Source: Caldifarciminota bacterium
GTDB taxonomy: Bacteria; Hydrothermota; UBA3072
Length of the DNA: 61,175 bases
Reading direction: 5' to 3'
Assembly (NCBI GenBank): GCA_016930175.1
Contig: JAFGHJ010000026.1
Span: forward strand, 1-61,175
This document shows positions 1 through 61,175 of the stretch, in pieces (the stretch's first letter is position 1; every line of letters starts with the position of its first letter). A model generated the notes under the pieces. It was not told where the DNA came from. It searched no databases and saw only the letters and a list, made by a program, of their open reading frames with translations. Made by a program: the position numbers and the translations under genes.

Positions 1-1126
1 TAGACGCGATACCATTTTTCTTGCCGTTTTCAGGAAAGTGGACTTTTATGTAATTCGGGGTGATTCCGGTCAGGTATTTTTCGCCTAAAACACTATTCCC
101 TTCGATTATCGTTTTAAAAGTCTTTCCGAGATTTTCACTCACGAATTCTGCTCTTTGCGATTTACCTAATTTTTTTAATCTGCAGGCTCTTTCTTTCCTT
201 ACGGAATCTTTTACCTCGTTTGGGTAAAGATTTGCCAGAGTGTAAGGTCTCTCGGAGTACCTGAAAATGTGAAGGTGGCTAAAGTTTGCTTCTTTTATAA
301 TATTCTCTGTATCATCAAAATCTTTTTCGGTTTCTCCGGGAAAACCGACGATAAAGTCTCCGGCTATACGGATATCTTTTCTTATTTCTCTTAATTTTTT
401 AGAAAGCAGGAGCGTTGTCTCTCTTGTGTATTTTCTTCTCATCCTTTTCAATATTTTATTGCTTCCAGATTGCTGTGAGAGATGTACATGAGGCATTAGA
501 TTCTCATTTTCGAAGAGTTTAATAAATTCCGGGTCCAGATAATCAGGCATTAACGAGGTTAAACGGATTCTGATATCAAAGCCTAAAAGTTCCTTCAAAA
601 GCTCTTTTAAGCCTTTATTTTTATAACTATAATTCCCTATATGGATACCTGTTAAAACGACTTCTTTGTAATCATTATCAATTAGTTTTTCGATATTTTC
701 AATAATTTTATTTTCTAATAGGGAGTAACTTTTCCCTCTTGCATATGGTACTATGCAGTAGGCGCAGAAGTTATTACATCCGAATTGGATAGGAAGATAG
801 GGGCGGGCTCTGCTGCTTGAAGTCTCAAATTCTTCTTCTATCAGGATATCTTCATCACATTCGTATTTTTCTTCGAATTCATGGGAGAAAAGTTTAGCCT
901 GACAGCCAAAAACTTTTACTTCTTTTGCATTTCTTTTTGCTTTTCTGTACAGTTTCCTGCTTTCGGAACCTGCTCTGGCAGTAACTGCACAGGTGTTTAT
1001 ATAAGCAGTATCAGGGTTCTCGTCGATAGAGACCACTTCATTACCTTCTTTGATATTTTTTTGTTTCAGACAATTGGTGTAAAACTGATTGATTTTACAA
1101 CCTAATGTGTCAAAAGATACTTTCAT
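1..1126 (-). CDS. mtaB: tRNA methylthiotransferase MtaB (3' end outside window)
   Basis: Radical SAM enzyme of the MiaB/MtaB/RimO family, which methylthiolates t6A37 in tRNA to ms2t6A. The N-terminus reads MKVSFDTLGCKINQ, and TLGCK(V/I)NQ is typical of MtaB rather than MiaB or RimO. Cluster ligands visible are C10, C46 (NTCAVT) and C75 in the methylthiotransferase domain, and the radical SAM triad C117-x3-C121-x2-C124 (GCNNFCAYC). About 375 codons are present. The window edge cuts the gene within or near the C-terminal TRAM domain, so the stop is not seen. No Shine-Dalgarno sequence precedes the ATG; a promoter lies six bases upstream, so the mRNA is probably leaderless. The frame is open throughout. 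Confidence 0.93.
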   Translation of the reverse strand, partial: MKVSFDTLGCKINQFYTNCLKQKNIKEGNEVVSIDENPDTAYINTCAVTARAGSESRKLYRKAKRNAKEVKVFGCQAKLFSHEFEEKYECDEDILIEEEFETSSSRARPYLPIQFGCNNFCAYCIVPYARGKSYSLLENKIIENIEKLIDNDYKEVVLTGIHIGNYSYKNKGLKELLKELLGFDIRIRLTSLMPDYLDPEFIKLFENENLMPHVHLSQQSGSNKILKRMRRKYTRETTLLLSKKLREIRKDIRIAGDFIVGFPGETEKDFDDTENIIKEANFSHLHIFRYSERPYTLANLYPNEVKDSVRKERACRLKKLGKSQRAEFVSENLGKTFKTIIEGNSVLGEKYLTGITPNYIKVHFPENGKKNGIAS

Positions 1127-1132
1127 ATCAAC

Positions 1133-1160
1133 AATTTAGATAAATATGATTACTTGTCAA
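1133..1160 (-). promoter_or_regulatory. Promoter of mtaB, leaderless type
   Basis: On the minus strand TTGACA (1160-1155), a 16-base spacer and TAAATT (1138-1133) are followed by six bases (GTTGAT) and then the mtaB ATG. Transcription should start at or next to the A of the start codon, leaving no room for a ribosome binding site. Confidence 0.7.
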
Positions 1161-1182
1161 TCCCACCGCACCGCAGAAATTA

Positions 1183-1206
1183 TTGGACGCAGATAAACGC
1201 AGATTT
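1183..1206 (+). repeat. Dispersed repeat family A (GGACGCAGAT word)
   Basis: Carries TTGGACGCAGATAAACGCAG. The same word recurs at 7003-7036 and 42246-42270 (plus) and at 7101-7119 and 44401-44421 (minus). It lies between the mtaB promoter and the LapA-like gene and has no coding sense of its own. Confidence 0.75.
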
Positions 1207-1265
1207 AAAAGGATTTTTTTATTCTTTTTAACTAAAACCTAATACCTAAAGCCCAACCCCCAAAT

Positions 1266-1490
1266 TTACTCTTCTTCGCTTTTTGTGATTTTCTTCGGCA
1301 GGACTTTTTTTCTTCCTTCCACGAGTAATCCGGCAACAAACCCTATTATAAGGCTTACAAGTATTATCACTATTTGTGAAACGCGAAACGTTTTAAAAAA
1401 GAATCTTAATTCGGTTGTTCCTGCATTATTCCATATAAGAATCGCAACAAGTATCAGCAATATAGCCCATATAATTAATTTTACTTTCAC
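1266..1490 (-). CDS. LapA-domain small inner-membrane protein
   Basis: A 74-residue protein with two hydrophobic segments (about residues 5-21 and 38-57) joined by a short stretch with FFFKTFRVS, and a charged Lys/Glu-rich tail. This matches the LapA (DUF1049) pattern of two helices around a short basic loop. In E. coli, LapA helps control lipopolysaccharide synthesis; no such role can be shown here. The start is GTG behind a strong Shine-Dalgarno sequence (AGGAGG, 7 bases upstream). It stands alone between a repeat and a tRNA on the same strand. Confidence 0.75.
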   Translation of the reverse strand: MKVKLIIWAILLILVAILIWNNAGTTELRFFFKTFRVSQIVIILVSLIIGFVAGLLVEGRKKVLPKKITKSEEE

Positions 1491-1589
1491 GGAAACCTCC
1501 TGTTTTTTTTAATTTAGGTGGAATAGGATAAAAATCAAGGGGGAATAGATATAGTGTTATTAGTTGTTTCTAATTTTTTAGACCGATAG

Positions 1590-1634
1590 TGGTTTGGTGT
1601 GTTGGTGGGTAAATAAACAGCCCAACCGACTAAC
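1590..1634 (+). repeat. Palindromic repeat family C, copy 1
   Basis: Left arm GTGTGTTGGTGGGT, an A-rich loop, and right arm CAGCCCAACCGACTAAC. The right arm is the rough reverse complement of the GTTAGTNNGTTGG word, so the element can fold on itself. Other copies are at 11166, 24305, 34837 and 42280. Confidence 0.7.
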
Positions 1635-1688
1635 AGTAAAAAATCTCTGTGTTCTCTGTGGTAAAAAAGGGTGGTGTGGTGGGATAAA

Positions 1689-1763
1689 CGGGACCGACGA
1701 GATTTGAACTCGCGACCTCTGGCTTGACAGGCCAGCGTTCTGACCAGGCTGAACTACGGCCCC
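1689..1763 (-). tRNA. tRNA-Asp(GTC)
   Basis: The reverse complement folds as a full cloverleaf. The acceptor stem is GGGGCCG/CGGTCCC with one G-U pair, and the anticodon stem CTGGC/GCCAG closes the loop CTGTCAA, giving anticodon GTC. The T arm contains GTTCAAATC. The discriminator base is G, as usual for tRNA-Asp. No CCA is encoded, so it must be added after transcription. Its own promoter lies about 20 bases upstream. Confidence 0.95.
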
Positions 1764-1779
1764 AGTGATATCGCAAGTA

Positions 1780-1807
1780 ATAATATAGAGTTGCTATGTT
1801 TTGTCAA
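1780..1807 (-). promoter_or_regulatory. Promoter of tRNA-Asp
   Basis: Minus-strand TTGACA (1807-1802), 16-base spacer, TATTAT (1785-1780), ending 16 bases before the mature tRNA 5' end. Confidence 0.75.
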
Positions 1808-2119
1808 GGTATTATGTGGTTGATAACCACATAGTCATTAGTCGAGAGTCATGCGTCATTAGTCAAAAAACTTATACCGCAACACCCAAGAGTAACAACA
1901 GACTCCATGAATAGCACAAATGATTTTTTTTGTTTTCCTACTTAACCACTCAACTATTTTACTGTTTGACTTAGATTCGAGGAATCTATATATGAACCAC
2001 AGAGGTCACAGATAGGAAAAGAGAGAGATAAAATAAGAATATTTTGAATTTTTAAAAACCACCTCAACACACCGGATTTGTTATTAAAAAATATAATGAT
2101 GATAGTATGAGATTTTGTG
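1808..2119. other. Gene-free stretch built of repeat words
   Basis: I find no gene here. It holds a run of GAGTC-type words (1830-1868), an AATAGCACAAATG word (about 1910-1922), repeat D copy 1 (1929-1990), a CACAGAGGTCACAG word (1996-2012) and an AACCACCTCAACACACC word near 2057. A promoter for the next gene begins at 2120. Confidence 0.7.
1929..1990 (+). repeat. Repeat family D, copy 1
   Basis: About 57 bases starting TTGTTTTCCTACTTAACCAC match 10751-10807 with about five differences. Both copies end in a small palindrome (GATTCGAGGAATC here, GATTCGAAGAATC there). This copy is intergenic; the other forms the 3' end of acpS. Confidence 0.85.
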
Positions 2120-2148
2120 TTGACAAGAATGGAATTTTTCCCTATAAT
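2120..2148 (+). promoter_or_regulatory. Consensus sigma70-type promoter
   Basis: TTGACA (2120-2125), 17-base spacer, TATAAT (2143-2148): a perfect match to consensus, and the only promoter in this window with 17 rather than 16 bases between boxes. It should start an mRNA near 2155 with about 150 bases before the gene at 2304. Confidence 0.85.
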
Positions 2149-2154
2149 TTTAGC

Positions 2155-2262
2155 ATGGGTGTTTCAGAAAAAAATATCACTACTGGAATAACGGTGAAGT
2201 ATTTGTGGTTAATAATATTACATTTAGACCATGTTCGGTTGCAGAAGATATGTTCGCTTTGA
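2155..2262 (+). other. Possible leader ORF / gene remnant in the 5' UTR
   Basis: An ATG sits right at the predicted transcription start and opens a 35-codon frame ending at 2262. A second frame (2154-2288) reads protein-like sequence (YHYWNNGEVFVVNN and on to a TAG at 2286) but has no usable start. It may be a leader peptide, a remnant of a lost gene, or chance. Confidence 0.25.
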
Positions 2263-2303
2263 GTTCGGATAAAAGGAGCCGGACATAGAGAAGGAGGTGT
2301 AAA

Positions 2304-2573
2304 GTGGCGACCTGTGCTGTTTGTGGTAAAATTATCCCAGTGGATGAGATGAGAAGCAGTAAAGGACTATTGGATGTTCTGGGTATTGGAAGCGGTGACG
2401 ACCACGAATTTGCTAATATGGCTCGCTCAATGGATGCGGTGACCCAGGCTTGGAAATGTGATACCTGTGGCGCATGGATTTGCAATGCCTGCGTCTGTCA
2501 AACTGTAACGTCAAGTGGGGCAGGCCAGATACGCCACAGCAACTGCGGTGGTATGTTTAGGCCACCTAAATAG
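2304..2573 (+). CDS. Small Cys-rich, probably zinc-binding protein
   Basis: An 89-residue protein with eight cysteines: C4-x2-C7 (CAVC), C52-x2-C55 (CDTC), C60-x2-C63, C65 and C81. The first pair opens like a zinc ribbon; the later cysteines could make a treble-clef or RING-like knuckle. I do not recognise a named family. The GTG start is set by AAGGAGG at 2291. It is the first gene behind the consensus promoter at 2120 and is followed closely by two more small genes, the second also Cys-rich. Function unknown; RNA, DNA or protein binding through zinc is only a guess. Confidence 0.7.
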   Translation: MATCAVCGKIIPVDEMRSSKGLLDVLGIGSGDDHEFANMARSMDAVTQAWKCDTCGAWICNACVCQTVTSSGAGQIRHSNCGGMFRPPK

Positions 2574-2634
2574 GATTGGGGAATAAAAACAAGTATCCTT
2601 AAAGGTAATTTAGAAATAAAATGAGGTGTGCGAA

Positions 2635-3126
2635 TTGAAAGAAGTTCTCGAACAGATATCCGGTGCGGTATCTGTTTCTTTTTCACTTAAGTGTTTATGC
2701 GTTGTTCTATTTATTTGTCTTCTCGGTGTGTATGGAAGAAAAGCAGTATGGTTATTTAAAGCATTAGTTCTTGACATCCGTGAAGCATTTAATTATGGAC
2801 TATCGGGGCTTTCCGAAGTAATTGCGCAAGATATTATTAATCTACTTTATGTAATAGTTGCATTTCTGGGTTATGCTTTTGGTTCACGTTTTGGGCATTT
2901 GGTTTTTTTTATAGCCTGTATTATACTCTTAATACTCGGACCTCTACTCGTAAGACTGCGGCAGAGATACTTGAGTGATAGGAACTATGAATTCCCAGCC
3001 GTTAAAGTTATTTCGTTCGGAGAAGATTACCGGAGGCGCCCTCAACCCGTAGGTGTTGTTTTTCTTATTGAACTTATAGGCTTGGTTGGGTATACTGCTG
3101 GCTTTATATTGCTTCGCTCGATATAA
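2635..3126 (+). CDS. Hypothetical multi-pass membrane protein
   Basis: About 163 residues with four hydrophobic stretches (roughly residues 16-34, 67-83, 87-106 and 139-160), so probably four membrane helices. A polar loop lies between the third and fourth. I know no family match. The frame also allows GTG at 2626, but GAGGTG at 2623-2628 is well placed for the TTG at 2635, which I prefer. It lies 61 bases after the Cys-rich gene and 39 before another Cys-rich gene, so the three may be one transcript. Confidence 0.65.
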   Translation: MKEVLEQISGAVSVSFSLKCLCVVLFICLLGVYGRKAVWLFKALVLDIREAFNYGLSGLSEVIAQDIINLLYVIVAFLGYAFGSRFGHLVFFIACIILLILGPLLVRLRQRYLSDRNYEFPAVKVISFGEDYRRRPQPVGVVFLIELIGLVGYTAGFILLRSI

Positions 3127-3165
3127 AAGATACCAACCAGTAAAATAAAATGAAGGAGGTATCAA

Positions 3166-3390
3166 ATGGCAAAGTGTATAAATTGTAAATACTGTGGCAA
3201 GTGGCAACGTAAATTTGCGGATTCTTCTAAAACAATATATGGTGATGGTTCTTCTATAACTGGAATGCTTTACATGGCCTGTCAAGCTCCCAATCCACCA
3301 ACAACAAACCTTATATCAGAAAGGGAAGCTATGAGGGATGAGCCATGCAGTTCATACAAGCCCAAATCGAGGTGGATGTTCTGGAAGTAA
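3166..3390 (+). CDS. Small Cys-rich protein
   Basis: A 74-residue protein opening with C4-x2-C7-x2-C10 (CINCKYC), then C39 and C61, ending in an aromatic basic tail (RWMFWK). The spacing suggests metal binding. GGAGG lies 7 bases before the ATG. It is the third gene after the promoter at 2120 and shares the Cys-rich theme with the first. Family and function not recognised. Confidence 0.65.
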   Translation: MAKCINCKYCGKWQRKFADSSKTIYGDGSSITGMLYMACQAPNPPTTNLISEREAMRDEPCSSYKPKSRWMFWK

Positions 3391-3495
3391 ACTAGTCACA
3401 ATGCAAAGATAAGAAATAAAAAATCAAAGACTTCAATTGAAATTCACTAGTTAAAAATCAGTTTAAGTATGATTTATTATAAAAGGAGGTATCTA

Positions 3496-4188
3496 ATGAA
3501 AAAATTAAAATTTGTAGCCCCATTTTTGTTCTTTATTATGTCGCCTCTCGGTTTATTGTGTGGTGATAATGATAAGTTGCCTGAAGCGTTTCTCCGTTAT
3601 AAGGGATTATATGGAGTAATTATGTACACAAACATTTCGGGATTCCCTATGACAAGTTTGAGTTCTGTTTTTATCGATCCGGAAGAGGAAATTACATTTG
3701 AGAGTTCTGCCTCATGTCCCTCTTTCGCATTAGGAGGGGTGGTGCTTCCTCCAAATTATCCTAATATTTACATCGGCGCAGAATTAGAGTTTTCAATAGC
3801 CAGTTTTACCGATAGAAGAGTTTCTGATAGAAAAATCTCTTTCTCCAATATCTTTTTAGACATTGGTATATTTCCTTCAAAGAAAATTCCACTAGTTATT
3901 TATGGAAGTCTCGGAGGGGGATGGCTTCATCAATTTGATTATAACGAGGGTTCGGATGATTACGGTGAATACCTTGAAAAAAACGATTATCCAGTAATGT
4001 ATGGGATCGGAGTTAAATTCAGCCCCTTAAAGCATCTAATCCTAAAAGGCGAGTTAAAATATATAAAGAAAGAGCGTAGATATGTTCCTGGTGGTGGAGG
4101 TTGGTACTACGAATGGGAAGAAAAAAGCGAGTGGAAACCAATAGGTAAGAGAGTTTCTTTTGGTTTGACATATATTTGGGGATATTAA
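3496..4188 (+). CDS. Exported protein, probable outer-membrane beta-barrel
   Basis: About 230 residues. The N-terminus (MKKLKFVAPFLFFIMSP) is a signal peptide, and the rest alternates polar and aromatic residues in short strands with Gly-rich turns (GSLGGGWLHQF), ending in an aromatic strand (SFGLTYIWGY). That is the look of a small outer-membrane barrel. An earlier in-frame ATG at 3469 is rejected: AAAGGAGG at 3482 fits the ATG at 3496 and the signal peptide begins there. Specific family not recognised. The following lipoprotein gene is on the same strand, 136 bases downstream. Confidence 0.7.
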   Translation: MKKLKFVAPFLFFIMSPLGLLCGDNDKLPEAFLRYKGLYGVIMYTNISGFPMTSLSSVFIDPEEEITFESSASCPSFALGGVVLPPNYPNIYIGAELEFSIASFTDRRVSDRKISFSNIFLDIGIFPSKKIPLVIYGSLGGGWLHQFDYNEGSDDYGEYLEKNDYPVMYGIGVKFSPLKHLILKGELKYIKKERRYVPGGGGWYYEWEEKSEWKPIGKRVSFGLTYIWGY

Positions 4189-4324
4189 TCGTATTTTTTC
4201 CCCTGAAATAGAAAGGAAGATACCGCGCTTATTTGAGCAGATTATTCTATTTTCATTTGAATATTTGTAATTCAAAAATGTATATTATATGTGGTGTCAA
4301 TAATACACTTAAAGGAGGTTTTGT

Positions 4325-4768
4325 ATGGTTTCTAGAAAGTCTTTGTCAATCGTTATTATGCTTGCCGTAATTGTTATAATTTCTTGCGAAAAAAAAGAGT
4401 CTTCGGTTAAAAGAAGTCCTGATGCGGAGAAAATTGCCGTCGTAGCAACTGATCAGTGGCTTGAGTTAATCGATAATGGTCGGTATTCGGAAAGTTGGGA
4501 ACTGGCTGCGGAGTTGTTTAAAAGGGCAATAGAAAAGGAGGCGTGGAACAGGCAGCTAAACGCTGTAAGAGAACCTCTTGGTAAATTAATAGATAGAAAA
4601 GTTACTAGGAAAGAATATATGACGTCCATGCCGGGCGCTCCTGACGGGGAATATGTAATTATACAATATAGGACAAGTTTTGAAAATAAGAAGAACGCAA
4701 TTGAAACCGTTACCCCTATGAAGGATAAGGACGGACAGTGGAGGATTTCGGGATACTATATTAAGTAA
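4325..4768 (+). CDS. DUF4019-domain lipoprotein
   Basis: A 147-residue predicted lipoprotein: hydrophobic signal 8-20 and a lipobox ending at C21 (VIISC). The mature part matches the DUF4019 pattern, with WLELIDNGRYSESWELAA, then AWNRQLNAVREPLGKL, then MPGAPDGEYVIIQYRTSF and a final W-x-ISGYYI. The biochemical role of the domain is unknown; it is often periplasmic. Shine-Dalgarno AAAGGAGG lies 8 bases upstream. It ends next to repeat words. Confidence 0.85.
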   Translation: MVSRKSLSIVIMLAVIVIISCEKKESSVKRSPDAEKIAVVATDQWLELIDNGRYSESWELAAELFKRAIEKEAWNRQLNAVREPLGKLIDRKVTRKEYMTSMPGAPDGEYVIIQYRTSFENKKNAIETVTPMKDKDGQWRISGYYIK

Positions 4769-5002
4769 GTTAATAATAACCACAAATTAACACGGGAAAA
4801 CACTGAAAAAAAATATTTTATCATTTAAAACCCAATACCCCAAAATTTTGGGAAACAACAAATCACACGAATAGCACGAATGTTTAAAAAAACTAATTTA
4901 TTTGTGCAATTTGTGCTATTTGTTGTTAGGTAAAGGGTGGGGTTGGGGAAGACGACAAAATTCCTTGGTGTTTCTTTGTAGGTTTTGTGGTTTATTTGAC
5001 CG
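4769..5002. other. Intergenic repeat words with an inverted pair
   Basis: Contains AACCACAAATTAACACGGG (4781-4799), then CACACGAATAGCACGAATG (4863-4881) facing TTTGTGCAATTTGTGC (4901-4917), which is its approximate reverse complement across a short A/T spacer, so it can form a hairpin. No gene is visible. Confidence 0.55.
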
Positions 5003-5030
5003 TTGACAAAATTTTTAAAACGTTTAACAT
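5003..5030 (+). promoter_or_regulatory. Promoter of the DUF763 gene, leaderless type
   Basis: TTGACA (5003-5008), 16-base spacer, TAACAT (5025-5030), six bases, then the ATG at 5037. No Shine-Dalgarno sequence fits between, so the transcript should begin at the start codon. Confidence 0.75.
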
Positions 5031-5036
5031 AAAGTT

Positions 5037-6155
5037 ATGAGGAAAGGGATCGCTACGCTGCCTCTACACTGGGGGCGGGCGCCGAGGTGGTTATTCGAAG
5101 ATATGAAAAAGCTCTCTCTCGCTCTTATGGAAGCTATGCTGATCGAATACCCTCCTGTAAAAATCTTAGAAAATCTTTCAGATCCATACTACTTTCAATC
5201 TCTCGGTTGTATTCTCGGTTTTGACTGGCACTCAAGCGGGGTTACCACAACGACAATGGGTGCGCTTAAAGAAGCTTTCAAGAAACTCGATGCCGGTATT
5301 TATATTTGCGGCGGCAAAGGTAAAACTTCCTTGAAAACTCCTGATGAAATAAAAAAAATCGGTTTTGAAAAAGGAATGGAAGTTGATTCTCTTATATATA
5401 CCAGCAAAATGACGGCAAAAGTTGATAATTCTGCTCTTCAAGACGGGTACTCGATATACCATCATACTATCATATTTACGTCAAAGGGGGAATGGAGTGT
5501 CGTACAGCAGGGCATGAATGAGACAAATAGGATGGCAAGAAGATATCACTGGTTTTCTGACACTTTGAAGGATTATACCTGTGAACCGCATAAAGGAATC
5601 ATTACTGATGGATTTACAACTCCTTTAAACATGGTTTCCGAGGATTCCACGGGGTCAAGGAAGATTTCAACCGAAATTGCTTCTGAATATCCTGAAAAAA
5701 CACTTGGTGAGCTAAAAAAAATAAGAGAATTAAAAATGCCTTCTCGCCATTATATAATTGGGTACGATGTTAATCTGAAAAAGTTAAGAAAACCTCTGGA
5801 ATTGGCTTATAGCAGGCAACCCGAAGACTTCGAGAGTCTTTTGGGTATTAAAGGTGTTGGTCCTGCAACGATAAGGTCGCTTGCTCTTATTGGTGAGCTG
5901 CTCTATGGTGAAAAACCGAGTTTTACCGATCCCGCAAGATACAGTTTCGCCCACGGAGGTAAAGACGGTATCCCTTATCCTATTGATAGAGAAAATTATA
6001 CAAGATCGATTCGGTATTTAAAAAAAGCTGTTTCCATGGCAAGGGTAGGGGAGACAGAGAAACTTAGATTGCTTAAAAGACTTGCTTTTATAGATAATAA
6101 TGATATAAATATAAATAATCCAAAAAGGAAAGGAGGTAAAAATGTTAAAGTCTAA
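5037..6155 (+). CDS. DUF763 family protein
   Basis: A 372-residue protein with the DUF763 hallmarks: the N-terminus MRKGIATLPLHWGRAPRWLF, the GCILGFDWHSSGVTTTTMGA block (58-77) and QQGMNETNRMARRYHW (157-172). Residues 268-284 (LLGIKGVGPATIRSLAL) form a helix-hairpin-helix, which binds DNA or RNA in many repair proteins. The family occurs in archaea and scattered bacteria and has no proven activity that I know of; a nucleic-acid role is inferred from the HhH. The mRNA seems leaderless. Its last codons overlap the Shine-Dalgarno sequence and start of the next gene by 14 bases. Confidence 0.88.
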   Translation: MRKGIATLPLHWGRAPRWLFEDMKKLSLALMEAMLIEYPPVKILENLSDPYYFQSLGCILGFDWHSSGVTTTTMGALKEAFKKLDAGIYICGGKGKTSLKTPDEIKKIGFEKGMEVDSLIYTSKMTAKVDNSALQDGYSIYHHTIIFTSKGEWSVVQQGMNETNRMARRYHWFSDTLKDYTCEPHKGIITDGFTTPLNMVSEDSTGSRKISTEIASEYPEKTLGELKKIRELKMPSRHYIIGYDVNLKKLRKPLELAYSRQPEDFESLLGIKGVGPATIRSLALIGELLYGEKPSFTDPARYSFAHGGKDGIPYPIDRENYTRSIRYLKKAVSMARVGETEKLRLLKRLAFIDNNDININNPKRKGGKNVKV

Positions 6156-6990
6156 ATTTAGTAAGTGTTTCTTGATTGTGCTGTGTTTGTTTGTTTCCGT
6201 CAACGTTTTTGCTTTGACCTGGGCGGAGTTAAAGGCTCAGATAGAAGCAAAATACAGTTCTTTCTCCGATGAAGTCAACGACATGGAAATGGTAATGGAG
6301 GCAGAAACCAAAGCTATGGAAGGCATGCAAGGTCCGGGTCCTTCGGAAATTAAAATGTTTAGAAAAGGTAATAAGTATAGAATGGAAATGAAGATGAGTA
6401 TGCCGGAAGGGGCAGGTATGCCGGCAGGTATGGGTGATATGACGAATATAATGATATTTGATGGCAAAGATTTATGGTCTGTAAACCAGTTCGCAGGCAA
6501 GACAAAGATAGAAGCTGATGCTGATGCTGCTAAGGGAGATCAGATGAACTGGTGGAAAGATATGCCTGAGAATGGCAAAATCATTGGTTCGGAAAAAATC
6601 GGAGATAAGGATTGTTATGTAGTGGAGGCCTGGGATATAGATACATCATCTATCAAAACAGGTGAAGAAAATAAAATTAAAGGTTGGATTGAGAAAGGAA
6701 CTCTTCTTTTGATTCAGAGTGAGTTTCGAGGAGCGAAAGACGAAACATTCAAAGCGGTAAATTCTAACTTCCAAAAAGTAGAAAAGTGGGAATTGCCATA
6801 TACGACTGAAATATATACGGGTGGAAAATTAATAACAAAAACTGCAATAAAGACTCTTAAAATTAATCAGGGACTTTCAGATGAGCTTTTCGATGCTGAT
6901 AAAGTTAAGGTAGAAACAAAAGGAATTCCTGGTATGCCAGGTATACCCGGTATGGAAGGTATGATGGAGAAATTCAAACAGGGGCAATAA
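6142..6990 (+). CDS. LolA-like periplasmic protein
   Basis: A 282-residue exported protein: signal peptide 1-24 (ending NVFA), then a beta-rich body with outer-membrane lipoprotein-sorting features (EIKMFRKGNKYRMEMKM, IMIFDGKDLWSVN, KIIGSEKIGDKDCYVVEAW). This is the LolA/LolB-like fold seen in many secreted proteins of unknown role. Met content is high, and the C-terminus has a short repeat (GIPGMPGIPGMEGMM). The ATG follows AAAGGAGG directly and overlaps the DUF763 gene, so the two are co-transcribed. It ends 13 bases before a repeat that faces an inverted copy. Confidence 0.7.
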   Translation: MLKSKFSKCFLIVLCLFVSVNVFALTWAELKAQIEAKYSSFSDEVNDMEMVMEAETKAMEGMQGPGPSEIKMFRKGNKYRMEMKMSMPEGAGMPAGMGDMTNIMIFDGKDLWSVNQFAGKTKIEADADAAKGDQMNWWKDMPENGKIIGSEKIGDKDCYVVEAWDIDTSSIKTGEENKIKGWIEKGTLLLIQSEFRGAKDETFKAVNSNFQKVEKWELPYTTEIYTGGKLITKTAIKTLKINQGLSDELFDADKVKVETKGIPGMPGIPGMEGMMEKFKQGQ

Positions 6991-7002
6991 AAAAACAACA
7001 CT

Positions 7003-7119
7003 AATTGGACGCAGATTAACGCAGTTAAGCAGGATTTAATTTTAAATTTTTTAGAAAAACAAAAAATAAATGGTGGGGTAGGGTGTTAATCTGAGAATAT
7101 CTGAGAAAATCTGCGTCCC
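7003..7119. repeat. Facing pair of family A repeats between convergent genes
   Basis: TTGGACGCAGATTAACGCAG (from 7004) faces CTGAGAAAATCTGCGTCCCA (from 7100) about 75 bases away. GGACGCAGATT pairs exactly with AATCTGCGTCC, so transcripts from either side can fold. The right copy runs into the 3' end of the minus-strand glycosyltransferase and encodes its last ten residues and stop. It could serve as a bidirectional terminator, but it has no clear T-run. Confidence 0.7.
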
Positions 7120-8168
7120 ATTATTTTATCGAGCATATACTTGCTTACATTCATGTAATTATGTTCTTTTACAACCCACTTGCGGCTTTCGGTACTTTTC
7201 TTCAAAAGAATTTTGGGGTTTTTTAGAATTTTTTCTAAAACTTCTTTTATGTTATCTTTGTTGGCGTTTATGAAAGGATGTACTTTCAAGAATTTTTCAT
7301 ATTGAGGGTTTATATATGTTATGCTTGGTATTCCCACAGATAAACACTCCATTGAATTCATACCGTAGCCAAAACCTCCGAAATCAGTAAGTTGGTCTAT
7401 AAGAACATCACATGTTTGTTCTTTAATCTTAAGTGCTTCTTCATGCGTTTTATTTTCGATTAAGAGAAAATTAAAGTCGAATTTACTTTTAAGTTCCTCG
7501 ACCGCTTTTAAAACATATTCCGTGCCTTTTAAGTATCTTTTTGTAGGAGCGTGGCAAATAGTCAATTTATTGTTTTTCAATATTTCTTTTTTATTAAATT
7601 TATCTACTTCAAAAGGGAAAGGAACATACTGTGTTTCAGGATGAATAAATCTATGGTCGAATTCGGTTGTAAATATAACATCTGCCAGTTCTTCTATATC
7701 AGGTAGAACGCCTCTTAGTCTTAAATCGCTTCCGAGATACAATATCGCAATTTTTTTATTCATTTTTTTTAGAGCTTTCACTATATTGCCGTTCCGTAAT
7801 ATACCGAGTCCGCCATCCAGGAAGTAACAATCGAAAGATCTGATATAATCTTTTAAGGGACTGATTTTAAAATTCCAGAGAACGTCTCTAAAAAGGTAGA
7901 AAATTCTTTCCGTTGTTTTTGGTTCCCACCTGGGTGGAATTCCTTTTTTCTGCGAATAGCCATATGTTCCTATTTTAGCAGTCTTTTTTAGACCTCTGAT
8001 AGACCATGTATTTGAAAAAGGAAGGTTAAGTACTATATCGTCCCAGTGAGCTCGGGGGCTTTTAAAATAAGTCATTAACCGGGAATAGTGCCCCATTTTT
8101 CTTTCAGCTTTAACTAAGATTCCCGGTACGCCCGCTACATTTTCAGACGCTATATGTAAAATCCGCAT
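7086..8168 (-). CDS. Glycosyltransferase, GT-B fold (family 1/4-like)
   Basis: A 360-residue protein of GT4-type layout. The N-terminal half opens MRILHIASENVAGVPGIL, and the C-terminal Rossmann half has ICHAPTKRYLKGTEYVLKAV and DQLTDFGGFGYGMNSMECLS followed by VGIPSI, the usual nucleotide-sugar region with a conserved Glu. Donor and acceptor cannot be read from sequence; surface polysaccharide or glycolipid assembly is likely. The last ten residues (GRRFSQIFSD) are encoded by a dispersed repeat that also supplies the stop codon. The ATG has no good Shine-Dalgarno sequence. Repeat words lie just upstream. Confidence 0.8.
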   Translation of the reverse strand: MRILHIASENVAGVPGILVKAERKMGHYSRLMTYFKSPRAHWDDIVLNLPFSNTWSIRGLKKTAKIGTYGYSQKKGIPPRWEPKTTERIFYLFRDVLWNFKISPLKDYIRSFDCYFLDGGLGILRNGNIVKALKKMNKKIAILYLGSDLRLRGVLPDIEELADVIFTTEFDHRFIHPETQYVPFPFEVDKFNKKEILKNNKLTICHAPTKRYLKGTEYVLKAVEELKSKFDFNFLLIENKTHEEALKIKEQTCDVLIDQLTDFGGFGYGMNSMECLSVGIPSITYINPQYEKFLKVHPFINANKDNIKEVLEKILKNPKILLKKSTESRKWVVKEHNYMNVSKYMLDKIMGRRFSQIFSD

Positions 8169-8493
8169 TTTTTCAACCTTAATTTTTCACACAGAGCCAC
8201 AAAGGTCACAGAGCCCACCACACCCCTCTTAATTTGTTTTCTTTATTCTCACACAAAGACACAAAAAACACAGAGTTTTTTATTTTTAGTGTTTTTTTTA
8301 ATAACAAAGATTCTTTTTAAATCCGTATTTATTCGTGTTCATCTATGGCTAATTTATAAGGGTTGTGGGTTTGGTTTTAAATAATACAATTCTTTTTTCT
8401 CTGTGGTCTCTGTGTTTCTTTTTTTATTACAATTAAATTCTCTGTGCCCTCTGTGGTAATTTTTTTGGTTGGAAAGGGATTCTAGCTTCATTG
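8169..8493. other. Gene-free gap packed with repeat words
   Basis: No gene seen. Family B words occur four times: CACACAGAGCCACAAAGGTC (8187), CACACAAAGACAC (8251), CTCTGTGGTCTCTGTG (8399) and CTCTGTGCCCTCTGTGG (8440). The first two are on the opposite strand to the last two, so the gap is roughly self-complementary. An AATCCGTATTTATTCGTG word sits at 8320. Confidence 0.75.
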
Positions 8494-9288
8494 TCACGTT
8501 ACCAAACAATCGCCGATAATTTTCGGGGTGATCTTCCTTGAATATCTTACGACTTTTATAGCATCGGGTGGTTGAAAAGGGTCTTTTTCTTCGAGAAGGA
8601 GTACCTGTGGAATTTCCAGTAAAAAAGCAATTGCGGAAAGGTCGTTCCTCTTTGTAATTAGTGTCGTAACTTTACGTAAACCATCTTCATCCGAGACTCG
8701 ATGTAAACCATGATATTGGGTAGAAATATCAGAACTGATGCCGATAATCTCTTCTTTTTCTCTCTTTTTGCTTGAACGTCTGGCTCTTAAGGCTTTAGTT
8801 TTCCATTTTAAAGCAGGGAATCCAAGTAAATCAATTAAATATTGATACTTGCCGGTTATAGATTTCTTATGCGTTCTTGCTGTAATATTTACACCAGGGA
8901 CTTCATTTATTGAAGCTACGATGGGATTTTTTAAAAGGTAAGAAAATACCTGGATATCTGTTTCATTAAGGTCAATAAATAGATCATAGCTGTCCTTTAT
9001 GTTATTTCTTAAGCGATACATACCGATAGGACCTGACTTTGCCGGATAACGTATAATCTTTGCTCTAAGACGCCTGAAGTACTTCACATCCTGATTATCT
9101 GGCAGAAGAACAGATAATTTGTGCTTTTTTGACAGAGACTCAACCAAAGGCAGAGAGTAAAGCGTTTCGCCTTTAATTTCTGAAGGGCGAAGTGCTATTG
9201 TATTGAGGTTCTCTAATGGAAATTCAATTTTTTTTGTTGACATTTTATTTAATAAAGGGAAAACAACAGAATTTAATTTTTTAAGCAT
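8494..9288 (-). CDS. GT9-like (heptosyltransferase-related) protein, divergent
   Basis: A 264-residue protein. The N-terminal part (LNTIALRPSEIKGETLYSLP, VESLSKKHKLSVLLP, DLFIDLNETD) resembles the first Rossmann half of GT9 glycosyltransferases, where 'GD-ll-tP-l-L' is the usual pattern. The C-terminal half keeps only hints (TKRNDLSAIAFLLEIPQVLL) of the nucleotide-sugar site. It is shorter than active members (about 330 residues), so it may be a degenerate or non-catalytic relative. Its ATG overlaps the end of the FAD oxidase gene by 8 bases and translation is probably coupled. Family assignment is tentative. Confidence 0.5.
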   Translation of the reverse strand: MLKKLNSVVFPLLNKMSTKKIEFPLENLNTIALRPSEIKGETLYSLPLVESLSKKHKLSVLLPDNQDVKYFRRLRAKIIRYPAKSGPIGMYRLRNNIKDSYDLFIDLNETDIQVFSYLLKNPIVASINEVPGVNITARTHKKSITGKYQYLIDLLGFPALKWKTKALRARRSSKKREKEEIIGISSDISTQYHGLHRVSDEDGLRKVTTLITKRNDLSAIAFLLEIPQVLLLEEKDPFQPPDAIKVVRYSRKITPKIIGDCLVT

Positions 9289-10663
9289 TTTTTTCCTCGA
9301 TATCGAATATCTTTCCCGGATTCAGTATATTTAAAGGGTCGAATTCGGATTTTATGTTTTTCATCAATTTTATTTCCTTTTCTGTTCTTGAGTATTTAAG
9401 GTATTTTTTTTTAGTAAAGCCTATGCCGTGTTCTCCGCTAATTTTACCTCCGAAAGTATTCAGTTTCTTGAATAATTCATTAATGATTTTATCTCCGTTA
9501 TCTTTCCATTCTTCGTTTTTTAAGATATTCACGTGCAAATTTCCGTCTCCTATGTGACCGAAAGTAAAAACTCTCGTATTGAATTCCTTTTCGAGCTTTT
9601 TAATTTCAGGAATGAATTCGGGAATATTTGCTCTGGGTATAGACACATCTTCGGGTATAATAGTTCCAAATAAATCCAGTGCTTCTGTTATATTTCTTCT
9701 GAAGTCCCATATTTTTTCCTGTTGATGATTTTCCTCAGCAACGAATACATCCGATGCATTACTTTCCAGAAATTTATTACCGATTATTTCGAATTTCTTT
9801 TCCAGTTCTCCCTTTGAGTCTTCCAGTAGTTCAGCAATAAGTAGTGTTCCCTCTTCCGCCATAGGTATTTTTTTGTCCAGGTTGGTAATGGCTACTTTAA
9901 CTGCATCTTCGTCGATTATCTCGAATGCGGAAGGAGTAATTCCGCTCGAGAGTATATTAAATGACGAAAGAGCAGCATCTTCAAGTTTTTTAAAGGGTGC
10001 GACCAATGTAGCGGAATAGGGGGGAAGATTAACAACTTCTAAAAGTATCCTGGTTATTATTCCAAGAGTACCCTCTGAACCTATAAGCAGATTTAAAAGG
10101 GAATATCCGGTAGCATCCTTTTTTAACCTTCCTCCGAGAAATTCTTTTGAACCGTCGGGTAGAATAACTTCGATTCCTCTGACATAATCTCTTGTAAGGC
10201 CGTAAAGTAAGCACCTTGCTCCTCCCGCGTTTGTCGCGACATTTCCTCCTATAAAACAGGAATCAACAGAGGATGGATCGGGAGGAAAGAAAAATCCATA
10301 TTTTTCGAGAAACTTGTTTATTTCTTCCGTAATAACACCCGGTCCTACTTCGAGAATACAGTTTTTCTCATCGAAGTCGATAATTTCATTCATTTTTTCC
10401 GTAGATAGAACAATTCCGCCGTTAACCGCGAGAGGACCTGCCGTTCTGCTGGTGCCTCCTCCTCTTGGAATTATAGGTATTTTTGCATCGTTATCTATTT
10501 CGAGAAGCCTTGATATTGAATCGGTTTCTGTCGGTAGAAATGCAGCATCAGGAAGGAAATAATAATCGCCGGGAGTTTCATCCCGTGCGTATTTTTCCAA
10601 TTTTTCTTTGTCCGTAAGTAATTCGTAATCAAACTCTTTTTCGAATCGTCCCAATTTTTCCAT
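9281..10663 (-). CDS. glcD: FAD-linked oxidase, GlcD / D-lactate dehydrogenase type
   Basis: A 460-residue VAO-family flavoprotein that oxidises a 2-hydroxy acid such as glycolate or D-lactate. FAD-binding motifs are RGGGTS (67-72), GGNVATNAGG (139-148) and GSEGTLG (195-201). The C-terminal FAD-oxidase domain has EDVSIP (338-343), GHIGDGNLH (369-377) and GEHGIG (410-415), with metal-binding His residues. No glcE or glcF lies beside it, so it may act alone or with an electron acceptor elsewhere. The substrate is not determinable. The promoter ends five bases before the ATG, which points to a leaderless mRNA shared with the GT9-like gene. Confidence 0.9.
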   Translation of the reverse strand: MEKLGRFEKEFDYELLTDKEKLEKYARDETPGDYYFLPDAAFLPTETDSISRLLEIDNDAKIPIIPRGGGTSRTAGPLAVNGGIVLSTEKMNEIIDFDEKNCILEVGPGVITEEINKFLEKYGFFFPPDPSSVDSCFIGGNVATNAGGARCLLYGLTRDYVRGIEVILPDGSKEFLGGRLKKDATGYSLLNLLIGSEGTLGIITRILLEVVNLPPYSATLVAPFKKLEDAALSSFNILSSGITPSAFEIIDEDAVKVAITNLDKKIPMAEEGTLLIAELLEDSKGELEKKFEIIGNKFLESNASDVFVAEENHQQEKIWDFRRNITEALDLFGTIIPEDVSIPRANIPEFIPEIKKLEKEFNTRVFTFGHIGDGNLHVNILKNEEWKDNGDKIINELFKKLNTFGGKISGEHGIGFTKKKYLKYSRTEKEIKLMKNIKSEFDPLNILNPGKIFDIEEKNA

Positions 10664-10668
10664 AGGCT

Positions 10669-10696
10669 AAAATAATAGTAAGTCCATTATAGTCAA
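10669..10696 (-). promoter_or_regulatory. Promoter of the glcD-type gene, leaderless type
   Basis: Minus-strand TTGACT (10696-10691), 16-base spacer, TATTTT (10674-10669), five bases (AGCCT), then ATG. No Shine-Dalgarno sequence. Confidence 0.65.
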
Positions 10697-10748
10697 GAGT
10701 GAAAAAACTTATATCTCACACAAAGACACGGAGACACAAAGTTTTTAA

Positions 10749-10810
10749 TTTTGTTTTCCTACTTAACTACTCAACTATTTTACTATTTAACTTTGATTCG
10801 AAGAATCAAC
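10749..10810 (+). repeat. Repeat family D, copy 2, forming the 3' end of acpS
   Basis: Near-copy of 1929-1990 (about five differences in 57). On the minus strand its terminal palindrome GATTCTTCGAATC is read as the last residues of AcpS (DSSNQS) and the TAA that follows is the stop codon. A family B word (CACACAAAGACACGGAG) lies just beyond, at 10718. Confidence 0.85.
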
Positions 10811-11146
10811 TAGTAAAACCGCGGCGATTGCGGTGTCGTTGGTGTGGGATAGGGATACGTGGATTTTAATTCCCTTCATTTCTTCTTCTAATTGCTTATT
10901 TAGAATTTTTATAACCGGTTTTCCTCCCGTACGAACCTCTATTGCCTTCCAGCCGTAATTGTGGTTTTTGGCTTTATAAAAGGATTCTTTGACGGCAAAA
11001 CGTGCTGCATAACACTGGTATTTATTGATTTTGTTTTCGCAATATTGCTTTTCGTTTTCGGTGAATATTTTATCTGCGAAACCGTCACCCCAGCGCTTTA
11101 TCGCCTTTTCTATCCTGCTTGCCTTAACTATATCTATCCCAATCAT
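10787..11146 (-). CDS. acpS: Holo-[acyl-carrier-protein] synthase
   Basis: A 119-residue phosphopantetheinyl transferase that moves 4'-phosphopantetheine from CoA to acyl carrier protein. Key residues are in place: GIDIV with Mg-binding D5, RFAVKESFYKA with E54 (49-59), and the end of the fold at HVSLSHTND. The length is normal. The last residues (DSSNQS) and the stop come from a dispersed repeat. Another repeat (family C) lies about 20 bases before the ATG, and I see no Shine-Dalgarno sequence. So the gene is boxed in by repeats on both sides. Confidence 0.92.
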   Translation of the reverse strand: MIGIDIVKASRIEKAIKRWGDGFADKIFTENEKQYCENKINKYQCYAARFAVKESFYKAKNHNYGWKAIEVRTGGKPVIKILNKQLEEEMKGIKIHVSLSHTNDTAIAAVLLVDSSNQS

Positions 11147-11165
11147 GTAACAAAAGCCATTTTTT

Positions 11166-11300
11166 GTTAGTGCGTTAGTGCGTTAGTGGGTTGGTGGGTG
11201 AAAAAACAGCCCAACCGACTAACGTTTGAAATTCTCTGTGTTCTCAGTGTTTTTTCTTTTTTTAACACAATTAATCTCTCTGTGTCCTCTGTGGTTCATG
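11166..11300. repeat. Repeat family C copy 2 plus family B words
   Basis: 11166-11224 has three GTTAGTG words, GTTGGTGGGTG, an A-run and CAGCCCAACCGACTAAC: the clearest copy of the palindromic family C. It is followed by CTCTGTGTTCTCAGTG (11233) and CTCTGTGTCCTCTGTGG (11279), both family B. The block fills the gap between acpS and ftsB. Confidence 0.75.
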
Positions 11301-11305
11301 TTTTT

Positions 11306-11617
11306 TCATTTTTCATCATATATTATTACTGTATCTCCGTCTTTTATCATACCCAACTCTTCCCTTGCGATTTTTTCAATAAGAAATGTATCCCTTTTTA
11401 TCTTTTTCAGTGAATCGAGTAAAGCGGCTTCCTCTTTTAGGAGTTCTTGTTTTTCATTTTTAAGTTTATTTTCGCTTCTTTTTAGTTTAATAATATTTAT
11501 AAACCCATAGGCTCCGAAAAAAAGATAGTAAATTATCCCGCTTAATATTAAAATAAAAAGGATTTTTTTTAAATTCTTTTTTATAAGCTTTTTAGAATAC
11601 TTCAAACCTCGCGGCAT
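11306..11617 (-). CDS. FtsB/DivIC-family septum protein
   Basis: A 103-residue bitopic membrane protein: basic N-terminus, one helix (about 19-35), then a heptad-like coiled coil (about 43-75, [20 protein letters not shown]) and the short conserved tail [13 protein letters not shown]. This is the FtsB/DivIC layout; such proteins join FtsL and FtsQ/DivIB in the divisome. It overlaps the end of eno by 26 bases, the same eno-ftsB order found in many bacteria. Confidence 0.85.
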
Positions 11618-12845
11618 CTCCTAATTCCTCTTCGATTCTCAGCAGTTCATTGTATTTTTCCAATCTCTCACTCCGGGAAAGAGAACCTGTTTTGATTTGA
11701 CCCGTATTTAGACCGACCGCGAGATGGGAGATAAATGTGTCGGCAGTCTCTCCCGAACGGTGCGAAACAACGGCTGTCCAACCGTTGTTTTTTGCCATCT
11801 GGATTGCTTCAATCGTTTCTGTAACCGTCCCAATCTGGTTAAGTTTTATTAGAACCGAGTTGCTAACGTTCCTGTCAATCGCTTTTTGGATTATAGAGGT
11901 ATTAGTTACAAAGATATCATCGCCGACAATCTGGATTTTATCTCCTAATTTTTTTGTTAGTTTTTCCCAGCCGTCCCAATCGGCTTCAGAAAGCCCATCT
12001 TCGATTGAAATTATTGGATATTTATCTATCCACTTTTCGTATACTTTAATCATATCTTCCGAAGATAAAGATTTTCCTCCAAACTTATAGGATTTATCTT
12101 TGTAAAACTCGGAAGCCGCGCTGTCTAAGGCTATTGCGACTTCTTTACCCGCTTTATATCCGGCTTTTTCAATTGCTTTTAGAATTAAACTCAACGCTTC
12201 TTCATTTGTGGAAAGATTAGGCGCGAAACCACCTTCATCTCCTACACTGGTTGCGTATCCCTTTTCTGAAAGGATCTTCTTCAAGGAGTGAAAAACCTCG
12301 GAGGCGGCTCTTATTGCTTCTTTAAAATTCGGTAAACCTAAAGGAGCTATCATATACTCCTGGATATCGAGGTTGTTATCTGCGTGTTCTCCTCCGTTTA
12401 AGATATTGCAGAGTGGGACGGGAAGTTGGCACGCGTTTGCACCTCCCAGGTATCTGTAAAGAGGTATGTTTAAGTACTTACTCGCGGCTCTTGCTGCCGC
12501 CATCGATACCGAAAGTATAGCATTTGCTCCGAGTTTACTTTTGTTTTCAGTTCCGTCTAATTCGCACATTGTAATATCTATAAGTCTTTGATCCAGGCAA
12601 TTTTCACCCGTGATTTCTTGACCTATTATGTTATTTACGTTGTTAACAGCAGTCAGTACTCCTTTGCCGTTATATCTTTTTTTATCATTATCTCGAAGTT
12701 CCAGAGCTTCTCTTGTTCCTGTTGAAGCTCCGGAAGGCACAGCGGCTCTACCCATAATCCCTGATTCAAGCAGACATTCGGCTTCTATAGTGGGATTCCC
12801 TCTTGAATCGATTATTTCTCTTGCTTTTATATCGACTATTCTCAT
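11592..12845 (-). CDS. eno: Enolase
   Basis: A 417-residue glycolytic enzyme converting 2-phosphoglycerate to phosphoenolpyruvate. All catalytic elements are present: E204 in [10 protein letters not shown], metal ligands D241, E282 (SIEDGL) and D309 (GDD), K334 in KLNQIGT, and SHRSGET at 361-367. The length is near the family norm. The ATG is preceded by AAGGAGGAAG. The gene starts 27 bases after the 3' end of tRNA-Arg on the same strand with no terminator between, so the two probably share the promoter at 13012-13039. Upstream PEP use fits the ppdK gene elsewhere in the window. Confidence 0.97.
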
Positions 12846-12872
12846 TGAATTTCTTCCTCCTTAATTTTTACA

Positions 12873-12946
12873 TACGCCCGGAAGGATTCGAACCTTCAAC
12901 CCGCGGATCCGAAGTCCGCTACTCTGTCCAGTTGAGCTACGGGCGC
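12873..12946 (-). tRNA. tRNA-Arg(TCG)
   Basis: The reverse complement folds as a cloverleaf: acceptor GCGCCCG/CGGGCGT (terminal G-U), anticodon stem GCGGA/TCCGC closing CTTCGGA with anticodon TCG, and T arm GGTTCGAATCC. CCA is not encoded. It is the first gene of a unit with eno and ftsB. Confidence 0.95.
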
Positions 12947-13011
12947 GATAATCTCCATTGTTTTTCAGGTGAAAACCATGTTGATTTTAACAAATTTTCG
13001 CCAATCACTCG

Positions 13012-13039
13012 AATATATTATTACATTTTTGTTTGTCAA
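13012..13039 (-). promoter_or_regulatory. Promoter of tRNA-Arg-eno-ftsB
   Basis: Minus-strand TTGACA (13039-13034), 16-base spacer, TATATT (13017-13012), with about 65 bases before the mature tRNA. It is divergent to the rpsR promoter 15 bases away. Confidence 0.8.
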
Positions 13040-13053
13040 GTATAAGTAAGGGC

Positions 13054-13081
13054 TTGACTATATTATCAATCTGTATAAATT
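13054..13081 (+). promoter_or_regulatory. Promoter of the rpsR housekeeping operon
   Basis: TTGACT (13054-13059), 16-base spacer, TAAATT (13076-13081), about 60 bases before rpsR. I see no other good promoter until the Doc antitoxin at 24417, so it may drive the overlapping genes down to ispD. Confidence 0.65.
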
Positions 13082-13141
13082 AAAGACAGTAGTTGTAATT
13101 GTGAGAAGTAATATTTAAAACGACAAAACAGGAGGAGATAA

Positions 13142-13369
13142 GTGTCAACTTCGAGAAGAAAAAGAAATTGTTACTTTTGTAAGAGTGATGCTGAGGAGAT
13201 AGATTATTTAAATGTTGGATTATTGAGTAAATTCGTTACTCCGAGCGGGAAAATCCTTCCCTCGCGGATAACACGAGTTTGTCCAAAGCACCAGAGAAAA
13301 TTAAAAAAAGCCATAATGCAGTCGAGAGAAATTGCATTAATGCCTTATGTGAAGTCTTTAGAGTGGTAG
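13142..13369 (+). CDS. rpsR: Ribosomal protein bS18, zinc-binding (C+) form
   Basis: A 75-residue small-subunit protein binding 16S rRNA in the platform. The conserved core is clear (KFVTPSGKILPSRITRVCPKHQRKLKKAI, residues 31-59, then REIALMPY). C10-x2-C13 plus C47-x2-H50 make a zinc-ribbon set, so this is the metal-binding form of bS18. The GTG start follows GGAGGAG. The usual partners rpsF and ssb are not upstream; rplI follows directly. Confidence 0.95.
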   Translation: MSTSRRKRNCYFCKSDAEEIDYLNVGLLSKFVTPSGKILPSRITRVCPKHQRKLKKAIMQSREIALMPYVKSLEW

Positions 13370-13375
13370 CGGGAT

Positions 13376-13969
13376 ATGATGGAAGTTATACTTAAAGAGG
13401 ATAATCCGTATCTTGGAAAAAAGGGTCAGGTTGTTAAAGTGGCAGATGGCTATGCACGAAATTATTTAATTCCAAGAAATATAGCTGTGCGCAATGTTCC
13501 CGGAAATCAATCGGCTGTCAAAGCAGAATTACAATTTGAGGGAATTAGAGAGAAAAAAGGGAAAGCCGCGGCAGAAGAAATCAAAGAGAAAATTGACGGT
13601 AAAAAGTTTCACATAAAAGCCAAGGTAGGTAAAGAAGGCAAGTTGTATGGTTCTATAACCAAGCAGGATATTGTTGAACTCCTGGAGAAAGAAGGATATA
13701 ATATAGACAAAAAAATAATGGATATAGAAGACCATATAAAGGAAGCTGGCTCATATGAAATACAGTTAAATCTCTTTAAAGATGTAAAAGCGCATATTAA
13801 TCTTACTGTAGAAGGAGAATCTTCTCCGGAGGAAGAACCAACTCAGAAGGAAGAGTCGGCTGAGCCAAAAGAAGAAGCTTCCGAAAAGCAGAAAAAATCT
13901 TCAAAAAAAGAAAAATCACATAAGCCTAAAGAGAAATCTTCTCTGGAGAAAGAAAGTGAAGGAAGTTAA
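13376..13969 (+). CDS. rplI: Ribosomal protein bL9 with a charged C-terminal tail
   Basis: A 197-residue protein. The N-terminal domain (MEVILKEDNPYLGKKGQVVK) and linker (GYARNYLIPRNIA) are standard bL9, and the C-terminal domain ends near residue 148. The last 49 residues are an extra Glu/Lys/Ser-rich tail, low in complexity and probably disordered. Two ATGs stand in tandem (13376 and 13379); the second gives the usual MxVIL start. The end overlaps the next gene by 14 bases. The tail resembles that on the V-ATPase B subunit of this window in composition. Confidence 0.95.
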   Translation: MMEVILKEDNPYLGKKGQVVKVADGYARNYLIPRNIAVRNVPGNQSAVKAELQFEGIREKKGKAAAEEIKEKIDGKKFHIKAKVGKEGKLYGSITKQDIVELLEKEGYNIDKKIMDIEDHIKEAGSYEIQLNLFKDVKAHINLTVEGESSPEEEPTQKEESAEPKEEASEKQKKSSKKEKSHKPKEKSSLEKESEGS

Positions 13970-14441
13970 GATCGCCGGTATTGCAATTGATAGGACTTCA
14001 AATACTCCGGTAGTTCTTTTAAGGGAAGTTGAGGAAAGAAAAAAAGTTCTTCCTATATGGATAGGACCTGTCGAGGCTGAAGCGATATCTCAAGGATTGA
14101 AAAATGAGAAGTTTAATCGCCCCCTCACTCATGATTTGCTGTTAAATGTGCTGAAAGGGCTAAAAGTAGATATCTCTAAGGTTGTAGTATCGGATTTGAA
14201 AGATGATACTTATTTTGCGGAGATTTATCTGAAGAAAGATAACGAAATTTTCAAGATAGATTCGAGACCGAGTGATTCACTGGCTTTAGCTTCTAAAAAT
14301 CATATCCCTATCTATGTTCAGGATGAAGTAATGGAAAAAGGCGGTATAAGACTGGATCTTGATGATAACAAAAGGGTCCAGGATATTAGAAAATATATGG
14401 AGGATATTAAGCCGGAAGAATTCGGAAAGTTCAGGATGTGA
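13956..14441 (+). CDS. Bifunctional nuclease (BFN, DUF151) domain protein
   Basis: A 161-residue DUF151 protein. The core VKIAGIAIDRTSNTPVVLLR, the block LPIWIGPVEAEAI (52-64), the LTHDLLLNVL helix and IDSRPSDSLALA are diagnostic. Plant members have DNase and RNase activity; bacterial roles are unproven. The start is GTG at 13956, inside the end of rplI, and its own end overlaps dtd by four bases, so translation is coupled through the operon. Confidence 0.9.
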   Translation: MKEVKIAGIAIDRTSNTPVVLLREVEERKKVLPIWIGPVEAEAISQGLKNEKFNRPLTHDLLLNVLKGLKVDISKVVVSDLKDDTYFAEIYLKKDNEIFKIDSRPSDSLALASKNHIPIYVQDEVMEKGGIRLDLDDNKRVQDIRKYMEDIKPEEFGKFRM

Positions 14442-14887
14442 TCTTGAGAGTTCTAATACAGAGAGTGCTTTCTGCTTCGGTTCGTTTGATTAAAGAAGGT
14501 AAAGTCAAGGAAGAAGCTTCAATAGGTAAGGGGCTTTTGCTTTTTGTTGGAATAGGAAAGGATGACAGTCAGGATACCGTGAATTTTTTGGTAAATAAAA
14601 TATATAATCTCAGAATTTTTGAGAAAAAAGGAAAATTCGATTTGTCTCTTGCCGATATTAAGGGTGAAGTTCTCGCTGTGCCACAGTTTACTTTATACGG
14701 AAATACGGAAAAGGGTAGAAGACCGGAATTTACCTTTGCGGAGAGGCCGGAGAAAGCAAGAATTTTGTTTGATTTTTTCTGTGAGAAGATAGGTGATTTT
14801 CTTTCATGTAAAAAGGGTTTTTTCGGCGAAAAAATGGAAGTGGAGTTAGTTAATGATGGTCCGGTTACTTTAATGGTGGAAAAATGA
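14438..14887 (+). CDS. dtd: D-aminoacyl-tRNA deacylase
   Basis: A 149-residue DTD enzyme that hydrolyses D-amino acids (and glycine) from mischarged tRNA. It has RVLIQRVLSASV at the N-terminus, the catalytic block VPQFTLYGN (residues 84-92; the family usually reads SQFTL, so Pro replaces Ser) and the NDGPVTLMVE block near the end, whose Gly-Pro gates the pocket. The start is GTG at 14438 overlapping the previous stop; TTG at 14444 would also fit. The Ser-to-Pro change in the QFTL motif is the one oddity. Confidence 0.92.
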   Translation: MILRVLIQRVLSASVRLIKEGKVKEEASIGKGLLLFVGIGKDDSQDTVNFLVNKIYNLRIFEKKGKFDLSLADIKGEVLAVPQFTLYGNTEKGRRPEFTFAERPEKARILFDFFCEKIGDFLSCKKGFFGEKMEVELVNDGPVTLMVEK

Positions 14888-15735
14888 AGTCGATGACAGC
14901 TTTTGCTTCAGCTATTAAGGAGCTTTCCGGATTGACTATCAGGGTTAATATAGCTTCTTATAATAGCAAATTCATCGATATAAACCTTACTTTACCGGAA
15001 TTTTTATTGCCTTATCAGGTAAATATATACGATAAGATCAAAGATAAAATAGCGCGAGGCAGAATAGAGATGCAGGTTTATCTTGAAGATGGTAATTTTG
15101 TAGATTCTCCAATATACCAAAAAAATATCGAGAAGGATGTAGAGAGATTGAGAAAATTGAAAAAGAAATTCGGGCTTAAGGGAGATATCGATGTATCTAT
15201 TCTTATGAATTTCACGAATTTGGGGGGATATCTTTCAAATTTTGACCTGGAATGGAAAGAAATTGATTCTTTTTTGGATGAGCTTCTTCTTGAACTTAAT
15301 GAAGTTAAACAAAGAGAAGGAAATTTTATAAAAAAAGATCTTGAGAATAAAATAAAAAATTTCGAGGAAATTCTTGATTTTATATTAAGTAAAATAGATA
15401 CAGATTCAGAAGAGAAAAAAGAGAAAATTATGAAGGAAATTAAGCGCTTAAATGAGCTTGAAATACAAATCTCCCGGGAAGATATTAATCTTTTTGCTTT
15501 TAAGGGTGATATTAATGAAGAATTAGTAAGGTTGAATAGTCATATAGATTATTTTAGAAATCTAATAAAAGAAGATGGTCCTATTGGAAAGAGATTGAAA
15601 TTTTTATTGCAGGAGATGGCAAGAGAGGCAAACACAATAGGTTCAAAAGCTTACACCGCTGATGTGGTACACAAAGTGATTGATCTTAAAGAACTCATTG
15701 ATGAGTTGCGCGAACAAGTCGAAAATATAGAATGA
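14884..15735 (+). CDS. yicC: YicC-family endoribonuclease
   Basis: A 283-residue YicC protein. The N-terminus MKSMTAFASA, SYNSKFIDINLTLPE (26-40), ARGRIEMQVY and the C-terminal LLQEMAREANTIGSKA match the family. E. coli YicC cleaves RNA and helps remove some small RNAs. It sits directly before gmk with a four-base overlap, the usual order in many bacteria. Confidence 0.92.
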   Translation: MKSMTAFASAIKELSGLTIRVNIASYNSKFIDINLTLPEFLLPYQVNIYDKIKDKIARGRIEMQVYLEDGNFVDSPIYQKNIEKDVERLRKLKKKFGLKGDIDVSILMNFTNLGGYLSNFDLEWKEIDSFLDELLLELNEVKQREGNFIKKDLENKIKNFEEILDFILSKIDTDSEEKKEKIMKEIKRLNELEIQISREDINLFAFKGDINEELVRLNSHIDYFRNLIKEDGPIGKRLKFLLQEMAREANTIGSKAYTADVVHKVIDLKELIDELREQVENIE

Positions 15736-16310
15736 TTCTGATTATAGCAGGGCCTTCCGGAGCAGGAAAAACTACTGTATGTAAGTTATTGGTTAAAAAT
15801 GATGATAAGCTTTTATACTCAATTTCCGCCACGACTAGAAAAAAAAGAAGAGGAGAAAAGGATGGAGTTGATTATTATTTTATCGATGAGAAAAAATTTA
15901 AAAACTGGGAAAAGAAAGGCAGATTTTTAGAAACGGCAAAGGTACACGGTTATTATTACGGAACCTTAAAGGATTTTGTTGCTAAAGCCGATAAAGATGG
16001 AAGAGAAATATTGCTGGATGTTGATGTGAAGGGAAAAATAAATATTTGCAAAAAAATGAACAACGCGGTTTCGATATTCTTATTGCCGCCAACTATGACG
16101 GAAGCAGTGAAAAGGATTAAAGGACGTAATGTTGAAAAAGATATTGAAATAAAAAAAAGGATGGAGACTGCAACGCGCGAGGTAAAAGAAATCAAAAATT
16201 TCGACTATCTGGTTGTAAATGAAGACTTAAAGGCAACTGTTAAAGTTATTAAGTCGATAATTGTAGCCGAGAGACATAGAGTAAAGAATAAAATCGGAGG
16301 TAAGAGATGA
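15732..16310 (+). CDS. gmk: Guanylate kinase
   Basis: A 192-residue enzyme phosphorylating GMP to GDP. The P-loop is GPSGAGKT (7-14). The GMP site shows SISATTRKKRRGEKDGVDYY, FLETAKVHGYYYGT and the LLDVDVKG block. The ATG overlaps yicC by four bases and its end overlaps the rpoZ-like gene by four. Confidence 0.95.
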   Translation: MILIIAGPSGAGKTTVCKLLVKNDDKLLYSISATTRKKRRGEKDGVDYYFIDEKKFKNWEKKGRFLETAKVHGYYYGTLKDFVAKADKDGREILLDVDVKGKINICKKMNNAVSIFLLPPTMTEAVKRIKGRNVEKDIEIKKRMETATREVKEIKNFDYLVVNEDLKATVKVIKSIIVAERHRVKNKIGGKR

Positions 16311-16501
16311 TTTATTCATTAGAAGAAGTTAAAAAGAAAGAGAACAATATTTACAAAGCTGTAGTAATTATGGGTAAAGGTGCGCAGTGGTTTAGTACGT
16401 TTAAGAGAACAACGGTTAAGAAGCCCATATATAAGTCTGTTGAAGAATTCATTCAGGGAAATATTGAGTACGAGGTAATTAAAGAAGAAGAGGAGGGCTA
16501 A
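16307..16501 (+). CDS. rpoZ: Probable divergent RNA polymerase omega subunit
   Basis: A 64-residue protein in the slot between gmk and coaBC where rpoZ is normally found. It keeps the omega outline: an early N-x-Y (NNIYKAVVIMGKGA), a middle KKPIYKSVEEFIQGNIEYE like the family's 'kp...A..Ei..gki.ye', and an acidic tail. The usual RARQ block is replaced by GKGAQWFSTFKR. The call rests mainly on position, size and weak pattern. Confidence 0.6.
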   Translation: MIYSLEEVKKKENNIYKAVVIMGKGAQWFSTFKRTTVKKPIYKSVEEFIQGNIEYEVIKEEEEG

Positions 16502-16504
16502 ATT

Positions 16505-17659
16505 TTGGACCCCCTTTCAGGCAAAGTTATTCTTGTTGGAATTACAGGAGGTATAGCTGCTTTTAAAGTTCCTTTCTTCCTGAGAGAGCTTAAGGATAAA
16601 GGCGCAATTGTTAAGGTAATTTTAACGGAAAACGCGAAAAAATTTGCCTCGAAGGAAGTCTTATCCGTTTTAAGCGATGGTGTTTTTGATTCCCTTTGGG
16701 AAGCCAGTATTCCACATATATCGGTAACAGAAAAAGCAGATCTTTTTGTAATTCTGCCTGCCGATTATAATATTATAGGAAAAGCTTCCTCCGGTATTGC
16801 TGACGATTTGCTTTCTTCTTCGATCGCAGCTTACAATAAAAAGTTGCTTTTTTTCCCGTCTATGAACAGCAGGATGTTTGAAAATCCGATTTTTCAAAAA
16901 AATATAGATTATCTAAGGAGTTGCGGTCATTTGGTCGTGGATCCATCTTCAGGACCCCTGGCATGCGGAGAAGAAGGTAAAGGCAGGCTTCCTTCTATAA
17001 CGCGACTTGTTCTTGAAACAGAAAAAGCTCTCATTCCTGATCTTTTTAATAATGCTTTTTGTCTTGTAACGGGTGGAGGAACTCGTGAGAAAATTGACCC
17101 TGTAAGATATTTAACAAACGGCTCTTCAGGTAAAATGGCTTATTCTATCGCGAGAAACTGTTATCTGGCAGGTGGAAATGTAGAATTAATTTTAGGAAGA
17201 AATACTATCGCTCCTGATGCTGATATTCCATATAGAATTACCAGTGTGGAAACGGCACAGGATATGTTTGAAAAAATTATGGATAGATGGAAAGATGTCG
17301 ATTATCTTTTTATGAGCGCAGCCGTATCTGATTTTACCGTTAGTTCATTTCCGAAAAAAATAAAAAAGACTGGTAAATTGGATTTAAAATTAAAACGTAA
17401 TGTAGATATACTTACAGAACTTAAAAAGAAGAAAAAGAAACAATTTGTTGTAGGCTTTTCTCTGGAATCCGAGAATCTCAAAGCTTCGACTCTGAAAAAA
17501 ATGAAAGAAAAGGGGTGTGATTTGATGGTAGGAAATTTTCCGGATTCTATCGGAAGCAATAATACTTCCGGTATAATTATTTCAAATTCCGGAGAAGAGG
17601 AATTTAGTTGTTCTAAAGATGAATTGGCATGGAAAATTATCAAAAAGATAAAATCGTAG
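16505..17659 (+). CDS. coaBC: Phosphopantothenoylcysteine decarboxylase/synthetase
   Basis: A 384-residue fused CoA-pathway enzyme. CoaC half: flavin site GITGGIAAFK (12-21), catalytic H71, PSMN (118-121, usually PAMN) and C154 in ACGEEGKGRL. CoaB half from about 185: LVTGGGTREKIDPVRYLTNG and SSGKMA for CTP binding, AAVSDF, then KIKK. The start is TTG at 16505, three bases after the rpoZ-like stop. It overlaps the next gene by 31 bases. Confidence 0.95.
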   Translation: MDPLSGKVILVGITGGIAAFKVPFFLRELKDKGAIVKVILTENAKKFASKEVLSVLSDGVFDSLWEASIPHISVTEKADLFVILPADYNIIGKASSGIADDLLSSSIAAYNKKLLFFPSMNSRMFENPIFQKNIDYLRSCGHLVVDPSSGPLACGEEGKGRLPSITRLVLETEKALIPDLFNNAFCLVTGGGTREKIDPVRYLTNGSSGKMAYSIARNCYLAGGNVELILGRNTIAPDADIPYRITSVETAQDMFEKIMDRWKDVDYLFMSAAVSDFTVSSFPKKIKKTGKLDLKLKRNVDILTELKKKKKKQFVVGFSLESENLKASTLKKMKEKGCDLMVGNFPDSIGSNNTSGIIISNSGEEEFSCSKDELAWKIIKKIKS

Positions 17660-18264
17660 AGGTTTTAAAACTTTTAGAATACATGGGTTTCAAGCAAATA
17701 GACAGCTCTCTTTTAAGGTATTCTCCTTTTGGTGATTTGATAAATGAGGTTCGGAACTGCAAGAAATGCGACCTGTATAAGACCAGAACAAATGCGGTTT
17801 TCGGAAAAGGTCCAATCGATGCAAAAATTATGCTTATCGGAGAAGCTCCGGGCAGGGAAGAAGACCTTCAGGGAATACCCTTTGTAGGTAAGGCGGGAAA
17901 GGAATTAGATAGTATGCTCTCCGCGGCAGGTATTGGGATCGATGAAGTATTTATTACAAATGTTGTTAAATGTCGTCCTCCGGGAAACAGAAACCCCGAG
18001 AGTTATGAAATGATGAAATGCAATCCCTATTTAGTTAAGCAGGTCCGGGTAATTCGTCCTAAAGTTATTGTGCTGCTTGGCAATATTGCGCTCTCTCTTG
18101 TTACTGGAGAGCCGAGCGGTATTACGAAAATGAGAGGAAAGACATTGGAATATATGTCATGTCCTGCTATTCCCACATATCATCCCGCTTATGTAATTCG
18201 AAATCCCGGTAGCGAGAAAATAGTTATAGAAGATTTTAAAAAAGCTGTAAGGAGCATAGCTTGA
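17629..18264 (+). CDS. Family 4 (4Fe-4S) uracil-DNA glycosylase
   Basis: A 211-residue DNA repair enzyme removing uracil from DNA. Motif A is GEAPG (71-75) in GEAPGREEDLQGIPFVG, and motif B is PTYHPAY (182-188) with H185. Cluster ligands are C44, C47, C115 (KCRPPGNRNP) and C131. This family replaces or backs up Ung in thermophiles and many deep-branching bacteria. The first 31 bases overlap coaBC in another frame. It ends overlapping dnaB (TTGA). Confidence 0.93.
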   Translation: MENYQKDKIVEVLKLLEYMGFKQIDSSLLRYSPFGDLINEVRNCKKCDLYKTRTNAVFGKGPIDAKIMLIGEAPGREEDLQGIPFVGKAGKELDSMLSAAGIGIDEVFITNVVKCRPPGNRNPESYEMMKCNPYLVKQVRVIRPKVIVLLGNIALSLVTGEPSGITKMRGKTLEYMSCPAIPTYHPAYVIRNPGSEKIVIEDFKKAVRSIA

Positions 18265-19598
18265 CAGAAAAAGTCGGGATGCCTTATTCTGAAGAAGCAG
18301 AGGTTGCTGTAATATCCAGTATGCTAATGGATATGGGCGCAACTGCGGAAGTCAGCACAACCTTAAGTCCCGATGATTTTTATTTTCCGGCGCACAGCAT
18401 CATATACGGCGCAATTCTAGATGTTTACAATAAGGGTCAAAAAGTGGATATCGTTACGGTCGTTGAAAGATTGAAAAAAAATGATTTACTTGAAAAAGTC
18501 GGAGGTTCGTCTTTTGTTGCTTCTTTTGTTAAGGGTAATATTTCTGCTGAAAATATTGTATACTACGCCGACATTGTCAGCGAAAAATCTATTCTAAGAG
18601 ACTTAATAAAGAAAAGTAAGACCATTATAGACAAGGCGAGTTCCGCAAAAGAAGAAGTAGAGGAAGTCCTGGATGAAGCGGAGAATTTAATTTTTGACGT
18701 CAGGAAGAAAAAGAGCTACGAAAGGGTTAAACCGATAACTCCTCTGCTTAAAGAAGTCATGAAAATCATAGAGGAGAGAGCGGAGAAAAAGAGTATGCTT
18801 ACAGGGATTTCCACGGGAATTATAGAATTGGATAGAATGAGCTGCGGCTTCCAAAACGCAGAACTTGTAATATTGGCTGCCAGACCTTCTGTGGGGAAAA
18901 CAGCTCTGGCTTTAAATCTCGCTTCACATATTTCCATTAAACAAAATGTTCCGGTGCTTTTCTTTTCTCTTGAAATGCACTGGGAAAGTCTTATTTTTAG
19001 ATTACTTTCGGCTGAGTCTCGTATTGAAGGAAACAGGATACGAGGCGGGTATATAAAGGAAGATGAATGGGTAGCGTTGACTTCCGCGGTTTCCAGATTA
19101 ACCGAAGCACCTTTTTACATAGACGCGTCCCCAACCATGACGATTTTTGAACTCAGGGCAAAGGCAAGAAGGATGAAAAAGAAATACAATATAGGTATAA
19201 TATTTGCGGATTATCTTCAGCTAATCAGAGGTCCTCAATTTCAGACAAGAGAACAGGAAGTCGCGGCTATAAGCAGAGCTCTTAAATCGATTGCCATGGA
19301 GTTGAATTTACCCGTTGTTGCCCTTTCGCAGCTTTCGCGACAGCCCGAGAGAAGGGGAAAAGATTCCAAACCGATTCTTTCCGATTTAAGGGAATCCGGA
19401 GCGATTGAACAGGACGCGGACTTCGTTATGTTTATTCACCGTCCCGATCAATTTAAAAAGGGCAGTGAAGCTTCTGAGGAAAAAGCCGAACTAATTATAT
19501 CAAAGCAGAGAAATGGTCCTATAGGAGACTTTGAAGTTGCTTTTAGCAGAAAGTACGCGCGGTTTGATAATCTTAAGAAGTTGGAGACAGAAGAATGA
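18261..19598 (+). CDS. dnaB: Replicative DNA helicase
   Basis: A 445-residue hexameric fork helicase. The N-terminal domain begins MPYSEEAEVAVISSML; the RecA-like core has Walker A ARPSVGKT (207-214), Walker B IIFADYLQLI, and LSQLSRQPERR with LRESGAIEQDAD near the end. No intein is present. The start is TTG at 18261, sharing bases with the UDG stop; an ATG at 18279 (MPYSEE) is an alternative that begins exactly at the conserved region. Confidence 0.96.
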   Translation: MTEKVGMPYSEEAEVAVISSMLMDMGATAEVSTTLSPDDFYFPAHSIIYGAILDVYNKGQKVDIVTVVERLKKNDLLEKVGGSSFVASFVKGNISAENIVYYADIVSEKSILRDLIKKSKTIIDKASSAKEEVEEVLDEAENLIFDVRKKKSYERVKPITPLLKEVMKIIEERAEKKSMLTGISTGIIELDRMSCGFQNAELVILAARPSVGKTALALNLASHISIKQNVPVLFFSLEMHWESLIFRLLSAESRIEGNRIRGGYIKEDEWVALTSAVSRLTEAPFYIDASPTMTIFELRAKARRMKKKYNIGIIFADYLQLIRGPQFQTREQEVAAISRALKSIAMELNLPVVALSQLSRQPERRGKDSKPILSDLRESGAIEQDADFVMFIHRPDQFKKGSEASEEKAELIISKQRNGPIGDFEVAFSRKYARFDNLKKLETEE

Positions 19599-20332
19599 TC
19601 GAGGTAAAAAATGTCTGGAAAACTTTTGACGGCAACGAAGTTCTTCGAGACTTAAGTTTAACTATTGATAAAGGTGAAACAATTGCTATTGTAGGGTCAA
19701 GCGGCTGCGGAAAGACTGTACTTTTAAAACATATACTTGGTTTGCTTGAGCCCGATAGGGGAGAGATTTTAGTTGACGGAGTTAATATTAGCAGAGATTC
19801 CGCCCATCTTTTTGAGGTCAGGAAAAAATTCGGAATGGTGTTTCAAAGTTCTGCGCTTTTTGATTCTCTGAATGTAATAGAGAATGTCATTATCGGTTTA
19901 AGAGAACATTTCCCGGATATGGGCAGAGATAAAATGGAACTTATAGGAAAAGAGAAATTGGCTCTGGTTGGTCTTGATGAGTCTTCTTTTAGTAAGAAAC
20001 CGCAGGAAATCTCAGGAGGTATGAAAAAGAGGGTGGCTATTGCGAGAGCTATCAGTCTAGATCCTGAGTATATTATATACGATGAGCCTACCACGGGACT
20101 CGATCCAATAATGTGTGAAAAAATGAATGAACTCATGCTTCACCTTAAAGAAAAACTTGAGAAAACGACAATTATGGTGACTCATGATCTTAATTCAGCT
20201 TTTAGGGTTACGGATAGAGTTGCGATGCTCGCGGATGGCGAAATCGTCTTCGACGGTAGCCCCAGGGAAGCATTGAAAACTAAAAATAATTATATGAATA
20301 TGTTTATTAAAAGCAGTTCTTTGAGAGTTTGA
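19595..20332 (+). CDS. ABC transporter ATPase, MlaF type
   Basis: A 245-residue nucleotide-binding subunit. Walker A GSSGCGKT (34-41), a Q-loop in MVFQSSALFDSL, signature ISGGMKKRVAIARAI, Walker B YIIYDEPTTGLDP, and the switch His in VTHDL. The GGMKKR signature is typical of MlaF/Ttg2A, which moves phospholipids between membranes with MlaE and MlaD. Neither permease nor MCE gene is nearby, so partners must be elsewhere. It overlaps dnaB and radA by four bases on each side. Confidence 0.88.
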   Translation: MIEVKNVWKTFDGNEVLRDLSLTIDKGETIAIVGSSGCGKTVLLKHILGLLEPDRGEILVDGVNISRDSAHLFEVRKKFGMVFQSSALFDSLNVIENVIIGLREHFPDMGRDKMELIGKEKLALVGLDESSFSKKPQEISGGMKKRVAIARAISLDPEYIIYDEPTTGLDPIMCEKMNELMLHLKEKLEKTTIMVTHDLNSAFRVTDRVAMLADGEIVFDGSPREALKTKNNYMNMFIKSSSLRV

Positions 20333-21663
20333 AGAATATGTTTGTTTGCGGAAATTGCGGATACAAAACTCTTAAATGGATGGGAAGGTGCCCCGACTGC
20401 AAAAGCTGGGATTCCTTCGAAGAAGTAATCGAAAAAACGAAGTCCTCTAAGTCGAAGAAAACCAAAGCCTTAAAACCAAAATATTTAAGCGAAGTGTCTA
20501 TAAAAGAAGATGGAAGATTTAAGACGGGCATTTCTGAATTCGATAGAGTTATGGGCGGAGGTATCGTTTCCGGCTCTCTAATTTTGATTTCGGGTGATCC
20601 CGGTATCGGTAAATCGACCTTGCTTCTTATGGTATCCGGAGTTCTTTCCAGGTCTTCTAAGGTTCTCTATGTTTCGGGTGAAGAATCTTTAGATCAGATT
20701 AAATTGAGGGCGAGCAGACTTGGATTGGGCGAGGAAAAATTATTGACTGTATCTGAAACCGAAATAGAGAGTATTTTGTCTTTAATTAAAGCGGAGAAAC
20801 CCGACGTGGTCGTTATCGATTCTATACAGACTATGTCGCTGACTGAGAGAAGCGGAATACCGGGTTCGGTTTCTCTGGTGAGGGAGATAACTTCAGAATT
20901 GATGGAAATAGCCAAGAAGAACAATATTACCGTGTTTATCGTCGGTCATATAACGAAGGCGGGAAATATTGCCGGTCCGATGACTTTAGAACATATGGTG
21001 GATGTTGTGCTCTTTATGGAAGGAGACAACACTCATTCTTTTCGCCTGTTGAGGTCAAAAAAGAATAGATACGGGTCTACGAATGAAGTAGGTATATTCG
21101 ATATGGATGAAAAAGGGTTAAAGGAAGTTTCAAATCCCTCTCTCTATCTTATTTCCGGTAAGGAAAAAAAGTCTTCCGGTTCTGTAATTACACCTACAAT
21201 AGAAGGAACGAGACCTCTTATGGTTGAGATTCAAGCTCTTGTAATTCCGACAAGATTTTCTTATCCTCAGAGAGTTGCGCGAGGATTTAATGAAAGAAAA
21301 CTCGATCTTTTAATGGCTGTTTTTCAAAAGCGGCTTATGATTGATATGAGCGGTTATGACGTTTATTGTAATATAGCCGGAGGTATGAATGTTTTTGAGC
21401 CGTCTATCGATCTCGGTGTTATTTTAGCGATAATGTCCAGTCTGCTTGAAAAGCCGATTAAGGATGATCTGTGTATAGTGGGTGAAGTGGGTCTTTCGGG
21501 AGAAGTCAGAGCGGTTCCTTTTATTACGAGCAGAGTTAAGGAAGCCAGCAAGATTGGTTTTAAGAGGATTATTGTTCCCGAAAAAGCAAGCGATTCTAAA
21601 TCTGATATTAAAGTTTTGAAAGTTTCAAATGTAGCACAGGCAAAGGAGATTTGCGAGTTATGA
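20329..21663 (+). CDS. radA: DNA repair protein RadA
   Basis: A 444-residue RecA-like branch-migration ATPase. An N-terminal zinc finger (C7, C10, C21, C24), Walker A GDPGIGKST, the RadA motif KNRYGSTNEVGIF and a Lon-like C-terminal domain are all present. The frame can start at TTG 20329, which overlaps the previous stop, or at ATG 20338 (MFVCGNCG), the more usual family start. Confidence 0.95.
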   Translation: MKNMFVCGNCGYKTLKWMGRCPDCKSWDSFEEVIEKTKSSKSKKTKALKPKYLSEVSIKEDGRFKTGISEFDRVMGGGIVSGSLILISGDPGIGKSTLLLMVSGVLSRSSKVLYVSGEESLDQIKLRASRLGLGEEKLLTVSETEIESILSLIKAEKPDVVVIDSIQTMSLTERSGIPGSVSLVREITSELMEIAKKNNITVFIVGHITKAGNIAGPMTLEHMVDVVLFMEGDNTHSFRLLRSKKNRYGSTNEVGIFDMDEKGLKEVSNPSLYLISGKEKKSSGSVITPTIEGTRPLMVEIQALVIPTRFSYPQRVARGFNERKLDLLMAVFQKRLMIDMSGYDVYCNIAGGMNVFEPSIDLGVILAIMSSLLEKPIKDDLCIVGEVGLSGEVRAVPFITSRVKEASKIGFKRIIVPEKASDSKSDIKVLKVSNVAQAKEICEL

Positions 21664-22283
21664 TTTCATCGGTTATTATTCTTGGGTTAGTAGGATGGAT
21701 TATCGCTTTGTTATTGATATATAGAAACATTAAAGTAGAAGAGGAAAAAAATTATAAAGCTATACATTCTTCCGCTATCAGGGATGGAAGGGTAGGAAAA
21801 TTATTCAAATCCGGAATAATAGAGGGTATACCTGTTATTTCGGAAGAAGATATGCGTACAATATCGAAATATTTAGAATCAGACGAAGTTCCAGAGGGTT
21901 TTAAAGATGATCTTCGAACTTTAAAGGAATTAAATTTAAAGGTAATAAAAAAAGATTTATCAGAGATTTGTAAGACCCTGAGCTGTCCGGCAATAACCGC
22001 CGGAAATGATAAGGAAGAACTGGAAATCCGGGGCATTCAATGTATTAACTTAAAAGACCTCGATACTGTAGGCAAGTCTAATTTAATAAGAGGAGAAAAG
22101 ATTACTGTAAATCATATAGATTACGGATATGATAAAGCTCAAGGCTACTTGGCTGACGGAACTCTTGTAGAAATTGAAGGTGATGTACCGGAAAATCAGC
22201 CGGTCACTTTAGAATGTATTGTTGAAGCTATTATTGAGAACAACTTTAGCAGAAAAGTTTGGGCAAGAGTTGCAAAACTATGA
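21660..22283 (+). CDS. Degenerate PIN-TRAM (YacL-like) membrane protein
   Basis: A 207-residue protein with one N-terminal membrane helix (about 3-20). Residues about 33-60 follow the PIN opening of YacL-type proteins ('DTSaiIDGRI..l...GFi.G'), but here read HSSAIRDGRVGKLFKSGIIE, so the first catalytic Asp is His. The middle acidic residues are also unclear. The C-terminus matches the TRAM part: GYDKAQGYLADGTLVEIEG. YacL homologues commonly sit between radA and ispD, as here. The ATG at 21660 overlaps the radA stop (ATGA). Probably no nuclease activity; inference. Confidence 0.72.
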   Translation: MISSVIILGLVGWIIALLLIYRNIKVEEEKNYKAIHSSAIRDGRVGKLFKSGIIEGIPVISEEDMRTISKYLESDEVPEGFKDDLRTLKELNLKVIKKDLSEICKTLSCPAITAGNDKEELEIRGIQCINLKDLDTVGKSNLIRGEKITVNHIDYGYDKAQGYLADGTLVEIEGDVPENQPVTLECIVEAIIENNFSRKVWARVAKL

Positions 22284-22954
22284 TTGAAGCCGTAATTGTT
22301 GCGGGCGGCAGCGGAAAGAGGATGGGAGATGTTTACAAACAATTTTCATTGATTAACGGTAAGGAGTTATTTTTTTTCTCCCTAGAGAAATTTCTCGAAT
22401 ACGGAGTTAAGAGAATTATCCTTGTGGTTCCCGAAGAAAAAATTTCACTCATAGAAGAAAAAACCGCTGAATTTAAAAAAAGGATTAAAGTAGTCTCCGG
22501 GGGAAAAAGGCGACAGGATTCCGTATATAACGGATTTAAGGAAACTTCAGAGGAAATAATACTGATTCATGACGCAGTGAGACCCTTTGTCAGTATCGAG
22601 CTGATCGATAGAGTCGTAAAAGGGGTTGAGGAATTTGGAATTTGCGCCCCCGGAATACCGGTAAGAGACACCTTAAAGATTTACAAAAAGGACAAAATTC
22701 TATGGACAAAAGCTAGAAGTAATCTACTTCAAGTCCAGACCCCCCAGGGATTTAAGAGTTCGATTTTAGAGCGTATTGTAGGCTTATTTTCTACTCATAT
22801 TTTTACTGACGAATTAGCTTTTGCGGAACAGCTAAATTATGGCATTAGATGGGTAGAAGGCGATCCTTTTAATATCAAAGTTACTTATCCTTCTGACATG
22901 AAACTCGCCCAGGCGATTGCCGGGTATAAAAAAAATAATATTCACCTATTATGA
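22280..22954 (+). CDS. ispD: 2-C-methyl-D-erythritol 4-phosphate cytidylyltransferase
   Basis: A 224-residue MEP-pathway enzyme that joins CTP to MEP. The CTP site is VAGGSGKRMGDVYKQF (5-20), then GGKRRQDSVYNG, LIHDAVRPFV and PVRDTLK. The ATG at 22280 overlaps the previous stop (ATGA). The last four or so codons (IHLL) read through Rhs-derived DNA in another frame, so the native end of ispD was probably replaced when the Rhs piece arrived. ispF, its common neighbour, is absent. Confidence 0.93.
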   Translation: MIEAVIVAGGSGKRMGDVYKQFSLINGKELFFFSLEKFLEYGVKRIILVVPEEKISLIEEKTAEFKKRIKVVSGGKRRQDSVYNGFKETSEEIILIHDAVRPFVSIELIDRVVKGVEEFGICAPGIPVRDTLKIYKKDKILWTKARSNLLQVQTPQGFKSSILERIVGLFSTHIFTDELAFAEQLNYGIRWVEGDPFNIKVTYPSDMKLAQAIAGYKKNNIHLL

Positions 22955-23781
22955 TAACGGATGTGAATGGTGATGTGGTGAAAGAAAAGAAATACGAAGC
23001 GTTTGGGAATTTAGTCTGGGAGGAAGGAACTCTCGAAGACAATCGTGAATTTACAGGAAAAGAAAAAGACCCGACCGGTTTTCATTACTTTGGCGTGAGG
23101 TATTATTACGCAAATATCGGGAGATTTTTGATCCCAGACCCTCATACGCTAATGCCGGCGAATATTAAATTGGAAAATCCGCAGGAGTTTAATTCGTATA
23201 TTTATTGTATGAATAATCCATTAATATATGTGGATCCATTGGGATTATCAGGTGAAGCATCGGAAGCAGCATCGACAACAGATGGAAATGTAGTTCTTTA
23301 CTATGAAGATGAGGAGGAATATAGTGAAACATGGATTGTTGTTTATCAGAGTGGAACATTAGGAGTCGGTATTTTTAATTTTGAATTAGGAGAATTTTAT
23401 CTCATAGACCCTTCTACATTAACAAGTCATAACTTGACTAGTTTCTCTGCTGGTTTGGGTCTAGGAGCTGGAGGTGCAATAACTACCGAGGTAGCAAAAA
23501 TAAATTGGGATGGAGACCCTTCTGAATTAGGAGGTTGGGGTTTGAACTTAGGTGGTTTTTTAGCTGTAGGATGGGGGGGAGCCGGACAATTAGCCTCTCC
23601 TACAGGTAGTACCCACCCATTAGATTTTGTAGGTACAGGAGATGTATTCCCTTCGATAGGTGGTGCTGGTGGCGCAGGTTTTGGAATAGCAGGAATGAGA
23701 TCTTATTCTTGGTATCATGGAGAGTCAAATCTTTTACCCGCAAAGATAATGAAAATAATAGATAAATACAGAACGAAATAA
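22951..23781 (+). CDS. Orphan Rhs C-terminal tip, 5'-truncated
   Basis: A 276-residue piece. Residues 1-99 are the end of an Rhs/YD-repeat shell: ITDVNGDVVKEKKYEAFGN, FTGKEKDPTGFHYFGVRYY (34-52), GRFLIPDP (57-64) and NPLIYVDPLGL (89-99). After this hallmark come 177 residues of unrelated sequence, Gly-rich and hydrophobic in the middle (AGLGLGAGGA, AVGWGGAG), the position where Rhs proteins carry their variable toxin. No toxin motif is recognised. Rhs similarity begins at about 22940, and the frame closes upstream with TAA, so thousands of bases of the shell are missing. The ATG overlaps the ispD stop; expression could be by coupling. Confidence 0.85.
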   Translation: MITDVNGDVVKEKKYEAFGNLVWEEGTLEDNREFTGKEKDPTGFHYFGVRYYYANIGRFLIPDPHTLMPANIKLENPQEFNSYIYCMNNPLIYVDPLGLSGEASEAASTTDGNVVLYYEDEEEYSETWIVVYQSGTLGVGIFNFELGEFYLIDPSTLTSHNLTSFSAGLGLGAGGAITTEVAKINWDGDPSELGGWGLNLGGFLAVGWGGAGQLASPTGSTHPLDFVGTGDVFPSIGGAGGAGFGIAGMRSYSWYHGESNLLPAKIMKIIDKYRTK

Positions 23782-23806
23782 TAAGAAATTATAAGGGGAA
23801 AAATGT

Positions 23807-24088
23807 ATGAAAGAAATTTTTGGTATAATCACTTTTGCAATTCTTTTCTTTATAGGTATAACAGCAAATGTCATTTACTTTAGCAAGGTTATTCCTACTT
23901 TAAGCAGGTATAGAGAAAAAGAAAAAAGTCATTATGAAGTATTACCTTCGAAACAATGGAAGCAGCTTTGGGGATATAGAAAAGTCTCTATTGAAAACAA
24001 CCAGCCTTTATTTTATAGTAATTTTATGATTGCATTACCTTTTTTGATGCTTTTACTTATTTTACTTTTGGTGTTATTATTGTCCTGA
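23807..24088 (+). CDS. Small membrane protein, possible Rhs immunity protein
   Basis: A 93-residue protein with hydrophobic helices at about 4-26 and 71-92 and a charged centre (SRYREKEKSHYEVLPSKQWK). GGGGAAAA precedes the ATG. It follows the Rhs tip by 25 bases, where immunity genes usually sit. No family recognised; the immunity role is inferred from position only. Confidence 0.5.
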   Translation: MKEIFGIITFAILFFIGITANVIYFSKVIPTLSRYREKEKSHYEVLPSKQWKQLWGYRKVSIENNQPLFYSNFMIALPFLMLLLILLLVLLLS

Positions 24089-24416
24089 ACTTTTATAATC
24101 GGGTGTATCTGGGGTCAATGTGTGTATCTGTATCTGTGTATCTGGGGTCTGTATCAACGGGTTCAGACCTTGAAATGTGAAAAGGGAAACATAGTCTTCT
24201 GTCGCCAGTCATCAGTCATGAGTCAAAAAATAGAAACAAAAAAGAAATCTTTGTGTCTTTGTGTGAGATAAAGTTTTAAGTTTCGTGTTTCGAGTATATA
24301 ACTTGCTAGTGGGTTAGAGCGTAGAAGCGTTAGAGTGTTAAAAAAACAGACCAACGGACTAACCGACTAACTGGCCAACAGTTGCAATCTTGGCGTCTTT
24401 GTGGCTAATTAAAGTA
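24089..24416. other. Gene-free repeat block after the Rhs locus
   Basis: No gene seen. It holds GTGTATCTGGGGTC twice (24102, 24137), a word GGGTCTG-N9-TTCAGACCTTG (24145-24171) reminiscent of REP-like ends, GAGTC-type words (24203-24226), a TTTGTGTCTTTGTGTGAG word (24247), repeat C copy 3 (24305-24380) and CTTGGCGTCTTTGTGGCT (24388). Confidence 0.65.
24305..24380 (+). repeat. Palindromic repeat family C, copy 3
   Basis: Left arm of GCTAGTGGGTTAGAGCG and GCGTTAGAGTG words, A-run, right arm CAGACCAACGGACTAACCG then ACTAACTGGCCAACAG. Longer than copy 1, with extra words on both arms. Confidence 0.65.
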
Positions 24417-24444
24417 TTGACAAAGCGATAAAAAGTGATATTTT
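24417..24444 (+). promoter_or_regulatory. Promoter of the Doc toxin-antitoxin pair
   Basis: TTGACA (24417-24422), 16-base spacer, TATTTT (24439-24444), about 20 bases before the antitoxin ATG. Confidence 0.6.
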
Positions 24445-24463
24445 TGGAACTAAGGAGTTTAAA

Positions 24464-24625
24464 ATGAAGGTAAAAAATAAAAAATCCAATGTAACAAAAG
24501 AAGGAGAAGTATCTCTTAAAAAAATTGCTTCTACTGCAGAGAAAGCTTCTAAAAAAGGTACCTCTGAGTATAAAAGCTTTATAGATAAACATCGAAAGTC
24601 TTTAAAGAAACTCGCAAGTCGTTGA
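24464..24625 (+). CDS. Probable antitoxin of the Doc toxin
   Basis: A 53-residue, Lys-rich protein starting MKVKNKKSNVTKEGEVSLKK and ending EYKSFIDKHRKSLKKLASR. Its size, charge and place right before doc, with the stop overlapping the doc start (TTGA), fit an antitoxin. TAAGGAG lies 7 bases before the ATG. It is not a recognisable Phd. Sequence family not certain. Confidence 0.65.
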   Translation: MKVKNKKSNVTKEGEVSLKKIASTAEKASKKGTSEYKSFIDKHRKSLKKLASR

Positions 24626-25011
24626 AAATACCCTATACTTTAAAACAAGTTATAATTCTACACGATAAAATCATTGAAGAGACAGGTGGATTAAAAGGAG
24701 TTCTGAACATTGGATTGCTGGAAGAGGCTTTGTATAAGCCTTTTATGGGTCTGGCAGATGGTGCTGAATTGTATCCGGGTATTGCTCGAAAAGCTGCGGT
24801 CTTGTTTGAGGCTCTTGTTACGTATCATCCTTTTGCAGATGGAAATAAGAGAACCGCTGAAATTGTAACAGTTATTTTCCTCTGGCATGAAGGTTATTTG
24901 TGGAACTTTAATGAAGATGAAATCGTTGAATTCGCAACTGATGTCGCCAAAAATAAATTCTCTATTGATGAAATTGAAAAGTGGATAGAGGTAAGGTTAA
25001 AATCCAGGTGA
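24622..25011 (+). CDS. doc: Doc-family toxin (Fic fold)
   Basis: A 129-residue death-on-curing toxin. The active-site motif HPFADGNKRTA (69-79) matches the Fic/Doc H-x-F-x-D/N-x-N-K-R pattern. The short length, the N-terminal LKQVIILHDKIIEETGG and the ELYPGIARKAAVLFEAL helix are Doc-like. Doc phosphorylates EF-Tu and stops translation. The start is TTG at 24622 sharing two bases with the antitoxin stop. Together they make a compact two-gene module downstream of the Rhs remnant. Confidence 0.9.
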   Translation: MKIPYTLKQVIILHDKIIEETGGLKGVLNIGLLEEALYKPFMGLADGAELYPGIARKAAVLFEALVTYHPFADGNKRTAEIVTVIFLWHEGYLWNFNEDEIVEFATDVAKNKFSIDEIEKWIEVRLKSR

Positions 25012-25024
25012 ATTTGGGTAAAGA

Positions 25025-25468
25025 ATGAAATATTCGGAAGCTAAATATGGAAGAGTTTTTGTAATCCGGCTCGAAGACGGCGATATACTGCATGAATGTA
25101 TAGAAAAATTTGCTAAAGATAATAATGTAGAGGCAGGTTTTTTGATCGCAGTCGGAGGAGCGGATAAGGGCTCTAAACTTGTGGTAGGTCCCGAGAAGGG
25201 AAGAGCAAAGCCTATTAATCCCATGGAATATATTTTAGATGAGGTTCATGAGATAACGGGTACAGGTACTCTATTTTTGGATGAAAAAGGTAAACCTAAA
25301 CTTCATATGCATATCGCGGGCGGGAGAAAGGATACCACTAAAACAGGTTGTGTTCGAAGGGGTTTGAAAGTCTGGCATATTTTAGAAGTTGTATTAGTTG
25401 AACTTACTGATACAAAGGCTAAACGCATTCTGGATAAGAAAACCGGTTTTGAATTACTCGAACCATAA
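25025..25468 (+). CDS. PPC/DUF296 domain protein
   Basis: A 147-residue protein of the PPC (plant and prokaryote conserved) domain: VFVIRLEDGDILHECIEKFA, AGFLIAVGGADKGSK, GTGTLFLDEKGKPKLHMHIA and the final LEVVLVELTD strand. The H-x-H in KLHMHI is typical and often binds metal. In plants the domain comes with an AT-hook; bacterial stand-alone members have no settled role. It starts 13 bases after doc without a strong Shine-Dalgarno sequence, so it may be read with the toxin pair. Confidence 0.85.
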   Translation: MKYSEAKYGRVFVIRLEDGDILHECIEKFAKDNNVEAGFLIAVGGADKGSKLVVGPEKGRAKPINPMEYILDEVHEITGTGTLFLDEKGKPKLHMHIAGGRKDTTKTGCVRRGLKVWHILEVVLVELTDTKAKRILDKKTGFELLEP

Positions 25469-25496
25469 ATTAAAACTTTTTATAAGGCGATAATTA

Positions 25497-26063
25497 ATGA
25501 GAAAACAAATAAAAATAGTAATTTTGGTATCTGTAATTTTCATTGTAATATTAGCATTAATCATTCCGAAGGCTAGATATTACTTAAGAGAAGGGGATGT
25601 TGTTATGGTGTCAAACAATATGGAGAAAGTTGAACATGCGTTAGAAAGCTTCTACAAAGAATCATCCGGAAAATATCCAGAGTCCCTTAATGAAAGAACC
25701 GAAGAAACGGATAAAAAGTTTTCGGATTTTCTTTTAAAAGAAAATTGGTATGAACCTCCGATTCTTCCAATGTGGAGAGATAGAAATAATCCAATTAAAA
25801 AATGGTCATTACTGATGAAGGAAAGTTGGTATAAGCCGACACAAAAAAAAATTTTTAATAAGATGGTAAATTTTAAACCCCTTATGGATACAATTCCCGA
25901 TAGAGTTTATCCATGTAGAATTTGTATATTTACTGATGGCGCCAGATATAAGATTATTGGGGGCGACAAGAATGGATATTTGGTGCCGGAGGGGGTTTTA
26001 CCAGAGAGAGGTACTTCAAAACCCAAAATTATTTATTCTGATAATTATTGGAACAAAGAATAA
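25497..26063 (+). CDS. Pseudopilin-like exported or membrane-anchored protein
   Basis: A 188-residue protein with one N-terminal helix (about 6-24) and a body containing NMEKVEHALESFYKESSGKY followed by P, the pattern of the GspG-type pseudopilin C-domain ('AL..y....G.YP'). The pilin methylation motif (GFTLIE) is missing, so it is probably anchored or secreted rather than assembled. Cys-x2-Cys occurs in YPCRICIF. Family assignment is weak. Confidence 0.5.
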   Translation: MRKQIKIVILVSVIFIVILALIIPKARYYLREGDVVMVSNNMEKVEHALESFYKESSGKYPESLNERTEETDKKFSDFLLKENWYEPPILPMWRDRNNPIKKWSLLMKESWYKPTQKKIFNKMVNFKPLMDTIPDRVYPCRICIFTDGARYKIIGGDKNGYLVPEGVLPERGTSKPKIIYSDNYWNKE

Positions 26064-26196
26064 TTGTACAAAAGTATAAGTTTCGTGCCAATAATTAAGA
26101 TTTTTGGATTTAGGGATTGGGGTTTAGAATAAAAACATATAATCTTTGTGCCCTTTGAGGCTTTGTGTGAGAATAATTTTGGGGGTGAGGAGGTGC
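26064..26196. repeat. Short repeat words
   Basis: Holds GGATTTAGGGATTGGGGTTT (from 26104, similar to GGATTTAGGATGTAGG at 43065) and CTTTGTGCCCTTTGAGGC (26146), a family B variant. No gene. Confidence 0.5.
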
Positions 26197-26224
26197 TTGA
26201 CTTTTTATTTTTTTACCATAAAAT
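26197..26224 (+). promoter_or_regulatory. Promoter of the EF-Tu-domain-like gene
   Basis: TTGACT (26197-26202), 16-base spacer, TAAAAT (26219-26224), about 35 bases before the ATG at 26260, which has GAGGTG upstream. Confidence 0.65.
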
Positions 26225-26259
26225 AATCAAAAGATTTAAAATTAAAGTGAGGTGTTAAG

Positions 26260-26514
26260 ATGAAAGAGAAAAAGATAGGCGTTATAACTCATTATTTTGG
26301 ACACATTTCTGTGGGGATTATTAAACTGAATGCTCCTTTAAAAGTTGGGGATACGATTCATATTAGAGGTGCTCATGATGATATTACTCAGAGCGTGGAT
26401 TCTATGCAGATAGAGCACGAGTCTGTTGAATCGGCAAAAAAGGGAGATGAAGTAGGCATAAAAGTTGTAGAGAAAGTTCATCCTCACGATGAAGTGTATA
26501 TAGTTGCCGAATAG
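26260..26514 (+). CDS. Stand-alone EF-Tu domain II-like protein
   Basis: An 84-residue beta-barrel-like protein: IGVITHYFGHISVGIIKLNA, then LKVGDTIHIRGAHDDITQ, EHESVESAKKGDEVGIKVVE and VHPHDEVYIV. This is the pattern of domain II of translation factors (binding 'KxGDxv.i.g....f.q.v.S..i....v..A..GdevGi.v'). Small proteins annotated 'translation elongation factor-like' exist in several bacterial phyla; function unknown. It has its own promoter. Confidence 0.8.
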   Translation: MKEKKIGVITHYFGHISVGIIKLNAPLKVGDTIHIRGAHDDITQSVDSMQIEHESVESAKKGDEVGIKVVEKVHPHDEVYIVAE

Positions 26515-26551
26515 GATTGTAAGAGTACCGGGTAGCAAAAGATACTCTAGT

Positions 26552-26728
26552 CTTGCGTCGTGAGTCGCGAGTCAAAAAAAGATTCGGGTTGTTTGTAGTT
26601 ATGATTAGCTTTTAGCTGTTTGCCTTTAGCTGTTAGCACAAAAATTTGTTATAATATTTTGAAATTTTATGTTTTAATTTTGGGGTGTGTGTGGTGAGCT
26701 AAAAGCAAAAGGCGAATAGCAAATTGCT
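26552..26728. repeat. GAGTC words and a facing AGCTAAAAGC pair
   Basis: GTCGTGAGTCGCGAGTCAAA (26559) is family F. TTAGCTTTTAGCTGTTTGCC (26610) faces GAGCTAAAAGCAAAAGGCG (26697), close to its reverse complement, so the gap can fold. The same AGCTAAAAGCCAATAGC word returns at 42434. Confidence 0.6.
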
Positions 26729-26742
26729 TGTTGTATTCGCCC

Positions 26743-26770
26743 TTGACACTCAATTAATTCTAAGTATATT
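26743..26770 (+). promoter_or_regulatory. Promoter of the V-ATPase operon
   Basis: TTGACA (26743-26748), 16-base spacer, TATATT (26765-26770), about 37 bases before the first V-ATPase gene, which has AAGGAGG. Confidence 0.75.
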
Positions 26771-26807
26771 CGGCGGAGTGTGTATTGGTTAATACAAAGG
26801 AGGTTAG

Positions 26808-27125
26808 ATGCCAGAAGGTCTAATAAAAGAAATAAAAGAAACCGAGAAAGAAGCGGATAAAATTATTGAGAAAGCTAGAGAAAAAGCCGGGAAAGATATT
26901 GATGAGGCGAGAAAAGAAGCTGAGAGAATTATGGAAAAAGCTAATGAGGAAGTGAAGAAATTAATAGCAGAGAAGAAAAAAGAAGGCGCCGAGAAAGCCG
27001 GGAAGGAAAAGGAAAATTTAGAAAAAAAGATGAACAAGGAAATCGAAGAGATGGAAAAAAGCGCTTCGAAAAAGATAGAAAAAACCAAAGATTTAGTCAT
27101 AAAAAGGATTTTAAAAAAGAAATAA
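26808..27125 (+). CDS. atpH: V-type ATPase subunit H (G-like stalk)
   Basis: A 105-residue protein, almost all charged coiled coil (EAEKIIEK-type heptads of Glu, Lys, Ala), the first gene of the V-ATPase operon. In archaeal-type and bacterial V-ATPases the H/G subunit pairs with E to form the peripheral stalks. The call rests on composition and position. Confidence 0.75.
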   Translation: MPEGLIKEIKETEKEADKIIEKAREKAGKDIDEARKEAERIMEKANEEVKKLIAEKKKEGAEKAGKEKENLEKKMNKEIEEMEKSASKKIEKTKDLVIKRILKKK

Positions 27126-29081
27126 ATGTCCAAAGAAGAGCTGAGAAAGGCTAATCTCCTTATATATGAAGACGATAAGGAAGATTTTTTAGCCGACCTT
27201 CAGGAAAAAAGTATATTTCATATCACAAATTCCCGTAGCTCTACGTTAGCTGAAGAAAATCCGGATTTGATACCCGAAGAGAAGTTTACCGATGAAGAAG
27301 CCGAGGAGATTTTTAAAAAACTTCAAAATGTTGTAGATTTACTAAAAAACCATGGGGAAAGTAAAGGTGTTTTAGGGCAATTTATAGATTTAAAAACCGG
27401 AATTTCTCCGAAAAAATACAGAGAAATTGTAGAGAATTTCAATATCGGCGAAATTAATGAAATTTACGAGTGGCAGAGTGAACTTTATCATTTAAGAAAT
27501 AAGTTAAACGAACACATTGATAGAATTGAATTTTGCGAAGAATGGAAAGCGTTAAAATCCGAAATTTCTGAATTTGACAAAATGAAAGACGTTTCTGTAA
27601 AAGTATATAAATTAACTGTAGATAAAGATGAGTTAAAAAGGAAATTAAAGGATATTCCTGTAGATTTTAACATAGTTTTTGAAAAACAGAAGAAATTGGG
27701 TGTGGTATTCTTTATTTATAAAGGATTTGAAGAAGAATTTAAGAAAGCTCTTGCCGATTATGATGTTGAAATAGTTGATTTCAAGGAAGAGAAAGGAAAA
27801 CCTTCGGATATAGTCAGCGATTGCAAAAAAGAAATAAAAAATTTGAGTAAGAAAATTTCCGATCTTTCAGGGAAAATAGCGAAGAAAGGTTCGGAATATG
27901 AAAAATATATAGTTTTGTATGATTATTTTCTTTCAAGGATGAATCGTGCCGATGTCCTGAATAAAAGTCTTTCTACAAGTAAAGTTTTTATTATGGAAGG
28001 CTGGATCGAGAAAGAAAACCAAACTATACTGCAAAACCTTGCCGATGGGTATGACGGTGTAGAACTTAATTGGGTTAAGCCGAAAAAAGACGAGAAGATT
28101 CCGGTTAAACTAAAAAATAACCCCCTGAGCAGTCCTTATGAAGCCATTACGAATCTTTACGCGCTTCCGAAGACAGGAGAGGTAGACCCTACCCCTTATA
28201 TAGCAATATTCTTTGCTGTTTTCTTTGGGTTCTGTATGACAGACGCCGCTTATGGAATTATTCTTGTCGCGATTTCTTTTTATTTGATGCCGAGATTGCC
28301 GGAAGGAAGGAAATATTTGTGGGTATTTGTAGGCGGTGGTTTATTAACGGTATTCGCGGGAGCTATAACGGGAAGCTGGTTTGGAAATAATATAGAGATG
28401 GCATTTCCCGAACTTTCGGCTGTTAGTGTATTCAGACAGAAACTCACGATATTTGACCCATTCGAGAATCCTCTCAATTTCCTTTATCTTTCGCTCGTTT
28501 TCGGGGTTATTCAGATTTTTACCGGTTTGATAATTTCTATAAGGGAGAAAATAAAGAGCAAAAACTATTTTAATGCTTTTGCGAATGAAATATCCTGGAT
28601 TTTATTCTTTGTTTTTCTGGGCTTATTTGTGGTTGAGAAATCAGATGTGTTTAAGTTTCTTATGTTTGTACCGATTTTGACAATTGTATTATTTTCGAGT
28701 CAGAGTAAGTCCGTTATTATGAGATTGGCAAAAGGAGGATTTACAGCGTTTAATGGACTCATCGGTTTTCTCGGTAATATACTTTCTTACAGTCGTATTA
28801 TGGCTCTGGGGCTTGTTACCGCCGGTCTTGCAATGTCTGTTAATATTTTGGCAAAGATAGTGAGAGACCTTGTTCCCGGTTTCGGAATTGTTCTGGCGAT
28901 TCTTATATTCATAGGAGGACATCTTTTCTCCATTGCCATAAATACTTTGAGTAGTTTCGTCCATACAATGCGTCTCCAATTTGCGGAATTTTTCCCTTAC
29001 TTCTATGAAGGCGGAGGCGAGACGTTTAGACCTTTCGGGTTAGAAGGTAAATATACAAGAATTGAAAAAAAGGAGGTTTAA
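27126..29081 (+). CDS. atpI: V-type ATPase subunit I (a)
   Basis: A 651-residue stator subunit of the membrane ion channel. About 1-345 is the cytoplasmic arm with coiled coils; from about 355 come seven to eight membrane helices. The essential arginine is R557 in ILSYSRIMALGLV, the place that faces the c-ring carboxylate. PTPYIAIFFAVFFGFCMTDA opens the membrane half. It starts directly after atpH and ends directly before atpK. Confidence 0.93.
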   Translation: MSKEELRKANLLIYEDDKEDFLADLQEKSIFHITNSRSSTLAEENPDLIPEEKFTDEEAEEIFKKLQNVVDLLKNHGESKGVLGQFIDLKTGISPKKYREIVENFNIGEINEIYEWQSELYHLRNKLNEHIDRIEFCEEWKALKSEISEFDKMKDVSVKVYKLTVDKDELKRKLKDIPVDFNIVFEKQKKLGVVFFIYKGFEEEFKKALADYDVEIVDFKEEKGKPSDIVSDCKKEIKNLSKKISDLSGKIAKKGSEYEKYIVLYDYFLSRMNRADVLNKSLSTSKVFIMEGWIEKENQTILQNLADGYDGVELNWVKPKKDEKIPVKLKNNPLSSPYEAITNLYALPKTGEVDPTPYIAIFFAVFFGFCMTDAAYGIILVAISFYLMPRLPEGRKYLWVFVGGGLLTVFAGAITGSWFGNNIEMAFPELSAVSVFRQKLTIFDPFENPLNFLYLSLVFGVIQIFTGLIISIREKIKSKNYFNAFANEISWILFFVFLGLFVVEKSDVFKFLMFVPILTIVLFSSQSKSVIMRLAKGGFTAFNGLIGFLGNILSYSRIMALGLVTAGLAMSVNILAKIVRDLVPGFGIVLAILIFIGGHLFSIAINTLSSFVHTMRLQFAEFFPYFYEGGGETFRPFGLEGKYTRIEKKEV

Positions 29082-29555
29082 GTGATTAGTGGTTTTTACT
29101 TGGCAATGTTAGGAGTGGCTGCGGCTGTATTTCTTGCGGGTATAGGTTCTTCTATTGGTGTGCAGATACCTTCAAGAGCAGCGGCAGGAGTACTTTCCGA
29201 ACAGCCGGATAAGTTCGGAAGAACTTTTATTCTGGTTGTTCTCCCTTCAACGCAGGGTTTCTATGGCTTTATCGCGGCTATGTTTATGATGATGAAGTTA
29301 GGTATGTTTGGCGGTGGTATGAATTATGATATGACCATAATAGAAGGTTTGCGCTTCCTTGTTGCAGGTCTTCCGGTTGGAATCGTAGGATTAATATCCG
29401 GAATTCATCAAGGTCTTGTTTCTGCATCGGGTGTCGAACTCGCTGCGAAACAGCCAGAGGCGACAATGAGAGTCGTTATTTTTGCTGTTATGGTTGAAAC
29501 CTACGCTATTTTAGGGTTTGTTACCAGTTTTTTGATGGTAAACGCAATTGGTTAA
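29082..29555 (+). CDS. atpK: V-type ATPase subunit K (c-ring), Na+-type ligands
   Basis: A 157-residue proteolipid with four helices, a duplicated hairpin. The ion carboxylate is E139 in MVETYAILG. The residues that bind Na+ in Enterococcus hirae NtpK (L61, T64, Q65, Q110, E139) correspond here to L54, T57, Q58 (LPSTQG), Q110 (GIHQG) and E139. The first hairpin has no carboxylate, so there is one site per subunit. GTG start after AGGAGG. Confidence 0.93.
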   Translation: MISGFYLAMLGVAAAVFLAGIGSSIGVQIPSRAAAGVLSEQPDKFGRTFILVVLPSTQGFYGFIAAMFMMMKLGMFGGGMNYDMTIIEGLRFLVAGLPVGIVGLISGIHQGLVSASGVELAAKQPEATMRVVIFAVMVETYAILGFVTSFLMVNAIG

Positions 29556-29557
29556 AC

Positions 29558-30136
29558 ATGGGTAAAGTAAAAGATAAGATTTTAAAAGAAGCTAAAGAAA
29601 ACAGGAAGAAAATAGAAAAAGAAACTGCTTCTAAAATTGAAGAAATCAAGGAAAAAGCGAAAAAAGAAGCCGGTGATATCGAGAAAAAAGGGAAAGAGAA
29701 AGCTAAAGAAGCGGAAAAACTTGAGATGGAACGTATCCTGAGTAGAGTTAGGATGGATCTGTCAAATAGAAAATTGGATAAGAAAAATAAAATCATGGAA
29801 GAGTTGAAGGCAAAAGTGGCGTCCGAAATGAAGAAGTTAAAATGGGAAGAATACAAGGAACTGCTTAAAAGGATTATTCTGCAGGCTTCGGAAGACGGAG
29901 ATGAAGAACTTACTCCCGGTGCGTTACATCTGGATAAAGTTAAGGAATTGGTTGGGGAGCTTAACAGAGAAGAAAAGCATAATTTTAAAATCTCGAATGA
30001 AAAAGGAAATTTTGAAGTGGGGATAGTCTTATCCAAAGGAAAGAGAAGAGTTAACGCTGCTCTTCCCGTATTATTGGAAGAAACTTTTAATGAAATGCAA
30101 GAGGAGATAGTAAGTACTTTATTCGGAAGTGAATAG
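29558..30136 (+). CDS. atpE: V-type ATPase subunit E
   Basis: A 192-residue peripheral-stalk subunit: a long charged coiled coil (about 1-85) then a small globular C-terminal domain. Forms the EH/EG stalk with the first gene product. Overlaps atpC by eight bases. Confidence 0.85.
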   Translation: MGKVKDKILKEAKENRKKIEKETASKIEEIKEKAKKEAGDIEKKGKEKAKEAEKLEMERILSRVRMDLSNRKLDKKNKIMEELKAKVASEMKKLKWEEYKELLKRIILQASEDGDEELTPGALHLDKVKELVGELNREEKHNFKISNEKGNFEVGIVLSKGKRRVNAALPVLLEETFNEMQEEIVSTLFGSE

Positions 30137-31115
30137 ATTCGAAACAATAAGAGTGCTGGATACAAAGTATACTTATGCTTTGGGTGTAATCCGAGCACGT
30201 GAAGTAAAATTACTAACGGAGAAAAGATTCGAGGAATTGTTATCTTCTGTGGGCGTGGAAGAGTTGATTTCGGCGATGCATGATACGGATTACGGGGAAT
30301 ATCTTAGAAATGTCGGTAAATATGAAGCGGAAAAGGCGTTACATGCGGCTAAAATCGCTCTTTATAATGATTTAGAAAAACTGATAGACGACTTTGAAAT
30401 AATGAGGATTTTGAGAGCGAAATACGATTTTCATAACATAAAGGTTCTTCTAAAAGGAAAAATCGCGGAAGAAGATTTTTCCGATAAGTGTTCTACTATT
30501 GGTTCCATACCTGTTTCTAAATTGACGCAGATAGTTCAGGAAGAGAAATACGGACATCTTCCCGAATATCTACGAGTGGCTGTAGAAAAGGGAATAGATG
30601 CTTATTATTCAAACGACCATAATCCTCAGAGGTTAAGTTTTGCCGTTGATTCTGTTATGGCTGAGATGTTAACTTCATCTACGGAAAGTCCCTTTATTGT
30701 TAAGTATTACAAATTCTGGGTTGATTTAACAAATTTGAAAACTATCCTGCGCCTTTTGTTCCTTGAAAGATATCAGGATCTCGTTGATTTTGCCCTCCTT
30801 CCGGGCGGTAATATCGGAAAAGATACAATAAAAAAAGCGAGAATCGAAAATTCCGATTCACTTGAAGAACTTTACAGAGGAACAATTTATAGTTCTCTTT
30901 TAGAGTGGAAAGATTCTTTTTCTCTTCTGGAGAAGCAGTCCGAAAGATTACTTATTTCATTTCTTAAGTCGGTTGCTTTTGAAGCAATCGGTGTCGAACC
31001 GGTTATCGCTTATTTGTTGATAAAAGAAAATGAGATAAGAAATTTACGTATTATATTTATTGGTATAATGAATGGAGTGGGGGAGGATTTAATCAAGGAG
31101 AGGTTGATAATATGA
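30129..31115 (+). CDS. atpC: V-type ATPase subunit C (d)
   Basis: A 328-residue funnel-like subunit linking rotor shaft and c-ring. The N-terminus has YTYALGVIRAREVKLL and the C-terminus the IAYLLIKENEIRNLRIIFIG block typical of the family. The GTG start lies in the end of atpE and its stop overlaps atpF. Confidence 0.9.
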   Translation: MNRFETIRVLDTKYTYALGVIRAREVKLLTEKRFEELLSSVGVEELISAMHDTDYGEYLRNVGKYEAEKALHAAKIALYNDLEKLIDDFEIMRILRAKYDFHNIKVLLKGKIAEEDFSDKCSTIGSIPVSKLTQIVQEEKYGHLPEYLRVAVEKGIDAYYSNDHNPQRLSFAVDSVMAEMLTSSTESPFIVKYYKFWVDLTNLKTILRLLFLERYQDLVDFALLPGGNIGKDTIKKARIENSDSLEELYRGTIYSSLLEWKDSFSLLEKQSERLLISFLKSVAFEAIGVEPVIAYLLIKENEIRNLRIIFIGIMNGVGEDLIKERLII

Positions 31116-31423
31116 GAATCGCTTTTGCCGGTCCTTATGATCTGGTTTCTCCTTTTAAATCTTTGGGTGCGGAAATAATCGATACTGAAGATAAAAGTAT
31201 AGAAGAACTTAAAAATGAAATTGAAAGTTCTGATTTTGCTATAGTTTTTGTTTTTGAAAGTGTTTTTAAAGATTTGTTAAAGTTTGAAGAGCTTATGTCC
31301 AGTCCTGAAATTAATGTTGTCCCTATACCCGGGATTGAAGGAAGTAAAGGATTAGGGCAGGTGCGAATACGAGAGATAGTAAAGAAAGCTGTTGGAATGG
31401 ATTTAGGAGGTTTTAATGAGTGA
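31112..31423 (+). CDS. atpF: V-type ATPase subunit F
   Basis: A 103-residue rotor subunit: [20 protein letters not shown], central [10 protein letters not shown], and [11 protein letters not shown] near the end, the usual 'iP..eg..g' block. It overlaps both neighbours. Confidence 0.85.
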
Positions 31424-33179
31424 AGGAAAAATAATCAGAGTTTCAGGACCTCTTGTTGTTGCGGAGAATATGAAAGGCTCGAGAATGTATGATGTTGTTC
31501 ATGTTGGAGAAGAGAAGCTTGTCGGAGAAATTATTGAATTGGAGAAAGATTTAGCTTCCATTCAGGTCTATGAAGAAACAGAAGGCATTGGAGTGGGGCA
31601 ACCGGTTTTTCTTACCGGTGAACCTCTTTCCGTGAGTCTTGGTCCTGGACTAATTGAATCTATCTATGATGGAATTCAGCGTCCTCTTGATAAAATTAAG
31701 GATAAAACCGGTAATTTTATTTCAAGAGGGATATCCATGCCCGCAATTGACCCCCAAAAGAAATGGGATTTCAATCCTGTAAAAAAGGAGGGAGATAAAG
31801 TTGTTGGTGGCGATATTATTGGGACTGTTCAGGAAACAGTTTTAATAGAGCACAAAGTAATGGTTCCTCTCGGCGTCGAGGGGACTATCGAGAAAATTAA
31901 CAAAAGTAAATTTACAGTCAAGGATGTTGTTGCTGTTATTAAAACAAAAGAAGGCAACAAAGAAATTACTATGGAGCAGAGGTGGGGAGTGAGAAACGGT
32001 AGACCAGTAAAAAAGAGACTCGCACCGGTTATGCCTCTTTTCACGGGGCAGAGAGTTATAGATACTTTCTTTCCCGTAGCTAAAGGCGGGACAGCCAGTG
32101 TTCCGGGACCTTTTGGCTCCGGTAAAACCGTTATTCAACATCAGCTCGCAAAATGGGCTGAGGCTGAAGTAGTTGTTTATATTGGATGCGGAGAAAGAGG
32201 AAACGAAATGACCGATGTTCTTAACGAGTTTCCGAAGCTTCTTGACCCTAAATCCGGCGAACCTTTGATGAAAAGAACTGTTCTGCTTGCAAATACCTCC
32301 AATATGCCGGTTGCAGCCAGGGAGGCTTCCATTTACACGGGAATAACTATTGCCGAATACTTTAGAGATATGGGTTATTCTGTAGCATTGATGGCTGATT
32401 CTACTTCAAGATGGGCTGAGGCTTTGAGGGAAATTTCGGGAAGGCTCGAAGAGATGCCCGGTGAGGAAGGGTATCCCGCTTATCTTGGAAGTAAAATTGC
32501 CGAATTTTATGAAAGAGCAGGAAGAGTTAAATGCTTGGGCAGCGATGATAGAGAAGGTGCGATTTCCGTTATCGGAGCTGTTTCTCCTCCGGGCGGGGAT
32601 TTATCCGACCCTGTTGTTCAGAATACGCTCCGGGTCGTAAAGGTTTTCTGGAGTTTAAAAGCAGAATTGGCTTACGCGAGGCATTTTCCTGCTATCGACT
32701 GGTTGACTTCGTATTCTCTTTATCCGGATAACGTTAAAGACTATATTAATAAGGAAGTTGCTGAGGATTTCCTTGAAATAGAACAAGAGGCTATGAAATT
32801 GCTTGAGGAAGAAGATGAACTGCAGGAAATGGTGAGACTCGTCGGAATAGACGCGCTTTCCGCAAGAGAAAGACGAATACTCATTGCGGCGCGTATTATA
32901 AGGGAAGACTTTCTGCATCAAAACGCGTTTCACGAAGTGGATACTTATACATCAATAAAAAAACAGTATCTTATGCTAAAGGCAATTATAACATTTTATT
33001 GGGCGTCAGAAAAAAACGATGCTGAACCTGAGAAATTAGAGGAACTCGATATTCTCGAAGAAATAGCGCGTATGAAATTCGTAGAAGAAGAAGAAATAAA
33101 GAAGATAGAAGAATTACAGAATAAGATTAAAGATGCGGTTGGTAAGATTGCGACTGTTAAAGAGGAGGTAGGAGCATGA
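31416..33179 (+). CDS. atpA: V-type ATPase catalytic subunit A
   Basis: A 587-residue catalytic subunit. Walker A GPFGSGKT (231-238), catalytic [11 protein letters not shown], and [20 protein letters not shown], with the non-homologous insertion (about 110-200) that marks A rather than F-type beta. AGGAGG precedes the ATG, inside atpF. Full length. Confidence 0.97.
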
Positions 33180-34786
33180 GAGTAGAATACCAGGCTGTTT
33201 CGGATATTTCCGGTCCTCTTCTGTTTGTAGAAGGCGTTAGCGGTGTTAGTTATGGTGAACTATGCACGATTAAGCTGCCTGATGGTGAGGAAAGGACGGG
33301 GAAAGTGCTTGAAGTTCATAGAGATAGGGCTATGGTGCAGGTTTTTGAGGGCACCAGAGGAATAGATATCCCGAAATCTACGGTTATTTTTCAAGGCAGA
33401 ACAATTCAGTTGGACCTTTCCCCGGATATATTGGGCAGGGTCTTTGACGGTATGGGAAGAATTATCGACGAAGGTCCTGCGATTCTTCCTGAAAAAAGAA
33501 GAGATATTAACGGAGAACCTATAAATCCCTATGCGAGAGAATATCCCAATGAGTTCATTCAAACAGGAATCTCGACTATAGATGGTTTAAATCCTCTCGT
33601 CAGAGGACAAAAACTGCCGTTTTTCTCAGGATCCGGGTTGCCCCATAATAAAGCAGCCGCTCAGATAGTGAGGCAGGCAAAGGTTCTCGGCTCTGAAGAA
33701 AGTTTCGCCGTTGTGTTTGCTGCGATGGGAATCACCTTTGAAGAAGCGGAGTTTTTCAGAAATGATTTCGAGCAAACCGGTGCTCTCGAAAGAGTCGTTA
33801 TGTTTTTGAATCTTGCAGATGACCCGGCAATCGAACGAATATCCACACCCCGAGCCGCTTTGACTGCTGCTGAATACCTTGCCTTTGACCTTGAAATGCA
33901 TGTGCTTGTAATTATTACCGATATGACAAATTACTGCGAAGCCCTGCGGGAAATTTCGGCTGCAAGAAAGGAAGTTCCGGGGAGGAGGGGTTATCCGGGT
34001 TATCTTTATACGGACCTTTCCACGATTTATGAGCGAGCAGGAAGAATAAAAGACAATAAGGGTTCTATAACCATGATGCCTGTTCTTTCAATGCCTGAAG
34101 ACGACAAAACACACCCGATTCCGGACCTTACCGGTTATATTACGGAAGGGCAGATTATTTTTTCCCGTTCGCTCGAAAGAAAAGGTATTTCTCCACCCAT
34201 TGACGTTTTGCCTTCACTTTCAAGATTGAAAGATAAGGGGATTGGTAAAGATAAAACAAGAGAAGATCACGCCGATCTATATAATCAGCTTTATGCTGCA
34301 TATTCAAGAGGTAAAGAAGCTGAAGAACTTTCCGTTATTCTCGGTGAAGCAGCCCTTTCGGATATGGATAAAAAATATCTCGAATTTATGAACAGGTTCG
34401 AAAGTGAGTATGTCAGTCAGGGTGAATATGAAAACAGAAGTGTGGAAGAAACCCTGGATTTAGGATGGAAACTTCTCTCTGTATTTCCCAAGAAAGAGTT
34501 GAAAAGAATAAGGGATGAATATCTCGATAAGTATTTTGCGAAGTTCGGTGGTAAGGAAGAGGAAGAAAAAGAAGAGGAACAAACCGAAGAAAAGAAGACT
34601 AAAGAGAAAAGGGATAAGCAGGGTAAGGAAAAAAAAGCTGAAAAGGACAAAGAGAAAAAAGACAAGCAGGAGCAGGAAAAGGATAAGGATAAGAAAACGA
34701 GAGATGAAAAAGATAAAAAGAAAAAGAGAAGCAAGAAAACGAAGAAAAAAGAATCAGAATCAGAAAATAAGCCAGAGAAGAAATGA
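33176..34786 (+). CDS. atpB: V-type ATPase subunit B with a long Lys/Glu tail
   Basis: A 536-residue non-catalytic subunit. The P-loop place reads [13 protein letters not shown], as in other B subunits, followed by [33 protein letters not shown] and the LDLGWKLL end. The family usually stops near residue 460; here about 70 more residues, nearly all Lys, Glu, Asp, Arg and Gln, follow. The tail is probably disordered. bL9 in this window has a similar tail. Confidence 0.96.
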
Positions 34787-34836
34787 TTGTAATGAAATTA
34801 TTGTTTGAAGTAATTAGTAATTTTGAATCTGATTTT

Positions 34837-34910
34837 GTTAGTGGGGTAGTGTGTAGATGTGTTAGCGTGTTTTTTAACAGCCCAACGGACCAACCCACCA
34901 ACAGACTAAC
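34837..34910 (+). repeat. Palindromic repeat family C, copy 4, inside the V-ATPase operon
   Basis: GTTAGTGGGGTAGTGTG and GTTAGCGTG words, T/A core, then CAGCCCAACGGACCAACCC and ACAGACTAAC. It sits in the 202-base gap between atpB and atpD, the only gap in an otherwise overlapping operon. I see no gene in that gap. Confidence 0.75.
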
Positions 34911-34988
34911 ATATAAAAAAGTCTTTAAATGCTATGTTTTTTAACATAAATTTATTAACTGGGATTAAGGCCTTAAGGAGTTTATAAT

Positions 34989-35606
34989 ATGGCGATGCAA
35001 GTTAACGCGACAAGGATGGTGCTGCTCAGCCTTAAGAAGAGGCTTAACATTGCTAAAAGGGGACACAAGTTATTAAAGCAGAAGCAGGACGAGCTTCTTA
35101 GAGTAATTCAAAAAACCATCAGTTTGCTAGCTTCAATGAGAAAAGAAGTCGAAGAGGAATTAATAAAAGCTTTAAGGCAGTTTTTTCTTGCCCAGGCATA
35201 TCAGGATAAGGATATATTCGAAGGGTCTTTTTTATTGCTTGATACCGATATTGAATTATCGATGGAGAAGGAAAAAGTTATGAATGTTCCTCTGCCAAAG
35301 TATCAAAAGAGTTTAAAAGGTGAGATAGTTTCTTATGGATTTGCGATGACTTCTCCTACTCTTGACGTTGCATTGACGAGTTTGATGAAAGTTTTTGAAC
35401 GATTAATTGAAATGGCGCAGTTGGAAAAAAGAATTACACTTCTTGCAAAAGAAATGGATAAAACAAGACGTAGAGTAAATGCACTTGAATATATACTTAT
35501 TCCTGAAATTGAAAGCACGGTGAGAGAAATAAATATGAAGCTTGAAGAAAGAGAAAGGGAGAAGAATTCGAGATTGATGATAATAAAGGATGTGATAAGA
35601 GGTTAA
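34989..35606 (+). CDS. atpD: V-type ATPase subunit D
   Basis: A 205-residue central-shaft subunit: NATRMVLLSLKKRLNIAKRG and HKLLKQKQDELL, then a C-terminal RRVNALEYILIPEIESTVRE helix, all typical. AAGGAG precedes the ATG. It is parted from atpB by 202 bases carrying a repeat, so it may be read from the same mRNA through that hairpin. Confidence 0.93.
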   Translation: MAMQVNATRMVLLSLKKRLNIAKRGHKLLKQKQDELLRVIQKTISLLASMRKEVEEELIKALRQFFLAQAYQDKDIFEGSFLLLDTDIELSMEKEKVMNVPLPKYQKSLKGEIVSYGFAMTSPTLDVALTSLMKVFERLIEMAQLEKRITLLAKEMDKTRRRVNALEYILIPEIESTVREINMKLEEREREKNSRLMIIKDVIRG

Positions 35607-35607
35607 T

Positions 35608-36444
35608 ATGCCTATACTTCTCTTGATTTTAAATGTTTCTCTTGCAGAAATTCGTGTAGATGCTCTACTGGATACCACAGTTAAGTTAGTTTCTCTTTAT
35701 CCGGAAATAGAAGGTAATGACTCTATAGAGGCCTTGATATTCCGGTTGACTAATAGGGAACGAAATATAAGAGGTTTGAAAAATTTAAAATTTGATGATA
35801 GATTAAGGATAGCTGCAAGACAGCATTCAAATGATATGCTGAAGAAAAGATATCTGTCACATACTTCTTCAATGGAAATTAGTAAAACTCCATTACAGCG
35901 AATATATAATTCCGGGCTGCCTGTTCTCGGTGTGGGTGAAAATGTAGCTGAAAATATTGGAGATGCGGTTCCATTCCTTTTAAAAAGTAATCCGGATTCT
36001 CTTGTAAAGTTGGTTATGAAGAAATGGATGGAAAGCCCTGCCCATAGAAAGAATATTTTAAATCCCGAGTTTTCACATATGGGTATAGGTTCTGTTGCAG
36101 AGGGAAGGATGCATAAAATTACTCAGAATTTCGCAAATGAGTCAGCCTTTGAGATTGATAGTGTGCTGGCTAAAGTCGAACTGAATAAATATTTGCTGTT
36201 TTTTTATATGAGTTCAAAAATATCTGACATTCGTATTTTTAATGATGGTGAACCGCTGGTAGAAGATTCCGTATATATTTATTCGGGGCTTATAGGTATT
36301 CCTTTAAAGAGAGATTCAAGCCTGCATAAAGTTGAACTCTGTTTGAAAGAAAAACAATTCTACCGCTGTGGAGTAAGACTTTTTATTCATACAGGTTCAC
36401 CTGTCGAAACTATTTTCCAACCTTCAAGTTCAAGGTATAAATGA
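35608..36444 (+). CDS. Secreted CAP-domain (SCP/PR-1-like) protein
   Basis: A 278-residue protein with a short signal peptide (MPILLLILNVSLA) and a CAP domain: TNRERNIRGLKNLKFDDRL, AARQHSNDM with a site His, GVGENVAENIG with a Glu, and SPAHRKNIL. The four CAP-tetrad places (His, Glu, Glu/Asp, His) look filled. The last 80 residues are a beta-rich extra domain. It begins one base after atpD stops. Confidence 0.88.
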   Translation: MPILLLILNVSLAEIRVDALLDTTVKLVSLYPEIEGNDSIEALIFRLTNRERNIRGLKNLKFDDRLRIAARQHSNDMLKKRYLSHTSSMEISKTPLQRIYNSGLPVLGVGENVAENIGDAVPFLLKSNPDSLVKLVMKKWMESPAHRKNILNPEFSHMGIGSVAEGRMHKITQNFANESAFEIDSVLAKVELNKYLLFFYMSSKISDIRIFNDGEPLVEDSVYIYSGLIGIPLKRDSSLHKVELCLKEKQFYRCGVRLFIHTGSPVETIFQPSSSRYK

Positions 36445-36448
36445 ATAT

Positions 36449-36561
36449 AGCCACGAAGACACCAAGACACGAAGCTACCACCACTCATCACATTTTTTGT
36501 TTTTTTATAATATTTTATAATTAAATTCTTACTTTGTGACTTAGTGCCTTGGTGGCTAAAA
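36449..36561. repeat. Facing CACGAAGACAC / CTTGGTGGCT words
   Basis: TAGCCACGAAGACACCAAG (36451) faces CTTAGTGCCTTGGTGGCT (36540), close to the reverse complement, across an A/T-rich spacer. It can fold into a long hairpin right behind the CAP gene and before the ppdK promoter. Confidence 0.65.
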
Positions 36562-36572
36562 AAATCACCCCC

Positions 36573-36600
36573 TTGCATTTCTTGAAAGTATTTATATTTT
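36573..36600 (+). promoter_or_regulatory. Promoter of ppdK
   Basis: TTGCAT (36573-36578), 16-base spacer, TATTTT (36595-36600). The ATG at 36678 has AAAGGAGGAA; the 5' UTR would be about 70 bases. Confidence 0.5.
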
Positions 36601-36677
36601 GTGAGCAGTGACCGTAAGATAAGTAGTCCAAAAGAAAACCTTAGGTATTTTTCCAAATAAAAAAAGGAGGAACTGTA

Positions 36678-39338
36678 ATGGAAAAAATGGTGTACTTCTT
36701 TGGTGAAGGTAAGGCAGAGGGTAATATTACAATGAAGAAAACTTTAGGTGGTAAAGGCGCCGGCTTGGCAGAAATGACGAATATTGGCGTTCCTGTTCCT
36801 CCGGGTTTTACCATTACTTCTCAGTGTTGTTTATATTACGAGAAACATAAGAAATATCCGAAGGGTCTTGAAGAACAAATAGATGAGAATTTAAAAAAGT
36901 TAGAAAATGCAATGGGGCAGAAGTTTGCATCATTCGATGCTCCCCTTTTGGTTTCAGTACGTTCCGGAGCGGCTATTTCTATGCCGGGTATGATGGATAC
37001 GATTTTAAACCTCGGATTAAATGAAGAAATAGCAAATAATCTCGCAAGTAATACTAACCCTCGATTTGTCTATGACAGTTTTCGACGTTTAATTCAGATG
37101 TACGGCGATGTGGTAATGGGTGTTGAACATGAGGATTTCGAAGAGATAATTCAGCACACCAAGGACAAAAAGGGTGTAAAAGAAGATGCCGGACTGACCG
37201 CAGATGACTGGAAGGAAATTGCCGGTAAATTTAAGAAACTGATTAAAGAGAAAACCGGAAAAGATTTTCCGGAGAATCCTAAAGATCAATTATTGGGTGC
37301 GGTTAACGCTGTTTTTTCTTCCTGGGATAACAAAAGAGCAAAAGAATACAGAAGGATAAACAATATTCCCGGGGATCTCGGAACTGCTGTAAATGTACAG
37401 GCGATGGTTTTTGGTAATAGAGGAGAAGGTTGTTCAACAGGTGTTGCTTTTACGCGCAATCCTGCTACTGGTGAGAATATATTTTACGGAGAATATTTAC
37501 TCGATGCTCAAGGTGAAGATGTTGTTGCAGGTATCAGAACTCCTGGTCCTATTTCACATAAACAAAAAGAGGAATCCGGATCTGATCTCGATGCTTTTGA
37601 AGATGTAATGCCTGAAACTTATAGCGAATTAGAAGATGTAAGGAAAAAGCTTGAGGGTCATTTTAAAGAGATGGAGGATCTTGAGTTTACGGTTGAGGAC
37701 AATAAATTATGGATTCTACAAACAAGAACCGGAAAAAGAACTGCAATGGCTGCTGTAAAAATAGCAGTCGACATGGTCGGTGAAGGCTTAATCGATAATA
37801 AGGAAGCCATTATGAGAGTTAGCCCGGATCAGGTAGATCAATTACTGCACCCTATGATAGATCCTAGAGCAGAGCTCAACGTTATTGCTAAGGGCCTTCC
37901 CGCTTCCCCCGGAGCCGCTTCGGGTAAGGTTGTATTCACAGCCGATGAGGCAGTGGAAAAAGCTAAAGCCGGGGAAAAAGTTCTCCTTGTTCGCCACGTA
38001 ACTTCTCCCGAAGATATCGGAGGAATGCACGCGGCTGAAGGTATATTGACTTCACGAGGAGGTATGACTTCTCATGCGGCTGTTGTTGCAAGAGGTATGG
38101 GCGCTCCCTGTATTGTCGGCGCTGAGGATATCTCAATTGATTATAAAGCTAAAAGATTTACGGTTGGCGATGTGACTGTTAAAGAAGGTGAACCAATAAC
38201 AATCGACGGAACTACAGGCAGGGTAATTCTTGGCGATGTTCCCACTATAGAACCTGAGATTTCAGGTGATTTTCAAAAAATAATGGAGTGGGCAGATGAG
38301 ATAAGAAGGCTTGGAGTACGGGCTAATGCCGATACTCCGCATGATGCTAAACAGGCGAGAGATTTCGGCGCAGAGGGAATAGGTCTTGCTCGAACGGAAC
38401 ATATGTTTTTTGGGGAGGATAGGATACCAGCTATGAGAGAAATGATACTGTCTGAAACTCCCGAAGAAAGAAAAAAAGCTCTCGATAAAATACTTCCTAT
38501 GCAGCGAGGTGACTTTGAAGGTCTTTTCAAAGCAATGGATGGATATCCGGTGATAATAAGACTTCTTGATCCGCCCTTACATGAGTTTTTACCTGAAGAT
38601 AAGAAAACGATCGAAGAACTTGCTAATAATATGGGTATTTCAGCGGAAAAAGTAGAAGCAAAAATAGCGAGTCTAGAGGAAGCAAATCCTATGCTGGGTC
38701 TTCGAGGGTGCAGGCTCGGTATTCTAATTCCTGAGATAACTGAAATGCAGGCAAGAGCTATTATAGAGGCTGCTGTAAACGTAGCAAATAAAAATGTTAA
38801 AGTTATCCCAAAGATTATGATACCTCTTGCTGGAAGAAAAGAAGAAGTCGCTTCTCAGAGAGAACTTATTGAGAAAGTGGCAGAAAAGGTTTTCAAAGAG
38901 AAAGGAAAGCCGGTGGATTACCAAATAGGAACGATGATAGAACTCCCTAGAGCTGCTTTGACAGCTGATAAGATAGCGGAAGTAGCAGATTTCTTTTCTT
39001 ACGGGACAAATGACCTGACGCAGACAACTTTTGGTTTTTCAAGGGACGACGTCGGTAAATATACTCCCGACTATATAGAAAAGGGTATCCTGCCTAATGA
39101 TCCTTTCCAGACACTAGACCAGGAAGGTGTTGGGCAGCTGGTAGAAATGGGTTTAAAGAAAGGGAAGAAGGCAAATCCAGATTTAGAAGTAGGTATATGC
39201 GGCGAACATGGGGGAGACCCGGCATCGATTGAATTTTGCCATAAGATAGGTCTGGATTATGTTAGTTGTTCTCCTTTTAGAGTTCCTGTTGCAAGACTTG
39301 CAGCGGCTCAGGCAGTTTTAAAGGAGAAAAATAACTAA
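36678..39338 (+). CDS. ppdK: Pyruvate, phosphate dikinase
   Basis: An 886-residue enzyme interconverting pyruvate, ATP and Pi with PEP, AMP and PPi. The N-terminal nucleotide-binding domain starts VYFFGEGKAEG; the phospho-carrier His is H466 in GGMTSHAAVVARGMGAPC; the PEP/pyruvate barrel ends with C841 in GICGEHGGDP. Full length. Next to eno in metabolism, not on the chromosome. A terminator follows at 39384. Confidence 0.97.
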   Translation: MEKMVYFFGEGKAEGNITMKKTLGGKGAGLAEMTNIGVPVPPGFTITSQCCLYYEKHKKYPKGLEEQIDENLKKLENAMGQKFASFDAPLLVSVRSGAAISMPGMMDTILNLGLNEEIANNLASNTNPRFVYDSFRRLIQMYGDVVMGVEHEDFEEIIQHTKDKKGVKEDAGLTADDWKEIAGKFKKLIKEKTGKDFPENPKDQLLGAVNAVFSSWDNKRAKEYRRINNIPGDLGTAVNVQAMVFGNRGEGCSTGVAFTRNPATGENIFYGEYLLDAQGEDVVAGIRTPGPISHKQKEESGSDLDAFEDVMPETYSELEDVRKKLEGHFKEMEDLEFTVEDNKLWILQTRTGKRTAMAAVKIAVDMVGEGLIDNKEAIMRVSPDQVDQLLHPMIDPRAELNVIAKGLPASPGAASGKVVFTADEAVEKAKAGEKVLLVRHVTSPEDIGGMHAAEGILTSRGGMTSHAAVVARGMGAPCIVGAEDISIDYKAKRFTVGDVTVKEGEPITIDGTTGRVILGDVPTIEPEISGDFQKIMEWADEIRRLGVRANADTPHDAKQARDFGAEGIGLARTEHMFFGEDRIPAMREMILSETPEERKKALDKILPMQRGDFEGLFKAMDGYPVIIRLLDPPLHEFLPEDKKTIEELANNMGISAEKVEAKIASLEEANPMLGLRGCRLGILIPEITEMQARAIIEAAVNVANKNVKVIPKIMIPLAGRKEEVASQRELIEKVAEKVFKEKGKPVDYQIGTMIELPRAALTADKIAEVADFFSYGTNDLTQTTFGFSRDDVGKYTPDYIEKGILPNDPFQTLDQEGVGQLVEMGLKKGKKANPDLEVGICGEHGGDPASIEFCHKIGLDYVSCSPFRVPVARLAAAQAVLKEKNN

Positions 39339-39383
39339 AAGATTGGGTATAAAATAAAATTCTGTTTTAGTATAATTCTACAG

Positions 39384-39413
39384 ACAAGGGCCTTTACTGG
39401 CCCTTGTTTTTTT
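39384..39413 (+). terminator. Intrinsic terminator of ppdK
   Basis: ACAAGGGCC, loop TTTACT, GGCCCTTGT, then seven T. Shares its core with the terminator at 39654. Confidence 0.88.
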
Positions 39414-39422
39414 CTATAAGGG

Positions 39423-39450
39423 TTGACAAGTTGAAAAGTGTTTATATAAT
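39423..39450 (+). promoter_or_regulatory. Consensus promoter of an orphan unit
   Basis: TTGACA (39423-39428), 16-base spacer, TATAAT (39445-39450): both boxes perfect. It lies ten bases after the ppdK terminator. Confidence 0.85.
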
Positions 39451-39456
39451 GATTAT

Positions 39457-39690
39457 TAGATTAATCTTATATATGACGACATAGAGCAGAGAAATGTATA
39501 TATATGGAAAGTGAGTAGGTTTTTAAAAAAGAAAGGGAGAGAAATACGAACAATAGAATGTTATGTCTAACATTTACATTATTAATTATACGCATATTAC
39601 CAATTAAAATACATTAAGTATTGATATACAAATTCTATTTTTCGTACACCTCTACAAGCAAGGGTCTTTAGGCCCTTGCTTGTTTTTTTA
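39457..39690 (+). ncRNA. Candidate small RNA, family unknown
   Basis: Between a perfect promoter and a strong terminator lie about 200 bases with no sensible ORF and no Shine-Dalgarno sequence. A hairpin AATGTTA-TGTC-TAACATT stands near the middle (39557-39574), and outer segments can pair (TAGAG near 39484 with CTCTA near 39650; ATGTAT near 39497 with ATACAT near 39609). A rod with a central hairpin recalls 6S RNA in size and shape, but I cannot confirm that. None of the gap-filling repeat words occurs inside. Confidence 0.65.
39654..39690 (+). terminator. Intrinsic terminator of the orphan unit
   Basis: A 13-bp stem (ACAAGCAAGGGTC / GGCCCTTGCTTGT with one G-U), loop TTTA, then at least six T. 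Confidence 0.9.
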
Positions 39691-39783
39691 TACAAAAGAA
39701 TTTATCCACTAAGTCTCGAAGGCGCAAATCCTTCGGATTTTTCTAATTTGCTCTTCGTGTCGTTGTGGTTATTAAATAGAGGG
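39691..39783. other. Short gap with a family B-like word
   Basis: CACTAAGTCTCGAAGGCGC (39708) and CTTCGTGTCGTTGTGG (39754) are loose relatives of the CACGAAGACACC words and face each other around AATCCTTCGGATT. No gene. Confidence 0.45.
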
Positions 39784-39811
39784 TTGAAAAAATTCTATTA
39801 GTAAATAAATT
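39784..39811 (+). promoter_or_regulatory. Promoter of the GT28-like gene, leaderless type
   Basis: TTGAAA (39784-39789), 16-base spacer, TAAATT (39806-39811), six bases (TAGTTT), then ATG at 39818. No Shine-Dalgarno sequence. Confidence 0.65.
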
Positions 39812-39817
39812 TAGTTT

Positions 39818-40912
39818 ATGAGAATTCCTACAATCAAAAATCCTAAGATATTGTATTTGTCTCGCGGACGTGGTTTTAGTCATGCTATGTATGATTTACT
39901 TATTCTGGGGGAACTTGAGAATATGAATAAAGATTTGTCAATACTTGTTGCCTCTTATGATAAAGGATATATTTATTTTCTCAATAATGGAATTAAAGCT
40001 TTTAATCTTGAATTAAGACAGGAAGATGAATTATCCTTAAAAGCAGGCTTTAGAATTTGGTCTCTTATTCGCAAGTTTAAACCCAATTTAGTAGTTGCGG
40101 ACGAAGTTTTTATTGCCCTGCATATAACTAAGGCACTTAAGATTCCTTCTATACTTATTACACACTGGTTCTTTGAAACATTTAGCGAGAAGCATCCGAT
40201 AATTCCTGCTGTAAAAAAAGCGAATCATGTTATTTTTGTGGATACGCCTGAATTTCACAGTATTCCTTTTGATTTTGGTGTTCCTCTTACTTTTGTAGGA
40301 CCTGTGATTAAAGAGTTTGATTATACGTTGAAAGATAGAAATAAAGCGAGAGATGAATTGGGCATTGAAAGGAAAGATAAAGTTATTCTAGTTACGACCG
40401 GAGGAAGGCATAAGGATAGAAATAAATTACTGGAGATAAGTATAGAAGTTTTTAAAGAACTGCAGGGGAAAAATCTGAAATTGATACTTTTGACAGGAGA
40501 CCTACTCGAAGAGTACAAGAAGAAATTTGGTGATGATGATAGTATTATTATTAAGGATTACGACTGGAAGATGGATAGGTTAATGGTTGCAAGCGACTTA
40601 GTTATATGTAAGGGTACTTTTATGACAACATGGGAACTTGCATATTTAGGGGTGCCTTCGATATCGGTGCCGGATCTTAGCAATCCTGTCGATCAAGTTC
40701 ACACATACAGAATGGCTGAAAATGATCTTACCATAAGAATAGATCCCCGAAAGTTAAACAAATCAGTTTTACTTGAAGCGGTGAAAAAAGAACTTAATTC
40801 AAAGGTTAGAAATGCGGAAATCCTAAAAAATAGTAGAAGATTTATGAATGGAAGGGGACAAGAGGAAGCGGCGGAAGAGATTAATTATTTTATTAGCAGG
40901 ATATACAAGTGA
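39818..40912 (+). CDS. Glycosyltransferase, MurG/GT28-like
   Basis: A 364-residue GT-B enzyme. The N-terminus KILYLSRGRGFSHAMYDLL has the Gly-rich first loop; the C-terminal half has ILVTTGGRHKDRNKLLEISI and SDLVICKGTFMTTWELAYLG followed by VPSISVP, like the UDP-sugar site of MurG relatives. Acceptor unknown. The mRNA looks leaderless. It overlaps the next gene by four bases. Confidence 0.8.
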   Translation: MRIPTIKNPKILYLSRGRGFSHAMYDLLILGELENMNKDLSILVASYDKGYIYFLNNGIKAFNLELRQEDELSLKAGFRIWSLIRKFKPNLVVADEVFIALHITKALKIPSILITHWFFETFSEKHPIIPAVKKANHVIFVDTPEFHSIPFDFGVPLTFVGPVIKEFDYTLKDRNKARDELGIERKDKVILVTTGGRHKDRNKLLEISIEVFKELQGKNLKLILLTGDLLEEYKKKFGDDDSIIIKDYDWKMDRLMVASDLVICKGTFMTTWELAYLGVPSISVPDLSNPVDQVHTYRMAENDLTIRIDPRKLNKSVLLEAVKKELNSKVRNAEILKNSRRFMNGRGQEEAAEEINYFISRIYK

Positions 40913-41637
40913 AAAAAGAGCAGAAAATAAAATTCGACGTAGTTTTTCTTTCTTATGACGAACCACTCGCGGAAGAACACTGGAAAAGGCTAAAAAAACG
41001 TTTTCCTTCCGCCAAAAGAGTTCATGGGGTTAAAGGGATTTTAAATGCGCATAAAGAATGCGCTAAGGTGGCGAGGACTGATTATTTCTTCGTTGTCGAC
41101 GGAGATGCATATGTTCTTGATAGTTTTAATTTCGAAGATGTTCCCTTTCAACTTTCTGAAGATTTTTTCTATATGTGGTCGAGTCGAAATGCCATAAATG
41201 ATTTGACCTATGGTAATGGCGGAGTGAAATTGCTTCCTAAAGCAATTCTTGACGGCATAAAAGATTATGGTTTGGACATGTTTATTACTTTACCACATAA
41301 AAATATACCTGAGGTTGCTTCTTTAAGTAGATTCAATGCTACTCCTTTTTATTCCTGGCGTGCCGGTTTTAGAGAATGCGCTCAGCTTGCTTGTAATGCA
41401 TGTAAGCATTCCAAAGAAATAAAGAAACAAATCAGAATATATCTTTTGAATGTGTGGTGCAACAAAGGGACTGACAGGAAATTTGGAATATGGTGTATTA
41501 AAGGAGCTCGTGCAGGTAGAAGATATGGGATGGAGAATAAAGACAATGAAAAGGGAATTGAACTGATCAACGATTTTGACTGGTTAAGTAAACGTTTTGA
41601 TTATGAACTAAAGAAAGGTTATCTTAAAGACATATAA
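40909..41637 (+). CDS. Putative GT-A-like glycosyltransferase, phage-related family
   Basis: A 242-residue protein. FDVVFLSYDEPLAEEHWKRL, then RVHGVKGILNAHKECA, FVVDGDAYVLDSF (a D-x-D in place for a metal-nucleotide site), LTYGNGGVKLLPK and FYSWRAGFRECAQLA. I recall this layout from conserved proteins of cyanophages and other viruses; that is memory, not a search. GTG start overlapping the previous stop, so the two probably act on one glycan. Confidence 0.55.
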   Translation: MKKEQKIKFDVVFLSYDEPLAEEHWKRLKKRFPSAKRVHGVKGILNAHKECAKVARTDYFFVVDGDAYVLDSFNFEDVPFQLSEDFFYMWSSRNAINDLTYGNGGVKLLPKAILDGIKDYGLDMFITLPHKNIPEVASLSRFNATPFYSWRAGFRECAQLACNACKHSKEIKKQIRIYLLNVWCNKGTDRKFGIWCIKGARAGRRYGMENKDNEKGIELINDFDWLSKRFDYELKKGYLKDI

Positions 41638-41652
41638 TTCAGGAGGCGATTT

Positions 41653-41787
41653 ATTAAAAGTCTTTTATTGGTTTTAATCCTTTCTCTTTCCTTGATGTGT
41701 AGCGCAGGTGAAAAATCAGTTGAGAAAGAGAAAAAAAGACGAGGAGGTAAAAATGGTTGGTTTAAAGGTTTTTTCTTCTTCTTTTAA
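41653..41787 (+). pseudogene. Lipoprotein signal peptide frame with ATT start, upstream of PEBP
   Basis: AGGAGG at 41641 is followed six bases later by ATT AAA AGT, opening a frame that reads as a lipoprotein signal (KSLLLVLILSLSLMCSAG, lipobox LSLMC) and then EKSVEKEKKRRGG before ending out of frame in the PEBP gene. Removing one A from the A-run before the PEBP ATG would fuse the two frames without loss. So this is either a 44-codon lipoprotein with a rare start, or the split-off signal peptide of PEBP. Confidence 0.55.
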
Positions 41788-42205
41788 TGACGGAGAAATG
41801 ATCCCGGATAAGTTTACATGTGATGGTGAAAACGTTTCACCCGCAATTAGCTGGGGAGAATTACCTCCGGGAGTAAAGTCACTTGCTTTAATATGCGATG
41901 ATCCGGATGCTCCGAGCGGAGATTTTGTGCATTGTGTTGTTTACAATATTCCGGCGAACATAAATGGTTTTAAAGAAAATGCCGAAATAAGCGATATAGC
42001 TGATTTGGGTATGACGGACTATGGGCGCGGGGGATACGGTGGACCCTGTCCGCCTTCCGGTGTTCACCATTATCATTTTAAAGTTTACGCGCTGAATGAA
42101 ATGATCGAAACGGAAAAAGCTTTAGATAAATACGATTTACTCGACAGAATGGAAGGTCATATACTGGCTAAGGGCGAAATTGTAGGATTGTATAAAAGGA
42201 GATAG
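41753..42205 (+). CDS. PEBP-family protein (YbhB/YbcL type)
   Basis: A 150-residue phosphatidylethanolamine-binding-like protein: FTCDGENVSPAISW, ICDDPDAPSGDFVHCVVYNI and YGGPCPPSGVHHYHFKVYAL, the ligand-pocket blocks. Function in bacteria is unsettled. GAGGAGG sits 5 bases before the ATG at 41753. A lipoprotein signal frame lies just upstream in another phase, so the ancestral protein was probably exported. Confidence 0.9.
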   Translation: MVGLKVFSSSFNDGEMIPDKFTCDGENVSPAISWGELPPGVKSLALICDDPDAPSGDFVHCVVYNIPANINGFKENAEISDIADLGMTDYGRGGYGGPCPPSGVHHYHFKVYALNEMIETEKALDKYDLLDRMEGHILAKGEIVGLYKRR

Positions 42206-42503
42206 AAGGTAGAAGATAGAATTTAGAATTCCACCACCATGCCCAATAATTGGACGCAGATGAACGCAAATTTTAAACTGTTGGTGTGTAGGTCGGTTAG
42301 TCCGTTTTAAAAAACACACCAACACACTCACGCACTAACGCACCAACTAAATTTAAAACCCGAAACTGTAATAAACCACACAGGGCTCAAAAAGAAGAAA
42401 ATCACAAAGAAACTTCGTTTTGTGTTAGTCTAACAGCTAAAAGCCAATAGCCAAAAGCTAAGTTATGAAAAGCTATATAAGAAAAAGGTCGGAATCCGAA
42501 CAA
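42206..42503. other. Gene-free repeat block
   Basis: No gene. Holds family A copy (42246-42270), family C copy 5 (42280-42347: GTTGGTGTG and GGTCGGTTAGTCCG words, A-run, CACACCAACACACTCACG and CACTAACGCACCAAC), then AACAGCTAAAAGCCAATAGC (42430). Confidence 0.75.
42280..42347 (+). repeat. Palindromic repeat family C, copy 5
   Basis: The right arm CACGCACTAACGCACCAAC is the reverse complement of the left arm type seen in copy 2, showing that the family occurs in both arm orders. Confidence 0.7.
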
Positions 42504-42543
42504 TTCCAAGTTCAGCGAGAGAGAACTCTCACTGAACTTGGAA
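42504..42543. repeat. Long perfect-stem hairpin
   Basis: TTCCAAGTTCAGCGAGAG, loop AGAA, CTCTCACTGAACTTGGAA: 18 pairs with one C-A mismatch. It lies five bases beyond the stop of the minus-strand gene at 42549. There is no T-run on either side, so it is not a plain intrinsic terminator; it could protect the mRNA 3' end or be one tip of a small mobile repeat. Confidence 0.75.
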
Positions 42544-42548
42544 CTGTC

Positions 42549-42851
42549 TTAATACAAAGAAAAAACGGACGTGTCTGAGTGTTCTACGTAAAAAGGTACA
42601 AAGAAACAAGAGTTTACGTTCAAATTTGAAGAATTGTTTTTGCAGAGACTTAAAATTCTGTAGAAAGATTTATCTCCTCCGCAAATTGTGTCAGGAACGG
42701 TGATCAACAGGTGAATATTATATGCGTAATCATAGACGAGATCACCTTCCAATAATAATCCGTCAATATCGATCGTGAAAGACTTCCCCAAACTTCCCTT
42801 TAACTCAAATGGACTATTTAGATTATTATCTTTATTACTTATTCCTGGCAT
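42549..42851 (-). CDS. Hypothetical protein
   Basis: A 100-residue protein starting MPGISNKDNNLNSPFELKG, with beta-like strands (SFTIDIDGLLLEGDLVYDY, IHLLITVP). GAGGAGG lies 6 bases before the ATG at 42851, which I prefer to the farther start at 42875. No family recognised. It ends right before the hairpin at 42504. Confidence 0.55.
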   Translation of the reverse strand: MPGISNKDNNLNSPFELKGSLGKSFTIDIDGLLLEGDLVYDYAYNIHLLITVPDTICGGDKSFYRILSLCKNNSSNLNVNSCFFVPFYVEHSDTSVFSLY

Positions 42852-43154
42852 TGTAACCTCCTCTTTAACCAGCATATTAGAGAAAAAATATTATCTGGGG
42901 AACTACCTTAAAAACCGTTCTACTAAATTTTTAAAGAGCTACCGACTTAATGTACAAGAACTGTTCCAGAATTTAAGGTACTGGAAATCAAAGTTTTAAC
43001 ATAATACTTTTTTGCAAAATAAGAAGGCATTTCGCACAACGCAAGAGAAAAAATAAGGATTTTGGATTTAGGATGTAGGATTTAGTAAAACGATAAATAT
43101 TTTTGGGGTTAGGTGTGGTTGTACCTTTGCGTTCTCTGTGTCTCGGTGTGAGGA
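42852..43154. other. Gene-free gap
   Basis: No supported gene. It contains a TAGGATTTAG-type word (43066) like that at 26104 and a family B word GTTCTCTGTGTCTCGGTGTG (43131) touching the patatin stop. I see no clear promoter for the minus-strand gene. Confidence 0.5.
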
Positions 43155-44060
43155 TTACTTTTTACGGGAAAAAGTCTTTTTAAGTATTAAAAAAAGCGAT
43201 GGTTTTAAGAGTGCTCTTATCTCGGGAAGTTTTTCTCTTGTTGCTTCGTAGCCTAATCGTATTCCCAGGTTTATTTTTGTAAAGTCTGCCCAATGAATTT
43301 TTTCTACTTTTGGTTCGATCAGTACGTCCGCTTTTTCTGCCTGTAGTTTATTATATTTGAATTTCGCTATTTCGTCAGCACGAAGGTTCGTAAAGATACC
43401 GGAACTAATTTTTTCATACTTATCAAGTTTAGCTCCCAGATTAACTGCTATTATTTTATTTGCGCCAATGTATCTGCATCCGTCTACAGGAACTTTTGCA
43501 GTAGGTCCCGCATCTATTAGAATTCTTTTTTCTTCTTCCCATGCCGGGAAGATGCCCGCTATTGAAATAGATTTTATTATCGCTTCTTTAAGAGGACCTT
43601 TATCAATATAAATGTCTTCCCCGGAGACAAGGTCGAGTGTAGTGCAGCCAAATTTGATTTCTAAATCCTCAATGTTTACATCTGGAAAAAATTTATCAAT
43701 TACTTTTTTAAGAGTTTCTCTTTCTGTTATATAGGGAGTTACTGCCATTTTTGCAAGAGTTAATCTTTCTCTGAGATAACAGCTTAGTTTTTTTAGAGGG
43801 AAGGAATCCTTATGGTCTTTGAAGAATTCGAAGCCTAACTGCTTGAACTCTGGAGACTTAACTACTTCCGTCGCTTTTTCAGTCAATTCGGTAAATTTAT
43901 AGCCGAGCGCGTATAGTGCCCCTATTATACTTCCAATGGAAGTTCCGAATATTAAATCGGGCTTTATGTTTTCTTCTTCGAGGCATTTTATTGCTCCGAG
44001 GTGAGCGACACCTCTTCCTGCTCCGCCGCCTAAAACAAGACCAAGTTTACTCTTTCTCAG
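43155..44060 (-). CDS. Patatin-like phospholipase, probable CTG start
   Basis: A 301-residue alpha/beta lipase, read from CTG at 44060: RKSKLGLVLGGGAGRGVAHL has the oxyanion-hole GGGAGRG, GTSIGS (39-44) holds nucleophile S41, and LIDAGPTAKVPV supplies the dyad Asp (D183) as D-A-G instead of the usual D-G-G/A. There is no ATG, GTG or TTG between the upstream stop and codon 59, which would cut off the active Ser. AAGGGAG lies 7 bases before the CTG. The start overlaps the previous gene by 14 bases. The stop touches a repeat word. Confidence 0.8.
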   Translation of the reverse strand: MRKSKLGLVLGGGAGRGVAHLGAIKCLEEENIKPDLIFGTSIGSIIGALYALGYKFTELTEKATEVVKSPEFKQLGFEFFKDHKDSFPLKKLSCYLRERLTLAKMAVTPYITERETLKKVIDKFFPDVNIEDLEIKFGCTTLDLVSGEDIYIDKGPLKEAIIKSISIAGIFPAWEEEKRILIDAGPTAKVPVDGCRYIGANKIIAVNLGAKLDKYEKISSGIFTNLRADEIAKFKYNKLQAEKADVLIEPKVEKIHWADFTKINLGIRLGYEATREKLPEIRALLKPSLFLILKKTFSRKK

Positions 44061-44295
44061 AGCATAACTCCCTTATTTTTGGAGTTAAATAAATATTTTC
44101 GAGGTTATTTCTTTTGAGAGCTTTGATTAAAATATTCAGTTTATCTTCTTCGGAAATTCTTTTATCCATTATTATATATTTATTCTTGAAAACTCGGCAA
44201 TAACCGCCTTTTTTTAATAATTTATCTTCTATGATTTTAATTCCGATTTTGAAGGCTATTCTGGTTAATTCAGCTAAAATTTCTCTTTTTTTCAT
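44047..44295 (-). CDS. Small conserved-looking protein of unknown function
   Basis: An 82-residue basic protein: ILAELTRIAFKIGIKIIEDK, then GGYCRVFKNKYIIMDKRIS and LTPKIRELC near the end. It is translated together with the patatin gene (overlap 14 bases). The RVFKNKYIIMDKR block has the feel of a small folded domain, but I cannot name it. No clear Shine-Dalgarno sequence. Confidence 0.55.
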   Translation of the reverse strand: MKKREILAELTRIAFKIGIKIIEDKLLKKGGYCRVFKNKYIIMDKRISEEDKLNILIKALKRNNLENIYLTPKIRELCSEKE

Positions 44296-44400
44296 TTGTA
44301 TATCATATAACTGTACTACTCGTGAAATTTGTTCTTAATAAAGAAGTTAGAAGTTGAAAGTTAGGAGTTAGAATAAAATTACAAATAAAAAATCTTTTTA

Positions 44401-44421
44401 AATCAGCGTTCATCTGCGTCC
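44401..44421 (-). repeat. Family A repeat next to the phosphomutase stop
   Basis: Minus-strand GGACGCAGATGAACGCTGAT, nine bases past the stop codon of the gene at 44430. Just beyond it lies a run of GAAGTTAG-type words (44342-44373). Confidence 0.75.
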
Positions 44422-44429
44422 TATAGTTT

Positions 44430-45788
44430 TTACATTTTAGCAGCTTGTTGCTTTATGAAGTCTGTTACAATCTTTTTTATTTCTTCCAATCTTTCTTTGG
44501 TTTTTGCCTCAAAACGCGTTACCACTATCGGTTGTGTGTTGGAAGCTCTTACCAAACCCCAGCCATCGCCGAAAAGAATCCGGGCTCCGTCTATTTCAAT
44601 AGTTTTATATTTTTTCCGGAATTCCTCTTTTACGGCTTCGACTATTTTCCATTTGGCTTCTTCCCCTACTTCGGTTCTGATTTCGGGAGTACTTTCGTAA
44701 TACGGTATTTCGTTAATTATTTCGGAAACGGTTTTATCTGATTTTGATGCAATTTCGTAGAACCTTGCAGAAACAAAAAGGGCGTCGTCGAATCCATAGT
44801 AATTATCGCCTATAAATATATGTCCGCTCATTTCTCCCGCTATCAAACTGCCGGTTTCTTTCATTTTTACCTTTAGTAAAGAATGCCCCGTTTTCCACAT
44901 TAAAGGTTTGCCTCCTAATTCTTCGATCCATTCAACAAGTCCCTGGCTGCATTTGACGTCAAAAATTACTTCAGTTCCGGGATTTTTTAATATTATAGGT
45001 TTAGCAAGAGCTCCTAATAGCTGATCTCCATACACTAGCTTGCCGTTCTCGTCGATTATGCCGACGCGGTCGGTGTCGCCATCGTATCCTATTCCCATGG
45101 TTGCTTTTTTTTCGATTACTTTATCTGATAACTGTTTGGTATATTTAACCACGGTTGGGTCCGGCAAATGATTGGGAAAATTTCCATCCGGTTCGCAATT
45201 AATGCATTCAAAGTCGGCTCCAAAAATTTTAAATAATTCTGTTGCAATAGGTCCGGCAGTTCCGTTTCCCGGATCCAGCACTATTTTCAAAGATTTTTCG
45301 GGAGAAATTAAAGAAGATATGTATTCGATGTAATCTTTTACAACTTCCTTTTCGTGTATTTTTCCTTTTCCTTCCTCATAATCTTCTTTTTTAATTATTT
45401 CCTTTATTTCTTGTATTTGTTCTCCGTATACGGTATCTTTGCCTCTCATCATTTTGAAACCGTTGTATTCAATAGGATTATGGCTTCCTGTAATCATTAA
45501 TCCGCCATCTAGATTGTAGTGGAAAACGGTAAAGTATAGTATAGGGCTTGGCCCCATTCCTATATTTGTTACGTCGCAGCCTGTGTCGGTAATGCCTTTT
45601 GATATGTTTTCAAATAATCTTGGAGAGCTTTTTCTGACGTCCCTCCCTACGGCGATATTTAAAAGTTTTTTTCTTTTTAAGTACGTTCCGAACGCTTTAC
45701 CAAGGTGATAGGCAAACTCGTCAGTAAGATCTTCGTCTGCTATCCCTCTTATATCATATTTCCTGAATATGTCGTCGTTTACTTTCAT
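44430..45788 (-). CDS. Phosphomannomutase/phosphoglucomutase
   Basis: A 452-residue alpha-D-phosphohexomutase moving phosphate between C6 and C1 of mannose or glucose. Starts FRKYDIRGIADEDL; the phosphoserine is S102 in TGSHNP (100-105), the metal loop is DGDTDR (236-241), the sugar loop is GEMSGH and the phosphate loop RASNTQP. It supplies hexose-1-phosphate for the glycosyltransferases nearby. SD AGGAGA. Confidence 0.95.
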   Translation of the reverse strand: MKVNDDIFRKYDIRGIADEDLTDEFAYHLGKAFGTYLKRKKLLNIAVGRDVRKSSPRLFENISKGITDTGCDVTNIGMGPSPILYFTVFHYNLDGGLMITGSHNPIEYNGFKMMRGKDTVYGEQIQEIKEIIKKEDYEEGKGKIHEKEVVKDYIEYISSLISPEKSLKIVLDPGNGTAGPIATELFKIFGADFECINCEPDGNFPNHLPDPTVVKYTKQLSDKVIEKKATMGIGYDGDTDRVGIIDENGKLVYGDQLLGALAKPIILKNPGTEVIFDVKCSQGLVEWIEELGGKPLMWKTGHSLLKVKMKETGSLIAGEMSGHIFIGDNYYGFDDALFVSARFYEIASKSDKTVSEIINEIPYYESTPEIRTEVGEEAKWKIVEAVKEEFRKKYKTIEIDGARILFGDGWGLVRASNTQPIVVTRFEAKTKERLEEIKKIVTDFIKQQAAKM

Positions 45789-45815
45789 TCTTAATTATCT
45801 CCTGTTTAAAAAGAT

Positions 45816-45843
45816 AATTAACTTGTTTTATCTTATTTGTCAA
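45816..45843 (-). promoter_or_regulatory. Promoter of the phosphohexomutase
   Basis: Minus-strand TTGACA (45843-45838), 16-base spacer, TTAATT (45821-45816), 27 bases before the ATG. Confidence 0.6.
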
Positions 45844-45944
45844 GACGATTTGTTAAATGGTTAAGGAAAAAATATTTTTTCTCTGTGTTCTCCGTGTTTC
45901 TGCGTGAGAAAAATTTGGTGTGGTGGTAGGGGTCTTTGGTTCTA

Positions 45945-45972
45945 TTGACATTTTCTGTCTGCAACGTATAAT
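45945..45972 (+). promoter_or_regulatory. Promoter of the DUF4388-like-to-rimO operon
   Basis: TTGACA (45945-45950), 16-base spacer, TATAAT (45967-45972), 25 bases before the ATG at 45998. Both boxes match consensus. A family B word lies between it and the divergent promoter. Confidence 0.85.
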
Positions 45973-45997
45973 TATTATTAAATGAGAAGGGTGAAAG

Positions 45998-46960
45998 ATG
46001 GTTTTTCCAAAGGGTAATTTAATCTTAAATAATGCTCCAGTACAGTTTGTCAATTTTGATAATATTCTGAATCATGCTAAGAAGACCAGAGAAGGTCGTC
46101 TTATGGGGTATATAGAAATAAGATATCCGGAAAGCAATGAATATCTTTTCTTTAAAGACGGAAATACGATAAGCGCAGCCATCTGCAGAGAAAATCAATT
46201 AAAGGAACATCCTTTGACGCAGGTGTTGGATAAGGCTAAAAAAGCCCATCAGGGAATTGTCAATATTTATATGATTGACGAAGAACTTCTTCATATTATA
46301 ATGGCTCTTTTTAAGGAAAAGCCGCTTTTCTCAGATAAAAGAATAGTGGACGTTGATTTAAATGTGCTTTTTAATAAGTTGGAAACTCTTAAATTTAGTG
46401 GTTTTCTTTCTTTGAATAAGTCAAACAAATATTCTTTTGTAAAATTTAAAGAAGGTAGTCCTCAAATAATATATCCGCTCAAGAAAAATAAAAGGAAAAT
46501 TGATAAGGAAACCTTGCGTACTTTACTTCAAAGCGAAGACTTGCTTATAAGCGCTTACAGAGGAAAAGAAATGAGAGAGCAGGTGCATCCTGCTTTGATT
46601 GAATTATTTTTGAAGTTTTTTAATTCGTTGATAAAATCTTTTATTGAGGTTGTTGGAGTATCTCTGGTCAGGAAGACGCTTATTCCATCTTATGAAAACG
46701 CATGTCAGAATTTAGAAATTTTGAAAAACTTTACAATTGATGACGATCTTAAAATCGTTTATACGCCTTTTATTGCAACTGATGAAGAAATAACAAAAGC
46801 GTTTGCCGCCTGGATCGATCAGTTTTCCGATGCTATTTTTGTTGTTCTGGGAAGGAAAACGGATGAAATTATTCATAGTTCTCTTAAAGATTATAGATTC
46901 GCTTTAAAAAGATCCGGGTTCTTTGAATACTCGAAACTATCTCGGTTAGATATAGAGTAA
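45998..46960 (+). CDS. DUF4388-like protein
   Basis: A 320-residue cytoplasmic protein. Residues about 30-65 (REGRLMGYIEIRYPESNEYL and FFKDGNTISAAI) match the DUF4388/PATAN pattern ('G.l.l....g.l.f.dG.iv.A'). A second, weaker copy is at about 120-155 (KFSGFLSLNKSNKYSFVKF). The domain is linked to signalling and gliding proteins in other bacteria; its role here is unknown. It heads an operon of housekeeping and lipid genes. Confidence 0.6.
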   Translation: MVFPKGNLILNNAPVQFVNFDNILNHAKKTREGRLMGYIEIRYPESNEYLFFKDGNTISAAICRENQLKEHPLTQVLDKAKKAHQGIVNIYMIDEELLHIIMALFKEKPLFSDKRIVDVDLNVLFNKLETLKFSGFLSLNKSNKYSFVKFKEGSPQIIYPLKKNKRKIDKETLRTLLQSEDLLISAYRGKEMREQVHPALIELFLKFFNSLIKSFIEVVGVSLVRKTLIPSYENACQNLEILKNFTIDDDLKIVYTPFIATDEEITKAFAAWIDQFSDAIFVVLGRKTDEIIHSSLKDYRFALKRSGFFEYSKLSRLDIE

Positions 46961-46962
46961 GT

Positions 46963-47622
46963 TTGATCTATTTTGCGGCAACTCCCATTGGAAATCTTGA
47001 AGATATTACGTATAGAGTTATAAGAGTTATGAAAGAAGTGGATTGTATTATATGTGAGAGTGTAAAAAAAACTAAGATTTTAATGGATCATTACGGTATA
47101 GATAAACCTTTGAAATCTTACAATGACTTCAATAAGAAAACAATGACAGACTGGATTTTGCATAAATTGAAAGAAGGGAAAAATTTTGTTTTTGTTACTT
47201 CGGCTGGTTCTCCTCTTATATCCGATCCCGGATTCTTCCTCGTAAAAAATCTCATAAAAGAAAACTTAAGCTTTACAAGTCTTCCGGGACCTTCCGCGGT
47301 GATTAATTCGCTAATTATATCCGGTCTTCCTCCGGATAAGTTTATTTTTTATGGGTATCTTCCTAAAAAAAAGGGGAAGAGAAGGAAAGTCTTAGAATCC
47401 ATAAAGAGCGAGGAGAGAACATGTATAATTTTCGAATCACCTAAAAGGGTGCAGAGACTACTGGAGGAACTGAAAGAAATTTTGCCTGAGAGGGAGATTG
47501 TTTTAACGAGAGAAATGACCAAAATTTATGAAGAAGTAATAAGGGGAATACCGGGAGAGATTCTTGATAATATGCCGAATTTGAAAGGAGAATTCGTGGT
47601 TTTGATTAGGGGTGCGAATTGA
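46963..47622 (+). CDS. rsmI: 16S rRNA (cytidine-1402-2'-O)-methyltransferase
   Basis: A 219-residue tetrapyrrole-methylase-fold enzyme: YFAATPIGNLEDITYRVIRV, the SAM-site block VTSAGSPLISDPGFFLV (usually SDAGTP), SLPGPSAVINSLIISGLPPD and FESPKRVQRLLEEL. Shorter than many RsmI proteins, lacking the last domain. TTG start two bases after the previous stop. Confidence 0.9.
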   Translation: MIYFAATPIGNLEDITYRVIRVMKEVDCIICESVKKTKILMDHYGIDKPLKSYNDFNKKTMTDWILHKLKEGKNFVFVTSAGSPLISDPGFFLVKNLIKENLSFTSLPGPSAVINSLIISGLPPDKFIFYGYLPKKKGKRRKVLESIKSEERTCIIFESPKRVQRLLEELKEILPEREIVLTREMTKIYEEVIRGIPGEILDNMPNLKGEFVVLIRGAN

Positions 47623-48197
47623 CCTGGAATAAAATAAAGGATAAAGGAAGATTAATTCTTTTGCCGTTGGTCAAAATGTTTGACTCTGTACCGCCGAATT
47701 TTATAACGTTTGGCGGATTTTTGATTGTTGTCATTGCCGCCGTATTAATTCTTTTAGGTGAATTCAGAATCGGCGGACTTGTTTTAATTTTTGGGTCAAT
47801 TTTTGATGCTATAGACGGGCAAATTGCAAGAATGAAAGGAAAAACATCAAAATTCGGAGCTTTTTTTGATTCAACACTTGACAGATACGGAGAGTTCTTT
47901 ATATTTTTTTCTATAGCTTTTGCAGAAAAGCGATTTTTTTTAACTTCCTTATGTTTTCTGGCTGTTTTGGGAGCGTTTTTGACAAGTTATACGCGGGCAA
48001 GGGCAGACTCTCTTGGAGTTGATATTAAGGAAGGATTTATTACTCGTGTTGAGAGGATTATTATTATAATTATTGGTTTAATTTTTTTGCCTGAGCACAT
48101 GATTTACATTATGGCTATTCTGGCAATAGTAACTAATTTAACAGCTATTCAAAGGATATTAATTGCATACAAACGACTGGAAAACGGAGGTAATTAA
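47619..48197 (+). CDS. CDP-alcohol phosphatidyltransferase, inositol-phosphate type
   Basis: A 192-residue membrane enzyme with the CAPT motif D63-x2-D66-G-x2-A70-R71-x8-G80-x3-D84-x3-D88. It is followed by inositol-1-phosphate synthase, so the likely reaction is joining CDP-diacylglycerol (or a CDP-ether lipid) to inositol 1-phosphate, as in mycobacterial PIP synthase and archaeal AIP synthase. That substrate is inferred from context. TTG start overlapping rsmI. Confidence 0.87.
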
Positions 48198-49294
48198 TGG
48201 ATAATAAGATCAGAGTTGCAATAGTTGGTGTTGGTAACTGTGCGTCTTCGCTGGTTCAAGGGGCGCATTTTTACCGTAAGGCGGACCCAAATAAATCAAT
48301 ACCCGGATTGATGCATGTTGATTTGGGTGGCTATCATATCAAGGATATTGAGTTTGTAGCTGCTTTTGATATTAATAGAACTAAGGTTGGGAAGGATCTT
48401 TCCAAGGCAATTTTTTCACACCCCAACAATACTTATAAATTCTGCGATGTGCCGGAACTTGGAGTGAAAGTTCAAAGAGGGATGACGCACGATGGTATCG
48501 GAAAATATCTGGAAGATATTATTAAAAAGGCTCCGGGTTCGACAGTTGATATTGTAAAGGTCTTAAAGGATACAAAAGCCGATATGATGATAAGTTATTT
48601 ACCGGTGGGCAGCGAGGAAGCTACAAAGTGGTATGTAGAACAAGCCCTTCAAGCTGAAGTTGGTTTTATAAACGCAATACCTGTTTTTATAGCTTCATCA
48701 AAATATTGGTCGGATAGGTTTAAAGAAAAAGGACTCCCGATAATAGGTGATGATATTAAGTCCCAGGTAGGAGCAACGATTACGCATAGGGTATTGGCTC
48801 AGCTTTTTCTTGATCGCGGAGTTAGATTAAAACGCACATTTCAGTTGAATGTAGGCGGAAATACTGACTTTCTGAATATGTTGGAAAGGGAACGTCTTGC
48901 ATCTAAAGGAAAATCCAAGACTCAGGCAGTTACTTCTCTTTTACCTTTTGATATTGGGAAAGAAAATATCCACATAGGTCCTTCGGATTATATCGAGTGG
49001 TTGACGGATAGAAAATGGGCATATATGAGGATGGAAGGTCAGACTTTCGGCGATGTTCCTCTGAATGTCGAGGTAAAACTTGAAGTGTGGGATTCACCTA
49101 ACTCGGCGGGCGTAATAATCGATGCAATCAGACTAATGAAGTTAGCGTTAGATAATAACCTCTCAGGAACTTTAATAGAACCTTCTTCTTATCTCATGAA
49201 GTCGCCGCCCGAACAGTTTCCTGACTCCGTTGCGAAGGAGAAAACAGAGGAATTTATTAAAAAGTATAGAAAAAGCAAAAAAAACAAGAAATAG
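48197..49294 (+). CDS. ino1: myo-Inositol-1-phosphate synthase
   Basis: A 365-residue NAD-dependent enzyme turning glucose 6-phosphate into inositol 1-phosphate. Rossmann start [48 protein letters not shown] and [12 protein letters not shown] match the actinobacterial/archaeal form. It shares one base with the CAPT stop. With that gene it makes an inositol phospholipid module, uncommon in bacteria. Confidence 0.95.
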
Positions 49295-49306
49295 GAAAGG
49301 TTTAAG

Positions 49307-49957
49307 ATAACAACATATAAACAGGATAAAAAAAAACACGGTATTTTTATAACTTTTGAAGGTGTTGAGGGTTCCGGTAAATCGGTTCAATGTGAATTGC
49401 TCTACAAATATTTACTATCAAAAAAGTATAATGTTTTAATAACCAAAGAACCGGGAGGTACTATGGTTGGGGAGAAGATACGGGATATTCTGCTTGACAG
49501 TGACGAGGACATAGATGTATATACCGAGCTCTTCTTATATCTTGCGGATAGAGCCGAGCATTTAGCTAAGATTATCAATACAAATCTTGAAAAAGATAAT
49601 ATCGTTATTTCGGATCGACATTTTGATTCAACTATTGCATATCAAATGGCGGGAAGAGGAATAAAAGAAGAGGAGTTGAATTTGCTTAAAAACCTTAAAT
49701 TATTCAGTAAAAGGGAACCGGATGTTACCTTTTTGCTGGATGTTGATCCTGAAGAAGTTAGAAATAGAATTAAAAACCCCGATAGAATTGAAAGAGAAAA
49801 TATTGATTTCCATCGGAGGGTCCGCAAAGCATATCTCGATTTGGCTCGTAAGAATATGGATAGATTTGTTGTGATTGATTCACGAAAAACTATAGAAGAG
49901 ATTCATGAAAAGATAAAAAAAGAAATTTCGGTTTTGTTAGATAGAGGAGTGGTTTAA
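49307..49957 (+). CDS. tmk: Thymidylate kinase, no standard start codon
   Basis: About 216 residues. FITFEGVEGSGKS (P-loop), TKEPGGTMVGEKIRDILLD, ISDRHFDSTIAYQMAGRGI and FLLDVDPEEV are all typical. The frame upstream of the P-loop runs back to the ino1 stop without an ATG, GTG, TTG or CTG. The best start is ATA at 49307, six bases after GGAAAGG; ATT at 49343 is second. Starting at the first TTG (49397) would remove the P-loop. Residue after GKS is V where T is usual. Confidence 0.88.
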   Translation: MTTYKQDKKKHGIFITFEGVEGSGKSVQCELLYKYLLSKKYNVLITKEPGGTMVGEKIRDILLDSDEDIDVYTELFLYLADRAEHLAKIINTNLEKDNIVISDRHFDSTIAYQMAGRGIKEEELNLLKNLKLFSKREPDVTFLLDVDPEEVRNRIKNPDRIERENIDFHRRVRKAYLDLARKNMDRFVVIDSRKTIEEIHEKIKKEISVLLDRGVV

Positions 49958-51570
49958 TGAATTTAAAAAAGAAATATAGTTTTTTGATTTTTCTGGTTTT
50001 TCTCGCTTTTGGCGGTTTTATTTATTCTTCATTGAATGTTTTTACTGCTTTAAGATCTGTTGAAAATACTTTGAGGATAATAAATGACAACTACGTTAAT
50101 GATGTCGATATGACTAAGTTGCTCGATCGCGCAATCGAGGCTATAACAGATAGCCTCGATGCTCACACGACATACTTAAGAGAGCGCGATTATGAGGAAT
50201 TGATGGTTCATACGGAGGGTGAATTCGGGGGGTTGGGGATACAAATATCTAAGAGAGGAGAGTATATAACGATAATTGCGCCTATTGAGGGCACACCTGC
50301 TTACGACGCCGGTTTGATGCAGGGCGATAAAATTATTAAAATAGACGGGACTTCTACTAAAGATATGAAATTGGATAAAGCAGTCTCGATGATGAGAGGA
50401 AAGCCCGGAACAGATGTAACTATAACCGTTTCAAGAAAAGGCTTAGATAGGGAAATCGATTTTACAATAACAAGAGCAGTAATCAAAATTAAGTCAGTTC
50501 CATATGCTGGTATGGTAAAAAATAATGTAGGTTATATAGCACTTAATTCTTTTAGCAGGAGTACGCCGGAAGAGGTTAAATCAGCTTTGGACTCACTTAT
50601 TTCCGAGGGAGCTAATAAGTTTATTCTGGATTTAAGAAATAATCCCGGAGGAGTTCTTGACGGAGCTGCAGAGGTCGCATCGTTTTTTATAGAAAATGGA
50701 AAAGAAATTGTCTACACTGAAGGAAAATCAAAAAGCGCGCAGGATTCTTATCGTTCAGATAACGGATTTTATTCTAAATATCCTTTGGTTGTTTTAATAA
50801 GTCCGTTTTCCGCCAGTGGTTCTGAAATAGTTGCTGGAGCAGTTCAGGACTGGGATCGTGGTTTTTTAATAGGTTCTAGAACATTTGGCAAAGGTTCCGT
50901 TCAGAGAGTGTATCCTTTGCCGGGCAACAGGGCCATTAAATTAACTGTGGCAAGGTACCATACTCCTTCAGGTAGATGTATTGATAGAGAATTAGTAAAG
51001 GATACTACCGAAGTATTTCATACTAGAGGTCCCTTGAATAGAGAGGTAAAAGGGGGAGGGGGAATAGTTCCGGATTCGACACTTAAAGTCAAGACTTCAC
51101 CTTTTTATGAGAGAATATATAGTTACGGTTTCGACTTTATTGTTGATTATCTTGCTGAAAATCAGAATGTTGAGACTGTAACCCCCGACATGATGACGGC
51201 ATTTAAAAATAAAGTCAGAAAATCCTTAGAGGAAGATACAACAAATATAGATATAATGGAAGTTATCGAATCTTTTGAAGATTATCCTGAATCTGAGCCT
51301 TTAACTCCGGAGATGAGAGAAGAATTTATAAGTAAAATTAAGGAATACGTGGAGAGCGGTTCGGAAACAGAAGTAGTATTTTCGGAAAAGGATTGGAATG
51401 ACTCTCTGGAAGAAATTAAAAGAGGGCTTGAAATAAGGCTTGCGTATAATAAAAGAGGTCTTAAGGGAAGGTATGAAGCGTCTCTATCGGATGATGAGTA
51501 TGTTCAAGCCGCTTTAGGTATAATCGAAAAAGCCAAAGTTCCCAAGGATGTTTTTTCCAAGAAAAAGTGA
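49957..51570 (+). CDS. ctpA: S41 C-terminal processing peptidase
   Basis: A 537-residue periplasmic serine protease: N-terminal membrane anchor (about 7-25), PDZ domain (about 80-165, GEFGGLGIQISKRGEYITII), catalytic SASGSE in ISPFSASGSEIVAGAVQD and Lys in FGKGSVQRVYPL, the Ser-Lys dyad. The last 130 residues are an acidic helical extension. Trims C-termini of exported proteins. Shares one base with tmk. Confidence 0.93.
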   Translation: MNLKKKYSFLIFLVFLAFGGFIYSSLNVFTALRSVENTLRIINDNYVNDVDMTKLLDRAIEAITDSLDAHTTYLRERDYEELMVHTEGEFGGLGIQISKRGEYITIIAPIEGTPAYDAGLMQGDKIIKIDGTSTKDMKLDKAVSMMRGKPGTDVTITVSRKGLDREIDFTITRAVIKIKSVPYAGMVKNNVGYIALNSFSRSTPEEVKSALDSLISEGANKFILDLRNNPGGVLDGAAEVASFFIENGKEIVYTEGKSKSAQDSYRSDNGFYSKYPLVVLISPFSASGSEIVAGAVQDWDRGFLIGSRTFGKGSVQRVYPLPGNRAIKLTVARYHTPSGRCIDRELVKDTTEVFHTRGPLNREVKGGGGIVPDSTLKVKTSPFYERIYSYGFDFIVDYLAENQNVETVTPDMMTAFKNKVRKSLEEDTTNIDIMEVIESFEDYPESEPLTPEMREEFISKIKEYVESGSETEVVFSEKDWNDSLEEIKRGLEIRLAYNKRGLKGRYEASLSDDEYVQAALGIIEKAKVPKDVFSKKK

Positions 51571-52871
51571 AGGATATTGGGAAAACTTTTTATTTAGAAA
51601 CTCTAGGCTGCCCAAGAAACGAAACCGACAGTGAAGCTATTATAAATATATTAACAGCTTCAGGTTTTGAATTAATACTTTTTCCTGAAAAAGCGGATAT
51701 TATAATCGTTAACGGTTGTGCTTTTATCAATGATGCGGTTTCGGAATCTATAGATTCGATTCTCGCTTTAAGAAATAAGAATAAAAGAGCAGTTCTCCTT
51801 GTAGTCGGGTGTCTTGCGCAGCGGTACGGTCAGGATTTACTTAAAACCATGCCTGAAGTAGATTTACTGGCTGGTACAGGCTCGATTGAAAACATTCCCG
51901 AAATAATTACTGCCGGCAGATCTGAGGTCAATTCTAATTGTGGGTTTTTAGGCAAAAACCTCTATCGTAAGCCGCATGTTACACCTCAGCATTACAGATA
52001 TATTAAGATTCAGGAAGGTTGTGATTTTAGATGTTCTTTTTGCGTGATTCCTGCCTTAAAAGGGAAATCACATTCAAAGAAGCTCGCGGATATAAAAGAA
52101 GAGATTTCTGATTTGCCCGAGAGTGTTAAAGAAATTATTTTTATCGGGCAGAATACAACTTCCTGGGGTAGAGATTTTAACCATAATGCTTCTCTTTCTG
52201 ATGTTATTAAAGAAATTGCTCCTATTTTTCCCGGCTGGATAAGATTCCTTTATTTTCATCCGTTAGCTGTTTCAGAAGAATTATTGAAAACAATGCAAGA
52301 ATTACCTGACGTAGTAAACTATCTTGATATTCCCCTGCAGCATGTATCTGATTACGTTCTTTCAGACATGAACCGCGGGTACGGCAGAAATGAAATAGAA
52401 AATCTTTTAGAGTTGATTAAATCTGTAGGTGATTTTACGCTCAGAACTACTTTTATCGTAGGTTTTCCATCAGAAACGGAGAAGAATTTCGAAGAGCTTT
52501 GTTCATTTGTGGAAAAGAGTGATATTGACCATATCGGAGTTTTTGGTTATTCTCATGAAGAAGGCAGCGTATCTTATTCAATGCCGAAACTTTCTGATGA
52601 TTTAATTATGCGCAGAATGGAAATAATTTCATCTATAATCGAAGAAAAAGCCGGAAAAAGAAACGAGAAATTTATCGGCGAAACAATAGAAGTTCTAATC
52701 GATGGAATCGAAGAAGGAGAATATTACGGGAGGACGAAAACATCGGCGCCGGAAATAGACCCCGTTGTTTGGCTTTCGCCCGCTAAAAAGCCTCCAGAGG
52801 TGGGGAAGATTTACCGGGCTCTAATCACAGACGCTTTAGGTTCCGATATTACCGGTGAAATAGTGCCCTAA
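51567..52871 (+). CDS. rimO: Ribosomal protein uS12 methylthiotransferase
   Basis: A 434-residue radical SAM enzyme modifying Asp89 of uS12. TLGCPRNETDSE (RimO reads LGCPKN-x2-DSE), C152-x3-C156-x2-C159, PLQHVSDYVLSDMNRGYG and a C-terminal TRAM domain (about 370-434). GTG start overlapping ctpA. The window so has two members of this enzyme family (with mtaB). Confidence 0.95.
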   Translation: MKDIGKTFYLETLGCPRNETDSEAIINILTASGFELILFPEKADIIIVNGCAFINDAVSESIDSILALRNKNKRAVLLVVGCLAQRYGQDLLKTMPEVDLLAGTGSIENIPEIITAGRSEVNSNCGFLGKNLYRKPHVTPQHYRYIKIQEGCDFRCSFCVIPALKGKSHSKKLADIKEEISDLPESVKEIIFIGQNTTSWGRDFNHNASLSDVIKEIAPIFPGWIRFLYFHPLAVSEELLKTMQELPDVVNYLDIPLQHVSDYVLSDMNRGYGRNEIENLLELIKSVGDFTLRTTFIVGFPSETEKNFEELCSFVEKSDIDHIGVFGYSHEEGSVSYSMPKLSDDLIMRRMEIISSIIEEKAGKRNEKFIGETIEVLIDGIEEGEYYGRTKTSAPEIDPVVWLSPAKKPPEVGKIYRALITDALGSDITGEIVP

Positions 52872-52940
52872 TAATTATAATGAACAGCTTTATTTTTGTA
52901 AGTTTAAAAGTTTGTAATACAATATCATAGATATAAAAAT

Positions 52941-54611
52941 ATGAAGTGGAATTTTTTATCAGATAAATTACTTGATGATAGGGGTTCTGGTTCTGTGGTG
53001 AAAAAATTATTAGAGGTCAGAGATGTTTCGGATATCGGTATGTTTTTGAGTCCGGCACTCGAAGGGCTTCATGATCCTTTTTTGCTGGAAGGCGTTGGGG
53101 AGGGGTGTAAAAGAATTTTGGAGGCAATCGAAAGTAATAAAAAAATTTCAATATTTGGTGATTTTGATGTGGATGGTATAGCTTCAACTGCTTTACTGTT
53201 AAAGGTTTTAAGAAAATTTGGCGGAGATGTAGATTTTTATATACCGCATCGTTTGGAAGACGGTTACGGCTTAAATAAATCGGGAATTGCTGAATTAAAG
53301 GGAAGGGGAACGGAACTTATAATTACTGTCGATTGCGGTATAAATGGAGCAGAAGAGATTGAATATGCACGAGAACTTGGAATGGAAGTTATAGTTACGG
53401 ATCATCATCTGCCGGAAAAAGATAATCCCGCAGAGATTAAAATAAATCCTTATTTATCAGCCTCTTATCCCTATAAAGAACTTGCCGGCGTTGGAGTTGC
53501 TTTTAAGTTATGTCATGGGTTAGCCAAGAAAACTTCTCTTTCCGAAAATTTTCTTTTCTGGAATCTTGACCTTGTGGCTCTTGGTACGGTTGCGGATATT
53601 ATGCCTCTTACGGGTGAAAACAGGATTATAACCGCATTGGGTCTTAAAATAATGAATGAAAATAGAAGACCGGGAATTGTATCTTTATTAAATAATTCTA
53701 ATTTTAAAAAGGGGAAAATACAGGCGTGGCATATTGCTTTTTTGATTGCTCCCCGCATTAATGCCTTAGGAAGGCTGGAGGATGCAAGAGAAGCGGTCGA
53801 TTTGTTATGTACCTATAGCAAATCCGAGGCGAATTCAATCGCAGCAAAATTGGAAAAACATAATATTAAAAGGAAAAAGATTCAGGATAAAATTTACAAA
53901 GAAGCTCTGGATTTTTTAAGAGCAAGTATTGTAAAGGAAAATACAGGGATTGTTCTTTCCAGTGAAGATTGGCACGAGGGTGTAATCGGAATCGTTGCTT
54001 CAAAAATTGTTGAAGAATTTAATAGACCTGTAATTCTTATAGTTGAAAAAGATGGGATTTGCAGGGGTTCGGGCAGGAGTATTCCTGGTTTTAATATAAC
54101 TGATTCTCTCAAGGAATTATCGGTATTTCTGGAAGAATTCGGAGGACATGCCCAGGCTTGTGGAATTTCTATTAGAAAGGAAAATATCAATGGTTTTAAA
54201 GAGGCTTTTAACAACGAAGTTGAGAAAATCTTAAAAGATAGAGTTATGGAGAAAGAGCTTTTAATAGATTTTCCTCTTTCGATTAGTTATGTCGATGAGG
54301 AGTTAGTAAAAAGCCTTGAGTCTCTTGCTCCTTTCGGTGTGGGTAATCCGGCGCCTGTTTTTGCCGCGTTAGATATTGAGTTAGCTGATATTCCAAATAT
54401 TGTCGGAAAAAATCATTTAAAATTTACTGTTAGAGACGCTAATAAATGCATTTCCTGTATCGGTTTTTCTCTCGGGGATAAAATCGATTTATTGAGAAAT
54501 TCAAAGAAGTTTAGCATAGCCTATTCACCGTTTGTAGACGAATGGAATGGAGGAGTTTCGCTTAAAATCCATGATATAAAAAAAGGCGTCTTCGCGGCAA
54601 AATTTTGTTAA
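52941..54611 (+). CDS. recJ: Single-stranded-DNA exonuclease RecJ
   Basis: A 556-residue DHH-family 5'-3' exonuclease. FGDFDVDGIASTALLL (motif I), VDCGINGAEE, VTDHHLPEKDNP (DHH), then DHHA1 with a Gly-rich loop (EFGGHAQACGISI), and APFGVGNPAPVF. No Shine-Dalgarno sequence; A/T-rich boxes (TATCAT, TATAAA) lie 4-18 bases before the ATG, so leaderless or near-leaderless start is possible. It ends overlapping the convergent UbiA gene by four bases. Confidence 0.93.
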   Translation: MKWNFLSDKLLDDRGSGSVVKKLLEVRDVSDIGMFLSPALEGLHDPFLLEGVGEGCKRILEAIESNKKISIFGDFDVDGIASTALLLKVLRKFGGDVDFYIPHRLEDGYGLNKSGIAELKGRGTELIITVDCGINGAEEIEYARELGMEVIVTDHHLPEKDNPAEIKINPYLSASYPYKELAGVGVAFKLCHGLAKKTSLSENFLFWNLDLVALGTVADIMPLTGENRIITALGLKIMNENRRPGIVSLLNNSNFKKGKIQAWHIAFLIAPRINALGRLEDAREAVDLLCTYSKSEANSIAAKLEKHNIKRKKIQDKIYKEALDFLRASIVKENTGIVLSSEDWHEGVIGIVASKIVEEFNRPVILIVEKDGICRGSGRSIPGFNITDSLKELSVFLEEFGGHAQACGISIRKENINGFKEAFNNEVEKILKDRVMEKELLIDFPLSISYVDEELVKSLESLAPFGVGNPAPVFAALDIELADIPNIVGKNHLKFTVRDANKCISCIGFSLGDKIDLLRNSKKFSIAYSPFVDEWNGGVSLKIHDIKKGVFAAKFC

Positions 54612-55537
54612 AAAATCGGACCGAGGAATATTTCGGTTTTTGTATGTAACAAAACTCCTAAAACTGCTACCATTATAAAATATATATAAAATATCATTTT
54701 CTCGTTAAATGGTTTTTTTAGACAAAAGTAAAAACTTAGTATCCCGAGTGGTATTGTTGCAATAAAGAGTGGATAGAATTTTAAAATTAAAGGTACGAGT
54801 AAATAACTTAATAGCACTAAATACGCATTGATATGTCTTCCCTTTTCAAAACCGAATATTGTAAATAGAGTTGTTATATTTGTTTTGCCATCGCCCCGGT
54901 AGTCGGCAAGGTCCCGGAAATTTAATGATAGGAAGAGAGGTATAAATATGAATAAAGCACACTTCAAAGGGAATGAGATAAAAGGTTTGTACGAATCGAA
55001 CAGAGCATATCCGGAAATTGCTGTAAGCAGGGCGGCTAATGAAAGCATAAAAATAGATATTGGATAGAAGCGTTTTAATCTTAGGGGTTTGGACGAATAG
55101 AAAAAATGAAGTACATGCCCGAACAAAACTATTAGAAATAATCTGTAATTTATCAGTAATGCCAAAAAGATGGAGATTATAAAGAAAAAGAGACTCAAAA
55201 GTGTATAATATTTTATTGGAAAAGAGTCCGAATTTAAGATGCTGTTCTTATTTGAAAAATAATCGGTTTTGATATCATTAATATCATTTATAATTACGGA
55301 AGTTTGAAAGGAAAAAAGAATTGAAAATAGAAGAAGGATTGAATTGTAGAAATTAATCGGTTCCGAAAAAATATAGCTTCCGAGTACAATGCCGAAGACA
55401 GTAGGAAAAATATAATGAAGAGTTATAAGGGGACGTGATGATTTAAGCCAGTTTTTTATTAGTCCCGGTTCTCTAATTCCCATAAATAAAAATCCGCCGC
55501 AGACAAAAGCAACCAGTATAATTAAAAAAAGAATCAT
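54608..55537 (-). CDS. UbiA-family prenyltransferase
   Basis: A 309-residue polytopic enzyme with both Asp-rich motifs: NDINDIKTD and RDLADYRGD. At least eight helices. UbiA members attach prenyl chains to quinone rings, haem or glycerol ethers; substrate not clear. It has an extra N-terminal helix. The ATG overlaps the previous stop, so it is coupled with the TPR protein. Confidence 0.85.
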   Translation of the reverse strand: MILFLIILVAFVCGGFLFMGIREPGLIKNWLKSSRPLITLHYIFPTVFGIVLGSYIFSEPINFYNSILLLFSILFSFQTSVIINDINDIKTDYFSNKNSILNSDSFPIKYYTLLSLFFFIISIFLALLINYRLFLIVLFGHVLHFFYSSKPLRLKRFYPISIFMLSLAALLTAISGYALFDSYKPFISFPLKCALFIFIPLFLSLNFRDLADYRGDGKTNITTLFTIFGFEKGRHINAYLVLLSYLLVPLILKFYPLFIATIPLGILSFYFCLKKPFNEKMIFYIYFIMVAVLGVLLHTKTEIFLGPIF

Positions 55538-57516
55538 TTTTTTAATAACTTTATTTTTAGCTTTGCAGGTAAATAATCAGGGTTAACATTCAGCGCTTTC
55601 TGGTACATCTTTAATGCCTGTGGTTTATCTCCTGTTATTTCATAAATCAGACCGAGATTATAGTAAGCTTCTTCCTGGTTGGGATTAATTTTTAAAGATT
55701 TAAGGAAAGTTTTTTCGGCTTTTTCATATTCATTTTTTGCAATATATATTACTCCCATATTATTGTATATGGCGTCGTTATTCGGTTCGATTTCCAGGGC
55801 TTTTAATAATTGTTCTTCTGCTTCTACATTTTTTCCCTGTCTGTAATATGTCATTCCTTTACCTGTGAGCGATGCGCTCGATCTTGGATTGTAAGCTAAC
55901 GAATTATTGTACATGGACATAGCGTCTTCTAAATTACCTTTTCTAAAATAAAAATCCGCTTTTATCTGGTAGAGTTTATGTTTTGGAGTGCCAAGAAGGA
56001 AAGCCTTATTAATTGCTTCGTTCATTTCGCTTTCCATGACGTTTTTTGAAGCAACTTGTGCGATTTTAACATAGAATTCTTCCGGGGAGAATACTTCTTC
56101 GATTGCCTTTTTATATATATTTATCGCTTTTTCATTTTTACCGTTTTGTTCGTATGCTCGACCCAGTGAAAGAAATGTTTCGTAATCGGGATTTTTGATT
56201 TTTTGAAGTTCCTGTGCACTTTTCTCAAGATTCCCCGTATTGAGGTAGCATTGTCCTATTCTCTTTTGCGTTTCAATGTTATACGAAATAGAATTAGCTT
56301 TCAAGTAATTAAGTAAAGCTTTATTATAATCACCGTTTAAGAAGAAAGTCCATCCTGTAAGTTTTTTCCCTTTTAATTCCACATTTTTATTTTTTAGGGG
56401 AATTATTGTTTTGAAGGTGGTTTCTTGAAAGATTAATGAAAAACCTGCGATAAAAATAGGGAAAACAAAAATCCAGTCGGGTTTAAGAAAACGTTTTACA
56501 ATATATGAAATTAGGATTAAAGTTAGAAATATATATCCAAAGGAGAAACCAGATAGTATTATTGCTATGGCAAGTAATTGAAATCCCATTGTATTTATCT
56601 CTAATTGCGAAATCTTATTTATAAATATTGCTATTATAATGCTTAAAAAAACAGAAAGGTAAAATATAGGGCTTATCAGGATAAAGGGATAATATCTAAA
56701 TATTAGAAATAAGCCATAGATAATTCCGAGAGATACGGAAATGACTGCAATAGATGAACTTTTTAGATTAAAAACTTTCTTTATTTCATCCTTTTTCTCG
56801 ATCGATATAGTAAGTACACAAGCTAATATGGTAAATAGAGAAAAAATTACAGAATAATTCTGGCTATCGATAGAAAAAATTCCTCCGGTTAATATTGCTT
56901 TAGGGGTTAGATTTTTAAAGCCCAAATATAAAGGTATTTTTGCGATAGTATTTGGTAACACACTGTGGATGAAAATAATCATATAAACTATAATTGGCGC
57001 GATTATAGAAATAAAATATTTTTTTGTTTTTATAAAAACATAATAAAAACTCCCTATAAGCACTAGTGAAATTTCTAATCTTTGTCCCCAGCTTGCCTGT
57101 AACAGGTCCTTTGTGAAATAGAAGAATTTGTGTATTTCTGTAATTGTTTCAGGTCCGGTTAAATAAGTTAATTTATACCCGCTGCCTTTTGATGCTATAA
57201 TATCTATTAGCGGTGCGATAATAATAACCGTCATTCCTACTGTCATAGTTTTTGCGATTTTTATTGTGTTTTCACCTGTCAGCAATTTAAAGATTAGAAT
57301 AATCCATGTGAAGAGTGATATATAGAAGAGCGGAAAGTGAACGAATGTCATAAAAAAGGAGTGGGAAGGAATTACTGAAAAACCCAGAAGCTGTTTTCCC
57401 TCGAAAGAACTTTCAAGTATATTGCGTATAAGAATGATAGAGAAAACAGTTAAATATCCTAAAAGAAAAGAAAATTTTTCTTTTTCAATTTTCTGTATTG
57501 CGGTTTTTAATATCAC
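55534..57516 (-). CDS. Multi-pass membrane protein with C-terminal TPR repeats
   Basis: A 660-residue protein: about ten to twelve helices in 1-375, then tetratricopeptide repeats from about 385 to the end (AYEQNGKNEKAINIYKKAIE, MTYYRQGKNVEAEEQLLKAL, IYIAKNEYEKAEKTFLKSLK, IYEITGDKPQALKMYQKALN). The layout recalls O-antigen ligase-like or oligosaccharyltransferase-like TPR proteins, but I see no decisive motif. GTG start right after the upstream terminator, without a Shine-Dalgarno sequence; TATAAA lies six bases before it. Confidence 0.75.
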   Translation of the reverse strand: MILKTAIQKIEKEKFSFLLGYLTVFSIILIRNILESSFEGKQLLGFSVIPSHSFFMTFVHFPLFYISLFTWIILIFKLLTGENTIKIAKTMTVGMTVIIIAPLIDIIASKGSGYKLTYLTGPETITEIHKFFYFTKDLLQASWGQRLEISLVLIGSFYYVFIKTKKYFISIIAPIIVYMIIFIHSVLPNTIAKIPLYLGFKNLTPKAILTGGIFSIDSQNYSVIFSLFTILACVLTISIEKKDEIKKVFNLKSSSIAVISVSLGIIYGLFLIFRYYPFILISPIFYLSVFLSIIIAIFINKISQLEINTMGFQLLAIAIILSGFSFGYIFLTLILISYIVKRFLKPDWIFVFPIFIAGFSLIFQETTFKTIIPLKNKNVELKGKKLTGWTFFLNGDYNKALLNYLKANSISYNIETQKRIGQCYLNTGNLEKSAQELQKIKNPDYETFLSLGRAYEQNGKNEKAINIYKKAIEEVFSPEEFYVKIAQVASKNVMESEMNEAINKAFLLGTPKHKLYQIKADFYFRKGNLEDAMSMYNNSLAYNPRSSASLTGKGMTYYRQGKNVEAEEQLLKALEIEPNNDAIYNNMGVIYIAKNEYEKAEKTFLKSLKINPNQEEAYYNLGLIYEITGDKPQALKMYQKALNVNPDYLPAKLKIKLLKK

Positions 57517-57527
57517 TTAGTTTTTAT

Positions 57528-57560
57528 AAAAAAAGGGGGAGAGGAACTCCCCCTTTTTTG
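57528..57560 (-). terminator. Bidirectional intrinsic terminator
   Basis: GGGGGAG, loop of five, CTCCCCC flanked by A7 and T6 on both strands. Works for the minus-strand gene at 57579 and sits directly before the TPR gene. Confidence 0.9.
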
Positions 57561-57578
57561 TTTTTTTTGTGTTTTATA

Positions 57579-59222
57579 TTATTTGAGAACAGCTGCTTTT
57601 GCTAAACCTTTTTGACCGCTCTCGGTTTCTATTACTATGTAGTAAATACCCTGAGACAGGTTTTCCGCGGATACACTTACGGTGTGTTCTCCGCTTTCTT
57701 TTTCTCCGCTGTCGAGCGACGCAACTTTTTGCCCCAGGATATTTAAAAGAGAAATATCGACAGTTGCTTTTTTCGGTAAAGTGTATTTTAACGCGGCTGT
57801 TCCTGTAATAACGCTGCAGTCGAGGCTGCATTCGATTTTTCCGTTTGAATCTGTAACATCATTATCTTCCTCGATGCCGGAAGTATTTGCCCAGGAGTCA
57901 AAATAGACATTTTCCGCGCTTTCTCCCACATAAGCGACTGCGGGAAGTTCACCTGCGGTGAAGGTCTGAACAGGTCTTGTCGGGAAAGCTCCACTATCCG
58001 CGTAGGAAGAATCTATGCTCCAGTTAGTCTCCGCGGTAATCCAGTAAAAACCTCTGACCGTCAATCTCCCTGCCCAGTCATCAGAACATCTGATAAAACT
58101 CACCTGTGGATTATTATCCGTTGAGTTATAAAAGTCACTAGTACCAATACTCGGAAGAATTTCATTTGAGTCGACAACACTATTTACCGTCGCAGCGGAT
58201 GAGAATGCTCCACCAGTGTTCTGACTCCATGCCCATCGAAGGTCCCATTGATTGTTAATATATTTTGGCCATATCACCCATACAAATCCGGAGCCGTCGT
58301 AAGCTGCCGCGATCTGCGGAGCCATCTTCGGGAAAGTGTCTGTCTCTATAAGTACTGAGCCTTGCCAAATACTTCCAAAGTCCGTACTTCTGCGTACCCA
58401 AATTTCGTCAAGATTTCCAGGAGCATCGTTGTCTCTATGGCGAAAAGCTACGTATATAGTTGAATCATTACCGTAAGTTATGTCCGGAAATCCTGATCCT
58501 CCTGAACGGACGAAGATGGGATCCGACCAGTTTTGTCCCCGGTCCCCGGTTTTAAGCATATATATAAGGTCTTGATCTATTCCGCCAAGACCTTTGTGAT
58601 AGGCAATGAAGATCGAATAGTCATGGAAGCTTCTTCTGTTCGTGCACACAGAGTAGTTTTTCACCGAGTCGTCACCGGATAAGAATTGAGAAGTACCTGG
58701 AATAATGGCTTCGTTCGTAGTCCTTCTTGCCTGGGTATATATATCGTTTTCGTCTTTTTCGTATAGACAGAAAACATGATAGTTGCTGTCAGGTCCATGA
58801 ACGATGTGTGGTTCTCTGGCAGCCCCGGAAGCGAAATAAAAAGTGGCTGCTTCTGCCCAGGTTTGACCGTTATCTTCTGTTTTAAATATTCTGACAAACG
58901 AATCCGGACACGCGACAACAGCTCTAAGTGTGTCTCCGCGGAAATAATCTATATCGATGGATTCATCATCTATTCCGATAAGTACTGACATCCATGCGTT
59001 AACCTCGCCTTCATAGATGATTTTGTCATCCGCCCATCGTATTTTCGCATCCTCTTCCGGTTTAATTTCTATCACTTCAGACTCATCCGCGAGAACTTTT
59101 GATGTTTTTGGTATGTCCAGTTGAGGCATATCTCCATCAGCTAAATCTCCCGATGCGTGCAGAGGGTTCGTGGTTATTAAGAGAAAAAACATAACAAATA
59201 AAGAGACTAATACTTTTTTCAT
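57579..59222 (-). CDS. Secreted sialidase-like/BNR protein with sorting domain
   Basis: A 547-residue protein: signal peptide 1-24, then a beta-propeller-like body with Asp-box-like words (KTEDNGQTWAEA, KTGDRGQNWSDP, RSTDFGSIWQGS; 'S-x-D-x-G-x-x-W'), and a C-terminal type A sorting domain (KATVDISLLNILGQKVASL, GIYYIVIETESG). Such tails direct export by the type IX system. No sialidase catalytic residues identified. SD AAAGGAGG. Confidence 0.85.
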   Translation of the reverse strand: MKKVLVSLFVMFFLLITTNPLHASGDLADGDMPQLDIPKTSKVLADESEVIEIKPEEDAKIRWADDKIIYEGEVNAWMSVLIGIDDESIDIDYFRGDTLRAVVACPDSFVRIFKTEDNGQTWAEAATFYFASGAAREPHIVHGPDSNYHVFCLYEKDENDIYTQARRTTNEAIIPGTSQFLSGDDSVKNYSVCTNRRSFHDYSIFIAYHKGLGGIDQDLIYMLKTGDRGQNWSDPIFVRSGGSGFPDITYGNDSTIYVAFRHRDNDAPGNLDEIWVRRSTDFGSIWQGSVLIETDTFPKMAPQIAAAYDGSGFVWVIWPKYINNQWDLRWAWSQNTGGAFSSAATVNSVVDSNEILPSIGTSDFYNSTDNNPQVSFIRCSDDWAGRLTVRGFYWITAETNWSIDSSYADSGAFPTRPVQTFTAGELPAVAYVGESAENVYFDSWANTSGIEEDNDVTDSNGKIECSLDCSVITGTAALKYTLPKKATVDISLLNILGQKVASLDSGEKESGEHTVSVSAENLSQGIYYIVIETESGQKGLAKAAVLK

Positions 59223-59251
59223 GTAAACCTCCTTTTTTTGTAGTATTAAAT

Positions 59252-59279
59252 ATGATATTGATTATTATGGATTTGTCAA
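59252..59279 (-). promoter_or_regulatory. Promoter of the BNR/sorting-domain gene
   Basis: Minus-strand TTGACA (59279-59274), 16-base spacer, TATCAT (59257-59252), 29 bases before the ATG. Confidence 0.7.
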
Positions 59280-59481
59280 GAGAGTAAAAAGAAGTATTAG
59301 GGAGAGTTCATGCACATGGTGGTACAGTCAGGAAATTAAATATTATGAGCGAAGAGACTCTCCGGTCTCGAAAAGAATTTTCTTTAGTGATGTAATTACT
59401 GGTTTTACTTCCTGGCCACACAGAGACATTCATAAAAAAACAGTCCAAATATAAAATTTATTTTTGACAGGTCTAATAAAT
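59280..59481. other. Gene-free gap
   Basis: No gene seen. One family B-like word (CCACACAGAGACATTC, 59414) and a small GAGAC/GTCTC hairpin (about 59356-59371). Otherwise unremarkable A/T-rich DNA. Confidence 0.5.
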
Positions 59482-59506
59482 ACGGAGGGCAGAACCTGCC
59501 CTCCGT
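59482..59506 (-). terminator. Terminator-like hairpin after the second sorting-domain gene
   Basis: ACGGAGGGCAG, loop of three, CTGCCCTCCGT. Minus-strand T-run is weak (ATTTATTAG), so termination may be partial. Confidence 0.6.
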
Positions 59507-59531
59507 TTCGTTATTTTAATTTAAACTCGAT

Positions 59532-61019
59532 CTATTTTATTGGTATTGAGACTTTTACTCTCTCTCCGGTCTTTTCATTTACAATGAAGTAAATCCCGCA
59601 GTTAACTTTTTCGCCTTTTACATCTTTCAAATCCCAGCTGTCTCCGGTTAATTTAGCTATTTCTCTTCCAGCTATATCGTAAACGGTCGCGCCTGCTGAG
59701 CTTAGTTTTACAACACTCCCGGGCAGGACAATTTCACTTCTTATTTTATCTTCATTCTCTTTTGAATTCTCGGCAATTCCGCTGTACCAGGGAGCGTCGA
59801 AATATAAATTTCCCATGGCATCATTATATACAACTCCGGACCCTGTCCCGGATGCTCCGGGAGAGTATACTATTTCCGGGATGGAACCGAACAATCCTCC
59901 GCTGACATCGGTAGTGTCATGCCAGTTCGTAGGGGCACCTTCAGAAGACCATCTCCAATAGTTGTTATAAAGAGGCAGAGGAATCGGATCGCCAAGAACA
60001 TGTAAAACACAGTAAGTGATGTTCATATATTGGTTGGGTGCGACCTCATAGCCTCTTATATCGGAGATAACCCCTGCGGTGCTTCCCTGAATAATTGTGT
60101 CTATGTCGGTGCTCCAGTTGGCTCCACCGTCTACCGAATGTTTATAAAGAAGGTCCCAGCGTTCTGTTCCTGTGTTTCTCTTAGAAAAGAGTGTGTAAAC
60201 CAATTGTCCGTTATCGGGCAGGGTTGTTGTGGCTCCTATCCTCGGATATACGATGTCTGCGTTGATGGTGTCGGCGGTTGAGTGTATTATTATAGTAGTT
60301 GGGGGATGTATATTTCCTCTATCCCTATATGGCCTTGTTCGTACTCCTTTAACGGCGGCGTCGGTATTCGAATAAGTCAAATATAAGGTAGAATCGCTTA
60401 TTGTGAGGTCGCAATCGCAGTAGTACCCGTCAAGTGTGTAGCGACGTTCGATTAGTGACCAGGATGCACCTCTGTCGGTCGATTTATATACAAATATTGA
60501 GTCGCTGCCACCATCAATGTTAAGGATAAATGCCCTGTATAGATGAAAAGGTTCGAAGTCATCGCGAACAAGAGTAGGAGAGAGAAATTCAGCAGTGCCA
60601 GCAGTCGCTTCATGATTCAAGTACTGGTTTCCTCCTTCGTAAAACTTGTAGTATTCTATATGGTCTTCAGTTCCCGCTGTGTTTGAAGCATGCGCTGATA
60701 CATATAGTGTGTCGTCCCTTGTTGCGACAAGGTCAATGCCTTTCATATCTCCAGTCATAAAGAGTTTAGAATTCCATTCTTCCCATGTCAAACCGTGGTC
60801 CTGGGAGCGAAAGATAACAATGCCTGGGTAATCGCCCAGATAGAATCCGGAATCAACTCCGGCTGCCACATATATATCTCCGGTTGTATAATTGTAATCT
60901 GCGGCAAAAACAACAGGACCAAGAGAATCTTCTATCAGCACATCTGGGAAATCCCACCGGGAGTCACTCGTAGGTACTACACCTTGAGACACTAAAAGCA
61001 AAGACATTAATAGGAACAT
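59532..61019 (-). CDS. Secreted BNR-repeat protein with sorting domain
   Basis: A 495-residue protein with an N-terminal signal (MFLLMSLLLVSQGVVP), Asp-box-like words (RSQDHGLTWEEW, KSTDRGASWSLI, SVDGGANWSTD) and a C-terminal sorting-domain tail (GATVYDIAGREIAKL, NCGIYFIVNEKTGERV). It shares the plan, not close sequence, with the gene at 57579. SD AGGAGGG. Confidence 0.83.
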   Translation of the reverse strand: MFLLMSLLLVSQGVVPTSDSRWDFPDVLIEDSLGPVVFAADYNYTTGDIYVAAGVDSGFYLGDYPGIVIFRSQDHGLTWEEWNSKLFMTGDMKGIDLVATRDDTLYVSAHASNTAGTEDHIEYYKFYEGGNQYLNHEATAGTAEFLSPTLVRDDFEPFHLYRAFILNIDGGSDSIFVYKSTDRGASWSLIERRYTLDGYYCDCDLTISDSTLYLTYSNTDAAVKGVRTRPYRDRGNIHPPTTIIIHSTADTINADIVYPRIGATTTLPDNGQLVYTLFSKRNTGTERWDLLYKHSVDGGANWSTDIDTIIQGSTAGVISDIRGYEVAPNQYMNITYCVLHVLGDPIPLPLYNNYWRWSSEGAPTNWHDTTDVSGGLFGSIPEIVYSPGASGTGSGVVYNDAMGNLYFDAPWYSGIAENSKENEDKIRSEIVLPGSVVKLSSAGATVYDIAGREIAKLTGDSWDLKDVKGEKVNCGIYFIVNEKTGERVKVSIPIK

Positions 61020-61084
61020 AAAAACCCTCCTTTTTTATTCCGTTTTATTTGAAACAATAAAACTACACGAAAAAACTCCTGTAA

Positions 61085-61112
61085 TTAGTAAAAAAAGTAC
61101 AATCAGGGACAA
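61085..61112 (-). promoter_or_regulatory. Possible promoter of the second sorting-domain gene
   Basis: Minus-strand TTGTCC (61112-61107), 16-base spacer, TACTAA (61090-61085). Spacing fits the local norm, boxes are weaker. Confidence 0.4.
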
Positions 61113-61175
61113 AATGTGTTTTATTATATTATTTCTCCTCTTACGTTAGTATTATTGTAATGATTAACAATTAAA

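Follow-up and report, generated by a model that had tools for sequence, protein, structure and literature searches.

A candidate small RNA transcription unit between apparently duplicated terminators downstream of ppdK in a Caldifarciminota bacterium

Bacterial small RNAs (sRNAs) can arise from, or next to, the 3′ UTRs of mRNAs. The 6S RNA, which is broadly conserved, acts as a decoy and sequesters RNA polymerase by imitating an open promoter. A bona fide sRNA gene has been defined as one that has its own promoter and its own terminator, with nothing on the opposite strand, whose RNA is expressed, probably acts in trans and does not stem from premature termination ahead of a downstream gene (Liu et al. 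2018, PMC5826253). We analysed a 61,175-nt stretch of DNA from a Caldifarciminota bacterium (contig JAFGHJ010000026.1; hereafter, the window) in which a short unit following ppdK has its own promoter, its own intrinsic terminator and a free opposite strand. The features of the locus are as follows.

36678–39338, plus strand: ppdK, pyruvate phosphate dikinase (886 aa), the upstream neighbor (Pfam PEP-utilizers_C, PPDK_N, PEP-utilizers); its stop codon, TAA, is at 39336–39338
39342–39418, plus strand: block T1, 3′ UTR and terminator (stem 39382–39409) directly 3′ of ppdK, apparently a diverged direct copy of T2 (local alignment, terminator scan)
39423–39450, plus strand: promoter TTGACA-16-TATAAT (promoter scan, genome-wide counts)
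39457–39690, plus strand: predicted ~235-nt non-coding transcript, from promoter and terminator, with no above-chance ORF
39545–39559, plus strand: left arm of the predicted rod, pairing with 39632–39646 (pair probabilities 0.79–1.0 except one mismatch)
39557–39574, plus strand: perfect 7-bp palindrome, predicted to be unformed in the full transcript (pair probability ~0.01)
39613–39692, plus strand: block T2, pre-terminator stretch with the word CGTACACCTCTA and terminator (stem 39654–39683), counterpart of the sister ppdK terminator
39632–39646, plus strand: right arm of the predicted rod, within block T2 (pair probabilities)
39818–40912, plus strand: downstream gene, GT28-type glycosyltransferase (Pfam Glyco_tran_28_C)

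The promoter scan of the window confirmed a perfect match to a sigma-70-type promoter at 39423–39450 on the plus strand, with the 16-nt spacer that the initial annotation had described. Its placing of this promoter among the best in the window also held, as it is one of three perfect promoters observed (0.07 expected by chance). Across the whole genome, we counted 90 occurrences of the perfect pattern vs. a single occurrence of a reversed control pattern. The motif is therefore a genuine working signal in this organism, and it is one across its family. In the sister genome (same genus), 45 of the 51 perfect promoters were examined. One of these drives a tRNA, a positive control, and such promoters thus serve RNA genes too.

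We inspected the DNA downstream of all 90 promoters, with ORFs and start codons assigned mechanically. At 78/90 promoters, an ORF of 45 aa or more began no further than 200 nt downstream, a further 8 promoters lay inside, or at the beginning of, a longer ORF, and the next ORF was more distant for 4. A terminator preceded any ORF at only two of the 90, the post-ppdK unit and a second site (G000:C43:85099), which supports the earlier description of the stretch as an orphan promoter-to-terminator unit. The other two promoters with a distant ORF (L204 and window 2120) had no terminator ahead of the next frame. This terminator-first layout was found at none of the 45 promoters examined in the sister genome. 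The second orphan unit (C43:85099-85200; L203:201-302) consists of a perfect promoter, ~85 nt and the terminator GGCGGGAGCTTATTGCTCTCGCC with a T-run. We found no ORF and no Rfam match in it, and relatives gave only short, mostly promoter-like matches. As a separate observation, the first ORF started within 15 nt past the −10 box at 19/90 promoters (mechanical start codons), and these near-zero leaders suggest frequent leaderless or nearly leaderless mRNAs.

From the rare terminator-first layout together with the genuine promoter signal, we infer with fair confidence that a ~235-nt transcript is likely made from the unit. The ends are placed 7 nt past the −10 box and at the T-run. Housekeeping RNA polymerase would start near 39457 and stop at the T-run after 39683. 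The product would be an A+U-rich ~235-nt RNA whose purine-rich 5′ part stays mostly unpaired and which further contains a thin rod and a strong terminator.

Folding of the predicted transcript bore out some of the structure proposed at the outset. The T2 terminator is indeed a 13-bp stem (39654–39683) followed by a T-run. The outer segments were predicted to pair into a rod, as had been suggested: 39545–39559 (TACGAAcAATAGAAT) and 39632–39646 (ATTCTATTtTTCGTA) formed 14/15 pairs (probabilities 0.79–1.0), which is somewhat unusual (equalled in 1/300 shuffles). The inner hairpin fared less well. AATGTTA-TGTC-TAACATT is present as a perfect palindrome at 39557–39574, but was predicted to be closed in only ~1% of full transcripts, because the outer rod takes up part of it. 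The 5′ part folded separately, and we observed no predicted pairing of the 5′ end with the 3′ end. Folding stability relative to shuffles was z −3.0 with the terminator and z −0.33 without it; the modelled stability of the full transcript is mostly a contribution of the terminator. A single-sequence fold is, in any case, no evidence of functional structure (Rivas 2021, PMC8250186). The description of the product as an abundant, structured RNA was not upheld, given this little structure beyond the terminator and no homologues for a covariation test.

Comparison of the two terminator blocks points to a likely origin of the unit. T1 (39342–39418) and T2 (39613–39692) aligned over ~80 nt with a score of 73, vs. 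a maximum of 48 in 2000 shuffles, whereas the similarity of the pre-stem part alone was weak (71/2000 shuffles equally good). In the sister species (G001), CTATTTTGTTTCTCGTACACCTCTA and the terminator CAAGGGC..GCCCTTG come immediately after the ppdK stop. No shuffle matched the sister's pre-terminator stretch as well as that of T2 did (0/2000), vs. 30/2000 for that of T1; judged by sequence, the sister ppdK terminator is a better match to T2 than to T1. The word CGTACACCTCTA occurred without mismatch once per genome in the two genomes of the genus compared, after ppdK each time, and in 0/4 other family genomes. Here, ~288 bp (39339–39626) are extra that are missing between the ppdK stop and the terminator in the sister. 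These extra ~288 bp are bounded by T1 and T2, which have the look of two copies of one 3′ UTR with its terminator.

By parsimony, with one other species of the genus compared and with outgroups in which divergence of the 3′ regions prevents alignment, gain of the unit in this lineage would be the simplest history; loss in the sister, through recombination of one terminator copy with the other, is a possible alternative. In the proposed course of events, the unit would have arisen recently between ppdK and its terminator, when the ppdK 3′ UTR and terminator were duplicated to give T1 and T2. The promoter now lies between the copies, and the old ppdK terminator would form the end of the new RNA. 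We also considered whether the middle of the unit derives from a duplicated ppdK coding tail and rejected this (similarity not significant).

Protein relatives of ppdK were present in 20/20 genomes searched. The unit itself was absent from 39 relatives searched at the DNA level, where the sole match was 25 nt in one genome (G004), with no comparable unit in its surroundings. Neither a permissive DNA search of five family members nor a single-sequence covariance model (rod and terminator) run against 10 relatives gave a homologue of the unit; the best matches of the model elsewhere were T1 in the same genome and the ppdK terminator in the sister genome (top match). The left arm of the rod (39545–39559) had no counterpart in the sister species. 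We observed no comparable promoter or unit just 3′ of ppdK in other relatives and outgroups, and the named relatives from the genome collection are too distant to be informative. SRP RNA was recovered in 9/11 genomes by its family model, which shows that searches of these assemblies can pick up conserved RNAs; a curated model of this sort has a higher sensitivity than one built from a single sequence. Because neither DNA nor the structure model gave homologues, there is no set on which covariation is measurable, and the lack of conservation provides no evidence that the RNA is under selection. Lack of conservation in relatives, which the initial annotation had named as a refuting outcome, counts against a conserved family, not against transcription. 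The data agree with the lineage-specific RNA that the initial annotation had offered as one option, since the unit was restricted to this genome among those compared.

Searches of its own genome gave no repeat copies of the stretch beyond short chance matches. A mobile or repeated element was rejected (no further genomic copies; none among phages, plasmids and viral contigs). The gap after the unit (39750–39775) contains words such as cttcgtgtcgttgtggtta, which resemble ttcgtgtcttcgtggt-like words in the gaps of a relative (L013). Such words are absent from the unit, as had been noted.

On balance, we think that this stretch is probably, though we say so with modest confidence, a young, independent, lineage-restricted transcription unit of the sRNA type, born with the duplication of the ppdK terminator. 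If the RNA has a function, its open 5′ part would most likely base-pair with target mRNAs. This is no more than a conjecture, as a small screen for pairing of the RNA against 51 start sites in the window gave no outlier, and ppdK ranked second (z −1.6, not significant). A base-pairing sRNA and a functionless transcript are both possible.

The serious rival, which we consider distinctly less probable but far from negligible, is that the unit is transcribed as a functionless by-product of the terminator duplication, its promoter being fortuitous or recent and the two terminators keeping it harmless. In favor of this reading, the unit was found in one species only, with no structure beyond the terminator, no ORF and a very A+T-rich composition (GC 0.25 vs. 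0.37 for the window), and a promoter newly placed between two terminators could give rise to a transcript that has no function. Against this, a match at 12/12 positions of the promoter hexamers is improbable by chance (0.07 per window), and without selection it would be expected to decay. The opposite and more specific reading, a newborn regulatory RNA gene that took a ready 3′ end from the duplicated terminator, acquired a perfect promoter in between and now regulates some target, perhaps ppdK itself, seems to us rather unlikely. Should the RNA be both transcribed and functional, the locus would be a clear case of sRNA gene birth, with a terminator borrowed by duplication and a promoter gained, and it would lie in a poorly studied bacterial lineage.

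The unit could instead belong to the glycosyltransferase gene at 39818 as an attenuated 5′ leader, with transcription starting at the unit's promoter and the terminator deciding on read-through into the gene. The gene is on the same strand and starts 368 nt past the −10 box. The interval 39690–39818 contains a second terminator-like hairpin (39716–39736, 7 bp) and a 9-of-12 promoter (39784–39811), directly before the gene. Both intervene between the unit and the gene, and a search for an antiterminator against the terminator arm gave no convincing segment (best 8 pairs, several G-U). The sister orthologue of the glycosyltransferase gene has no such unit or leader upstream, and the region before it showed no homology to the unit. 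A leader is, on these data, improbable.

Stronger doubt applies to a small coding RNA or a type I toxin-antitoxin system, in which the plus-strand RNA would be antisense to a 42-aa minus-strand ORF or would encode a 19-aa peptide. The 42-aa ORF (39467–39595) contains a hydrophobic stretch and is the longest on either strand of 39418–39690, but its length was reached in 188/1000 dinucleotide shuffles, in line with the earlier statement that the stretch has no usable ORF. It had no Pfam match and no homologue, and the promoter scan found no minus-strand promoter upstream of it. Plus-strand frames were no longer than 19 aa (e.g. 19 aa at 39511 and 39558), and these had no well-spaced Shine-Dalgarno sequence. 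The opposite strand held only ORFs of chance length and no overlapping gene. We regard a coding or toxin-antitoxin role as very improbable.

Comparison with known RNA families gave no match in the unit at the Rfam gathering level, where the window otherwise yielded only two tRNAs elsewhere; the check proposed in the initial annotation thus came back without a family. Permissive Rfam scans gave only sub-threshold chance matches, the best being the L20 leader (RF00558) at the terminator-bearing stretches (25.1 bits at T2 and 23.6 at T1 vs. a gathering score of 58.7), and other Rfam families were rejected for the unit on these strict and permissive scans. A 6S search of this genome and nine relatives found none up to E 10; its control recovered only 8/14 known genomes, which limits its sensitivity, and with this model 6S RNA in these genomes may be either too divergent or missing. 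That the unit is itself 6S RNA, one of the options suggested initially, is the most remote of the readings: the strong promoter, the size of ~200 nt, the lack of an ORF, some long-range pairing and a slot left unfilled by any 6S elsewhere in the genome would suit it, but there was no match to RF00013 in the region even at E 10, the predicted folds had neither a stem closing the 5′ end against the 3′ end nor a large central bubble, and relatives gave no homologue despite the broad conservation of 6S.

Set beside known systems, the unit resembles 6S RNA in size, intergenic place and strong promoter, and differs from it in having no model match, closing stem, central bubble or conservation. It shares with the L20 leader weak sub-threshold matches at T2 and T1; however, these cover terminator-bearing stretches and score far below the gathering level, and the neighbors of the unit are not rplT or infC. 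Like 3′ UTR-derived sRNAs, the unit lies in a 3′ intergenic region, and its terminator is the counterpart of that of the neighboring mRNA. Those sRNAs are processed from the mRNA or share its terminator, whereas here a separate promoter follows a duplicated terminator. The closest likeness is to bona fide trans-encoded sRNA genes (PMC5826253), which are likewise intergenic, with their own promoter and intrinsic terminator and no gene opposite; the unit differs in that its anatomy is read from sequence alone, it gave no outlying target in the screen, and it showed no conservation outside one species. As it stands, the unit is an unconserved candidate sRNA, and such candidates are familiar from many bacteria.
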